Shown here: piece by piece, positions 1-64,000 of the stretch
Position numbering within the stretch: position 1 is the first letter of the stretch
Layout: the number at the start of each line of letters is the position of its first letter
Source: Lepidurus packardi
Taxonomy: Eukaryota; Arthropoda; Branchiopoda; Notostraca; Triopsidae
NCBI GenBank assembly: GCA_023053545.1
Contig: JAKZAN010000005.1
Coordinates: 5,456,001 to 5,520,000, forward strand
Reading direction: 5' to 3'
Length of the DNA: 64,000 bases
Program-made: the position numbers and the translations under genes
Notes under the pieces: model-generated
Seen by the model: the letters and a program-made list of their open reading frames with translations, nothing else
Databases searched by the model: none
What the model was told of the DNA's origin: nothing

Positions 1-847
1 CCAGAAAAGGCCCTGTCAGAAGCTCATCCTTCTCTCGAATACCCTTTTCTCAACTTGGATGGTGGTCAAGTTCACGCAGCCTTTTGTGCAGCTAACATTC
101 CTCAGCTTTTCCCTTAAACTGCAATGTCTCCTTCGCTATTCCTTTGGACAAACCCCAAAGGAAAATGGTCACAGTGCTGCTTCCTTCCTTTGAATTTTAA
201 TAACTCTAAAGAAAAAGAAAGACGAATGTGAGTCTGCTTCAAGTGGAAGAACGTCCAGTGTTCCACTGGCGGATCCAGTTTCGTCCCTCAAAATATCCAA
301 TAATAAAAAAGACCTTAGCCAAGAAAAGGCTTGAATAGCTCCTCAGTGTTTTTCAATTCAATCTCTCTCTCTTCCTTCATCAGATAGCCTAGCCACGGAT
401 AAACGGCTACAAGAACCTCTTCACTTTTTAATCCAAACACGATACAAAGGAAAAAAGTCACCATATCTCACACAACTAAAAAAATTGTACAAAAACTAGC
501 GTAAAAAACTTCCTTGCACCTTGCATTTCTTGTTTCCTCTTAAAAGATTTAAAAGATTGTTTTTTTTACAACATCATTAACTTAACTTGGAAATGGTTCC
601 ACCCAAATAATTCGCGGGTGTCAGTTACACAAGAAAAAAAGATGTCCCGGAATAGGCGTGGCTAAAGTGCTTGGGACAAAAGGGAAAAATAGGTTGTGTA
701 AACCAACAGAGCACCTCACATGCTCGCCCCCGGAATCGTCGACGCTTCTCGGAAGATATCAAACATCCTCATGACGTCAACCGCCCGAAACGAATTTTAT
801 TTCATTTTTCAACATCAAAACGGGCGCAAAAAGAAGAAAAACCTTAC

Positions 848-1551
848 CCCTTATTAATTCAACCACGTGAGCGTGATTGGCTCTCCTCACTGACGACCCG
901 TTAACCTAGAGACCGTAGAAGAAAACATTATTAATCACAATCTGTAAACTCTTCCTTAACCTAGCGAAAGCAAACTGATACAAAAAGTGCAAATGTCAAG
1001 TTCCATTCCAACTCAGAAAGAAAAAAATGCATCAAATCTACCTTAACGATTACATCGCCTTCGAGCACGCGAGCCCTTTCGGCGGCACCACCTACCCAAG
1101 AAAACAAAAACAAAAAATTAACAATCAAGCTTTATTTTCGAAGTAAGCAGCAAAAATTCAAACATTCCACATCCAAGAAAAGGCGAAATAAATCTTGAGA
1201 TTCAAAGCCCCGCATTAAAACTCAACAAGCATTAAAACTCTACAAAGAAAAAAGTAAACTAAAATTAATAATGAATTCCAAGACTACCATGCAAATGCAC
1301 GTCGTTACCAGGCACTTAAAAAATGAAAATTAATACAACTACTACGCTCGATTTTTTCCTGGAAACGGTCAAAAATTTTTTTACAAATGGGTAACACATA
1401 GAGAGTGAAAATCTTACCTTCACGGACTGATTGGACAAAGACCGGGTTATCTCCGGCGACTACAAATCCAAACCCGCGTTCGTCACGTTGGATAAAAACG
1501 ACTCTCGTTTCGGTCGTCGGTTCGCTTAGCAACCATTCCGCTTGGCTGTAC
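848..1551 (-). CDS. PDZ domain of a RhoGEF (ARHGEF11/12, RhoGEF2-like), incomplete gene
   Basis: Three exons, 1418-1551, 1042-1091 and 848-905, join in phase with GT-AG introns of 326 and 136 bp. Together they encode one PDZ domain: the strand with VVFIQRDERGFGFVVAGD, then VFVQSVREGGAAERARV, then LEGDVIVKVNGSSVRRANH and HVVELIRG. The GFGF carboxylate-binding loop and the pattern VQSVxxGGAAxxAxVxxGDxIxKVNG are closest to the PDZ of the Rho guanine nucleotide exchange factors ARHGEF11/12 and Drosophila RhoGEF2, which link G-alpha-12/13 and plexin signals to RhoA. That family match is from memory of the domain. The first exon starts at an acceptor in mid-codon, so an upstream exon must hold the start, probably within 1552-1850. 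The last visible exon ends with a donor at 847; the RGS, DH and PH domains would lie left of the window. The PDZ call is firm and the RhoGEF assignment is likely. Confidence 0.75.
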
Positions 1552-4500
1552 CTGTCAATAAAACCGAATAAATAAAATGTAAACGCCGTTTAAGTGGCAT
1601 GAAAAACTCGCCCGAGAGCTCCGTTTTTGCACATCTAAATAACCTGGGAAAAGTAAAAACTGGGAAACCACTTTCATTGGCGTCGCCTCGCTTCCTTCGT
1701 CTAGCCTTTTTCCAACCGCCCATCGCCATCGCAGCAAGAGGTTAGTATACAAGCCACCCTCAAATTTATAGCCTGACGTTCCTGATAACCTGCATCTGTT
1801 TCTAAGAAAGACCTCAGCAGATATTAAAGACCTATGAGCCAGAGCCATTGGAGTGTGTATGTGTGTGGAAGGCTCTTCAAGCCGTTAGCCTATATAAAAT
1901 GACCATGTTCCTGCATCCTCGTCCTGCTCAAATTCACATAAATATTTCGCTTAATTCCCGGGCTGCGAAACTGTTGGTTAAGGGTTTCTAAAAACCAATA
2001 GAAAGAGACAAAACGAAAAAAGAGAAAAAAAAATACGCAAAAACGAGTTCTGCCACCGAAGAAGTACATCGGTTAAAAAACTCGACTCGATAGAGCTTGA
2101 TACCAGACTCTTGATACCACAGGTGGAAAACAGCCCTTGACGATTTGGACTGTAAATTTCAAGAAGGGTTCCAAAATATTGCCCCTGTTATTTTTGTGGG
2201 TTTTGAATGTAAAAATATTCTTAAGGATCAGCTATTTGTCTTGTTTGAGTGAAATCGACGAATTTTACCATGTTTACGTATGCCCCCTTTTCCAACTGAT
2301 TGCGCACGGGAATTAGCCTTTCTCCCCTTCCCACACTCCCTTCAGGAAAACTAAAAATACGAGCAAATATTCCGGTTATTTGAGAAGGCACAAGTTTGGG
2401 TTTCCGTGGCATGTGCTTAGACGCCGACGTCAATAACTATGTCACGCATTCATTTTTGTTTGGACAGAAAATCCACAAATCAGTCTCCATTTTTATTCGA
2501 GGAATATTCGCATTTGACATGCAAAGGGAAAAGGAAAGGAGCGTTTTACTCAAACAATGACATGGAAACTGACAAAATTTCCCTTTGAAAAGGCCTTCAC
2601 TCGACGCCCACTTTCAGCATCCCAAATTTGTAACTTTTTTCTTTTAATATAAATAAATAATAATATAAATAATACATCATCTGCTTAAAAGGATCTTTGC
2701 AGTAAAGTTTATCCGATAAAAGTTAAGTAGGAAGGGGTGGGCTGAGTACTGACAGTTACATTGCCCTTAGTTTTTTTTTAAGGGAGGGGGCTAGGAGGAA
2801 CCGACAAGTTTCCCAGTGTTAGAGCTGAGGGTAATAAAAAGACAAGGGGGTTAAGGGTGGGGGGAGGCTGTATCTGGATCATGTTATTTGGGGCGAAGGA
2901 AAATGTACGGAAGTCCCAAAGTCGCACCGCATTGGAATAGGTTTTGGGGTGGCAATAGTTAAAGCCAAAGGGCATGTGATTTACATGGCAGATGCAAGTG
3001 AGAAAACGAGAGGGAAAGTTAAGAGAATGAAAGGGAGCCAAGAGTTTGGGCTGGACTTAGGTAGGTTTGAACATTCGGCAATTGCTCTTTTGTCGGCTAG
3101 GATCGAAGATATACAACCTCCGGAAAAAATTCAAGCTCTTACGCTCAACGACGAATAAAACTTGCAGAGATAATACATTAGATTATACCTAGAGAATAGC
3201 TTGATATTGATAACACAAGCGGACAAGGCTTTACGGTGTTATCCCCCCCCCCAACTATTAAAGCAAAATTTTGCATAAGAATATGAAGTTTTTGAATTTG
3301 AACTGTTAACTGAAGGTAAATTATGTTAAAATAAAGGAGAATAATTTACCGTTCATCATATGCTGTGCAGTTATCCATAGCTTGGAAAGTAAACAAGGCT
3401 TTTAATCCATGGCAAAAAACCAAAGGGGTTATGATTGTATTTATGTCGCTAGGAACGACACACAATTGAAAAATGAGTCGTTGTTTTTATTTTCAAATCA
3501 CGGTCGGTAAATCCCAAAGAATGGGAACTGGAAAGCACCACAAGTGGAAGGATTTAAGTGTGAAAACACTCAGGAAGAGCAACAAGCCCCGGATTTGGGA
3601 AGTTGTTTTTTTTGTTGATAAACACGAATGGAAAAACCAGTCACACAGGGAATCCAAACAATGTTTTCCCTTTAAGTTAACGGCAAAATCAAGTCTAAAC
3701 AATGTTAACAGACCAGGCCAAAGCCCTGGCTTTGCTTGGTTTAATGCTTAGAATATGGCCGCCCTTGGCTTGTGCTGGGAACCTGTACCCTGCAGTACAT
3801 CAGTCTGAGTTCCCGTTTTGCACTTTGGAATCGCGCACTTGTCCCTGAGAAGAGAGGCTGATTTGGATCCTTTCTGGTACCAGGATATTAAAGGGTATTA
3901 TTTTGATAATCCACATACCCATGTTCACTCAAAATCACTAACTTAAAGGCCAAAATGTATGGGCTCCTCCTGTCACAACACAGACGCCATAGCCGACCAT
4001 ACTGGGAACGGGAATAAGGGGGTTGGGGCATGGTACACAAGCGGATTTTTACACAAGAAATATCACGCAACGCCACCTACGCGTTGACTCATGCACTGTC
4101 GTATTTTGAAATTAACTATACTATAACTATACTTAAAATTGACTGTACTAGTCTTTTGATAGCACTGCCATCCTTACGCTAAGAATATAAACTTCGTTTT
4201 GTTTTTACCACCCACTCTCTAGGCTCTAGGGAATGCAAAGATAATAGAAGACAAGGGAATTATATTGAGTTCTTCTCACGTAAGGTGTAGAACATGAAGA
4301 ATGAAAGACAAGAGGCTAAATGACGCCTACCCGGAAAAAGATTTTCCCGCAGCATGTGGTGCCACTTCCTGGTAAAGAAAGCGAATACGGAGCTTAGAAT
4401 TTGCAGGAGTTATTAGCGTGCAATGGCGTTTCTTGACGCCTTTTCGTATGACATCCACAAGTTGTTTGCTTCGGGCATTTAGGTGCTCCTTTTGATACGT

Positions 4501-5363
4501 TTTCGGAGCAAGTCTAACCTAACCAAACCTAACCTAATCCCTGGATAAAGAAAAAAAACATGCCGTAACTGGGAACTACACTAAATAGAAGAAACGTCAA
4601 CATGACGTTAACTTGGTGGACATTAATGTTGGTTAAGTTCGATATTCATTAGTTCACGTTCCCAGACAGAAACTACTCTCTTCATTCCCACAGCACGCCA
4701 CATAACGGTTAGCGATCAGATGGGTAAGCGTTTGGCAGGTTCTATCCTCCGAAAAGGCGTCATATAGTAGCTTCTGGATGAAAGACCCAATGAAGCGGCT
4801 TTCAGGCCCCGGTGTACTGGAACCCTTTATGGCGCTGCAGCATGGCAAAAAGGAATTCAAAAATTGTCATTCCCTATTCAAAATAATCAAATTGTATTGT
4901 GACAGTAATGCATAGGATTTATTTTTCTATATAATTGCTTGTGTCCCTGTTAATACTTTTCTTCTGTAATTTTTTTATAGAGTTCCAAGTTATGAAAAAT
5001 GTTAAATACATCTTATATACAAAAAACTAACCCAGTTTTATAGATTTTCTTAATAAAATATTTTTTAAAAATTTTAACTTATCTCTTTCTGTTTCCACTA
5101 ATTTCTTGTTGGTTCGATTCATTTGAAAATGGTTCGATTCATCTTTTTTTAGGGGGGGGGGGTCTTCTTAATTTCACGTTACTTCAATAAATATCAGCAT
5201 TTGATATTATTATGTTTGAGTATTGTACATTTTCTGGTTGAAAGTCACTTTCAGTCAAAAGCGGTAGTAACTTTTATTTTAAATGTCGGAAACTATAATC
5301 CAAATAGATGAATAAAGATAATTTATAAATTAGGCGTGCAGTAATAAAGCGCAACATTTTCCA
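1552..5363. other. Intergenic stretch without a recognised gene
   Basis: No exon pair with matching phases or recognisable protein similarity was found. The first non-coding or coding exons of the RhoGEF gene may lie in 1552-1850. A TATA-like box reads tatataaaa on the plus strand at about 1892-1900. An 11-G run lies at 5152-5162. A 24-bp tract of diverged CCTAA (TTAGG) units lies at 4514-4537. Short open frames, such as one of 69 codons at 2949-3158, show no recognisable domain. Confidence 0.5.
5273..5278 (-). terminator. Poly(A) signal of the secreted-protein gene
   Basis: TTTATT on the plus strand gives AATAAA on the coding strand, 86-91 bp downstream of the stop codon at 5364. Confidence 0.5.
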
Positions 5364-7698
5364 CTAGATCCGCCACGGGATTCGGTTCCGGACAAATTTG
5401 GTGTTCAAATACGGCCTGATTCCTTTCAATCTTTGGTATGTATTGCTGTTTATAGGTGACGTCGAAAGATCTGGAATGGCAGCACTTGACGATGGCGGTA
5501 GCCGATTATTGCTCAGCTTTTTCAATTGCTGCTCATACTCAAACGGCCCACTGAGCGAGGTCAACGGTCGTTTGGCAAAGTAAACTGGGCGAATGCCCGA
5601 AGTGTGCTCTGTTTTCTGCTGTTGCAATGTCTGGATCGAGTCTTGAATGGGGAATATGTAGAAAGAATTATCTTTATTGACATGGTAATGAGCCTGGGAA
5701 TCATCGTAAAGCGTGTTGTACCCAAAGAACTTGACTTTGGAGTGTCCCTCGACGACAGTAAAGACAACTCCTTTGGGTGACAACTTGTTCGACTTGGTAA
5801 AAGCATTGTTAAGCCGCTTGCTTTTGGCTTTGGGTAGGTCTCCCGGTTCTGCTACCACAATGTGTACCAAATCCTGGCTCTTACTGGAGACCTTTTCTGG
5901 AATTTCTAGCCAAGCTTGGCTGGTAAAACTTGGCTCAAATTTAACCGCAACTGTGGATGTAAAAAATTCGGTCGTTCCTACAAACGTAGTTGGTGTCAGT
6001 TCCGTCGTGGGCTTCTCTTCAATTTGCTGCAAATACTCTCGCTGGTTAGTGGATCGAGTAATGTATGTTTTCTCTTCTGAAGGGGAGATGAAAATCCATG
6101 GCGGCTCTTGCGTGAAATTGTCTTGCTCTCCACTGTCTAAACGCTCTTTTGGGGAAGTTCCAATTACTTCGGCGAAATTCTCATGATTTTCATCTGCCAT
6201 TTCGATCTCTCTTTCCAATTCCTGAATTTTTGACGTCAAACCATTCGTCAAAAAATCCTCTTCAGGCACGACTTCCGTCTTCGAACTTTCTTGCACTCCG
6301 TCTTGTTCTTCTGGTAATTTTCTCTTAAGATCTTCCTCTTGACTTTCGTCAACGAAGGGTGAAAACAAATCCCCTTTCTCTGAAGAATTCATTTTAGTAT
6401 CCGTCTCGTTAAAAGCTGACTTCTCCCTGGATATCTTCGGTAGAAACGTCTCTTTATTATTATTCGGATCGTCTGCATGCAAAGGCAAAGCCATAACGCT
6501 TTGTACCCTCAACTCAAAATTATTTTCACTCTTTCTCAACAAGTCATCAATAGCGAACCCACTGCTGAGGATATCCCTTTCAACGTTGGCCGATTTTTCC
6601 AGTCGGTCTACCCAAAACGATGGCATGGGTCCTTGATGTGCGTTGCTGATCCTCATCGGTCTAAACTGTGATTCTTGACTCACCCGGATCTCGGATCCTT
6701 GAACTTCCTGATCTTCCAGGTAATCTGCTGCGGTTGAGAGACTGACGGTATTGACGGTATTGACGGGCAAATTGTGAAGGACATCTTCTGCAGTAAAGGG
6801 CACAAACTCAATATTCGCTAATTGGTGGCGGGGAGGAATAGGCAATGTGGCAATTATGGGTTTGGGGGTTATTTCTGGATTCACACTCTCAAAAACAATA
6901 GTTTGCGGTGTATTCAGACCCATAGGAGACGGGAAATAACCTTGTTTGGGTGCGATTACTTGACTAGAATGAACTACACTCACACTCGAGTTAACGTTGG
7001 GTAAAACCTGCGGCGGCATCCGTGCCAGCATATTGCCTGGCATGACAGCAATCTTTTTCACCGCAGAAGGATGCGGGTAAAGGGTCATCACCAACTCGTC
7101 TTCGTGGTCTTCAGGTGGGCTTTCTATCGAATCTGCGGTCCTCATTGGCACAACGCTTGGCAAAGGACCTGTTACCAAGTTCTGCACACTGGGAAGAGGT
7201 AAAGTGTCCAGTATTTCTCCGTCGTCATCTTGAAGCCTCGTCGAAGGTCGGAAGACATTGATCGGCGCTGGTGGAGTTAATAAGGCAGCCAGAGTGGGTC
7301 TCGTGTCCAGCAATCGTTTGCTTGTCTGAATTTCATTAATTTTTTTAACAGGGGGCCCAGTCACAGGTGTCCACGCAGATTGAGACAACGAGTTTATAGC
7401 ACGACCTGACTCGTTAAACGAATTGGGAAAGCTGGGTGAACTAAACGAATGAGTAAAGGCACTGCGATTTCCAATGAACACTTCTACTAATTTCAATGGG
7501 TCGAACGAATTATGAAGCGAAAGTGCAGGTGGAATGGACCCTTTCCAGCCTTCCTCTCTCTTCACTTTGCGTAGACCTAAAAAAGTACAAACTCGTATTT
7601 TTAAAGAAAATAAACACATCGAATGCGTTACCTGCCACTACGAAAGAATCGGCAAAAAAACACCACAACGAAATCCAGGACAGATGAAGGTGGCGCAT
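5364..7698 (-). CDS. Secreted low-complexity protein of about 759 aa, family unknown
   Basis: Two exons, 7632-7698 and 5364-7576, separated by a 55-bp intron and joined in phase 1. Exon 1 gives the start and a signal peptide (MRHLHLSWISLWCFFADSFVVA followed by G in the joined protein), so the ATG at 7698 is preferred over the downstream ATG inside the intron. The mature chain is rich in Pro, Ser, Thr, Glu and Asn, has almost no Cys, and looks mostly disordered over residues 25-580. The last 180 residues are more ordered and contain LSPKGVVFTVVEGHSKVKFF, a stretch of Tyr and His (YHVNKDNSFYIF) and a basic tail ending NRIPWRI. I do not recognise the family. A cuticle, peritrophic or other extracellular matrix role is possible but is only inference. 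An AATAAA signal lies about 90 bp past the stop. Confidence 0.75.
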
Positions 7699-8843
7699 GT
7701 TTCCGGTTCGATCTCACCAACTGGACTGTCTCGCTCAAAGGATTCGTGCGCAGGTAGGCAAACATATGTTTCTTCCAAGACCGGGTGAAAACTTTGTTTA
7801 TTCCACTGACCTGCTTCCGTCAACTCCGCTTGAAACAGCGACAAGGCCACCCCGAGTTCCCTTACCTACTTCACACCTTGATTAAAACGTTTAGCAAAAC
7901 CGAAGAGAAAAAATCCTTATTTATCTCCTGCGTAAAATTATGGGAAGTAAACTATACGGTCCAGAGAATTTGGGAGAAGCCGCACGAGCAAAATCTTGAA
8001 AGTATACAGAGAAGTACGATCTGAACAACGCACACGAAATAGACGAATTCTACCGTAACTCAACCCAGGTTTATGAATGAAGGATTCCGTTAACTTTTTC
8101 TGAAATAGGTTTTCATTAGGAGTGCAGTTATTTGCATATAAGGGGCGGAGGTGCATTGTTAAGGGCCACGTATTCTAGCTGAACCTTTGACGGATGAAAA
8201 ATAAATTACTAAAAGCGGTAGATTTATGTCTGTAAGCTGTTGTTTCTCTGAGTTACGCTTGGGGTTAAGAGGTGAATAGCCGAGAATTAAAAGTGACTTT
8301 ATGAGCAAAGGGACAAAAAGCGTGAGAATGATTCCATGACCAACATATGGTACGGATAAAGGAAACAAAAATGCAAGCTTAAGGAGGCCAGACTCAAATG
8401 AGGTGCTTCTCCACGTGTCCCATGTTCCACCCAAACCGTACAAAATGGAGCCTCCTCACGCACTTAAAATCTCGGAAGACAAGCTACCTGAACACCTGAA
8501 CTACCTTGAAGAAAAATTAATAAGTTAAAAACAAACACTACCTTTGAATTATGTTTCCGTTAAATAAACAATCTTTTCAACTGGACTAGATTACTCGAAA
8601 ATCATTCGATACTCGAAATTCCGATCAACTTCTTTAAGGCCTAAAAGTAGCAATCTTTCAAGGTATAGCTTTGTATAACATCTTTACGTCATCCCTGATA
8701 CTGCTGTATTTAAACGACCCAGGTAAATAAAAAAAAAAAGTACATCGAAAACGAATAAAAAAGGCCCTGAGACCCATTATCACAGGACTATTACAAAAAG
8801 GTTAAAAAAAGTTTGTTTTTAGCTCGTGAACGAACACTGTCGG
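7699..8843. other. Intergenic region between secreted protein and nucleoside transporter
   Basis: This stretch should hold the promoter of the minus-strand secreted-protein gene near 7700-8200 and the 3' UTR of the transporter near 8700-8843. I see no further coding exon; the short frames present have no recognisable domain. Confidence 0.4.
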
Positions 8844-10938
8844 TCAGACAATGCGGACCATAAGGTTGCTCAGCGTTCCGCCCAAAGCCAACCCCAGGCC
8901 GAGCATGGCGGCCATAAATGAAGAAGCTTTTTCTTGGTCTGCAGGTTGCACCAACCTTTTTTCAAAAAAATAAAGCGATTAATTAACTGTGGCCAAGTAA
9001 ATTGGGGAGAACTTACTCCGGAGCATGCATGAAACAAACGGTATTGAGGAAGCCATTGGATAAAGAAAAAAGGGCCATGATGACCATAAACGCCGCGTCC
9101 CAGGGGAGAAGCAAAGGCAAATGATGCCTTGGTTGCACATTGCAAAACATAACCAAGGGAATGAATGCCATGCGCATGAACGATAGCGTAGGCACCATGG
9201 GACTACCCGGTTTGGGCTACAAACAGAAAATGTTTATTTTAAGTATTCTTCTAATCACCTTAAACCTTACCCAATCGAGGTATCCAGCTAAAACGCGACC
9301 TACGTAATCGCCAACGTTCATAATTAGAAAACAAGCCACTGGGGTGTAATACAAATCTTCGTAGAAAAGTCTATTTAGTTAATATGTATGCGTTTTAAGT
9401 AACAGTCTACCGTGCCACGCAGAATGGGATGGATCCATGGGCCTTACGCGTTCCGTGACAGAAGGGAAAATAGACAAAGTGACCATAAAAATAGCAGTCA
9501 TGCTGACGGCGTAAGTCCAAATCTGTTCTCAAAACTTTAAAACTCATCATAAATAAAATTAAGCTCACTTTTCGAATCATGCCACAAGATACTTCCTTTA
9601 CTACGACAATAGAGTCGTCACTTTCTTGGTAATACTTTTCACTACTGTCTTCGTTAATAGCCGGGTTATCGTAGATCTGTTGCACTACTCCGGAGGAGGT
9701 ACTAAAACCCCTGAAATATTGCTAGAAAAACATAAAAAAAAAGAATGAGCCACGTGGCCTACCCTTCACAGAACTACGAAAGGCTTACTGTGTTCGCAGC
9801 TACGATATAGCAAACAAGCGTCAAAACCAAGGTAATATCAGCTGCCAGGAAATACAAGAAAGCGCTCTGGACGGCAGATGCTCCCAGTGCAATTGACGTG
9901 AGATTGGCTGCGGAAGCAAATAATCCACCCAATGCTTGACCACTTACCACCGCGCTTACAAAGCGAGGAGGGAACTTCCCTACCAGGGCAAATAAACCGC
10001 CCTGAAACATAGCACCAGTACCTAAACTCCAGAAGAGAATTATGAGGTCAAATTAATATAATATTTTAGACATTTACCATTAAGTAAAATGGCCGTAGCG
10101 AGGGTCAAGCCGAAAAACCAGCGCTGCCCTGAAATTAGTCGTCTATTAGATTTATTACTTTTTTAATTAAGAGAATTTACAATGATCTGTGTTGATTTTG
10201 ACAAAGACTGTGGTGAGCGCAAAAAAGAAAATGACAGCGACAAGGCCACCTACAATACGTGTTTTAAACGTAAATCTGAAAAGACAGTTAATGGATGATT
10301 ATCAAATCTTCTTTAAGATCAAAACAAGAAGAATTCAACACGCTTTACCTATGCCCAATGATAGCATTAAGCCACAGGATCAAAGTACTGGGAATGAGCG
10401 AAGTGATACAAAGATATGAAGTGAAACTGGCTTGCAAATTCGACAGGTCCGTTGCATTATGGGTCTGGTTTGTGTCCAAGTCCCTCAGTTTATACATCCA
10501 ATACTAAAAATTAATATATTCCTTTTTAGCGAAAGGATAATTCAGCGGATATTTTAGAATTTACATCATTGGCAGTAATGAAAAAATTCCAAGGCAACAG
10601 AGTCGCCATACCCATCAAATAAAACGCAAAGTACACAAAGTTTTTGCTACAGAAACAAAGCAAAGAATATGTCAGAGTTAAGTGTGTGTTTTTTGATTGG
10701 ACTACGTAGAAAGACAAACTTACTTTTCAGACAAATTATATGAGTGCGACGTAGAGCCATTATTGGATTCTGAAGTTCTGGGTATCAGAGGTTCTCGTAC
10801 ACGGTCGCTGTAGATTTGGCTCTCTGCCAGATCTGGGTCTTCATTTGCAATGGGTTCTCTTTCAGCATTAATTAACATAGCATTATCGTGTCTGGATCGC
10901 CCCCATACACCAATGACAGGGACTTCGGGCAAAGACAT
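8844..10938 (-). CDS. Equilibrative nucleoside transporter (SLC29 family)
   Basis: Eleven exons join in phase throughout: 10724-10938, 10565-10646, 10349-10503, 10181-10275, 10078-10128, 9789-10021, 9569-9721, 9411-9522, 9271-9356, 9017-9216 and 8844-8955. The total is 1494 nt, 497 aa plus stop, the usual ENT size. The N-terminal 75 residues are soluble and acidic; TM1 follows with MGMATLLPWNFFITAND, the family's PWN motif. A glycosylatable loop (NQTHNATDLSN) comes before TM2. A long cytosolic loop (GFSTSSGVVQQIYDNPAINE, acidic) separates TM6 and TM7. TM8 has NVGDYVGRVLAGYLDW, the conserved NxxDxxGR signature, followed by MFCNVQPR. The C-terminal helix ends GLGLALGGTLSNLMVRIV, also typical. 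The protein moves nucleosides down their gradient across the plasma or an intracellular membrane. Family membership is near certain; which ENT paralogue it is cannot be told. Confidence 0.95.
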
Positions 10939-11029
10939 GCTTAAAGTAAAAAAAATTATTTGAGTAACCTCAGAACATTTCCCTTCTCACTCGCACTGCG
11001 TTTGCACAATATACATATACACACACCCC

Positions 11030-11495
11030 AGGGTGCGGACTCAACGCGGAAGGCGAAACAAGAAACGGTCAAAAGCGAAACGGACCGCGAAACAGCTGTA
11101 TGAGTGTTTGAACTTAATTTGAGGTTGCCAGCTATCAAAACAGTGTTTAGTTGGACACTGTCTCTAAGTAACGAATTTATCCAGTTACATTATTTACACT
11201 ACTTTAATGTATAAAGCTAAATTTAAGTTATACTTATCCTAAATTCCATTAGGTTGTGTAAGGTTAGGTTAAAGTGTCTGGCTAAGTTGCGATAGAGTAG
11301 GGAAGAATATGTTGCTTAGGTTTGTTAAGAATATAATTTCCAAGTAATTCCTGTTTTTTTTAATTATTCTTTCAAAATTTAGCATACAATTACAAGTTAT
11401 AGTTTCGCATTTTAGCATGTCTCGTGGGATTTCACTCGCGCGGTTCCGCAGGATTATTTCGCGCTTTACCGTTTCGCGTTTTATCCACACCTACT
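11030..11495. mobile_element. Candidate inverted-repeat element upstream of the transporter
   Basis: The left end (gggtgcggactcaacgcgg, 11031-) and the right end read backwards (ggtgtggataaaacgcgaa, ending near 11492) are similar inverted repeats rich in the unit TTTCGCG. The same end sequence, with TTTCGCG three times and then TTTTGTCCACACC, recurs at 32598-32646. Repetition at a second site supports a short transposon, but the repeats are diverged and no target-site duplication is clear. The element lies about 100 bp upstream of the transporter start. Confidence 0.35.
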
Positions 11496-11971
11496 CTCAA
11501 AGTAAGTCAAGGCTGCTGTATAGTATACAGGTCTAAAGGTACCTTTGGTGCTTCGAAAAATGAAAAAAGTGGCGTTTAGTTAAGCTATTCGTACCACATC
11601 CCGGGAAGAGGTGAAGCCTAATCCAGCGAACATTAATTAGTCAAATTTTGTCCTTTTTTTTTAGCATATTTCCGACTAGCTACTACATGAAAGTGAATAA
11701 AAACAGGACACGGATGCTAGACTAAGCATCTTACGAAAAAAAGACCTACTAGTAATCATGTATTCTTGGTTGCGAAATAACAGTTCCAATCAATTCTTCA
11801 AATAAACGACACTAATTTTCCGTACACATGAAAGTTTACTTTGTATAATCACAAAATGCATTCACTCTTACCTATAAAATCCAGACATGCTTAGCCATGA
11901 ACTATTCAAAATCGGATTCATTCCTAAAAAATTAACTCGAATCAGTTTACATTTAGTATTAATGTTTAAAC

Positions 11972-13764
11972 TTACGGCAGGATGCAGGATCTAATTTCCG
12001 TAATTTCGCCCTTTATAGTAAGATGGTCTTCATTATTATATAAACTACGGTACAGAGTATGTAGCTTGTAGTCAATTTTATTTAAATCTTCCTGAAAGAG
12101 AAATTTTAGATTTTTTTTTAAGATATACGTTAAGTACCCTTTGTCTTGAATGGATTTGATCATGCCAATTGGCTAGGCACTGTCGCAAGAGTCTCAAGAC
12201 AGTGAAAAAGAGACTGCTATCAGTAGAGGGGCCAAAGTTGCATTTTTCGAAGGCTTCTCGTATATCTGCCACCTTGCTTAAAAAATAAACTATTTTAAAC
12301 AGTAGCTTGTGAGGTACGTATTTCTTACGGTGACATTTCCTGTACATAAAACGGTTTGGGTATTCAGCAGATCTTGCAGACAACAAAAGGCATCAGTACG
12401 GCGTACCGTTAAACCTCGGAAAGAGACCGGATATAAATTGCTGACCCATGACTGCAATCCGATTGGTAGTCTAGAGCGAGGACTGGCCAAGGCCAGCGAT
12501 TCCACCTGTTGTAATAAGATACTCAAATGAGAACAGAATGACTTGCAATCTTACGAGTTCTCGGTTCTTCTGTTCCCAGTCGTCTTCACTAAATGTTTCT
12601 AGCAAGGCAGCTAAGCAGTTGGTGACTCTCTCCTTCAAATTGCTTCGTAGCCCAATCCGATTATCACAGCCAATTAGAAGTAAAACATGCCAAAGACAAA
12701 TACGATCATCTTGGGTCAAAGTGGACCCTTCAAATGAAAAAAATTGGGCTAAAACTTCCAAAACCTAAAGTTTGTAAATGAACAAATATTTTATGCGCTA
12801 AGCACTTCAGAAGATCTCACCAACTGAATATTGTGAACTGGAAAAGGCTTCTCTTTAGAATATATGTCACCAGTTTGAATGGGGGATTTATTATCCTTCT
12901 GGATGGATTCAATATTTTCGGGAAGGAAAACGTGGTAATCTAAATCCACTGAACGTAAATCGTTTAAAGATGCTCCTAAGGGGAAAAATATGTTAACTAA
13001 CTAATAACCAACACTTACATTTCAATACCAAAGTTCACTAATATCGCAAATATATCTTCACAAGTAATATGAAAGCTGGCATAGGAGCGGCACAGTCTGG
13101 CTATTAGAAGGTCGAAAATCTCCTGCCGGTTTCGGGCAGATTCGCAAACACTTAAGCGGTAGAACAGATAGCGGCTATGCGACTTTTGCAAAGAAAGTCT
13201 GGTGATGACGTGCTTAAGGAAAGAGTTAATTGTCATTAAGGGGAGTCTACACTGTCTTACCATTCCTTGTCCAATGATTTCCATGGCTGCAGGTAGATTT
13301 GGGTCAAACCAATGCAATGACAAGTTGTCTTCGGTAAAGAGACAGCCTTGTCTTCGTCTACTAAAAACCATAAATTTGACAGGAGTGACAGTTAGTTCAG
13401 ATTGGGAACTGCAATGCTGTGGCGTAGAAGCTAACTGAGTGTCGGCATCGGCGCATAGACTGGGCAATGGGATAATGTTTGCCATTGCTTGGTGTTCATG
13501 CTCTGCTTCCCCATTTTGCCAAAGTGCATGACCAGCTACTATATCCAATAGGTTATGACGTCTTAAACGCTGCCGAGGGCTTGGCTAAAAAAGTTGTTTA
13601 TTAGTTTCGGCACAGAGTTGTGTACCTACATTTATTTAGTTCATTCTTGTACTTACTGCGGCGGCTGTTGAACCAAGTAACTGCGACCTTCTCAGCACAG
13701 AAAATTGGGACCCTTGGCTGTCTTCATTATCCAACAGGCCATTAGCAATGCCATTACTACTCAT
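11972..13764 (-). CDS. SLF2/FAM178-like (CANIN domain) protein, tentative
   Basis: Eight exons join in phase: 13657-13764, 13261-13584, 13029-13212, 12821-12975, 12555-12764, 12329-12505, 12138-12272 and 11972-12091, giving about 470 aa. The first 40 residues are disordered; the rest is helical. Features that recall the C-terminal domain of vertebrate SLF2/FAM178A (which recruits the SMC5/6 complex) are FHITCEDIFAILVNFGASL followed by LPENI, a leucine-rich block ending FSEDDWEQ, and SWVSNLYPVSFRGLTVRR. This match rests on order and spacing recalled from memory, not on a search. Two points are uncertain. The donor at 13028 (GTATTG) was chosen because the stronger donor nearby gives a stop. The last exon may end with a stop at 11972 or splice at 11975 to a short exon ending at 11902 that adds NESDFE. 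The gene is head-to-head with the RBM gene. Confidence 0.5.
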
Positions 13765-14395
13765 ACTTGACTACGATTCGTTAAACATATAATTATAATT
13801 TTTCCTATAAAAGAATAAAAATGCAAAATGTTACTAAAAAATTACTTATTGATTTTATAAGTATAAAAGGTAATATAAGATAAGGCTTTATTACTGTAAA
13901 AGTACTTCTCTTTTGTTGAATGTTGACGAAGAACAACTTACTTTTCAATATCCGGTCCTCAACAACAACAACTTTTGTTGAATTTGAAGTTGAATTTGAC
14001 TTTGAATTTGTAAACGAAAATAATTCAGGGTTCAAGATTGTTTCAATCCGCCCCGGCGACCCGCACAGTCAAAGGTCGATTTTTTCAGTAAAATGCGAAC
14101 GGGACTATAGGAAACCATGGCGGTACAGATTCACAGTTAAAGTTGACGTAGCCCTGGTAACTTATTATTTAAGAGAACTTGTTTTTAATCTATATAAATG
14201 CACAAAATTTAAACAAGCAAATAAATGCTCCCGGTTTTGATCGTATTTGCCGGTCGCTAAGCTTCAGACAAAACCTACCCAGTTTTGGACCGCGGATTTC
14301 TACAGTACCAGGGTTTATGGTTCGTTGTTGCATCTTTAGTAGTTACCACCCACCCATCATCGCTCTGATTTGTTTTGGTTGCTTGGCCTGTGTAA
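13765..14395. promoter_or_regulatory. Shared upstream region of two divergent genes
   Basis: Only about 630 bp separate the SLF2-like start from the first recognised RBM exon, so the promoters probably overlap. The stretch contains an imperfect repeat of AATTTGAAGTT-like units at about 13980-14010, which follows CAACAACAACAACTTTTGTTG-like sequence, and a GC-richer patch (cgccccggcgacccgcac) near 14050. No TATA box is evident on either side. Confidence 0.4.
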
Positions 14396-14411
14396 ATGAA
14401 TCCTAATATAG
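14396..14411 (+). other. End of a 5' non-coding exon with a short upstream open frame
   Basis: A 5' UTR exon of the RBM gene ends at 14411 (donor GTGAGT) and a 49-bp intron leads to the next exon at 14461. The exon holds an ATG at 14396. In the spliced message this gives a six-codon frame (MNPNIV then TAA) that closes about 18 nt before the main ATG at 14482. If the intron is kept, the frame instead runs on and overlaps the main start in another frame. The transcription start was not located. Confidence 0.5.
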
Positions 14412-14481
14412 GTGAGTTCATTCATGTAAATTGTGCTAAAACTAACGTATATCTTTTTAGTTTAAGCTCTCGAGAGCAGCC

Positions 14482-17400
14482 ATGTATCACAACAGTACTA
14501 CGGGGTTCCAACCCCAGCACCAGCAGCAAACAAACCGACATGTTCACCCACCACCAGGACCTCCTCCACAGCAATTTGGCCATTTTCCCGAGCCTGTAAA
14601 CTTTCAAAACGAACAACAAGCGAGAGAGTGGTATGTTAGTTTATAAGGTAGTTTTGAAGCTTTATATCCTTACCTAACCAGGGCAAGGAGCCAAATGGAC
14701 CAAGAGAGATCAGTCCATAACGCATTCTACGACCCGTACTATGGCGACCAAGGTTCTGAAGAGTTTTTCCAGCACGATGATCGCGGAAGCGACAGAGTTC
14801 GGCCCAGCCATGGTAATCGAGGACATGGTAGATCCTACAGTCCCGAGAGAAGCAAAGACCGGAAACACCGCGACCGATCTCGTAGCAGAGAAAAAAGACG
14901 AAGTAGAAGTCGAGATCGTCGTCGACGTCGTCGTCACAGCTCTTCATCGTCTTCGTCTAACTCTAATCGCAGTCGAAGTCGTGAACGTCGTAGTCGAAAA
15001 CAACGCGACAAGAGTTACGATAAGTACGACAAGTAAATATCCCTTTTTCTCCCCAATGAGGTTGCAAAATTCACCCTGTCTTCTACAGTTACGAAGATTA
15101 TAGCAATGAAAACTTGAAGAATGAATCCTGGAAGTCCATTCCTCCGAATAGCACGATCATGGTCAGCGGTTTACCCCTTCATGCTACGGAAAATGACGTA
15201 CGTTGGACGTTAAGCCTTAGGCAATATACATGATTAATAATTAATTAAACGTCATTTTTGATCACAGATTCGGAGCGACATTCTGATGACTGGCCTAGTA
15301 CCCAAGGACATTCGACTAATTCGACGTAAAGACACAGGTAAATACACTCGTTCCTTTCTTCTTGGGTTTCAGTTTGAGATTGGAATGAAAGAAAGCAAAT
15401 GAAAAAGTGGGTCTGCCAATGCCCCTTATAGGTGCTGGTTAACTTATCAGAAGACGTTATTTACTGACATTGTGACCTTTTGCCCGGTCCCGTTCCTTCC
15501 TCTGCCATTTATAGGTACATCACGGGGCTTTGCGTTCGTGGAATTCAATACGCTGTCTGAAGCCGTACGCTGGATGGACGCCAAACAGGTAGTCACTACG
15601 CGCGTGGTGAAAGCTGACCACTGTCTTACGTGTTTTTTCATGGACTGTACCCCAAACTGCACCATGGAAAGCAAAGCGTATTTTCTTCTCATGTTACTAT
15701 TTACCTTGGTCTTTTTTCTTCCTATATTATTTTTAAATAGCCAGCAATATCCATTTTTACTTTTTTTGGCATAAAAGCAAAAAAAAAAAAATATCGTAAG
15801 GGCCTTACGCAAGAAGGTCACTTTTGGAAGTCAGTATTTAATCCACTGTTTCTTCTTTCTTTTCTGTGTTTTTTTCAGGGCGTCCTGCTGCTTCAAGATC
15901 ATTATAAGGCCACTTTGCAGTATAGCATTCCTAAAGACAGTTTTTTCGACCGTGGTTTAGCTCGCGGAGCCCAAGATTGGTTCTGTGGACGGGTAACTGT
16001 TTTATAAAAGCTATTGTACTGTGGTCAGCATCTATTGATGTAGTGCGGAGAGCATAATTTCAAGCGACGGGAAGTCTGCTTTAAATGCCAAGTGCCTCGG
16101 GCGGAAGCTGAAGTGACGGGCGATGAACAGAAGGAAATTTCCCCTCATCCAACACATAGTAATATTCAAAGATGCCTTCCTTTGGTGTATAATTTTCTTT
16201 TTCTTTTTGTCTTTGTGTGAAGCTATCCTGCTCAGGTCCTTGGATGTGCTCACGACCGAGGAAAGCGTGCTTTCAGCGCTAGAAACAAAGCCGAATGTCG
16301 CTGCTTTGCCTATCAGAAGCGTACGAATCGGCAGAGATACTCTCACATCCCTCTCTAGGGGAGTTTGCTACTTAGAAATGCACACTGTGGTGGATGCGGT
16401 GAGAGTGTACGACGAGCTTACTGGTGAACCATTCTATATTGACGAAAAGCCTGGTAAATAGCAATATTTTCTTTTACTATGCTAAATCTAAACAAAAAAT
16501 GATGTCATGTCACTAAAGTACTCATCTTTACCAGCGGACGTATCTTATTGTCGTGTGTCTGGATCTGCTCATAACGCCAATACTTCAGCTTCGGGCGTGG
16601 CTAACGTAGCTCACACAGCTGTAGCTGCAGCGCAGTGGTCTGTGTCTGGCAACAGCACCCAAAGTGTAACTTTTACGAACTTGTCCAAGTCGTAAAGATA
16701 TTTAATTGACGCTATTCTCTTTATTAGGCTAGCAATCCCCCAGAATTGCCCACTGGGACCATTTCAACCGCCGAAGACGTCGCTCGTATGGCTGAATACT
16801 CTGCTTCCCTTTACGCTACCAACCCCACGGAACAGGCAGCTTATTTGCAGTATTACCAGCAATACTACGCTGCTCAATTACCAGCCCCTGTTAATGAGCC
16901 TAAAACTTCCGCCAAGGAGAAGCTAGCTAAGAAACCCAGATTGGGATCAAATGGTAGTCATTTTTAATTTCCTAATTTGTTCTTACTATTTTTTTCTCAT
17001 TTTTTCTTATTTTTTTTCTTATTTCCTTTTTGACAACTTTCCTATTTTTCTTATTGTGGTTCGAATGAATTTTTAAGAAATATTTTTAACCCCGCTTTAG
17101 GCATGCCAGATATAAGCGGATTCAAGTATGATGAAGCTTCGGGTTATTACTTCGATCAGCATACCGGCCTTTATTACGATGCGCAGAGCACGTACTTTTA
17201 CAATGGACACACGCAACAATTCCTATATTGGGACCCCGCTTTGCAATCGTTTTCGCCTGCCCCTACTCAGACCACAAACGATCCGCCTATGCCAGCTGCT
17301 GCAGCTGTGGTAGAACTGAAAGAAGACGGCAAGAAAGGCAAAGAAAGTAAAAACAAGGACGAAAAAGTCAATGTGGCTAAGAAGATCCAAAAGGTTGCTT

Positions 17401-18486
17401 CTTTTCAAGTCTCGTGAATTGGATTAACACTTTTTTTAGGATATGGAGAAATGGGCCAAGACTCTTAACCAGAGGAAAGAGGTAGCCAGACAGCCAACAA
17501 TGGCCCATTCTTCCGCGTCAGCATCAGCAGACGCCGGATATAACGTTCTGGAGAAGAAAGACAGTAAAAATTCCTTGTCTGAGGTGCTGCAAGTGTTTCA
17601 GCAAAAGACCATTGAAGAGAAACTAGGCGTAAATTCTCTTTCTTCTGGTTTCTAAGCATAAGGTGACTAACTTGGAATGGTTTTAAGGTCAAATCCAAGC
17701 CTGGCTTGGTTGCAGCGTATGGTGGGGACAGCGAGAGTGATGACGACGAAGAAAAACGCCGTGGTGGACATAAAATCCCACCTTCAATTCCCGCTGACAG
17801 TAATTCTGGTGCTGTGGGAGATCTTTTGACAGATTGGAGCAGATTAGCTTGCCTCTTGTGTAAGCGTCAGTTTGGCAGCAAAGAAGCCTTGATAAAGTAC
17901 TCCTTTACTTCTGGCTAGAGCCCAAATAACTGACTAATGGTTCGTTTCTTAGACATCAACAATTGTCTGACCTCCATAAGCAGAACTTGGAGCAGTGGAA
18001 AAAGAGTCAAAGCCAAACAGATGGAGCTGCGTACCGGGATCGTGCCAAGGAGCGGAGAGCCAAACATGGGGAACCTGATGATTTGCCTAGGCCTCCCAAG
18101 GTAACTCTTTTTAAAATCCTGGAATTATTTTAGTATGTTTTGGGTAATCATAGGAAAGCTACGCCAAAAACAGGGAAGAACGAGTGAATTGTGAAGAGCC
18201 TGTTAAAGCCGGTATTACTGACAGCAACGTGGGGAATAAATTGCTGCAGAAAATGGGTTGGCAGCAAGGAATGGGTCTGGGAAAGAGTAATCAAGGACGA
18301 ACAGATATCATCGAGGTAAATTCTCATAATACTTGAATTAACATAGCTTTATTTTCTTTCTTTAAGGCTGAAGGAAGGAATACGACGGCAGGATTAGGGA
18401 CTAGCACCTACGGGCCAGTAGCTGGGGATAGTTATCGTGACTCGGTGAAGAAGATGACCGTTTTGCGCTATAAAGAGCTTGATTGA
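14482..18486 (+). CDS. RBM5/RBM10-type RNA-binding splicing regulator
   Basis: Sixteen exons join in phase: 14482-14630, 14682-15032, 15089-15197, 15268-15337, 15515-15588, 15879-15992, 16044-16158, 16223-16453, 16535-16665, 16728-16953, 17101-17393, 17440-17628, 17688-17896, 17953-18100, 18154-18315 and 18367-18486, about 896 aa. Domain order is diagnostic: an RS-rich stretch (about 90-165), RRM1 with RNP1 SRGFAFVEF (about 183-270), a RanBP2-type zinc finger [20 protein letters not shown] (about 286-312), RRM2 (about 325-404), an OCRE domain of Tyr-rich repeats ([20 protein letters not shown], about 528-570), a C2H2 finger [20 protein letters not shown] (about 736) and a G-patch [18 protein letters not shown] (about 825). 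These nuclear proteins control exon choice, including their own. The exon junction near 16665/16728 has an in-phase alternative (16691 to 16733). Convergent with CAPS. Confidence 0.95.
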
Positions 18487-18607
18487 GATTTTTGTTATTG
18501 GGAAATACACTGACTGCAGTGGTAAACTTGAGCTTGGACCTACTTTTTTATTTTATTTCGAATCTGGTAGTCCCTAATAACAGCGACAAGGCTAAGAAAA
18601 GAGAGAT

Positions 18608-18613
18608 AATAAA
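18608..18613 (+). terminator. Poly(A) signal of the RBM gene
   Basis: AATAAA lies 122 bp past the stop codon. The following 500 bp up to the CAPS stop at 19114 hold no recognised feature and should be the two 3' UTRs. Confidence 0.5.
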
Positions 18614-19113
18614 ATGGGACACTGGTGACATGTTTCTTCTTTTTTTATCTTCTAATTTTTTTTTGTCTTTTTAACCCCAATTTAAAAATCATGGGTTCAA
18701 AATGGAGGACAGGTGAGAGAATTGCAAGAATAGTTAGTCATCTAGACCCGAGAATCAACCCATCTAGACAAGGAAAGGACTAAAAGCTATGTACATTGTT
18801 TATGTACAAAAAACCAAACTTATGAAAAAGAAACGCAAAATTCTTATTACGCAATGCCCATGAATCAACTGAACGAACTTTTCGGGACGTCTAAAAAAAG
18901 ACGAAGAATTTAAAAGTTTCAAATATCACTCCAGGATATATAAGGACAAGACACGCTAACACCCAAAATGAAGAAGACGGACACGTCAAAATTTTTTTGA
19001 CGTTTCCTTCTCAGTCGTTTGCCTAGAAAAAACAGAAAAATGGACTCGAGAGAAAGGCTTGTACTAGATTCTGAAGGAAGATAGAAAAAGAAAACCCTAT
19101 GGAAACATCTCAA

Positions 19114-19333
19114 TCAAAACCAAGAGCCAGGGTTGCTTAGCTTGCTCGACAAGCCGCCTGCCAAACCGCCAAGACCTTTACCGAAAACGGAGCCCACTTT
19201 TCCCACCATTTGATTCGTTACGTTGCTCAACTTCGCTACCACGGTTCCTTCTTCGGATCCAGTAGCCATTCCTAGGAGTCCTCCAGCAGCACTCGATCTA
19301 GCGCCTTCCTCTTCCAAGCCGGTCTCGGGGTAG
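19114..19333 (-). CDS. Cadps: Last coding exon of CAPS, Gly-rich tail
   Basis: Acceptor at 19334, entered in phase 2, and ending at a TGA at 19114-19116. It encodes a tail with [20 protein letters not shown], then a run of Gly, Val, Lys and Ser ([20 protein letters not shown]) and the end NPGSWF. Vertebrate CAPS instead ends in an acidic tail, so this Gly-rich C-terminus differs and might be lineage-specific. Confidence 0.8.
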
Positions 19334-22300
19334 CTAATCAAAGGAAATGCGAGAAATTAGTTGAAGTTAAGAAACTTAAAGAAAATCGAACACAGTTACT
19401 CTGTTTCATAGCTGCCGGAAGTCATGGTCAAGGCGCAAGTGGCTTCTTCCGTTTGCATTCTTTGCTGGACAGTCTGATACGTCTTGGAGTTCAACTTTTC
19501 CTCCATGACGCCTTGAAGCTCAAAATCAGAATAAAGCTTCTGCTTACGGTCAAGGGAAAGGAACGAAATAGAGAAAGAAATCCGTCCGCAGCAATTTGAA
19601 GGAATAGGGCAATTAATATATATTTATTTTTCCCTCAGATCATTTTAAATAGAATAAAACTTAAGAAACGAGCTTCCTCAAATAAGCAGATCTCTACGGA
19701 ATGACTTAGCTTCAAGACTGGAATGTGACCAAAAACGCGACTAGCAAATCAGATCATGAGACAGTTAAGAACAAAGAAGGCAAACAAAATACAACTATTA
19801 CTGTCCTGAGAAACTCTAGTTGTGCCTAGTTGTGCTGAAAGTAGAGTGTGGGTTTCTCTTCACAAAAGACCGTTCTTTATCAAACGTTCCGTTTCGGTGA
19901 TTAAACGTTCCTGAACGGTGATGGCAGCAGGGAAAACGAGTTTGATAGGCAGCACGCCTTGGAGCTCAAAATCCATACTCATTTTCTGTCCTCCCAAAAA
20001 AAGGCAACAAACCAAAAATAACACATAAAAAACCAAATACATACGTGCCATAATATAAAAAAACTCAGACAAGGCAGTTAAATTCTATAGATACAACACT
20101 CGAATATCTATGAAACGTTACGACTTACCTTTACAATATGGGAAAGGCAAGTACACTGATATGGGTGCAAGGAATGGTTGAGTCGGTCCGATAACCATGT
20201 GCATAAATTTTGAATCTGGCTAGTGTACCAAGTCTAAAGAATATTATGATCATAAAAGTTAATTTTCAACCACATGACTAGTAATCAGTGTTCCGGATCT
20301 TTTTTTCGTCGGATGCTGGATCATTATTCGATCATTCATGAGCTTCTGTCGATCCCATCTGATCAAATACTGCAAAACTTTAAAAAAAATAGTCACGGAT
20401 CCGGGAAGATCCTGATCGACCCGATCATTTTTACGAAAAATAATAATAAAAATGAACTTCGAACAAAAAAATGATAAAATAAAAATCGAACTGTGCCCAC
20501 TAGATTGCCTGATTTGATCGATAAATTTCCAAAAAAATCGATATGATCCCTGACACTTTACGGTGCAAGGCCGATCCGACCAAATGATCGGAACTTTTTG
20601 AAAGATCCACAACACTGTACTGTAGGTATGATTACCTCAAACAAATTAAGTATCCAGAGCTCGTCATTAACTCGTCCACGTATCTGGTCCATGCAATTTC
20701 TCGTAAAATTGACGTACGCCTGTCCAAGCTCTTTGCCAGACCCAGAAACATTCTAATAAAGATCAACATGAATCTTTCTAATCGATAAATTAAGATAAAC
20801 TGCAGCATACAGTGAAGGATAAGATGGAACCAATGAGACTCCCTTCGTCATAGCGGGAGAGCTTGCCTAAAACATTCTCCAAAACCGAGGCCAGCTTGGT
20901 GAGAATGCCCTGAGTCATTGCACTGGAAGTTTTTTCAATCAAGTCATCGATCTTGGTATGGTACTGGTGCTGAAAACGAAGAAACGAAACCTATAGTACG
21001 TGGAATTCCAATGAATTTTGAAAATACCAAATCAACGCCGTCTACTGCACATAACTTGAGAGACTGGATTTTGGCATCCAAGACGACATTGACCATGGCG
21101 CATAATTCCGCGGGTAGGACATAATCCGTCGAGTTAAAAGTGACTCCCTTTTTGAGCCAAGTTTGGAATGCAGCATCGGTTCTGAGTACCATCATCGTGA
21201 GCAGATTGTTCCATCAGAAAAACTGGAATATACCTCTGGATGCAGGATTCAATCATATCGGCAGCCATAAGCTTCAAGCGTTGTTCTAAATGGGATCCAA
21301 ATTCCGCATCAGGCCAATGTAAATCTCGAATAAAGGACTGTAACGCGTCTAGCTTCCAAAACAGATCTTCCGACGTAGCACATCCATTCCTAGAACAAAA
21401 AAAAAAAAAAAAAAGCTTATAAGGTAAAGGCTTCCATTTCTTCGTGATTTTTACCCTTTATTCTCCCATCGCTCTTTCTCAAAGCCTTTGTGGATCGACT
21501 GAGCAATCGAAGATTCCATCAAGTCGACATAACGGACAACCTGGGGTGCAAATGTCTCTCGCAAATGCTGATGGAACCGCCCGCTCTTCAAATTGTCTGG
21601 CAGTCAGGTTTTTAAATTAGAAACAAATTTCTAAGTTTTAAAAGACTGAAGAAATTACCATCCATTCTTAAGTAGTCATTTAAAATTTGGAACAAGGGAA
21701 ATGAATCCCACGTATCGGGCTGCTGCTCGGACAAAACCGTGTCCATATCCACTGCAAAGAACGACCAAAAGATCTCGGCATGTTCCACCAATAAATCACT
21801 GAACCAGGCAAACGCCTACACACACAAAATCAAGAAAAATGTTAACGAAACGGTTCTTAAGCCCCCTTATAAATGAATAGTCCAAAAACAACCGAAATAC
21901 TCTTTCTGAACGAGTAAGAAAACTCCAGATTTTTGGACATGCATGGCCCATGCACAGAAGAGAGAGAATCATGCACCAATGTACTCACTTGATCCTGGGA
22001 AGAAGATAATTTTTTGTGACAAGGAGGAGAGGAGCATAGAAAGCACGTGTTTTTTGTTTTTTTCGAAAGGAAGGCAGGAAAGAGAAAACGGGACAATTAT
22101 GAATAGAAATTTGGAATGTGTTGCCAGCCAAATTTGTAAGTTGTAAGAAATTGAAGAAAAAGAGTTTAAAACCCAACTCACCGATCTGAAAGCCTGAATT
22201 TTTTGGAGAAAAGGTAGCGAAAAGAAGGGGGAGGCGAAAAAAAAGAAGAAGTGAACAATGACATACAACAATGACACTGAACAATGAACAGCCCTTATTC

Positions 22301-25300
22301 GTTTTTGGGGTAAAGTTCCAAAAGGAAATCTAGACAAGAGGAAGGAGACAGAGACATCCAAAAAAGGAAGTTCTGCAAAGTTGGAAAAGTTAGAGGAGCA
22401 GCCAATCCAACAGCCATTCAACTTCCAAAATCCCACAAAAAAATACAAAATAAAAACTTTTCTGATCTTTTTTTTGGCCTTTCAACATCGAACGACGACT
22501 TCAAGTGATCTTGCGACAATTTTTTGGTTCAGTGGACACGTGGAGAAGAGAGACATAAATATCAAATCTTAAATCCCACACTGTTGACCCATTTAAAGTA
22601 CATGAAAGTGGGTTTTACCTCTGAATAGTGCTCTTCATTTTGCTGCAGTAAATCTACACATAATTCCGCCAGGTGAATTAAATCTTCCAGTTTTTTGGAT
22701 ACTGGTACAGGAAACTCCCCACTTAGGTCCTCTACATTACAGAAAGTTACGAGTTAGATACAGGTCAACAGGTTCCGTAACTAGTACAGCATTTAAGTAG
22801 TATTTGAAGACACTTTGCCATATTTTCCGGTAGAACGACCCTATTCCTCTGATTTAATTGATAGGGAACTTATACACTGTCTGACTTCTGCATACCAGCT
22901 ACATAGAATTAATTCCTCCCGAAACACTCGAAGTTTAGTCGTATTTTCGATATTAGAAATATGTAAAGACACGAGAAGAAAAGGAAGTACAGTACATGCC
23001 GCTTACTGTGGTCACGTTTGTCAAGGGAATATTGATTCCATTAAGCGGAGATTCTAATAGTCGAAAATCGGACATATGTACCAAACAAACAACGCACCGT
23101 CTACTTTTGACATTTCCCACACGTTTCCTTTTCTAGATTCATTTCACCTACTACTGTTTATTTCGTAACGATTTTTCAAAAATGTTGATAGAGACGATTG
23201 AGGAATTCCTAACTTCAACGGTCTCTCCCCTTCGTGGCATATCTTTTAAATTTAACTTGTCATAAGTTTTAATGAGCCGGAACTTTTCCTTTACATTTAA
23301 ATCAACTCTTTTCTTGTTCGTAGCCATTTTTATATAACCACAAGTTTAAAACACAACTAAGACTGCACCTTTGAAGCCTACTCCTACGCTTTGGTAGGGT
23401 TAACAAAGCGATATCCCATCTAATTTTCTCAGTCAATTAAAGGAACTGGTCATTCATTTGAATAGTCTGCTCATTTAGTTGACTGGGGAGTTTAGACGGG
23501 ATATCCCCCTAAGCGTAGAAGTAGGCTGAAAGTTACAGGATTGGTCAGAATGACGTAAAAGCTATGTCATTGGTCAATATGCAATGTCCATGTAGCAATC
23601 ACCACTGCAGTTTCGTTACCGTACATGTGAGGATTCTTTTTAAATGATCCTTATAACCGAATAAAATGGTATGAATTTTATCATTTTGAATCAGTCCTTT
23701 AAAATCTGATTCCGTAACAGGCTGATTCTAATAACCAGTGATCTATAAGCGGCATCTACTGTATGTTAACTAATATGACAGTATTCGTATAACTAAAAAT
23801 AATAAACATGCTAAACATTAGAACTAAGGAATAGTGATTTCGTATCGCACAACCAGAACACATTACCTTGTATGGTACTCTCCGCTCCTGGGAGTTGGCA
23901 GTGAAAAGACGGATAAAAGTGGTAATTTAATGTAATAGATAGTAAAAAAAAGGAAGTACCTTCAACTTTAGCTTCGCTAGCTAGTCTATTGTAATTAATC
24001 AAGGCTGCATTTTCCAGACATTTTTTAATAACTGCACGAACTTCATCGGTTGCCACTGGTGTCATGATATCCTTCATGAGAACGCGTTCCAATAAGGATA
24101 AAGTGGCTTTCAATGCTCCTTCGGGTCTCCCAAACGGAAAACATGATCTACTCGCCGAAAATGAATTCATTATTATACAAAAAGTATTCACATCACTTCT
24201 ACGTTGCAATAAAACTAAGATATTACCTAAAATTTGTAATTTGGTACTCCAACAAGCCTCGTAAGCGCTCTTTCACCTCCAGGAATTTGTCTTTCTCTTC
24301 GTGTGTCACCGTCCCAACTCCATCCGGCCTAAATTGAACAAAAGTAAATGAAACAATTAATTATCACAACTACACCGTATTTGACATTGGGCAGAATATT
24401 TTAAGAAAAAAGAAAGAAAGAAGTACAGAAAATCGGCCCCCATTCACTACGTGAGAACACTGACAAAACAATGGAAACGAATTTCGACAGTTGAGTCAAA
24501 CGAATGAGCAAATTGGCAATAATGACTGGGAGGGACGAAGAAAGCCATAAATGTAAAGGGGGAAAAAAAAGAACTGGCACCGAACTGGACATGAGCAACA
24601 TCCCACATACACTACTACAAGGGACACATGACTCATGACAAAACACCTTCTGGAACATTACCTGGCTGACGGCAATACACTGCTTTCCGTGTGCCTTGGA
24701 ACGAAGAAGGGGATTTTTTTAAAGCAGAAAAGACAATTTTGTATCTTTCCGACAGAGGAATTTTCTTTGGATAAGAAATAAAGATCCCCGCATTACATTA
24801 TAAGACGGCAAGACCTTATATTTTCTAAATTTTCCCTGGCTTTGATCCTTGTGCCCAATGTTACCTCTTCTTTGAATTCACATGAATGAATAATTAATAT
24901 AGCATGCCCTAAATCTTGACTTCTCTCGAGTCATAAATACGAGACAGGAGAAAAAAACAGAACGACATGAAATCGAGCCCAAGTCAAGTTCCAAAAAAAG
25001 TAAAAAAGAAATCTAAAAGAGATCTAAACTCCTCCACCAAAGAAAGAAGATACACGGTTTTTGTTCTATGTTTTTACCTGTTTCCATGGACGTGAGAGGC
25101 ACAAAAGGCAAAGCTGTAATGAATTAAGGTCGGATCCACCATTATGCCTCGTTCAGCCCGATCCAGCAAATCAGACAAGTAACACAAGTGCCGATAACAT
25201 CCTCGCACTCCATAACGGGCGCAGTACTCGTCTAGCACGAACACTTGACCGGGACTAAACCAGCCCTATTCAAGAACGTACAAAAAAGTGACATTTTTTT

Positions 25301-28300
25301 CGAACAGCTCTTTCATTGTGCTTCAATCTGAGCTCTTCCTTACCAGAGAACAATACGCGTCGTTAAGACGGAAATCTAGCGTTAAGGTCTGCAAGACGCG
25401 AAAGAGGGAGGCGTGATCGAATTTGCAAGGATCAGCTGAAATAAACTCTTCCATTCCGTGCTTCCTGGCTCTGTCAGTATCTTTTAAAAAAAGATACTCA
25501 ACACATTAATCAAACAGACAGAATCGGATAAAGGAGAGGCTTACCTCCTTGGATTTTCGCAATGGTAGCACTTTTGCCTGCAGGGGTCATGGGCGGGGTG
25601 GGTTTGTGACTCTGGCCAGTGGCTCGGTACATGGCATTAACCCAGAGATGGCTCTCGCCGTCATCATCTGCCGCATACAAAACGCTGTCGCCTTCTTTGA
25701 CCACATTGAAAAAGAACCGGCCACCTTCCAAGTCTGTGAAAAAGCAAATCGGATTAAAATAAGCCACGAACCTGGTTCAGGAGCTCCAACGTTACCCATG
25801 CCAACCATCAAATTGGCTGCGTTTTGATTATTAAAAATAAAAGGAATTGTTAGTTTTGTGAGCAAAGGGGACAAGAAATCCTTTCAAAAAGCTTAATCTC
25901 GGCTTACCGCTAGCAGGCTCTATAAAGTCAACAGTGTATCCGTCCAATTGCAGCATTTCAGTGGGTTCTGATTTCTTCTCCTTGTAGCTGCACATGGCGA
26001 AGTTGTACTGGGAGACTTGAACGAGGATAAAGTAACGTTTTTTCCATTTCTTCCATACAGTTTTGCCCAGGCAGTACAAATAACCACAGTTTTTCATATT
26101 AAGGGGCTTATCCATCCGGCAAGCCACTTTCATCCGCAAGTCTTTGTCTGGGGCGTTTTTCGGTACTTCCATGCGGTTCCATTCCGCTGCCTGTTTAACA
26201 ACGCCTTGTATAAAAAAAAAATCAACAGCATTGTAAATTGCATTACTTTGGATGACAGTGGGGTGGGATGCAGCACCACTCGCCCCAATTCTTTGTCTTC
26301 CAAGGCAAACATGCCTTCGGCTTCCGTGTATAATTTGAGCTTCACCACTGGCAAAGGGTGGATAGTAGTAAAATCGCCTTGCGTATCCCACCTAATTAGT
26401 TAAATTAGATTAAACTCTACAACCTATATGTTATGGTGGTTAATGAAAATCCTGATTGCCAATATTGAAAGAAGGGCAATAGGCGAAAGCCTACCCCTTA
26501 CAATACATTAAAAAAAAAAAACTCTAGAATCCAAACGTTGAAACGATTTTTACGGCTCCCGTACACCTTAACTCGATACAGACGGTTAGCAACGGACATT
26601 TCGGAACAACTTTTTGAGAAAACTAGTTTACGATTTATAAAAAAAATTCTTTGACAGTAATCCTGAGTTTGCTAACAGGTAGCGCACAACCAGTGCCCAT
26701 TTTTCCAATGAGTAATAAATTAGCAACATGCAAATGAAGCTTGGAATCACGAGAAATACGTTGACAAAAAGTATGTCCTTTGATTGTGCACTAACTGCTA
26801 AGAAAAGAAAACTTTTGTTTTAGATTGCTTTCAAATCTGACAAGCGTTTTCGAGAAATCTTGTTCCGAAAGTTCGACGACCTGAATTTGGGATATTGTGC
26901 TGCTATTGCAAACTATGGTGACATGTTGTACTTTTCAGAAACAAAACTAGAGTAGAAACTTCGCCGGCACTTAGCTATCTATTTCTTTTTTTACTTTCTT
27001 ACCCCAGGCTTTTCGCAAAACACTAACAAATGTCAGTGCCATCTGTTTCCCATCAATAAGGCTAAGGTATACGGGGGCCTTAATTGTAGATTCTAAATTC
27101 AATTTAAACAAAAAATTACATGGGTTTGGATGCTTCAGCCTGGTCTGTTTGCAACTTCTCGCCGCCTCCTTCAACTTCCATGGTGCAGTAGACTATTCGA
27201 TTAGGTGCGAGGGATTTTAAGCCCTTCACTTCCGTTATCAGCACCTAAAGTTTTTTCAAAAGAAGAACAAAGAGGTACTTGAGGATCCGTCTAGGTCATA
27301 TTCTCGATAATCTAAGAGGCATTCAAGGAGTTATACTTCTAAAGTGAAGGACAGAACTACATCCATCTTGGATAAAGAAGGTTCGTTGTCAGTCGAGTCC
27401 CCATCCAACTTGGAAAGCGAGCCTTGGGACCTACTATACCAAAGTTTACACATCAGAAGACGCAAGTCCAACAAGCTAAACAGAAAAAAAGAGCACAAGA
27501 AGCAAACAAGAAGAACCGGTGCCATGATAAGAATGTGCTGATCTTTTTTTTCTGGTAAGAAATTTGTATGAAGAAGGAGAAATATAAGTAAATATAGGGT
27601 ACGAAAGTGCAGAGCCAAAAAGCAACTTGCCTTAAAACAGAGCTTCTCCTTCTTTTCGATCCCCACAAGCCCAAGCAGCGGAGGCAGGAAAAATAGAAAG
27701 CAATTCATCGTCAAGTTATTTAGCTCCTCCCAGCAGTAACCGATACAAGAAAAGCAACGGTAATTGGATCAGGGGCGCAAAGAGACGAAACGAAAACAAA
27801 AAACGAACATATTCCGAATTTTCTCTGAATAACGAAACAAAAGCACACAAAAAGGAACAAAGACATGTTCCCTCTCTTTTTCCATCACCCCTGATTTAGA
27901 CAAATACCTGGAAACGTTATAACGTTTGAATTTCTGAAGGCCATATTTGGAGTCGGCCGTATTCTTGGAAACGGGCAAGGACTCCAAATTGGCCATTAGC
28001 AAGTTGATGGACGACTTGAGTTCTTCCACGTACAAAGACTCCATTTCTTTGAGTACAAAGCGCGGCATTAATTTCCGGTTCTGTTCAATAACAACGTAAG
28101 ACACTTGTATTGGGGAAAACATGAAAAGACCCTACTTTCTCCATCTCCGACACTTTCTGCATCCTGCCATCCAACTCCCGTCGAATGGCAGCGGCCTGCT
28201 CGTCGGCCGAGTCCAACTATACAAGAGAAACATGTCCTCATTAAATACTCCCGCTTTTTGCGTCAATCAACTAGCCCTTACCTGCAAGGCATTGTAAAGG

Positions 28301-30620
28301 AGTTGATGCTCAAACTTTTTCACGCCCAAAATTTGCTGGAACATGTCATACAGCTGTTCTTTGGTCAAAATGAGCTCGCTGTTAAAAGGCTGCATCATTC
28401 GAGGTTTTCTAGTATCCTCCTCCCCTGAGGATCAATGAAAATGCTATTAATTCCACGGAAATTAGCCAAAAATAATTAAATAATTTTACCACCTTTGAAA
28501 ATCGCGTCCCATTTCACCATCCAAGAGGTGAGGACAGTTTCTTTGCTCAAGCCATCGATTTCCGGTAAAGATCTGATGCGTTTTTCAATATTGGTACGGA
28601 AAACTTCTCGGAAATCTAACTGCGAAAACCCCCCGGCCTGAACCATTCTCAAGACTCGCTCTGACCGCAGGAAAATTTCAAAATAGTTCTGAATGGCATT
28701 ATGGAAAGCCTCGTCGGCCATGATTTGGGTTTCGCCCTTCATAAAACGCTGCAAAAAGCACGTTAGTCTTTTTTTTCAGATATAAAACTGTTTTTTTCTT
28801 AGACATTAGTACTTGAAATTGGGTTTGGAGCATGTCTAACTGCTGCTTGGAAACTTTAGTCTGTCGCCGAGTCATATCTGTGGGCTGTTTGGCATTGAAA
28901 GGATAGGCTACGGCCCGTGACACAAAGACATATAACTGAATCCGCCGCTTACGCTCTTCTTCCTCTCTTTCTTGCTTATCCTTGAAAAAACATGAGCAAA
29001 AAATAAGCAAAAAAGCCAGCGCCAGCCTAAGCGTTACTTGTAACTCCTGCTCTGCTTTGTCTGACGTCATAGATGGGGAGGGAGACGTGGGGCGGGGCAA
29101 AGTACCTCCTCGCGAGCTGACTGACCCGCCCAGTAGTCCGCTCTCTCCATGAACAGCCACAGAAGGTGATAGGTTCCTTAAAAAAAAAAAAAAAAATAAG
29201 AATAATAAATTCATAAAATCTAAGGAAATTGAATCAAGTAGAATTTAAAGTAAGCAGCAACAACGAGCTATTCCAATTTCGAACAGACTCTACACGCAGG
29301 TTCAACTGGAATGCATGGGAAATAAAAACAGCAAATCTGAGGAGTTTATTACTTTACCAAGGCTTGACGGTAAGAAAAGTACACTGTAAGTAAGCCCATA
29401 AATACTGGAACCTTTTTGTTCGAAGCGAGAGATAAATTCGAAGTTTAAGCCCTTTTAAGGGTCAAATTCAAAAGATATACAGCTGCGAAGAAAAATTTCC
29501 ATAAAAAAGGATAACTTGATTATTTTTTTTGAAGTCGCGTGAAGTTAATTTATCGTGGAAGTTGAGAGCTTTTCTAATCCCAAAAGTAAGCCTCGCTTGC
29601 CCTTTTCATTCAGTCTGATGCTACTTTTGATTGGATTAGCATGATTGGAGTTACCAGGACGTATTTTAGTTACCATGGTAATATGCCAAAAGGGGACATT
29701 TGCTTAGCTCACGTATGCACGAAGCAACGATAAAAAGCTACAACTTGTCTGCGTGCAATTTTGCCTCTTTTCCTTTTCCCCGTGCTTTTTCTGGTCTCGC
29801 TGGGCTAACAAAAATGGGTCGTTACACTTTTTTCAAAATTTTTCAAATATATAAAACGACAATAGAGCTCTTCCCCGGAAGAAAGAAAAAAACATGCCTG
29901 CTCAAAAAAAGAAGAAAGACTGATTTATGACTGTTTCTGAACTCCTAAGGGAAGAATGTCGTATTCAAGTAGGTTCCTCTGAAGGTAAATTATATCAGCT
30001 CGTGTAAAAGTAAAGACAGAATCAAGTCCATTATACTTTATTTTATGCAAAACAGGTATAAAAAAAGAAGAACTAAATACAGGTAGCAAAATCGAGTTGC
30101 AACGGGTCGCGAAAGCTTCCCAAGCCTCGCAAGTGCTAACGTAGTTATCGATCCGTAAAGTCGACCAGTGTGTGTGTGTGTGTGTTTGTCCCGAGCCACG
30201 ACTCGGAAGAAAACCCATAAGGTGTGTGGAAAAACATCCCTTTCCCCCTAAGTTTGAAAAGATTGGCAAACATGGTGAAAAGGTTCCAGTTTGACGTCAC
30301 ACCCTGCATTCTTAGTACTTCCAACGTCCGAATAACCTTTGCAAACTTTAAGTAATTCGATTCTGATCATTTACTCAAAAAAGCAAAAAAGGGCAAAAGA
30401 AGTTGCACAATTACTTCGACAAGGATCCAGTTATGCTAGGCACTTCCAAGCCCGGCCCTCCCACAAACGTGTGGTGGGCGTGTCCGATAGGCGGTCCTCC
30501 CGCCGCTGAAGCGGCCGAGGATGAAGGTGGAGCAGCACCCGATTCATGGATCGTCTTGGATTCGACGTGGACCTCGTCATCTCCGTCACTTTCTTCCTCT
30601 GATGAACTGGGATCAATCAT
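19114..30620 (-). CDS. Cadps: Calcium-dependent activator protein for secretion (CAPS/Cadps, unc-31)
   Basis: About 1376-1382 aa (human about 1350). Phase-consistent exons: 30415-30620, 29038-29176, 28813-28980, 28490-28748, 28282-28424, 28136-28216, 27908-28080, 27337-27430, 27120-27244, 26247-26391, 25908-26190, 25772-25816 (45 nt), 25545-25733, 25344-25480, 25078-25265, 24227-24328, 23960-24147, 23867-23887 (21 nt), 22619-22731, 21659-21815, 21455-21596, 21234-21389, 21028-21181, 20811-20969, 20636-20752, 20129-20233, then 19864-19985 or 19400-19538, then 19114-19333. The start [11 protein letters not shown] and the core ([35 protein letters not shown]) are highly conserved. A C2-like region spans about 410-510, a PH domain about 540-670 ([16 protein letters not shown]), and the Munc13-homology region about 930-1180. 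The protein primes dense-core vesicles for Ca2+-triggered release by binding PIP2, SNAREs and vesicles. The C-terminal exons differ by isoform, as noted separately. Confidence 0.95.
19400..19538 (-). CDS. Cadps: CAPS penultimate exon, downstream copy, with a frameshift as written
   Basis: Good acceptor (19539) and donor (GTAACT at 19399). It starts [11 protein letters not shown], the conserved family segment, and later encodes [19 protein letters not shown], also conserved (vertebrates have LNSKTYETI...LTVEEAT). The two parts are in different frames: the exon is 139 nt, one base short of the 140 needed, and as written it reaches a stop right after QGVMEKS, around 19489-19497. The defect sits by an A-run near 19494-19500, so a base-calling or assembly error is possible, as is a real mutation. 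The terminal exon needs entry in phase 2, which a 140-nt exon would supply. Confidence 0.8.
19864..19985 (-). CDS. Cadps: CAPS alternative penultimate exon, upstream duplicate
   Basis: This segment follows an acceptor at 19986 and starts [16 protein letters not shown], aligning residue for residue with the downstream copy (DFELQGV shared exactly; TVQER matching TVQQR; ETE matching TEEA). It is therefore a diverged tandem exon duplicate. If read through, it ends at a TGA at 19860-19862 after NGLL, giving a short C-terminus. If spliced at the weak donor GTGAAG at 19863, it leaves in phase 2 and joins the last exon in frame. Either way it would be an alternative to the 19400-19538 exon. Whether it is used cannot be told from the DNA. 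Confidence 0.65.
20286..20617. mobile_element. hAT-like MITE with many GATC motifs in a CAPS intron
   Basis: Ends are inverted repeats: CAGTGTTCCGGATCTTT at the left and CAGTGTTGTGGATCTTT at the right (reverse strand). The 332-bp interior has no long open frame on family evidence. It contains 14 GATC tetranucleotides, far above chance, as expected of the subterminal transposase-binding repeats of hAT elements. An exact 8-bp target duplication is not visible, so the superfamily is tentative. It lies between the CAPS exons at 20129-20233 and 20636-20752. Confidence 0.55.
22990..23761 (-). mobile_element. Tigger/pogo-like non-autonomous transposon, copy A, in a CAPS intron
   Basis: The ends are inverted repeats, CAGTACATGCCGCTTA on the left and CAGTAGATGCCGCTTA on the right (reverse strand), flanked by TA on both sides, the target duplication of Tc1/mariner and pogo elements. 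At 772 bp it is too short to be autonomous. Inside, on the minus strand, 23151-23327 is an open frame of 58 codons starting [19 protein letters not shown], the start of a CENP-B-type DNA-binding domain, which then diverges by frameshift. Two related copies occur at 48459 and 55897. It interrupts the CAPS intron between the 21-nt exon (23867-23887) and 22619-22731. Confidence 0.8.
23375..23527. repeat. Fold-back sequence inside the Tigger-like element
   Basis: A 153-bp segment whose ends, AGCCTACTCCTACGCTT and AAGCGTAGAAGTAGGCT, pair with one mismatch; further in, gatatccc and a block around tcagtcaattaaa also pair with their partners. Related fold-backs stand at the same place in the copies at 48910-49063 and about 56265-56758, so it belongs to the family and is not a private insertion. 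Confidence 0.65.
26554..27079. mobile_element. TTAA-flanked MITE, copy in a CAPS intron
   Basis: Left end GGCTCCCGTACACCTTAA and right end, reversed, GGCCCCCGTATACCTTAG. The right flank is TTAA; the left flank has become TTAC. A second copy at 58764-59489 has TTAA on both sides. TTAA duplications are typical of piggyBac-type insertion, though these ends are not the classic CCC start. It has no coding capacity and sits in the CAPS intron between exons 27120-27244 and 26247-26391. Confidence 0.65.
29177..30414. other. Cadps: First intron of CAPS
   Basis: A 1.24-kb intron, long for this gene, which may contain regulatory sequence or alternative first exons; none was recognised. It holds a (TG)n run at about 30169-30186. 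Confidence 0.5.
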
Positions 30621-33160
30621 AATGTCCTATAGTGCTCCTGTAAATGACATAAAGATATCAATGAATACGTCAACTTATAAATAAAAAGGTTTTAATGCAA
30701 TCTTAATCCTTTCCTTGCGCTTATGCCTGGCACGGGGAGGCAAAGATAAAAGGGCTCAAACTGGGAGAAAAAGTTATCCTATTTGTGGGCCACCGCAGCT
30801 CAGATCGGAGACTCAAGTGGCCTATAAACACCCGGGCCTCGTATCATCCTTGTCATTGCCAACGTCCGGTTTTCATGGTGATTAAAGTACGACATGGTAC
30901 AGTATAGCCTTACAGGAAATGGACGTGAGCTCCGAATGCCCGGGAAAAAAGTAAGAGGGATAACAAAAAAATAAATAAAAGGGAAATCTGCGCCAAAAGC
31001 TCGCCAGACTGTTAGCCATTTGGCGCCCCACCGTGGAAACGAGGGGCAATAATTCTACATCAATGTATCTATATGTATAGACAGCTTTCCCAATATCTTT
31101 TAGGTTTTGTTACGCTTAAGAGGCGACCAGAGACAAAACACCGTTTTCCTTTGCTTTCCATTTTTCTTGGGACGGAATCTAATGACGGACACGGAGCTTG
31201 AGAGGCGCTACTGAATATGAAAGGGATCTTCTTCGGCAAGCGTTAGATCTCTTATCTAAAAGACCCACATGTTTGAATTGTTTTGAAGGAAATTGTCAGA
31301 AAGGAAAAGATAACAGGACCGTACATTTCGAGGCTGTAAGCCTTTTCGGGTGGCGTGGCGACTCAAACTCGGTGTATACTACTCGCTGTGAAACAGGTCA
31401 ATCAATAGTGAGGGAGGGGGATGGGGATGGAGTAGAGTGACGAAGACGCCAGCAAGTTCCAGGGCCCGAGGAAGAGCTTTCGACTCGAGGAAGAAACAAC
31501 TTGGGTGCTGCCCCTTTTCTTTAGCATTGAAAAGACGTGCCGTGCCCATGCAAGAATTGGTGCTATTATGTTTTTCAGGTGTAACTTGAAAGCTTGGTGT
31601 CGTTTTTAAACTTGAGATAGGGTTTTAGGGACTTTTATCTTTTCAAACAACTCCCTAGTTCTTGTTTTCTGAATAATTACTGGGATAAGGATAACACCAA
31701 CTTAAGAATTCTCCTTTTGTCAAACAACAGCTTCAGCATACTAACTATTGCTCCAAAAAGCATAACGACGTTCCTGATGTCTTCTTGTTTGGTTTTAGTC
31801 AGGGTCGGGTTACCTTCCTAGCTCAACTGTAATTAATAGCAATAGTCATTATAAGCCTGAAGTCAAGCCATTGCGTGAACGGCAAAAAAAAAATCCTTGG
31901 GGACTTAAAATGAAGAACTATCTGACCGAGTTCAAGACTCGTAAAGGGAATGTACGAATTTAGATATTTAAAATTTTATGTTTACTTTTAACCTCACTAG
32001 GCTTCTCAGTTCTCTGCAGTTTCCCACTCGGAACTTTTTTAAAAATGCGTTTTTATCGTGTCGTAATTCGGCGCAAATCAATGAGCACTATTACACGAAT
32101 GAGCACACAACCATCTAATGCCAAAATTAGCTGAGAGGAAGTTCAATTTCAGTCCAAAATACTTCGAAAAAATACAGAACAAACATACGCGACTTCACCC
32201 GGGCTCCGCAGACGGAACTGTCAACTTTTGGAATCGTAATCGAATGGTGTGATAAAGTATCACGATTTAGTAAAAAGTATCGATGCCACAAAATTTGGAA
32301 CTGATCTTTCTAACTTACGTCATGGTCGATTCTAATAGTCAAAGTTGAAACTCTAGTCAAATGTAGGAGAAAGATAATTTACATTTATTTCCATACATTG
32401 AAGTATTTTAAATAATGTAACATAACACATTTTTAGTTAGAGACCAATTAAAAAAAAACTAAACTAACTCGTGGCGACTAACTAAAAAAATGTAATATCT
32501 GGTAATCTCAAATTGAATTAAAATATCCATTCTTATTCTCTTAGTAAAACGACGGGTTCTTTTTTAGTCCAGCGCAATCAACCAATGAGAGAGCAGTTTC
32601 GCGGTTCATTTCGCGGTCTAGCATTTCGCGTTTTGTCCACACCCTCCTTGCAAAGAAAGGAACTTAAATTGTATTGATTATTGTATGTTTTATGAAATTA
32701 TTGTAAGAAGAAACTTGCCAGGATTGTCAATCCTTAATTTTTCAAAGTAAGTGTTGGCCTCTTACAATACAGTCAAGAACCAAGGTTAATGAGAAGCCAC
32801 AATGGAATTAAAACAAAAAAGACACTAGTGACCCAGGGATATTGTTACCTATAGTAATTTAATAAACAATTAATATTTAATGCAAATTAGAGCTCGCGTA
32901 ACAAAGATTCCTTTAGCATTTTGTATTGTTTATTTACGTTTTGAAAACTTGAACGATAACTTGAAATCAAGTTATTCAGTTTGTAATTATCAAACTGACA
33001 TTTGGTTGTGACATTAAGATTAACATTCAAGAAGAAATATACAATCCAGAAAAAAAGCATCTAGTGATAAATTTAATCAAAACTCGGGCCGCACGGCAAT
33101 AAGCACAAATTGATGATCCAGCGGCGTACTTGATAGGACAAACAAGACAAGACATTGGCT
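30621..33160. other. Intergenic region between divergent CAPS and TRMU
   Basis: It should contain the CAPS promoter (near 30621-31100) and the TRMU promoter (near 33000-33160). No other exon was recognised. The piece at 32598-32646, with TTTCGCG three times then TTTTGTCCACACC, matches the end of the candidate element at 11030-11495 and marks a repeat remnant. Confidence 0.4.
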
Positions 33161-34657
<1,497 letters not shown>

Positions 34658-34833
34658 ACCATATTTTTGTATTATAGCATAAGTAATGTTGTATGAGTGC
34701 ATAAAAGGAGAACAGTTAATTTATATAAAAATCTGATTGCTTTGATTGAGTCCCCGACCTAGGAAAAAAACAAACAAATTATGGCACATTTTCCCCTGGT
34801 TTGGCACACCTCAGCGAGATCTTGCCAGACAGA

Positions 34834-36055
34834 TCACGCTAATGAGGAAATTGGAGTATTACAATTGCCATGGTACAAGTAAACTGGACCAGCACATTGG
34901 AAATAGTCCTCGAAAACTTCCTCATAACCTTTGTTGCGCCACCACTGGCAGAGCTGCCTGTTCCAGTTGCACGGCAACTGATGAAATAAATCAGGATGCT
35001 CCAGGGCGACCAGGGTATAAAAATCCTGATCGCCTAAATGGCCTTTGAAGTTGTACTTGGTTGTCAGGTTGACCACCGTGTCCTGCTTCAGAAGGTCTGG
35101 GTAAAGAAACGAGCGTCGCAGCCGATCGAGGTCCATAAGAATTAAGCCGCTGTTAAAGCCAGGGAAGCCCTTACCACGAGGTTCCCCTAGCAGAGTATTT
35201 TTATGCTTGTTTCGGTACGAATAAAGGATGTGACGGTAAACGGGAGACAATTCCGGAGCCAATCCCATCAAATTGGAGTCGGTAAACTGATTAAACTGGT
35301 CATTCAAGCCCTTGATATCTGAGTTGAATTCCGTGTCGACGTCGACTAGGATTAGCCGATGAATATTGTCCGGCAAAAATTCGTATAGGGTCAGCGATAA
35401 GAAGAAAAGGGCATCACTGTAGTAAGTACCTGGCCGGGCCGTGAAATGCTGCTGCATGTGCGTAATCAGGTCTTTGGATCGTTTAATTTGCTTCTCTATA
35501 TCGTACACGCAGATCTATATTAAAAAACAAGAAGTTTATAATATAAACTGTAATATAGAAGTACAAAGTGAATAACCCAAATAGTACCTTGGCAGTAGCT
35601 TCAAATCTTTCGAGTTCCATTTGAAGAACATCGGAGGCGATCCCCACACTCTCGGTGTCACTCAAAAGGTGAAAACTGACGGGAACACTGGTATATTTGA
35701 GTAAAGAGTGCAGAAATTGCTGGAGTTTTGAACGCAAGGCTGGAGTGGTTTCTGCTCGGGCAAAAATGATTCCCACGTCGACCATTGATGAGTAGTTGAG
35801 CAGAGAAATGGCTGGATTTCCACGCAGGTAGCATGAGTAAGTGTGATTTTGGCTTTCAGTATTAGACGTGACTTCGACTGAGGAGTTCGACGAAACAGGT
35901 GTATCTGCACCTGTCGTTAATGCACATGCAACGGTGTTGAACGACATGGGCCTCCATTTCAGGCTTACATTTTCTTGGAAATACAAGAGTCCCAATAAAG
36001 TGAGCATACACAATGCTAGAAATACATTCAAAACCAATTTAAGGCGTAAATTCAT
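34834..36055 (-). CDS. XXYLT1: Xyloside xylosyltransferase 1 (XXYLT1-like)
   Basis: Two exons, 35588-36055 and 34834-35514, joined in phase 0 across a 73-bp intron; 382 aa (human 393). The enzyme adds the terminal alpha-1,3-xylose to Xyl-Glc on EGF repeats of Notch and similar proteins in the ER. The start at 36055 gives a type II anchor (LKLVLNVFLALCMLTLLGLL). The GT8 core follows: VDVGIIFARAE, ALFFLSLTLYEFLPD, the metal-binding DxD in LILVDVDTEF (Asp about 214 and 216), LAPELSPVYRHILYSYRNKH, GFPGFNSGLILMDL, FKGHLGDQDFYTLVALEHP, CNWNRQLCQWWR and the terminal YHGNCNTPI with the conserved HGN. Several N-glycosylation sites lie in the stem. The gene is convergent with TRMU; the stop codons are 176 bp apart, so the 3' UTRs probably overlap. 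Confidence 0.95.
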
Positions 36056-37279
36056 GAATATAATGATACAAATTTTGTGTGGCTTTGGACAACGTGGATT
36101 TGGCAAGGAATTCGTCAACTGGCGAGGATTAATACGGCCCAATTAACTTTTGTCCTTATTGAGCACATCTTATAGTACAAGCCCGATCAAATTGCCAAGA
36201 ATACAATAGGAAACTTCATTATTCTTCTCTGTTTGTTTTGGGGCTGGCGACACGAGCGGAATATTATGATGGAGGAAGCTTCGATGTGATTGGTTGGAGC
36301 AAGCGTACCAAGATAAAACATCAGTCTTTTAATTAGAGGGCTAACATACGGGATGAGTACTTCTAAATAATTATAAATTTGTTGTTTAAATTGACTTACC
36401 ACACAGATATTACAAATATTTCATTTCTTACAGTATGTTAAAACTCAAAATATATGAACTGCTTAGTATCGCGTAGTGACAATAACGCCGCTGGAGAATA
36501 GTGACGCCACATTTGAATGCTGTGGGCAAGTGATGGCGATTGCTGAGCAAACTCTACTTTCTTTTTCGGACAATTCGCTAAAGTGAAATTTTAATTTTCG
36601 TCATACATCTCCTGTGAAACAGAAGCACTGAACGTTTAAGTACATATTTGAATGCATGACTTGTATTTTCTCGTTCCATTCGATTTTACGTTAGAATAAT
36701 GATAATTATTCTACGATATGTATGGATTGAAAAATAGTTTGAAACTTATGATTATCTCCACTTTATTTCATAATACATTATGGACATTTTTGGATTTCTA
36801 TCAAATGTTGCGTCCCTTTTTCCATCCATTTCCACTTCTATTTGAGGAGTTTGGTGGGTGTTGGCAAGCGGCTGAGTGTTGTGAACAGATGCCAGTTCAG
36901 CGCTTTTCAATAGATGGCGTATCGTTTTCATTCTCGAACTAAAATCGTATAAGTAATGCTGGTTACAAAGTGCTCTGCTATTTATTTCTACGGCAACCTC
37001 GTTACGCACTAGATGCCGAAGGATGGCGCGTGTTTTGGATGGGGGTTCTGAGCGCCCATTGCATCGGCGCATAGAATGGCCGGCACGATGACAATAAAAC
37101 CACTTACTCAATGTGGTTGAATTTTTTCTTATAAACACAAAAAATAATTCCTATAAAGCAACTGTTTCAAGATACACCATGTTTTGCTTTTCCGCTTAGG
37201 TAAAAAATAATAACTGTAATTTTTCTAATTAATTAAGGCGACATTTTAAAAAAATCGTGCCCTCCGTATTGGTATTAGC
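36056..37279. other. Upstream of XXYLT1, no gene seen
   Basis: Contains the XXYLT1 promoter near 36056-36200. A 128-codon minus-strand frame at 36752-37138 has no recognisable domain and is probably accidental. Confidence 0.4.
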
Positions 37280-37683
37280 ATACATTAGAATCTCGCTATA
37301 ACGTACACCGGTTAATCGGCTATTGTGTACAAGGTCCACTGGACCCGGCGAAATGCCCTTGTAAATGTACAGGGAAAAAATCGACTATAACGTATTCCAC
37401 ATTCGCCTATAACGTATTTTCGCTTGTAGTGGACAAAAACTGAGGTCCCTTGTGTCATTTGCATAAGCTTTTTTGTTCGGCTACAGTGAACACCAGCGGT
37501 ACCGTGCGGTAACGCATGAAAAAAACTAGCCCAAGAGGAGCACGGGCTCCTCAACAAAAGTTTTCGTGGTGGTTTCGCGCTCAAACCCCTCCAACTGGCC
37601 ATTTGCTATTAGGTACAATCGGCTATAACGTACACACTTTTCGTCCCCTTGCCTGTACGTTATAGCGAGATTTTACTTTGCTG
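37280..37683. mobile_element. MITE with repeated CTATAACGTA
   Basis: About 404 bp. Near-terminal inverted repeats AATCTCGCTATAACGTACA (37289-37307) and its exact reverse complement (37654-37672). The direct repeat TGGTATTAGC at 37270-37279 and 37684-37693 is a candidate 8-10 bp target duplication. The core CTATAACGTA recurs five times in the element. The end sequence resembles pogo/Tigger MITEs, whose duplication is TA, whereas 8-10 bp suggests hAT or Mutator; the class is open. Confidence 0.7.
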
Positions 37684-37693
37684 TGGTATTAGC

Positions 37694-40139
37694 TTCATTA
37701 TTGTCAAGCATTCTTTTAAATCTTATACATTTTACGTAAGAGTTTCCGTGCAGGTTCTTGGGTATACATAGCTTCGTTTTGTATTTTTATATATGGCGCC
37801 AGTTATATGGATACACCGCCGCATTCCTTTACAACCAGTGGATTCGTCAAGCTCTGGTACACGAACAAACACAGTGTTTTTCTCCCACTACTTTACATGC
37901 AGATGTCCAGCGAAAGTCAGGGGTTCAAAGTCTCTCGATTAATAGTAACTAACGCCTTGTCACTCATGTAAGGCTTTCGGTTATGTCCCCTAGAAGTCCT
38001 CGTGCATTTTAACCCAGCTTGGGATGGTAATGAGCTCCTAAATTAGTCTGGAGGAAGCCAGTTGGCGTTACGTCGTTGTAGTTTTATACGTTTCAAAACC
38101 CCATTCTAGAGAAGACCCCCCAGTGCAACGTAACATTAACACATTAGCATAGATATGAAGTCCCTAACGCATTGACCCCTTTGTCCAAGCTTTTGTCCTG
38201 CTAATGAGGCAAGATCACCGGATCCATCGCCCTTCATCCTGTTCTTATTCTTGTCGCTGCCACCTCGTGGATCCCTTGGAATACCGGAATACCATACGGC
38301 TTTTAGATTGGGTCGTAAGTTAGGTTAACTTTGCTTTAGGGGCCAGGGTGTTTGTCGTTTTTGTGCAGCAAAATTTCTCTGAGTCATCGCTTTGCCCATT
38401 AGCTTCCCATTGTATTGTGGCGAGGGTGCCAAATCTAGAATTCGCGTAGAACATCTCCCCCCGGTCTCCCCAACTAAAAGCGTAGAAGACGAGGGTGGCT
38501 GAAGCAGTTACCGAAAGTATTGCTGGGGGAGCTCTCTAACTGGATCTGGTCTACTGCTGGTCAGTTTGAACAGTTTTAGTTATCTTTTGTCTACTTAAGT
38601 AGACAAAAAATAACTAAAATATGCGAGTGATAGCTATATATGCGAGTTTCGCATATATAGTGAATAGGTCTGTTCGAAAAAACTGCGGGTCAAAACCTCA
38701 GTTCTGCGACAAAAAAGCACAAACTCCCGTTCACTAGGAAGATAATCTTGATTCAGTAAGAGAGATAATAGCTTGTAGTTTGATACTAGTCGGTTAAATT
38801 TCTCGGTGCCTGACTTTGGGCCATATCTCGCATTGAATTGGAGTACAATAGCTCTACCGATGAGGCGTAACGATGTCTTTTTGTTGCTCAGTTGTATACT
38901 ATACATTACATGGAATTGAATTAAGTGCGAATTATTCCACACGGTTACATCCCACATGTTCAGGCTGTTGTTAGGTAGGAAGAACAAGACATGTCGGTTT
39001 TTCCGTTTGATTTACGACCCCAAACCAATATTATGCGTTAGAGGGTTGCTTGGTTATCTTTTGGTATATATAAGTAGCTATAGAGAGATCCCGTAATTCC
39101 TGACAAGCATTCACTATTCCGGGTTTGCGGTCATTCTGCAATTAAGATACTGTCATTCCTAAGTCCCCTTGGAGTATTACTTTCGGTTTGGATATCGAGT
39201 CGGTGAGTCGGAATGGGGCTTTACAGTTCTGCTTTTATGGCAAAGAACGTTTAAGTCTATACAAGAACAAAAGACACGTGTTAGTCTCCTTTTTCCCTTT
39301 TTGTGTGTATATAGCGTCTGTCTTGCTGAGGGAATTGCCCCGATTTGTGTGAGTGATAGGTCGTACGTATGGTTGGCCTAGCGAGGGGGCAAACTGCCAT
39401 CTCTAAACAGTCTCCTTACCCCCCATCTGCCCTACAGGATGATCTGAGCGCAGATCAAGCATCACGTTCACGAGTGTGCTAACAGCTGGAAGCATTTTCG
39501 GAGGAAATATGATGAGGGCTAAAACCGTGGTCCTACAGGGCAGTTTCTTTTTATTCTTCTATTTATACCCCCTCCTTTTTTTCTCCCCTATTTGGGAGGG
39601 TCGTGTAGTTATATAGATTCCCATAAAGCGCATTAAAGCCTATGAAACAGTTGCTTTCCTTGTGTTTTTTACTTTTTCCTGCAGGTTTTTGCTATAGCGA
39701 CATATGGGATGCTGTTGTCTCTTGGAAGTTGGGGTAGTGATAGCTGAGGCGAGGACGGCTTTGATAAAGTAGCTTCTTGACGGAGATAATGAGATTCTCG
39801 TTAAGACCCTTGCAGAATATATACATGTGAGAGAAAGCTCTTGCTTTGGCTGCCTTGGAACTCGTAAGTGTGGGAAGACAAGCCAAAGAACAAGGAGGAG
39901 CGACTTCCTTCTGTAATGTAGAGAAGTGCGTGAGGACGAAATGGGGTGAATTTTTATCTCCGCCCTTTCTTCGATGTCTCCCCCCCCCCAAAAAAAAAAA
40001 AAAAAAAATAATAATATTCGAGAAAAAGAACTTTACCAATGCCGGGATGAAATTCCGATGCCCAAAACAGTTACGTATGCTGTGCATTATTTGCTAAGTT
40101 GCTGGGACAGTTGAGAAGCGCGCTAGATGAGTTATTCTG
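37694..40139. other. Non-coding stretch
   Basis: Apart from the double hairpin at 38574-38660 and a C10-A19 homopolymer junction at 39980-40008, I see no supported gene. The short open frames lack domains and splice partners. Confidence 0.35.
38574..38660. repeat. Two adjacent perfect or near-perfect hairpins
   Basis: The first palindrome (38574-38619) has 23-bp arms, TTTTAGTTATCTTTTGTCTA and so on, meeting at CTACTTAAGTAG with one mismatch and no loop. The second (38634-38660) pairs CTATATATGCGA with TCGCATATATAG across a 3-nt loop. Nothing around them codes for protein. Confidence 0.75.
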
Positions 40140-40400
40140 GTTACAACAGGTTCTCCAGTTTCGGAACTCGGAGATAAGTTGACACTATTTTGTAGTATTG
40201 TTGCAAAACGTTCTCCGAAAAATAATGACGAATGGTGTCACTCAATTTGAAAATTGCTGTTGGATTGGAAATGCATTAGGTTAATGATTCTCATCAACTT
40301 TCGTTGATGAGAATCGTAAAACTTGCATTTTCTTTCACTCCACCAGCTGAAAAAAAATAAAAATTTATTGTTAGACAATGACACAATAGTGTCATCTTTA
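40140..40400. repeat. Interspersed repeat with a strong hairpin
   Basis: Begins with ACAGGTTCTCCAGTTTCGGA and ends near ATTGTTAGACAATGACAC; in the middle, 40286-40315, GATTCTCATCAAC and GTTGATGAGAATC form a perfect 13-bp stem with loop TTTC. A second copy in the opposite orientation lies at about 59130-59440, inside another element, so this is a mobile family. Confidence 0.65.
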
Positions 40401-41291
40401 ACTCCAGGCTACATTACATACATTGATAACTAAATCCGGAGAACGTGTTGGCTGGTTAACCAGTGGGAAGATCGTTACGGTCACAACACGAGGGTTGTTT
40501 CCCTCTTGGTTTGCTGGCTTTAGCAAATCTAAAAGCGTACTTTTGCATGCAAACAAATAATTAAATGAAAATGGTTTCCACTGGCTATGCGCCATGCCAG
40601 ACTCGTTAAATATATAAACTATGTGCTTGAGCGAGCAGGATTCTACTTTGCTACACATCTTCCCCCGCCAAATAACCACAGAGTCAAATGAAGTTCCACT
40701 GTTACTGCTTATTGCAGTCTTGCTAGCTAGCTTGCCTTTTCAGGGTTTTCCCCAGTAATTAGCTTCACGTATTCTCTTTTTAGCATGTAAACGAAAAATG
40801 GTATACTAATAAATAGTTGCTTAGTGAAAACTGTTTAGCGGGTACATTTCTTCTGCACTACTCATAAAGTCTGCATTTCCCTAGTGTTATTAGTGTGTAT
40901 GGGGTCCAACATTGAAATAAGTGTGAAAGCATATATATAGGAAGAGCGGGTAACCAGCTGCTTGGCTATGATCTCTCTTTAAAAAGAGCTTTTCCCATAG
41001 ATTAAAGAGTGTGTGCCCTGAAAAGAGCGTTCTCGGTTGCAGCTTTTCAAGGTACTTGTCATTTAATGGGATTGTTGCTACTAGCACGGCAGGACTTTCC
41101 ACTTGGTTGAGCTTGTGTCTGGCGACAATGCGTCGAGTCCATAGAACACGACACTTTTTTCCTGAAGGATGTTCAATGGTCAATAGTCCATTGTGATTTG
41201 GGCGACCCAAGTTGGCGCTCTCTCGGTTATAATGCCAAAAATTCCTGAAAGACTTTCCAGGTGCTTCTTCCTCTCTCTCATTCTCGAAAAA

Positions 41292-41615
41292 ATATCCGTC
41301 TCCCTTTTTAAAGAATGATTTTACAATTTAAATACAATTATATTTCCTGGTTAAGATAATTGGTTTCGAATTGAAATCAGACTTGTGATCAAATCCGTGA
41401 AAGGCCAATAAGCAAAAAATCTCCCGGTTACGATCAATAGACCTAATCTCTCTCCACGGAAACATATCCGTCTCCTTTTTTTTAATAATTATTTTACTAT
41501 TCAATACAATTTTATTTGGTGTTAAAGATAATCGGTTTTGAATCGAAAAAGAGACTTGTATACCAAATCTGTGAAAGGCCAATAAGCAAAAATCTCCCGG
41601 TTACGATCAATGGAC
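41292..41615. repeat. Two-copy tandem duplication
   Basis: About 151 bp repeated once with a 21-bp spacer. Both copies start ATATCCGTCTCC and end CTCCCGGTTACGATCAATRGAC, with a shared interior including GTGAAAGGCCAATAAGC. The copies are diverged, so the duplication is not recent. Confidence 0.75.
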
Positions 41616-44600
41616 GATTCCCAGTTTCCCAGTTGCGACAGCATGGAAGACCAGAAGAAGAGATCTCACAAGCGAGTTAGACGAAGAAAGGTTCCACTAC
41701 AAAGAGGCAGGCCTAAGGGGAGGGGAGAGAAAGTGTAAAGGCTGTCAAGGTGGTCCTGGGGATCAAAGAGCAAGCTAGGAGACTTTTTTTTAATGTAATT
41801 TGAAGAGTGTGCCGAAGTCTGAACGATTTTCTCGACGTTTCCTTTAAAAATAAAAGAACCCAAAAATTTCATGGCGCTTTAACAATTCAATCGATGTTTT
41901 GGAATGGAAGGGAGAAGTGAGGTAAGGGGGATGAGGTATTATGCTTGTGCTTCGGGAGGAGAGCTTTTGTGCAAGCATGATCAAGATATAGTTTAGGAAC
42001 CTTTAACACAGTGTAAGAGCGAGAAAATGTACGGACACGAACGGAAGGAAGGAATGCATGAGTGCTTCAAAAGTCCAGCAACAGCGCCCTCCCCGCCAGA
42101 AAAAGTGTCCCATCAATGTGAAATACGAGGGATTGCGTTATGTTGGCCACGTGACTCTTTAGGAAAACCTGATATGCAGTGTATGTTTTCTTAGCATGTG
42201 CCAAAGCTGGCGGAAATGAGAAGGGGGAGGGGCTGGTGACTTCCGTCAACCGATGACACGAGATCAATTAGTGGCAGAGAAGAGTGCATGGAGTAGAAGA
42301 TTCCGCACACTGGTTGGATTTGTTGAGGTTTTTCAAAGGGACGGGGTGCGTTAAGGAAGTTCTATCTAAAATTAGTCAATTTCTTAGAAGTCCTTGATTA
42401 CTCGTTTGAGGACTCAGCGAAAACTGTGGAAAGGGCTCTTGAGTTGGGAATAGACATGAAAATGAAACCGGGCAGGGATAGGCGTTGTTAACATTTTTTA
42501 GAAGCCATGCAGATGCATTACACACAAAGGGAAGAATCGTTCCTTCAATTAGTAAATGAGAAAATGAGACCCAAAAGTCCTTTGCTTGTATGTGTTGTGT
42601 GTGCTCTCTTTGGCTGAGTCTTGGGTCCGTCCCCCTTTGCGCCCTTTTTTGCCACTCTTTTGACTGTGCTTTTATTGAGACAACAACAACAAAAAACGAG
42701 AGTGAAGAAATGTTCACGTCTTACCGTTTTAGCTTATTATACATCGTCATAATACACCATCATTATACGTCATCATCTTTGAAGAGGAGAGACACAAGAC
42801 GAAAAATGAAGAGATTACTAATATTCCTCATCTTTAATTCTATACGTCAGTATAGTTGCTCGTGTTCCGCTTGTTTTTCTTTTTCCTTGATTTAAGCGAG
42901 AAATAAATACAAGAGATTCTGTGAGTATTGGAGTGCTTTACTCGTTATTTAAGTGCATGACCTTTTACTTTTTTTGCAGTTGTGTATTTACATAAAAATT
43001 TAATTAAAAAAGTCTAATTTTGCAGTCTAGAAAGGAAGTATCTAACGATGAACATTAATGGATCTGTTCATTAATGGATCGTTTAATTTGTTGCTTGGAA
43101 GCTCCAACGTTTTTTCAAAACACTCGAAATTAATTAGGACCTAAATAAAAGTCGAATACTAGCGGATGCATTAACCTTCATGTGCCTCGAGTCCCTGTTG
43201 ACCTTTCGCTTTCAACCTTTATTGGTATGTAGTACAAATTGTAATTAATTTGGAAACATGAATGGCGAAGTGGTGTCCGGCGTCGGGGTTAAATAACTCG
43301 TTTGCTCGCTTCCGTTCGTCAGTGGCACAGTCTATATGCGACAACCGGCACTGTTGGCTTGTAAAGCCTTTCTCAATCGATTCCAGACCCACGGAAGCTA
43401 GATGTGCAACATCAATTCACACATTTGGAAGTGTGAAGGGACATATGTGAATCTAGTGTTTGGGGACACCTTCTTTATTTCTTTAGGTGCGACTCTATAA
43501 TTGAATGGACTCCTTTCAGCGATGCATGTCACATAGCTTTTTTCATCTTTGATTCCCAACCCTTTTGTTATAGATGCAGGACAGCTGTTGGCATGTGTGC
43601 AGCGTTGAGAAAGTTTACAACCCAGCCTAGAAGTTCTCTTTTCTGTGGAAGGGTTATAACCCCCAGTCAAAGCGCCTTCTCATTATTTTATTCCCATCAC
43701 AATGCCCAGTGGTGCCCTTTTGGGCTACACCGTGCACGTATACTTGTCGCTGGCTGTAAGGTTGACGCGGCGCAGGTGACAATTGACAATCATGGCCATT
43801 ATAAGGTCCCCCTTCCTATATATTCCAAGCCAAAAAATACTCATCATTTCAGCATAAGGGTCCGACTTAGCAAAGCTAGCTTCTATACGACCTCAAGAAT
43901 GTGGGAAAATGTATTAATGGTTCTTGGGATGGGGGCGTATGACTTTGGGGAGGGTTGAAAAAGAAATAAAGAGAGGTTTTGCAATAAATAATAATAACCT
44001 ACGCTCGTTTTCTTTGGATGGGAAGATACATTGGCTGGCTAATAAGAGCCAAAGTCGTTGCGGATTAGGTGTTTACCGCTGATCTTTGGTTCCGGTTAGC
44101 CGTGTAATCTGATACCTATGCGTGAAGCCATGGTGTGATGGAGTGAGATGTAACCGTCTCTTGGTCTTTGGGGACAGGAGATGATGCAGGAGGGTAAAAA
44201 AATGAAAAATAAAGAATAAAAGAGAGGGAGAAGGGAAGCGCTAATATATGCGGAGATTGGCCGTAAGGTTAAGCAGGGGATACAGTGTTCGAACCAGACC
44301 GTCGAAGTCGAGAAAAGAGAAGAGCACTGCGATTATAGTCGAGGCAAAAAGGAGGCTGGGGCCGACGTCCTCAGCACTTGGGAATTTTTGATAGATAGAC
44401 AACGAGGTTTTGAGAGTATGTATTATATGTAATGCAAGGGAATCTCAAGTATTTCAGACGATAAGATGGATCTATGCAAATCAGCCAATGCATGTTAGTA
44501 CCTAGAAAATATAGAGAGCGAGCGAGATGCAGGAAAGAGACCGTTAAAATGCCCATAAGGTGATAAAGCGGGTTCTTTTGAAGCCCTGTCACAGGTACTT

Positions 44601-47600
44601 AAGAGCTCAGCATTTATACCCATGCCTGGGCGACTATGGATTATATTATGGACAAGAACCCGATTAACTTAACATGGCAGATATCCATGTCGAGAGGGTT
44701 AAAAGATGTTGTACCCCTTTACCCCGGGTAAGCAAAACACGCTACGTTGGGATTCGCATTGGTTCCCTGGCTAGGAACTTAGCATTATTCCTGGCCGGGA
44801 ACTTGGCAATGTTGCAATGGCATACAACGACGCAAAAATTCCCTAAGGAAAAAAAGACTGCAGTCGAACGAAGCGGATGCTTCTGACGGGGGGGGGGGGG
44901 GGGGGAGACGTGTCATTATTCCGGCTTGGACTTTTCTCTTTTGCCGTCCCGCAACAGTGAAAATAAAAGGAATCGAGTGACTCAAAGAGACCCGATTCCC
45001 TTTTTTTCCGTTGTTGAAAGACTTCATTGGTGCAAAAGGCAAGTCGCAGGATTCGACTCGGCTTCGACTCGCGCTAGGAAAGCCAGTAAACCACTTGATT
45101 TCTTCTTTTACCATTTTCTTTATTATTATTCCTGTTTTAAGTTTTCTTTTTACATGGAAAGGGGAAGTTGCAGATGCCGGCAAATTTCTTTGCCCGTTTC
45201 TCAAGAGTTCGAAAAAGTGATTTGCTTGTCTCGGCGTGATGTATGAAACGGTTCGCGGTTCAGTAAACTGGGATAGGAAATGGAACTTTGGGGCGGGTGA
45301 CTATCTAGCACGTGGGTCCCTTTTTCTCGTATTTTCTGCTCAATTTAAGTCCATCAGTCAGAATGCCTAAATTTCAGGCAGATTTTTTTGGTCACGTTCC
45401 TTTTGAACGAACTGTGCTTCGAGGAGTAAGTCTCTCTGAGAAAAAGCACTTTTTGATTTCACGAATGAACCAACTCTTTGTACCAATTTATGTGTTCGGT
45501 TCGTAAAAGACTTGCCGTCCCATCTTGCTTTTTTCTGTTTTAAAGAAAAAAGCCCTCGAAAGGAACCACTGAACTTGCAAGTGACAGCCACAGCAGTATC
45601 CCGAAAGATTCAGCCTTACTGCCTGCTAGCCAGGATGCGTTGTGGATCTCTGAGAACACGGGCACAGAAAATATAGACACAGTTGTCGTTTATCAACGTG
45701 TTTTGTAGAACCGACAGCTCAATTTGTGTTTTTTCTTTCATTTTTATTTACACACAACAGCATGGTTGCGATGTCACTTTTAACTTGATCCAATTTCCCC
45801 AGAATGCACCGGCATTTTCCCCAGTCTCGGGGTTTTGTCCCTTAGCCTGTTTTGTTATGCACGTTTTTGCCCCTTGACTAAGATGTTGTTGGCTTTCTGG
45901 AACTCGGTATTTTTTCGGAGGGAAGCTCATCCTGACTAAGAAAACCGGGTAAAAGCTTGCTCGACTCGAGCTTCTGACTGGAACAAATAAGTTAAGTTAA
46001 CAAGGAAGAAACCAAGCGAAAAAGCTTGAACCCAACAATATCCCCCAACTGCAAAGCTCCGGGACTCGCAAAATATGCAAAAAAAAATAAACGGACCAAC
46101 TATGAGAGACGCTGGCCCAGCGGATGCCATTGCGCCAAAGAAGGAAAGCGCAGTTTGCGGAGTTTCCTTTCTTCGGCCTTTAGCCGCCCTCGCAGTCGCG
46201 TTTCGCCTTCAGTCAGTGGTGAGCACTTGCGGTGTGCGAGTCTACCATATAGTCCTCGTGGTCGCTAGTTCTTTTTTTCTCTGGCAAATGTGCTCGTCAT
46301 TCCTCCCAAGATTCGCAAAAATAAGCTAATTATAACCCAGCAAAGTTCACTCTCGAGCTTCTGCTAGATCAACGTTGGGCAAAGTTTGTGCGCTTTTATA
46401 TATACTTGTGAGCTTAGAAACCGGAAACTTTCAAGACAAATCTACTGTTCCGCTTGTTTTGAGTGTCGTGTAGCAAAGTTTATAAATTATAGGAAGCGTA
46501 AAAACCTAGTGAAATAGTTCTATCGGTCGCGTCAAATGTGCATGACACTGCTTTGGCTAGCAGGTTAAGTTAAGATTGCTTCATTTTGAAGCTTTTTTCA
46601 GGAAAGAAACAAAAACAAAATCGGATTACGGTGAAACGTGAGACTCGAGGTAAATCGTCGAGATTTATCCAATTCAGTGAAGATTTAACCTTTCGGATTA
46701 TTTCTAGCCATTCTATCCCCTTGAAAACCTTTGCAATCCATCCTAAGGAGCCAAGCTAACGAGTAGAAATCTAGGTAAGCTCAAATTATTACTCCTTTTG
46801 GATTAAGGCGCCTTTCCTTAAAAATCACTCATTTGTAATGTATTATAATATACATAGGATTGATTTTTAAATTATTCCTATGTATAGGAGTAATTATGTA
46901 CAGGACTACAATATATTGGACTAATTTTAAATTAGTACTATGTATAGTATAGTACATGTATTTACTTCTTTACATCTTATTGTGGTTAAGGGATTTTAGG
47001 AGCCATTCGTTTTTATGAATGTCTCTAACCCTTTCTTTCACTTTCCTTTGTTTTTCGTGTTAGGAAGCTTTGGGGTTGACTCTCTTGAGCACCAAGGAAC
47101 CCTGACACAAGTTATGGATCAAGGGGAAACCGCACAAACTCGGTTGTATATAAGCCAGGACTCGTGAAGACAACGCGACTTTGCAAATACGACCAAAGAC
47201 AAGACAGTTGGAAATAAAAAAGGGGAACGAAAGAAAAGGAAATGTTTTATAAGGCCACCAAGTCACCCCCAAATTTGAATGATTTTCTTCTTTCTATGAA
47301 TAAAGACGACAGAGTTTGCTTTCGTCTTTTATCGGATAGAAGTTCTTGGTTTACATCCGGACATCTCTACAAACGCATACGTTCACAGAATAGGAAATTG
47401 GGCACATAGGAAATTTTGAAAAATAGGAATAATACAGTAATAATATTATATAATAAATTGGGACAATATTGAATTTATAGGAAGAAGGAAGGAAAAATAA
47501 AATCAACGGAAATGTTCATTTTCTGGGGCTGCGACAACGCACGGAACTGATACTTAATTTGTCACGTGTATAAGGGGGCTATGGAAGTCCCAGGCGCGTT

Positions 47601-48458
47601 TGACGTACGCAAGCAATTTTTGCGTGTAACGCAGGAGTTTGTGTACCGTTTTAGAGTCGTTTGGGGGTTCGCTTTACCTGGAAAGTTTGGAATGTCCAGT
47701 TTGATCGCATGCCCCCGAACTTTGGGAAAACCTTTTAAGCTTTCATTCTCTTTTTTGTTTTTGCTTTTTCCGTTTTCTTCCTAGACAAGGGATATAGAGT
47801 TGACATCGTTAAAGTTGGACGTGGGGAGTGCCGAACATATGGCGTGTCACCGTAAATGTGTAACAAGAGCTGCAATTTGCTTCAAGTTTTTCTGTATTTT
47901 TCGTTTCTTAAGAAAAAGCGTTAAAAAGCTTGAGACCGTTTTCGCTTTTATCTGTTTCATCAAAAGAAAAAGAACGAAATTCCTTTTCGCCATAGGGTGA
48001 GTTCGAAAGTCGGGTCACATTTCATTCTAATCTCATTAGATAAAGTATTGGGGGAGTACTTATGTGGGGATGTTGCGTTTGCGTTCCGTTCTTCTACGGC
48101 TGTTGATCCTTTGTGAAATTGATGGGGAAAGCCGCTCGGAACTTGCGTTGTAGAAAAGGCCCCGGAGCTTTAAGTCTCATGGATATTTGAGAATGATGGG
48201 AAGAATAAACTAGTTTTTCCTTACTTTTGGACATACCAATTCCGCATCAAGTTTTGGTTAGCAAAAATGTCTGAAGTATCTATCACCTTTGCTTGGTTTC
48301 TTGGCTTTTCTCTAACTTGGAGGTGTTGGCTTTGAGTTAACTGTGCATGGCTCCGAGCAAACAGTTCAGGGTTTGTTTGATATTCTCCCAAAGTGTCTCG
48401 CCACATTCATTGCTCGGAATTGTTCTTGGATGTTTTTATTGAATTTTATTTTGCAGTA
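41616..48458. other. Non-coding stretch of about 6.8 kb
   Basis: No exon with supporting similarity was found. Notable sequence: an 18-G run at 44888-44905, and a promoter-like patch at about 46180-46260 with TCAGTCAGT (arthropod initiator-like) in GC-rich surroundings. Whether that starts a transcript leading to the exon at 50788 is speculative. Confidence 0.3.
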
Positions 48459-49447
48459 CAGTAGGCATCGCTTATTATGATCACATTTGTCAAGTGAATA
48501 TTGATTCTTTTAAGCGGTGATTCTAATAACCGAAAATCGGAAATATGTAGTAGAATACTACATAACCAAGTGAAACCAATTTGTTATGTAGAAGCACTGA
48601 AACTTGATTACAAACTGAGATTATATTGAAACCAAAGACAGAAAGTATCGTCTATTTTTTGACACTTCCCCACACGCTTCCTTTTTCCAGGTGAACTACA
48701 CTTTTACTGTCTATTTCGTAACGATTTTTCAACAATTTTAAAAGAGATATTGAGGAATTCCTAACTTAATGGCCGCTTCCCTTTGTGGGAAATCTTTTAA
48801 ATTTAATTTTCATAAGTTTCAATGATCGACAACTTCTCTTTTACATTTAATTAACTCTTCTTGCTCGCAGCCGTTTTTATATAACCACACGTCTAAAAAG
48901 CAACTAACACTGCTACTCCTACGCTAAGGTAGGGTTATGAACACGATATCCCTTCTAATTTGCCCAGTCCATTAAAGGAACTGGTCATTCAGTTTGAAAA
49001 TCTGCTCTTTTAATTAACCGGGGGGTTTAGAATGGATTTCCCGCTAAGCGTAGTAGCAGTCTGGAAATGACAGGTTGGTCAAAACGACGTAAAAGCCATG
49101 TCATTGGTCAATAAGCTAAGTCCATGTAGCAATCATTACTGTAGTTCCGTTTACTGTACATGTGAAGATTCTTTTGAAACTGATTCTAATATCAGAAAGT
49201 GTGATTCTCATAAACGATTAACTAGGAATTTTATCATTTTGAATCGGTCTTTTAAAATTTGATTCTATAAAGCGGCTGATTCTAATAACCAGTGATCACA
49301 GTAAGCCGCATCTATAGACTGTATATTTGGGCTTCTGAGAAGAGCATTAACTTTTTAGTAAAATGTATAAAGGGAACTAAAGTAAAATTTGTTTCTATAA
49401 AGTGGCTGATTTTAATAACCAGTGATCACAATAAGTGGCATTTACTG
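48459..49447 (-). mobile_element. Tigger/pogo-like non-autonomous transposon, copy B
   Basis: Left end CAGTAGGCATCGCTTATTAT; right end, reversed, CAGTAAATGCCACTTATTGT; TA on both sides. A second, internal right end lies at about 49260-49321, so the last 60 bp are duplicated. The transposase remnant at about 48840-48880 is the same as in copy A but has a changed start codon and a stop. Confidence 0.75.
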
Positions 49448-49740
49448 TATTTGTTTTGGGGGAACATGAAAGGAATGTGAGGGTTTGTAGCTTTCTCTCC
49501 AGCTTTAGGAGGCGATTAATCTGAGCCTTAAGTTGTGGTCTTGTGATTTACTTACGTGTATTGTGACGTTCATTAGAGAACACAAGAAATGATGAGAGGC
49601 TGTTACGTGTGTGTATGTGTGAGCGCTGGCGGTTTGCAGGAATTCTTATCCCTCTCGCTCCCACATAAGCCGAGGCTTTGACAGCGGCGCCATGAACATC
49701 ATCAAGACTCGTCCAGCACAGCCTGGAGAAGAGGAGCATA

Positions 49741-49769
49741 CACACACAGATACAGACACACACACACAT
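49741..49769. repeat. Interrupted (CA)n microsatellite
   Basis: CACACACA, then GATACAGA, then CACACACACACA and ATGCAC. Confidence 0.8.
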
Positions 49770-50849
49770 GCACAATTACTCAGCCGAGTAGACATTTCTT
49801 TGTTTGGAAAGGGGGAAAAGAGTAAAAGAACGAGACATCCCAGGCTTCCTTGTCGGTTCTTTCCAAGCGAGTGATTTGTGTATCATTTGCTTTGTCAAGA
49901 CAAAGCAAGGCAAAGTTCCAATTAATAGTTTGTATTTGCGATGCTCCCAAATGATCATTATTATTAAGTTTTCTTTTTTTTCTGTAATTTCAACTATGCT
50001 TGGGGTTTTTGTTTGATTTTATTGCTAGGAATTTTTGGATTCTTGTATATGAAAAGGGCTGGTACAACGCTTGAAAACAGGGTACGAGTAACAATAAAAT
50101 CTGCCTATAAAGTTGCTTTGTCTGAAGGGGGATGGGTGGGGTTTGGGAGGCAACATCCTATACTCCCATTTTTTGGGATAGTCCAGGCATGTATTAAACT
50201 CGCTCATTAAAGTGAATGGGTTTTCGTTTTGCGGAAACATTTGCTTCTATGTATTGAAATGGACCGACATGAGCTTGAATTTGTCGTGTAATTCGCTGTG
50301 TACTAAATAATCATATTGTCGTGCCGGTTTATGGTATGCAAGCAAGTCTATTTAAACAAATAGCCGAAACAGCGCCGTTTTGGCTTGGCAGTTGACGGTG
50401 GTTATATTGTTGGGCCAAAAAAAAGAGCCATAACTTATTTTTTAAGGCATTCTTGCACACGGGGTTGTGCAGTAGAATGCTTAGAATGCCAAAGGTCGGA
50501 GCCACTCTCGCTTGTGTATTTCTATAGAAACTCGTACACCAACATCACCGACATTCTCCAATTGGTTCCAAATCACGCTTGGGGATCTTTCTCGGACGCA
50601 TTCATGCCTTTGCTTTCAGTTAGGATTCTTTATTACAGTACTATGGGGTTATTTTTTTATTTATTTAACTATTATAATTTATATCGTCATTTAATTATTG
50701 GGATTTTTCTTATTTATTTAACCATCAGTATTATTATTAGTATTTGTATCGTAATTTGATTATTAATATGTATTGATTCTTTTACAGTGGGAAAATGAAT
50801 ATGCCACGGATATAGGAAGCATTGACATAGGAAATCGAAGGGATACGAC

Positions 50850-50955
50850 ATGATCATGGCGTCGTCCTTATCAGGGCTATCAGTGAACCTCAAACGATTT
50901 GGCTGCGTCTGGATTTTGATGTTAGCGTCGTGGGCCCATGCATCGCGTCTCTTAG
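50850..50955 (+). CDS. Candidate first coding exon with signal peptide, rest of gene unknown
   Basis: An exon from about 50788 (acceptor ATTCTTTTACAG) to 50955 (donor GTAAGT) holds an ATG at 50850, with a second in frame at 50856. It encodes MIMASSLSGLSVNLKRFGC followed by VWILMLASWAHASRLL. This reads as a short basic segment and a hydrophobic core with an A-x-A-type cleavage site after AHA, a convincing signal peptide. It ends in phase 1. An acceptor before it implies a non-coding exon upstream. A downstream acceptor at 53691 after a long pyrimidine tract fits the phase (continuing DYSLGYTF), but I cannot confirm it, and later exons may lie beyond the window. The protein family is unknown. 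Confidence 0.45.
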
Positions 50956-53900
50956 GTAAGTTCTGAGCGCTTCTTTCCTCCTTTTCCTTTGGAGTGCGGT
51001 GGGTAGGTGGGTTGAACAGGGTCTTTGAGCATAAGTTACGGTTGATTAGGAGCGGGGCCAGTAGATACACAAATAGCAGGGCTTCTTTCTTGACAACCAT
51101 CGCTCCCAGCTCCTTTTGAGCTACTTGTAGTATTGTATAGCAGTGAAGGGGCTACTTCTCCTTTTTTTATTTGTTTTCTTTGCAAAGTTTGTACCTGCTT
51201 TTCCCGGGGTCCTCGACGCTTGGACAATGATGGTGCGTCCCCTACTCAATGCCTTTTTGGAGACGGGGAGCATATGTCGGCGTCCTTTGAGTTCCAATGA
51301 GGGACCAGGACCGATACTTGGGGTGCAGTGTGACTGACATTGACTTTGAAAAGGTGTGAGCTTGTAATATAGGGCATTAGCGTCGTCAATCCAAATCCTA
51401 AAGAATCAAACGCTTTTTCCGGACGGGAGAAAAGAGACTTTTTGAGGGTTTTGCAGTCTTGTGAAGCTCCACAGAACAAGGATAAGGGAGCTATTGTCAC
51501 ACATTCCTCCATTGTGGCTGGAGAGGGTCTCTATATTTGATGGGAAGTTACAAGCCAGGCAGCAGTTGGGAAAGTAGCAGGTGGATTGGGTCCCCTTGTC
51601 AACGTACATGCAAAGTTGCCGCCGTTTTTTATTCATCCAACAAAACTGTTTGAATTAATGATTAAATTAATTACTCCGTGGTACGAGCTTAATACCGAAT
51701 ATGCTGGAAAGCTATCACGCTGAGCAGGGGTAGAGTGTTGTCTTGACGACGTTAAGAAATTTATTAGAAAAGAAGTACTGCAGAAGACGACTTAGGTCAT
51801 GGGGAAGCTATTGCAATTTGAAAGCAGAGGCGGAAACCTTATTGTCGAGCAAGCTGTGGAGTCGGAGTCCAGGAGCATGCACATAAGGGCATTATTACGT
51901 AGTAATTGTTGAGGCAAAAAGAGCCTTAACTTATTTACGTAGTAATGCTCGGGAAATTTTGGAGATTTTTAATTTCATTTTTTCGGCTTCATACATTGAT
52001 GTAATACAAATACCCAAGGGGGATTTGAAGAGATTGTACAGTACTTTTAAACAGCGTGTAATCGCTTATGCTCTACCTTCGTGGCTTAGGGTTTTGGGTT
52101 GGAACTTTGTGTATCGAAACGGATTGCGGATTTAAGCGAGAAAATGGTCTGGTTGAGAGACTTTTAAGATTTTTTTTTTTGGGGGGGGGGGGGGGGGGTC
52201 TATTACGTGACCCAAGTTTTCTCGCTATTATGCGCGTTTTAATTCCGGTCGATAAAGCTTCTGGTTTAACACGATAAGAGTTGATAGCATTGGGTCTTTT
52301 CTCTGCGACCAGTTTTTCTATTCTCTCCGGTTAAGTTGTATCAAAGGTTGTGCGCTCGTTCAGGCGAGCCATGGGAAATAACAATAAACGAACGACAAGA
52401 GGGTCAGGGTATGTATATATATAAATCTAAATATCCACCTTGCTATTGGCTATAAAATATGGAATGCATGGGTTGGAATACGAGGCCGAGCTCCTGTGTA
52501 AAACTCGATACCTATTCAGGTTTGCTGAAGAGGGTTTCTGTCCAACAGAAAGGGAACTTGAGAAGCGACAACGTTCTTTGGTTCAGGGAGCATTCATTTT
52601 TCGTATTGTTAGGAATTCTAAGAAAATTGTCCTCAACTCTCTCCAGTTTCCCTCCCCTCCTCCGCCGTCTCCTTTTCACGTCTCTATATTGTCATGTTAA
52701 AACGTGTTAAGTGCTGTAAAACGATAAGTACTTAACTTTCTAAACTCTTTCCTATATATTAACATTTTTTGTTTTTTTTTCGGATCGTCTTGGATACTAC
52801 TTTCTCGCGCTGGGAAGTGTTAAGAAGTCTATTCTTGATGCGATTAAGGATGTCTCCAAGCAACGCCCCTTTTTGTGTTGCTCGGAGATGAAAGAGTTTG
52901 GGGCCCAAATCAGCCAAGTTTTGCCCAGTTGTTCGACTGGTGCAGCAGCAATTAATTGGGCGACAGTTGTTTTGTCGGCGAAGGGTGGCGAGGGGGTAGT
53001 TAAGGGTGGGTGGGGCATATAGGCTTGGTTCCGGTTCATGTAAAGGTTAAAGCCAAGTCATTAATTCTATAAAGATGCCGTGCCAGCGTTTTTTGAGAAG
53101 AGCCTTTGCTCACTTTTTTTTCCTTTTTGTTTCGGGGCAGATTATTGGGGAGCTTTATACTTTCGGACCTTGCTGCACTCGAACTGGACTTGAGACACTT
53201 GGACCGTGCCGCCAAGTGGACTTGTAGTAGTCAGCACTATGGCGAGTGCAGTTTTACTATCATTAATTTCCTTTCTTTTACTTTTACTCTCCAAAAGAAC
53301 CATTTGGAGGTTGAAGGAAACATGAAGAAAAACAACACTTTTTCTAGTGTCTTTTATTTTGGGGACCACAAAAGGAGACTTTTCTCTTGTCTCTCGGTCT
53401 ATGGATCATCCTGGGCAAAAGAAAAAAGAACGGCCTGCCCAGTTGTGTGTGTAGAGCTAGAGAGAAAAAAGGTCGCGAGGTTGGCTGATGCCCTTATTAC
53501 GGGCCCCAGATTTGTATAAGTGGCTCGGAGATTTTCGAGAGAATCGAAAATTATTATCATAATGCCACAATCCGCGGGCGTCTGGGGAAGCATTTTTTTC
53601 GCTGCATCTTCGGGATTTTTCTCCCCTTTGCCTTTTTGTGTCTTCTTTCTATTATATCTCTTCTTTCTCTATCACCCACCCCTCTCTCTACAGACTATTC
53701 TCTAGGATATACTTTTGAGTCAGGCCTTGCTTGGTCAACCAACAACGATCGCTTATTTATATCGATTTATCATAAAATCGTCCCTTGGACCTGTCGTAAC
53801 CTTAAGACAAACGCAAAGACGTGTTGCCTTTTTGGGGCCTACTCGTGTTTTTTTTTTCTATTAGGTGAATGCCTGGGCCAGGAATGGGGAAATGTCCCAT

Positions 53901-55896
53901 AAATCACTTTGCGCTCTGAAAAATCATCTCTTAGAGAAAATATTGGAAAAAGGAGGGAAGGAATTGAAAAAATGGCAAAGCTCTTTGGCGTCAGGAACTC
54001 AGTCATATATTATATATATTTCCACAATTCAGTTTTATGGATATACCATTCAAAAGAATTCTTCCAGGAGGATATGGACTAAGATTTCACGTTCTCGCGC
54101 TTTCTTCGCGATTCTCACCGGATGGATAGAGGACACAGGAAAAGACAAATCGCTCCAGCAGAACGGAATATGTTCCCATCAAAAAGACCTTATGTGTTCT
54201 TAGCTTAGGACGCCACTTCCGGTCACTCGGTTTTTTATAATCGGTTTGACTTGGCGCCCAAGGAGATGATGGTTGTAGGGCACGTTTTCTTGCTGCCATT
54301 TACATGTTTGGAAAAAAATACGCCATGGACTCTTGGGGTACTTTATTGGGGCCCTAACCGATACCGAAATATTTTCTTAAGTTAAGTTTGATTCTAATAA
54401 TGACCCACAGGGGAGTACTTTTTTTTTATTATGAATGGAAAGGGATTTTGACCGCAAGCCGCGATTTCAAATGACTTGAAAAGGTACCCAAAAAGTAGCC
54501 AAAAGGAAAGGAAGAAATTGGTCTGGGAAACTTGAGCGATGTGTTTTTGGCCGTTGGGCGTGTGAAAGAATGCCACGTTCCCATACAGTTTATTTTGGAA
54601 GCTCCTGTTCTCTATACTCCAGGTCGGAAATCCGCAATGCGCCCAATTCCTGTACGGTCAACCGGAAATTCGTATCACGATTTTGGATTTCTTAAAAAAA
54701 CAGAAAAATTGTCTTGTTTCTTAAAAAAATAAAACTAAAGAAAAGAAAAGGATGGCTGGTCCAGCACAACAGAGCTTTGGTTTTCCTTTGAGCATTATCC
54801 ATGTTTAAGAGGCGCTGGTCTCTTTTGGACGCGAATTGTGAATGTGGATTTCCTTTTATTCCTTTTTTTTAATAGACAGGCTTTCCCTTTGTTGTGTTGT
54901 TTGCTCTGGGTTGGTTGAGCGAGTTTTGTGTGTTTTGGGTGAGCTTCTAGACCGAAAAACACGGGCGAGGGAGAGAGAAGTGGTAATGAAATGAAAATGC
55001 AGAAGTTTTTTTTTTTTCTTGCCCGTTTGTCTTTACTCCCGTTCCTGGAACAGTTGTAATCTGGTATATGAAGGTTATTAGATAAAGCCACATCTGCGTT
55101 ACCCATAAAACGGAATAAAGTTTTTGTTTAAAAAACGGAATGTATGGGTGGAATGCAAAGTCGGATGGGATTTTTGTCATTTTTTTATGTTTTTATTCCG
55201 GAGACGGGAGTTTTGCATATACGCAGCCCGGCTCTCAAGGATATGGGTGGCCGTAAAAAATTCTAAAAGGAAGGAATCACTCATAGGAGTCCGATGGATA
55301 ATGAATTTACGGAGAGAAAGGGGTTCTCTCATGTTTTTTTATGGACAGCAGATAAAAAATGGGGCCTTTTTACCCGTGAATGTCTGCTGGGGTTGTCTTG
55401 GGAGGGGCGGGGGGTGAGAGGGGGCCAGCTATGAAGGTAATCAAGACAGTGCGGGCGAGAGGAATGAGATTATTGAGCCCACGGAAACTCAGCTGTGTGC
55501 GTGTAAAGTCTTCTTCTCTCTGGTATTGAACTGGGCTCCGGATAAGAGGTGAAGAATTGGGAAATGACAGCTGCGGTTTTACTACGCGGGGCTTTATTGG
55601 CTGCGATGGCTCTTAATTGCTAAACGATAATCGGTGCTGCAGCCTTACCACCCGTGGATTTTTTTTATGTAGATCGTCTAACAGTTCGCTTACGGTATCG
55701 GAACCTTGCCTGGTACCTGTAACACGCTTTTAACGCGGTTTGGGACGTTTTGCCAAGTGTCCAAGTGGGGATTGCTAATAATTTCCAGCGACGTCATAAA
55801 TCTAAATTCCTTTTATTACCCAAGGTTCTTTTAATAAGAAGTTACAAGTGCTAATAAAGCCAGAATTAGCCGTTTAAAATGTCAAAGTAAGAAATA
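50956..55896. other. Possible long intron or intergenic stretch
   Basis: If the exon at 50788-50955 is real, this is its intron. It holds a T11-G18 homopolymer junction at 52170-52198 and several accidental open frames (up to 137 codons at 53106-53519), none with a recognisable domain. Confidence 0.3.
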
Positions 55897-56045
55897 CTGA
55901 AGACGCCGCTTATTGTGATCGTGTTTGTCAAGTGAATATTGATTCTAGTAAACCGAGATTCTAGTAACCGAAAATCGGAACTATGCAATAGAATGCTACG
56001 ATTAATCGGCGCATGAAACGAATTGGCTTGTTTAAACCAAAGACA

Positions 56046-56213
56046 CTAAAGCATTGCCACTTTTTGACACTTTCCCATACGTTTCCTTATTCTAGATTCA
56101 ATACACCCACTATTGTTTAGTTCGAAACATTTTTTCAACAATTTTGATAGAGATGATTGAGGAACTCCTAACTTAACAGCCGCTTCCCTTTGTGGTAAAT
56201 CTTTTAAATTTAT
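56046..56213 (-). pseudogene. Remnant of Tigger transposase N-terminus (CENP-B type HTH)
   Basis: About 55 codons remain of a DNA-binding helix-turn-helix: LKDLP then QREAAVKLGVPQSSLSKLL, the typical pattern of CENP-B/Tigger N-terminal domains, followed by a short basic stretch and a stop. The upstream part of the frame is not transposase. No DDE catalytic domain is present. Confidence 0.7.
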
Positions 56214-56287
56214 CATTTTTAGATAACCAAACGTATAAACACAACTAAAGACTGCGCCTTTGAAGCACACTCCTACGCTTAGGCAGA

Positions 56288-56640
56288 GTGCTCTATTAAA
56301 TAATATTATATTTAAAAAAAAATATGTCACGAGGTTTGATTAGTTTAAGTTTGGTTAGGTTAAGTTACGTTAGGTTATGTTAGGTTAGGCGTCCTTTCGG
56401 GGCCCAGAGTCCTTGCGACGTAATTTTTTAATACTGCTTTAAGCACTTTCTAATCTCGTTGGCGCTTAACCAATGAGAGAGACTATTTGAACTTGAAATT
56501 CTCTTGGTCCCTTAAAAGATTATGGACCTGGTATCCTTCTGTTGGGGCCCGGCGTCCTTGCGTCGTGCCCGGCGTCTTTGTGTCGGGTACACAGAGTCCT
56601 TTTTGGCGAGTCATCCTTGTGTCTACTTCCCAGGGTTCTC
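56288..56640. repeat. Sequence inserted into Tigger copy C, with TTAGGTTA tract
   Basis: Relative to copies A and B this stretch is extra. It contains a GGTTAGGTTAAGTTACGTTAGG-like tract at about 56345-56390 and a repeated GGCGTCCTTGCGTCG / GGCGTCTTTGTGTCG unit near 56540-56590. The phrase ACCAATGAGAGAG also occurs near 32580, which suggests a further repeat family. Confidence 0.5.
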
Positions 56641-58763
56641 AACACGAAATCCCTTATAATTTTCACAGTTAATTAAATGAACTGGTATTTTAATTGGATA
56701 ACCTACTCATTTAATTAACTGTGGACTAGAAGGAATTCCTCTTAAGCGTAGTAGTAGCCTGGAAATGACAGGATTGGTCAAAACCACGTAAAAGCAATTA
56801 AAATGAATTATAAATCAAGCAATTGTAAATCAATCGCTCAGTATGTGAAGTCCATGTAGCAATCACTACTGTAGTTTCATCACTGTATGTTTGAAAATTC
56901 TTTTGAAATGGATTCTAATACCGATTAATATACTATGCATTTTATCATTTTAAATCGGTCGTTCAAAATTAGATTCCATAAAGCAGCTGATTCTACTAGC
57001 CAATGATTACAATAAGCGGCATCTACTGTAGTTCTTTTCCTTAGCAGAAGAAGGCTTGGGCCAAAAAAAAGTTTTGCCGTATTGGCTGTCGTCACTTTGA
57101 AACGAGTGATTTCGGGTACATCTTGGCCACATTTCTTTCCATAGTAAAAGGCGATTGAGGTGCCTTTTGCCATGGTTGGAGAAATGGAATCCGAATATGA
57201 GAATGTTTGGGACGTGAAGGTTTACTTTTTATTTTCGTGTGCCAGAGTCCTGGCAAAATGGAAAATCCCAAAGGCGTACGGAATCTTGAGAAGACTTCCT
57301 TCGGAGTGACCGGAAAATCAAAGGAAGAAAAAAGATTTAGTTTGTGGAGCAAAGAGAGATTGAACGACAGAAAAGAAGTTTTTAAGAAGAAAAAGGCCAA
57401 ACCCGACGAACGCCATCGTCAGCTGAGATCCTTGTGATTACAATGGACATGAACCGTCCATCTTATTCTCTGTGTGGCAAAAGCTGTGTGTTAGAGAGTT
57501 GATAGACCCTGATAAAGTGCCCCTCCGGCGGCCACTTTGGAGACTTGCGGCTGCCTGCTCTCCTTTCGCGTGCACTTATCACGAGCCAAGCCTCAGGCTG
57601 CATGCTTAAGAAGGCGGGGGAAATAATAATAATAATGAAAAAAGAAAACTCGCCTGCACCCGTATCTTTTTTATTCTCTTAATATTTATGATTTTTACGA
57701 AGCCGTCGTTGTGGAGACGTCTTTACGCTTATTTATTCCTTTAATGTCGAGCCAATCTCCATGCAGATTGCCTGCTCCTCGTCGCTGCAGAATTCATGGG
57801 TTGGGCTTTATGTATTAATTTGGCTGCTGTTCCTGGATTCGGCAACGCTATATATTCGATAGAAGGATTTGAAACCTACCCAAGACAAAGTACTATCTCA
57901 GCAAACTTTGTTTACGTATATACAATGCAAGTTAGGCTTAGACAAAAGCAGGCAAAGTTTTTTTTTTTTTTTTTCGTTAATTTTATTGGAGCGAAAAGTG
58001 CGACAGGGACCGATTTATCTTTTAGTCGATGTCCATATAATGTGAAAAAAGAAAAGAAAGTTTCCGAGAAGCTTGGAGCTTTTAGCTCGACCACTTGAAA
58101 GGTTTTCCACATGTTATTTAATGGCGAGCGGAAGAGGCATTTTCCTTGGGCTTCCTGTCCACGCGAAATCCCACAGGTGAACAACTTAATAGATGACCAT
58201 AGGCAAAAGACCTACAAGGTCACGAAAGAACCCCGTTATGGCTTTTTTGTCTTTTTTTCCCTTTACATACGATAGCACTTCAGGACTAGCACGAGAGAGC
58301 GAGACTCAATTTTTTAAATTTAGCTCCAGTTCCAATACATAGAAAGCCATGACTTGATGCCCCCTTCCGCGCATAGCACTGCGAGTTGGACCTTCAGCAA
58401 AGGATTCTACTTTGTGCTGTATCATTAATAAGATTGCTGAGGCGACAGCAAGAGTGGATTCGAAACGTCCCGCAAAAGGCTTGAATTATCAAGTCCAAAC
58501 CGAATCTAGTTACGTCTATACAAATGAAGAATGCATGGGGCACGATTTCAACCTTTATCTATATTGAAGCTGGACGTGTATAGTCTTCTCGGTTTGTTCT
58601 GCAACTTAAATATGCATAACGATGCGGTACGGAGTTAATAGAATCAATTGACTTTGATTCGTGAATTGTCGAGTGACTTTGACTTCGCCTTATCGACCGT
58701 CTCATTCCCATCATAGCTTTTTTGCTTCAAAAGGCTATCCACCAAAATAATGTTAATAATTAA

Positions 58764-59489
58764 GGCTCCCGGAAACCTTAGCTCGGTATAGGCGGTTGGC
58801 ATGGGAGATTTCGGAACAACTTTTGGAGAAAATCGGTACATTTCATGAAAAAATTATTTGACAGTGATCTTGAGCTTGCTAACAGGTAGTGCAAAACCCA
58901 TGCACAATTTTTTACGATGAGTAATAAATTAGCAATATGCAAAGGAAGTTTGGAACTATGAGAAATACGTTGCCCGAAAATCTATCGATATTGTGATGCT
59001 ACAGCAAATTGTGGTGACATTGTATTTTTCGGAATCAAAATAAGCGCAGAAACTTTGCCGGCAGTTAGCTATCCATTTCTTTTTTAATTTTCTTACACAA
59101 GGCTTCGACGAAACTCAACACGTTGTCCAGATTTAGTTACACACGTATGTAATGTATGCCAAAGTCGAAAGGACACTAGTGTGTCATTGTCTAACAATGA
59201 ATTTTTTAACAATGAATTTTGTCACTGTCTAACAATGAATTTTTCATCAACTTTCGTTGATGAGAATCGTTAACCTAACCTAATGCATTTCCAATCCAAC
59301 AACCACTTTGGAACTCGAGTGACACCATTTTGTCATATTTTTTTCCGGAGAACGTTTTGCAACAATGATACACACTAGTGTCATTGTCATCTACAAGTTC
59401 CGAAACTGGAGAACCTGTTGGCAAAACTATAACAAACATCATGTCATCTGTGACTGTTTCGCATCAATAAGCTAAGGTATACGGAAGCT
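58764..59489. mobile_element. TTAA-flanked MITE, second copy, with nested insertion
   Basis: Left end GGCTCCCGGAAACCTTAGCT after TTAA; right end, reversed, AGCTTCCGTATACCTTAGCT before TTAA. The interior matches 26554-27079 up to about 59115 and again from about 59445. Between these, the repeat also seen at 40140-40400 is inserted in reverse, with CATCAACTTTCGTTGATG at its hairpin (59245-). Confidence 0.7.
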
Positions 59490-59904
59490 TTAATTAGAAT
59501 AACAATAAAAAAATCTAGAAAAACTTGGTCTTGAAATATCGAAAAGGCTAGTTGCTAATGAGTTTCTTTTTATCACGGGCAAAATGTTAATTTAAGCTAT
59601 TAAAGAAAGACATGTCAGCAAAAAGGATCACATGGTTTTCTGATGTCACGGACTTATCTAAATTCATGTCACCAGAGAGCTTTAGTCTACTGTTTGAAGC
59701 ATGGGGTAAACATGCACCATGTAACAATAAGCTCGGTAAAGCCACGCCAAGGGTATGTCTGTGATGTCATGACCCGAAGTTTGCATGCCAATAACTCGTG
59801 GACGGCTACTCACACCAAAAGGAAATATAGTTTGTTATTCTTTGGTTAACGGAGGCTGCAAGCATTACTCTAAACCAGTGGGTTCCATGCAACAAAAAAC
59901 TTAA

Positions 59905-60282
59905 GGCCACGGTGTACTGCAAGTAATGGAACATTTTTTGTCAGAAGATGGCACTGATGTCAGACCATTTCTCATTCTAATTTCATAAACTTTAAACAAG
60001 AAATTAAAAGAAACAGAAAGATATACTTAAAGAAAATATTTTCTAAAGATATTTTAAGAACAAAATCTACTTTACCTGTTGCTTAAGATTTTGATAAATG
60101 ATTTATTCCAAATTTTCATAACTTGAACACTATGGAAAAAATGGTGAAACCAATATTAAAAACGAAAATCAGCAGGTAAAGTAGATTTGTACATCCCATG
60201 CATTACTATCACAATACAATTTCATTATACTGCAAAATTTCCCATGCTGTAGCGCCATAAGGGGTTCCAGTGTACCGTGGCC
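59905..60282. mobile_element. TTAA-flanked MITE of a second family
   Basis: 378 bp with ends GGCCACGGTGTACTGCAA and, reversed, GGCCACGGTACACTGGAA, each bordered by TTAA (59901-59904 and 60283-60286). An inner inverted pair, ATCTACTTTACCTG and CAGGTAAAGTAGAT, lies near 60066 and 60173. No coding capacity. Confidence 0.75.
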
Positions 60283-60286
60283 TTAA

Positions 60287-63200
60287 ACGTAACTTTAAAT
60301 TAATAGGGCGGGGCCAGGGGCTTATATACGTTGTTTGAACTCGAGTTAGGTTTTCAAGAACGTAAAACAAGTCCGAAGTGTCGTCAAACAAAGTCAAGGA
60401 ATGCCTCAATGGGTTAAGTTTCTCTGACTTCTACGGCTTATTGGAAAGCTCATTTGGTTAATTAAATCACTAAGGTTGAAGAGTTCTCTTCTTTTTGTAA
60501 GAGGACGGCGAACTGGAGTAGGGCAGCAAAGAAAGGTGTGTTCAATTGGTTAATTAAGAAAGAGGAGAAAGATAAAAAGGAGGTCCGGAAGGTAAATCTT
60601 TTGACGGACCATAAGAAGGAAGGTTAATAGTTTATTGCTTATTACTGACTATAGTACTCTGTATTATTGGCCAGGATATGCTTCTTGGGGAAATACTATA
60701 GTTAGAGACATACCAGGGGTTGCTGTGCAGTACTACATAGGCCATCGTAAGTCCTAAAAATTGGGAAAAGAAATTCTCATTTCATTGTTGGGGGCTTATT
60801 ACATGCGTCAGATAAGTTTTTGTGTTATGTCGCTCGTAAAGTACCTTTTTTGGAGCCCGACTCGATATATAAATGTAATACAGCTTAAAAGGGGGAACGT
60901 ATCACGTGCCGCTCACAATAATAGCGAATCGATTTGACCTATTGTTGACAAGCCAAGTCGGTGTGTGTGCCAGTCTGGCTTGAAAGAGAATCAGTCCCTG
61001 TTTTGCACTGCATGGGCTTTTCTCTGTCGCGTTTTTGTAGCCCGTGGTATTGTGTGCGGGGGTTTATTACTGTTCTGGAGCACCGTGTTTCGGCCCCATT
61101 CTTCTGCCGCAGAACAATATCTTTATTTATCTGTCTTTAACTTTAGCTCTTGGCAGGGCGTGGCTTCAACTTTTAAGGGCTGCTTCTTGTGTGCCGGAGG
61201 TACAACAGCCGAAGCAAAGTAAAAAGTTAATACTTTACAGTGTTTTTTCTCTCCATTATGAGACGTTGCCGTGTTACTACCAGCAAGAGTACCTGATATG
61301 TCATGATTGCCGATTTTTTTATACATACAAGGAAACATGGTGGGGTTCAGAAGAATAGGTTACCGATTTTCTTAAATTGTTTTTCTGGGTAGGGTGAAAA
61401 GGCTACGTTTATTGCCGTCGTCCCAAGCCTCCCCCCCCTTAAAATAGGCAATGAATTTTATATTGTCGTTTAGATGTACTTTTGAGAGTATGTACTTGCA
61501 CGTTATGTGTGTGAGAGCAAGCAAACTTATTATGCCCAGGTAATATAGAAGGTAGAATATGTAAGGCGGATATTTACAAACGGAATAGACCATAAAAATG
61601 TTGAAGTTAAGGGGAAAGTTTAGAGTACTAAAGTCTGCAGCAAATAGGCCCAGGAGATTCTCGCTTTTTTATTTTATTTTATTTTTGCTATTTCTAACCC
61701 GAAAAGGGGGACTGATTCAATCCATGCATTACCACCCTCTGTTGGTTGGGCCATTCGCGGGGGAAAGCGAAGTCTGTTCAGCTATGTGACTTTTTTTGTG
61801 TGTGGTTGAAGACATTTATTGATGTTGTTTTTGGCATTTGAAAAATTGTCCATGGCTCCGCCCCCTCTATATAAAAAGTAAGTTGGAATTTGGTGAGCTT
61901 TGATGTGTAGTTTTTGCGGGAGGAAAATGTCTTGGCTTTTCATGTGGCGATTTTTCATGCCGCTTTTTATTTCTGGGGAAACGAGTTAGCCCCCACGCCC
62001 CCCCCCCCCCCAAATAGAGAAAGAAACGAAAAAAGATCACAATTGGCATACATTTGGGTAGCCCCCAAAACCTCCCTAAACTATAGCTCACGTCATTTTC
62101 GGTATAGTAATGAAAGTCAGCCGTAATGGAGAGAGAGACAGAGTAGAAGGCAGTTGAATTGTTGCAACAATTTATGTCTGACATCCAAGGAAAAAGCTAA
62201 GTCGGGATCGGGAAACAAATGGTGGTCTTGGGTTGCATATGTGTATGTAGAAATAGCGTATTCTCTATTTGACTTATTTTTTATTCAGTTATTTTCTACA
62301 CTGAAAATGAACTTGCTATAAAGAAGAAAAAAGTTCAGAGGAGCAAAAGTTAGCTCATAACTCTTGCTTGACTGGACTAAGGAATTCCCTTTTCTTTTCT
62401 TATTTTTCTCCATTTTTTTCTTGTCTTTATTTCATTTGGGTGAATGGCGAGTCTTTTTTTTACTCTTCTTTGATGACCGAACGTGTGCTTTTTCTTTTTT
62501 TTCTTAGTTGGTGAGCCAAAATGGTATGTAACTCTGGCCATATTGACCCTCCCCCCCCTCCCCTCGTGTAAGTTAGCTAAGACGGCGCACGTATTTATTC
62601 CACGTAATTTGGTCCTTTTTCGACCGGAGGAAGGTTTCTTAAGGGCCCGCCGCTACCGGAAACGCCTGTCTTCCGTTTGGGATGACTGTATATCTAATAC
62701 CATGGTAGAAGACGGAGTCGGAAGCTAGAAAGTTAGGATAAATTCATACGGGTCTAAATAATAAAATAATAGTAAAAAAAAGTGATAGAAAGGGCAGGGG
62801 AGGGTTGGGAAAGAGTTGCTTTCATAAATGGCTCTCCAATCCGCGTGTGATAAGAGAACATGAGCAGATTAAGGTGTTTAATGAGGATAATATACACTAA
62901 TTGGGTTCTAATTTAGGAGACTTGCTCCGTAGTGCTGCAGTCATGGGGGTTTTCTTGCAGTTTGGGCTAACGATTCTGGGTTGAAGACATAATTGGACGG
63001 GAAGGGCTCGTGACGTCATCACGGTGATATCCTTGATGAGAAGCACGACCATTCCCGTTGAGCGGAAAGGGTTATTTGTGATCGGAATTGGAAAATGAAT
63101 CTCAATCTCTTGGGTTTACACGTTTTCTTAGAGCCTCTTGGCCGAGAAGACAGTTTGTGACGTCGACATCGTGTTTTACTTGTCGCAAGTGGGGCGTTGA

Positions 63201-64000
63201 GAGAGCCTTGGAAATGGAGACTAATTCCGGGCTGTTCACATATAATTTGTTGGGTCTTTCTGACCCGCAGTGTGGGCTACGAAGTCTTTTGTGTGTTGCT
63301 CGCGAATATCATAGAGGAAGTACAGAAACGCGCGTGGATTCGTAATGCTTTACATGACTCCTAATAAGGTTTCTTTCAAAAGCTTATTGTCACTATTTTG
63401 TCATTGTGTCTCCGGAAAACAAAACATGAAAACTAGATTTGGTGTAACTTGTTATGAAACCAAAATTTGACTTATTTTGTACGAAAGATCTGCCTTTGCC
63501 TACATATATAATTTATTTTTTTTTGCTCGCACAAGAAGGCTCAGTTTAAGGTCTTAACAAATGTGCTGTGTCGAAATTTAGACCGACTCACAAGTAATGC
63601 GAAGGATTTTCTTCAGTTTCATACGTTTCAAACCACATCCTGGAATGCCATTAAGAAGAATTCCCATGCAAATGCACTGGTATATAAATTCTGGTTTTAA
63701 AAACGAAAGTAAAAAAAATAACGTGTCAGTCGCTCTTTTATTGTATCGTTTACGACTTAAAAAGAAAAAGTCTCTTTTCTTGGCTGGGATTTCTTTTAAG
63801 TTTGTTTCGCGGCTTTTGCTGGGTAACCCAAGCACATGTGGTTTTGATGACGTGATACTTAAGCTTTGAGGAATGAAAAAGCATGAAAGTCACGCTTGGC
63901 AAGTGTTGCGGATCTACGCCAGCAAGACGGAAAAGGAGGGGGGTGCTTTTTCCCTCTTAATATGTACAAAATATGGCAGTACTTGACCCAGATTCACATG
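60287..64000. other. Non-coding stretch to the window end
   Basis: No supported exon. A 14-C run lies at 61998-62011. Open frames of 60-105 codons lack recognisable domains. Confidence 0.35.

Follow-up and report, generated by a model that had tools for sequence, protein, structure and literature searches.

CAPS is a protein that prepares hormone-filled vesicles for release. It readies vesicle release, and the map of mouse CAPS-1 comprises C2, PH and MHD domains and a DCV domain at residues 1220-1355 (PMC5589909). Isoforms with different ends are known for mouse CAPS2, which has six forms, three of them ending in unique exons that lie far upstream (PMC1853102). According to a 2017 paper, no similar isoforms had been described for CAPS-1 (PMC5589909). 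Human CADPS2 is listed among annotated clusters of three mutually exclusive exons, in a source whose accessible sections do not give the position of the cluster within the gene (PMC6071210), and CADPS goes unmentioned in the main text of two surveys of human exons that are duplicated or mutually exclusive (PMC9741552; PMC5740500).

Outside CAPS, terminal exons that are homologous to each other form a known class. The gene for human capping protein beta has homologous alternative terminal exons, Drosophila Mhc has stop-bearing exons that are selected by inclusion, and on the X chromosome of D. melanogaster 14 of 101 alternative terminal exons, counting 5' and 3' ends, share such features (PMC3228551). 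In Pancrustacea, the peptide hormone gene CHH/ITP has an extra exon, reported in Daphnia, insects and decapods, that is believed to be a tandem duplicate and changes the C-terminus (PMC2841656).

The CAPS gene described here carries an extra copy (exon A) of its canonical penultimate exon (exon B), and the pair is probably a new case of this class. Exons A and B resemble the 3'-terminal exons of capping protein beta, which are chosen by poly(A) site (PMC3228551), in being alike in length, phase and sequence; the gene is a different one, and a choice between the CAPS exons is predicted only. The likeness to CHH/ITP lies in the extra exon and the changed C-terminus, whereas both isoforms of the Daphnia magna hormone gene are known from cDNA (PMC2841656). 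The predicted form ending in exon A, CAPS-A, would share with mouse CAPS2d-f an end in a unique 3' exon of its own. However, CAPS2d-f are deletions from exons 14, 12 and 5 that lose the MHD and the tail, and the available text terms their last exons unique without describing them as copies of a normal exon (PMC1853102). Neuron-type-specific splicing of a CAPS gene is known from the exon 3 cassette of C. elegans unc-31, but this cassette, unlike exon A, lies upstream of the main domains, where it encodes 12 residues, and the accessible portion of the report mentions no duplicated exon (PMC12084633). A duplicated C-terminal CAPS exon was not found in the open-licence literature, as far as the available text of its sources goes, in line with an initial annotation of this DNA that knew of no such pair; annotation databases lie outside this scope and may already predict such isoforms.

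We read the window, that is, the whole 64-kb stretch of DNA analysed, exon by exon and found a complete CAPS/CADPS gene on the minus strand (30620-19114). Its 28 exons run from the ATG at 30620 to the TGA at 19114 and encode a canonical product of 1381 residues. All 27 introns are of the GT-AG type, and the phases agree throughout the gene model. Pfam matched C2_CAPS at residues 438-538 (E = 4.5e-50), PH at 545-657 (5.8e-7) and MUN at 864-1224 (9.8e-120), which is the domain order of CAPS, and 170 residues from the MUN region aligned closely with a known CAPS, calcium-dependent secretion activator 1 (PDB 6a68; E = 3.6e-83). Judged by these features of its sequence, the gene is CAPS. Searches of the 108.6-Mb assembly with the peptides of exons 15-17, exons B-C and exon A gave strong matches at the CAPS locus only, the best matches elsewhere having E values of 0.024 and 0.11, and these searches revealed no further CAPS gene in the assembly. 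At gathering thresholds, Rfam matched nothing in the window. Two further exons of the gene are short and phase-neutral. Exon 12 (25816-25772, minus strand) has 45 nt and an unusual donor, GTTCGT, encodes a 15-residue insert inside the Pfam PH match and is likely a cassette exon; exon 18 (23887-23867, minus strand) is a microexon of 21 nt and possibly a neural one.

The 3' end of the gene contains four exons of interest, all on the minus strand. Exon 26 (20233-20129), the shared upstream exon, ends in ...SHIVK with the donor AAG/GTAAGT (the slash marks the splice boundary), which had the highest leave-one-out score (10.26) of the 27 real donors. Exon B (19539-19400), which is exon 27 of the canonical model, is entered in phase 0 and left in phase 2; its acceptor reads GTAAGCAG/AAG CTT TAT TCT GAT TTT, with 19539 as the first base and 19400 as the last base of the exon. 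Exon C (19333-19114) is the last exon and encodes a Gly/Ala/Ser-rich tail of 72 residues ending in NPGSWF. Exon B presumably resembles the end of human CAPS, and we take the splice from exon 26 to exon B to be the route that matches known CAPS. The duplicated exon A (19985-19860) lies between exons 26 and B and consists of 41 codons followed by a TGA (19862-19860). Its acceptor reads ...GGACAG/AAA ATG AGT ATG GAT TTT, with the first base at 19985 in phase 0, and GATTTT starts 12 bases past the acceptor in exons A and B alike. The initial annotation had placed both exons after phase 0 acceptors, exon A at 19985 with a stop ending at 19860 and exon B at 19538-19400; all of this agrees with our gene model except the start of exon B, which is at 19539.

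The peptides of exons A and B are identical at 16 of their first 32 residues, without gaps and in the same splice register. Over 41 residues their ungapped BLOSUM62 score was 53, whereas shuffles averaged -28.9 (sd 12.2), and none of 200,000 reached the score of the pair. When the DFELQGV block was excluded, residues 12-33 still kept 8 identities (P = 3e-5 from shuffles). Among the 28 CAPS exon peptides searched against the masked introns and flanks of the gene, the A/B pair stood out with E = 1.05e-5, the next match having E = 0.024. A search of the 108.6-Mb genome with the exon A peptide, at E values up to 10, gave two matches, one being exon A and the other exon B (E = 0.71), and the interval 20128-19540 (589 nt) matched nothing but itself in the genome at E values up to 0.001. 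Pfam had no match for the exon A peptide. Searches of viral contigs with the exon B-C protein, of bacterial and archaeal contigs with the exon 26-B protein, and of both sets with a degenerate DNA pattern for DFxLQGV(x4)LNSKTY found no relatives, which says nothing about animals. Exons A and B are, on this evidence from alignment and register, homologous, as expected of tandem duplicates. The introns flanking them are no more similar than shuffles, suggesting either an old duplication or one that took no flank along; the former is probable. The DFELQGV and TVQ(E/Q)R blocks that had been noted in both exons are real, and the view that the upstream copy is the strongly diverged product of an old duplication is supported by the unalike introns. 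The similarity is concentrated in DFELQGV, where 19 of 20 nucleotides are the same and 5 of 7 identical residues share their codon, against 2 of 9 elsewhere. This excess of identical codons is not large enough to make a case for a recent gene conversion.

We next looked at coding constraint. Over codons 1-32, exons A and B differ with pN 0.42 and pS 0.86. In a neutral simulation, which scattered 49 differences randomly over the 96 exon B bases with their number fixed and without indels, a mean of 5.9 residues stayed identical (sd 1.7, maximum 14), and 16 was reached in none of 100,000 runs; codons 12-32 alone gave P = 3e-5. The coding score of exon A (7.75) exceeded those of all 961 open 41-codon intronic windows, which overlap one another (best 7.14), and was higher than 23% of the real CDS windows; the training set of the codon model was the complete CDS, in which exon B is present, so that the score of exon B is flattered, while exon A was held out. 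Codons 33-41 of exon A had a coding score of -1.58 and a pN (0.81) above pS (0.39), indicating no constraint. By comparison with exon B, therefore, coding constraint acts on the first 32 codons of the extra copy and not on its last nine, and the earlier suggestion that the upstream copy had been retained is borne out for this part. A decayed relic was rejected, as about 6 identities are expected under neutrality, the 16 observed never occurred in the simulations, and the codons look coding.

Our preferred explanation, to which we give a probability of about two in three, is that exon A arose long ago by tandem duplication of the penultimate coding exon of CAPS and has been kept as an alternative C-terminal exon. 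From the sequence we infer its use in RNA, the choice of the 3' end and an effect on vesicle binding. Splicing from 20129 to 19985 would end CAPS at the TGA at 19862-19860 and give CAPS-A, a protein of 1303 residues in which 41 residues follow the 1262 shared ones and replace the usual 119 of exons B and C. The transcript could end in two ways, by polyadenylation after exon A via an AATAAA at 19628-19623 (minus strand), or with exon A kept as a 184-nt exon through a donor at 19801, and both would yield the identical protein. Exon A would then most likely end the protein at its own TGA and is probably an alternative C-terminus of CAPS.

To assess these routes, we scored splice sites with matrices built from the 27 sites of each kind in this one gene, the real sites being scored leave-one-out and those of exon A with the full matrix. 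The exon A acceptor scored 4.6, a no more than average value within the range of the real acceptors (9 of the 27 are lower), and 50 of 646 non-site AGs scored as well; the acceptors of exons B and C scored 7.7 and 8.5. The candidate donor GTAATA (19801-19796, minus strand), 58 nt past the exon A stop, scored 5.74, above 9 of the 27 real donors, and 16 of 643 non-site GTs scored at least 5.7. This and the other GT count below include both candidate donors of exon A, and about 0.45 donors as good as GTAATA are expected by chance in 320 nt. The AATAAA at 19628 is the sole one between the exon A stop and exon B and could serve as poly(A) signal for an exon that has its own stop, as in homologous terminal exons. 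The other introns of the gene contain 3 AATAAA in 6772 nt, which predicts about 0.14 in the stretch, and the window-wide density of 1.2 per kb predicts about 0.4 in 320 nt, where one is not rare. With such chance expectations (0.45 for the donor, 0.14-0.4 for AATAAA), neither signal settles the 3' end.

The GTAATA donor also allows a poison or cassette exon, in which exon A is joined to exon B at 19802/19801 and its stop marks the mRNA for decay, so that exon A would mainly tune the level of CAPS. The coordinates put the stop 58 nt ahead of the junction, and the donor is a good one. The rule on the distance between stop and junction in mRNA decay is a mammalian one. A precedent is CHH/ITP of Daphnia magna, where two cDNAs differ by a 145-bp stretch that alters the C-terminus (PMC2841656). 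However, an exon acting as poison alone would not need to conserve its peptide, whereas that of exon A is constrained over 32 codons, and the chance expectation given above weakens the donor as evidence. We regard this explanation as unlikely.

In a mutually exclusive pair, exon A would instead splice through an in-frame donor, GTGAAG (19863-19858, minus strand), to exon C, giving full-length CAPS proteins that differ in the A/B segment only. The initial annotation had offered two endings, the early stop and this splice, whose donor it had called weak. In the gene model the join from 19864 to 19333 is indeed in frame and reads to the usual stop, and the phase 2 exit equals that of exon B, so that if the donor at 19863 is used both exons have phase 0 in and phase 2 out; their lengths of 122 and 140 nt, phases and similarity fit the rules used for predicting such pairs (PMC3228551). 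A transcript that spliced A at 19864 (phase 2) to B (phase 0) would lose the reading frame, so on this reading and on the preferred one alike A and B would be used one or the other. But GTGAAG scored -2.31, whereas even the weakest of the 27 real donors reached 0.1, and at least as high a score was obtained by 452 of 643 non-site GTs, GTGAAG among them. Weak donors can be regulated. Competing base pairing between introns is seen in some, not all, mutually exclusive exons; none of the five intron pairs that we folded here clearly beat shuffles (best z -1.16, with 24 of 200 shuffles as low), and the introns are unalike. The early stop thus fits better than the GTGAAG splice, use of this donor appears unlikely, and we consider a mutually exclusive pair to be rather improbable.

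About as improbable is a dead duplicate, an exon that was functional until recently and is now spliced out. The route of known CAPS from exon 26 to exon B, the unconstrained last nine codons of exon A and its acceptor, weaker than those of B and C, would all agree with it. Against it, exon A has no premature stop, frameshift or broken acceptor, and its first 32 codons are constrained. Chance likeness of an intronic stretch to exon B, to which the concentration of similarity in DFELQGV might point, has a negligible probability, as no shuffle matched the score, the rest of the alignment is significant without that block, and the likeness keeps the register from the acceptor and is the best of the 28 exon peptides by a wide margin.

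If exon A serves as an alternative C-terminus, the swap would keep the DFELQGV start, lose the exon C tail and change how CAPS holds vesicles. Exons B and C encode the last 119 of 1381 residues, which by position, not by residue-level alignment, fall within the DCV domain region of mouse CAPS-1; the initial annotation had placed the segment in a region that helps vesicle binding, and its position in the region mapped in mammals supports this. CAPS-1 lacking the C-terminal 135 residues was reportedly impaired in its interaction with dense-core vesicles (PMC5589909). On the other hand, some assays showed rescue of release by CAPS-2 that had lost its C-terminal half (PMC5589909; PMC12702071), and the consequences of a changed tail could therefore be small. 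The target bound by the C-terminal vesicle-binding region is described, in the available text of two reports, as still to be clarified (PMC3849599; PMC6579465), and one of these reports an N-terminal partner of CAPS (PMC6579465).

The two ends differ in character. Exon A keeps DFELQGV and TVQ-R of exon B, whereas an 11-residue segment has a mean Kyte-Doolittle value of -1.7 (polar) in B and +1.8 (hydrophobic) in A. The helical hydrophobic moment was 0.55 for residues 22-39 of A (shuffle P = 0.023), compared with 0.09 in B (P = 0.87), and exon A possibly adds an amphipathic helix. The exon C tail, 43% of which is Gly, Ala or Ser, is lost in the exon A form. It would be natural for exon A to alter or redirect membrane contact. 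We tentatively extend this, on balance with more doubt than confidence, to an ancient switch of the CAPS C-terminus across arthropods or wider, in which B plus C would be the vesicle-anchored end, A a hydrophobic and amphipathic end meeting another membrane or partner, and neurons would choose the vesicle class by terminal exon. Were exon A used as we propose, homologous but diverged C-termini within one gene would set the retained residues (DFELQGV, TVQ-R) apart from the exchanged ones, the vesicle-binding region would become testable by isoform swap instead of large truncation, and an arthropod case would be added of peptide-hormone release tuned through the choice of terminal exon.

Several observations concern the surroundings of the gene. 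Intron 18 of CAPS (22760-23760, minus strand) contains a dispersed repeat of about 775 bp, whose long non-self matches are 76-83% identical among the 40 of 663 first-look candidates that were scored; a short open frame within it matched nothing in Pfam above the curated cut-off. Another family of dispersed repeats is present in intron 25 (20260-20620, minus strand), with 23 matches including itself, the others being 70-90% identical. Adjoining the 3' end of CAPS, a short peptide on the plus strand (18223-18282), which we take to resemble a G-patch motif, perhaps marks a converging gene, and an open frame at 35514-34840 (minus strand) matches Pfam glycosyltransferase family 8 (E = 4.4e-8). COI-bearing mitochondrial DNA occurs elsewhere in the genome as several nuclear copies. 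One of them (L006; C6:696388-699669) has COI followed by a tRNA-Leu(UUR), as judged by eye, and COII. This gene order is a mark of Pancrustacea, the insects and crustaceans, and tentatively places the animal there; ARAGORN, run with the bacterial code, predicted no tRNA in this copy. Two further stop-free COX matches, on C52 and C214, are 47% and 44% identical and look bacterial, which hints at contaminating contigs.
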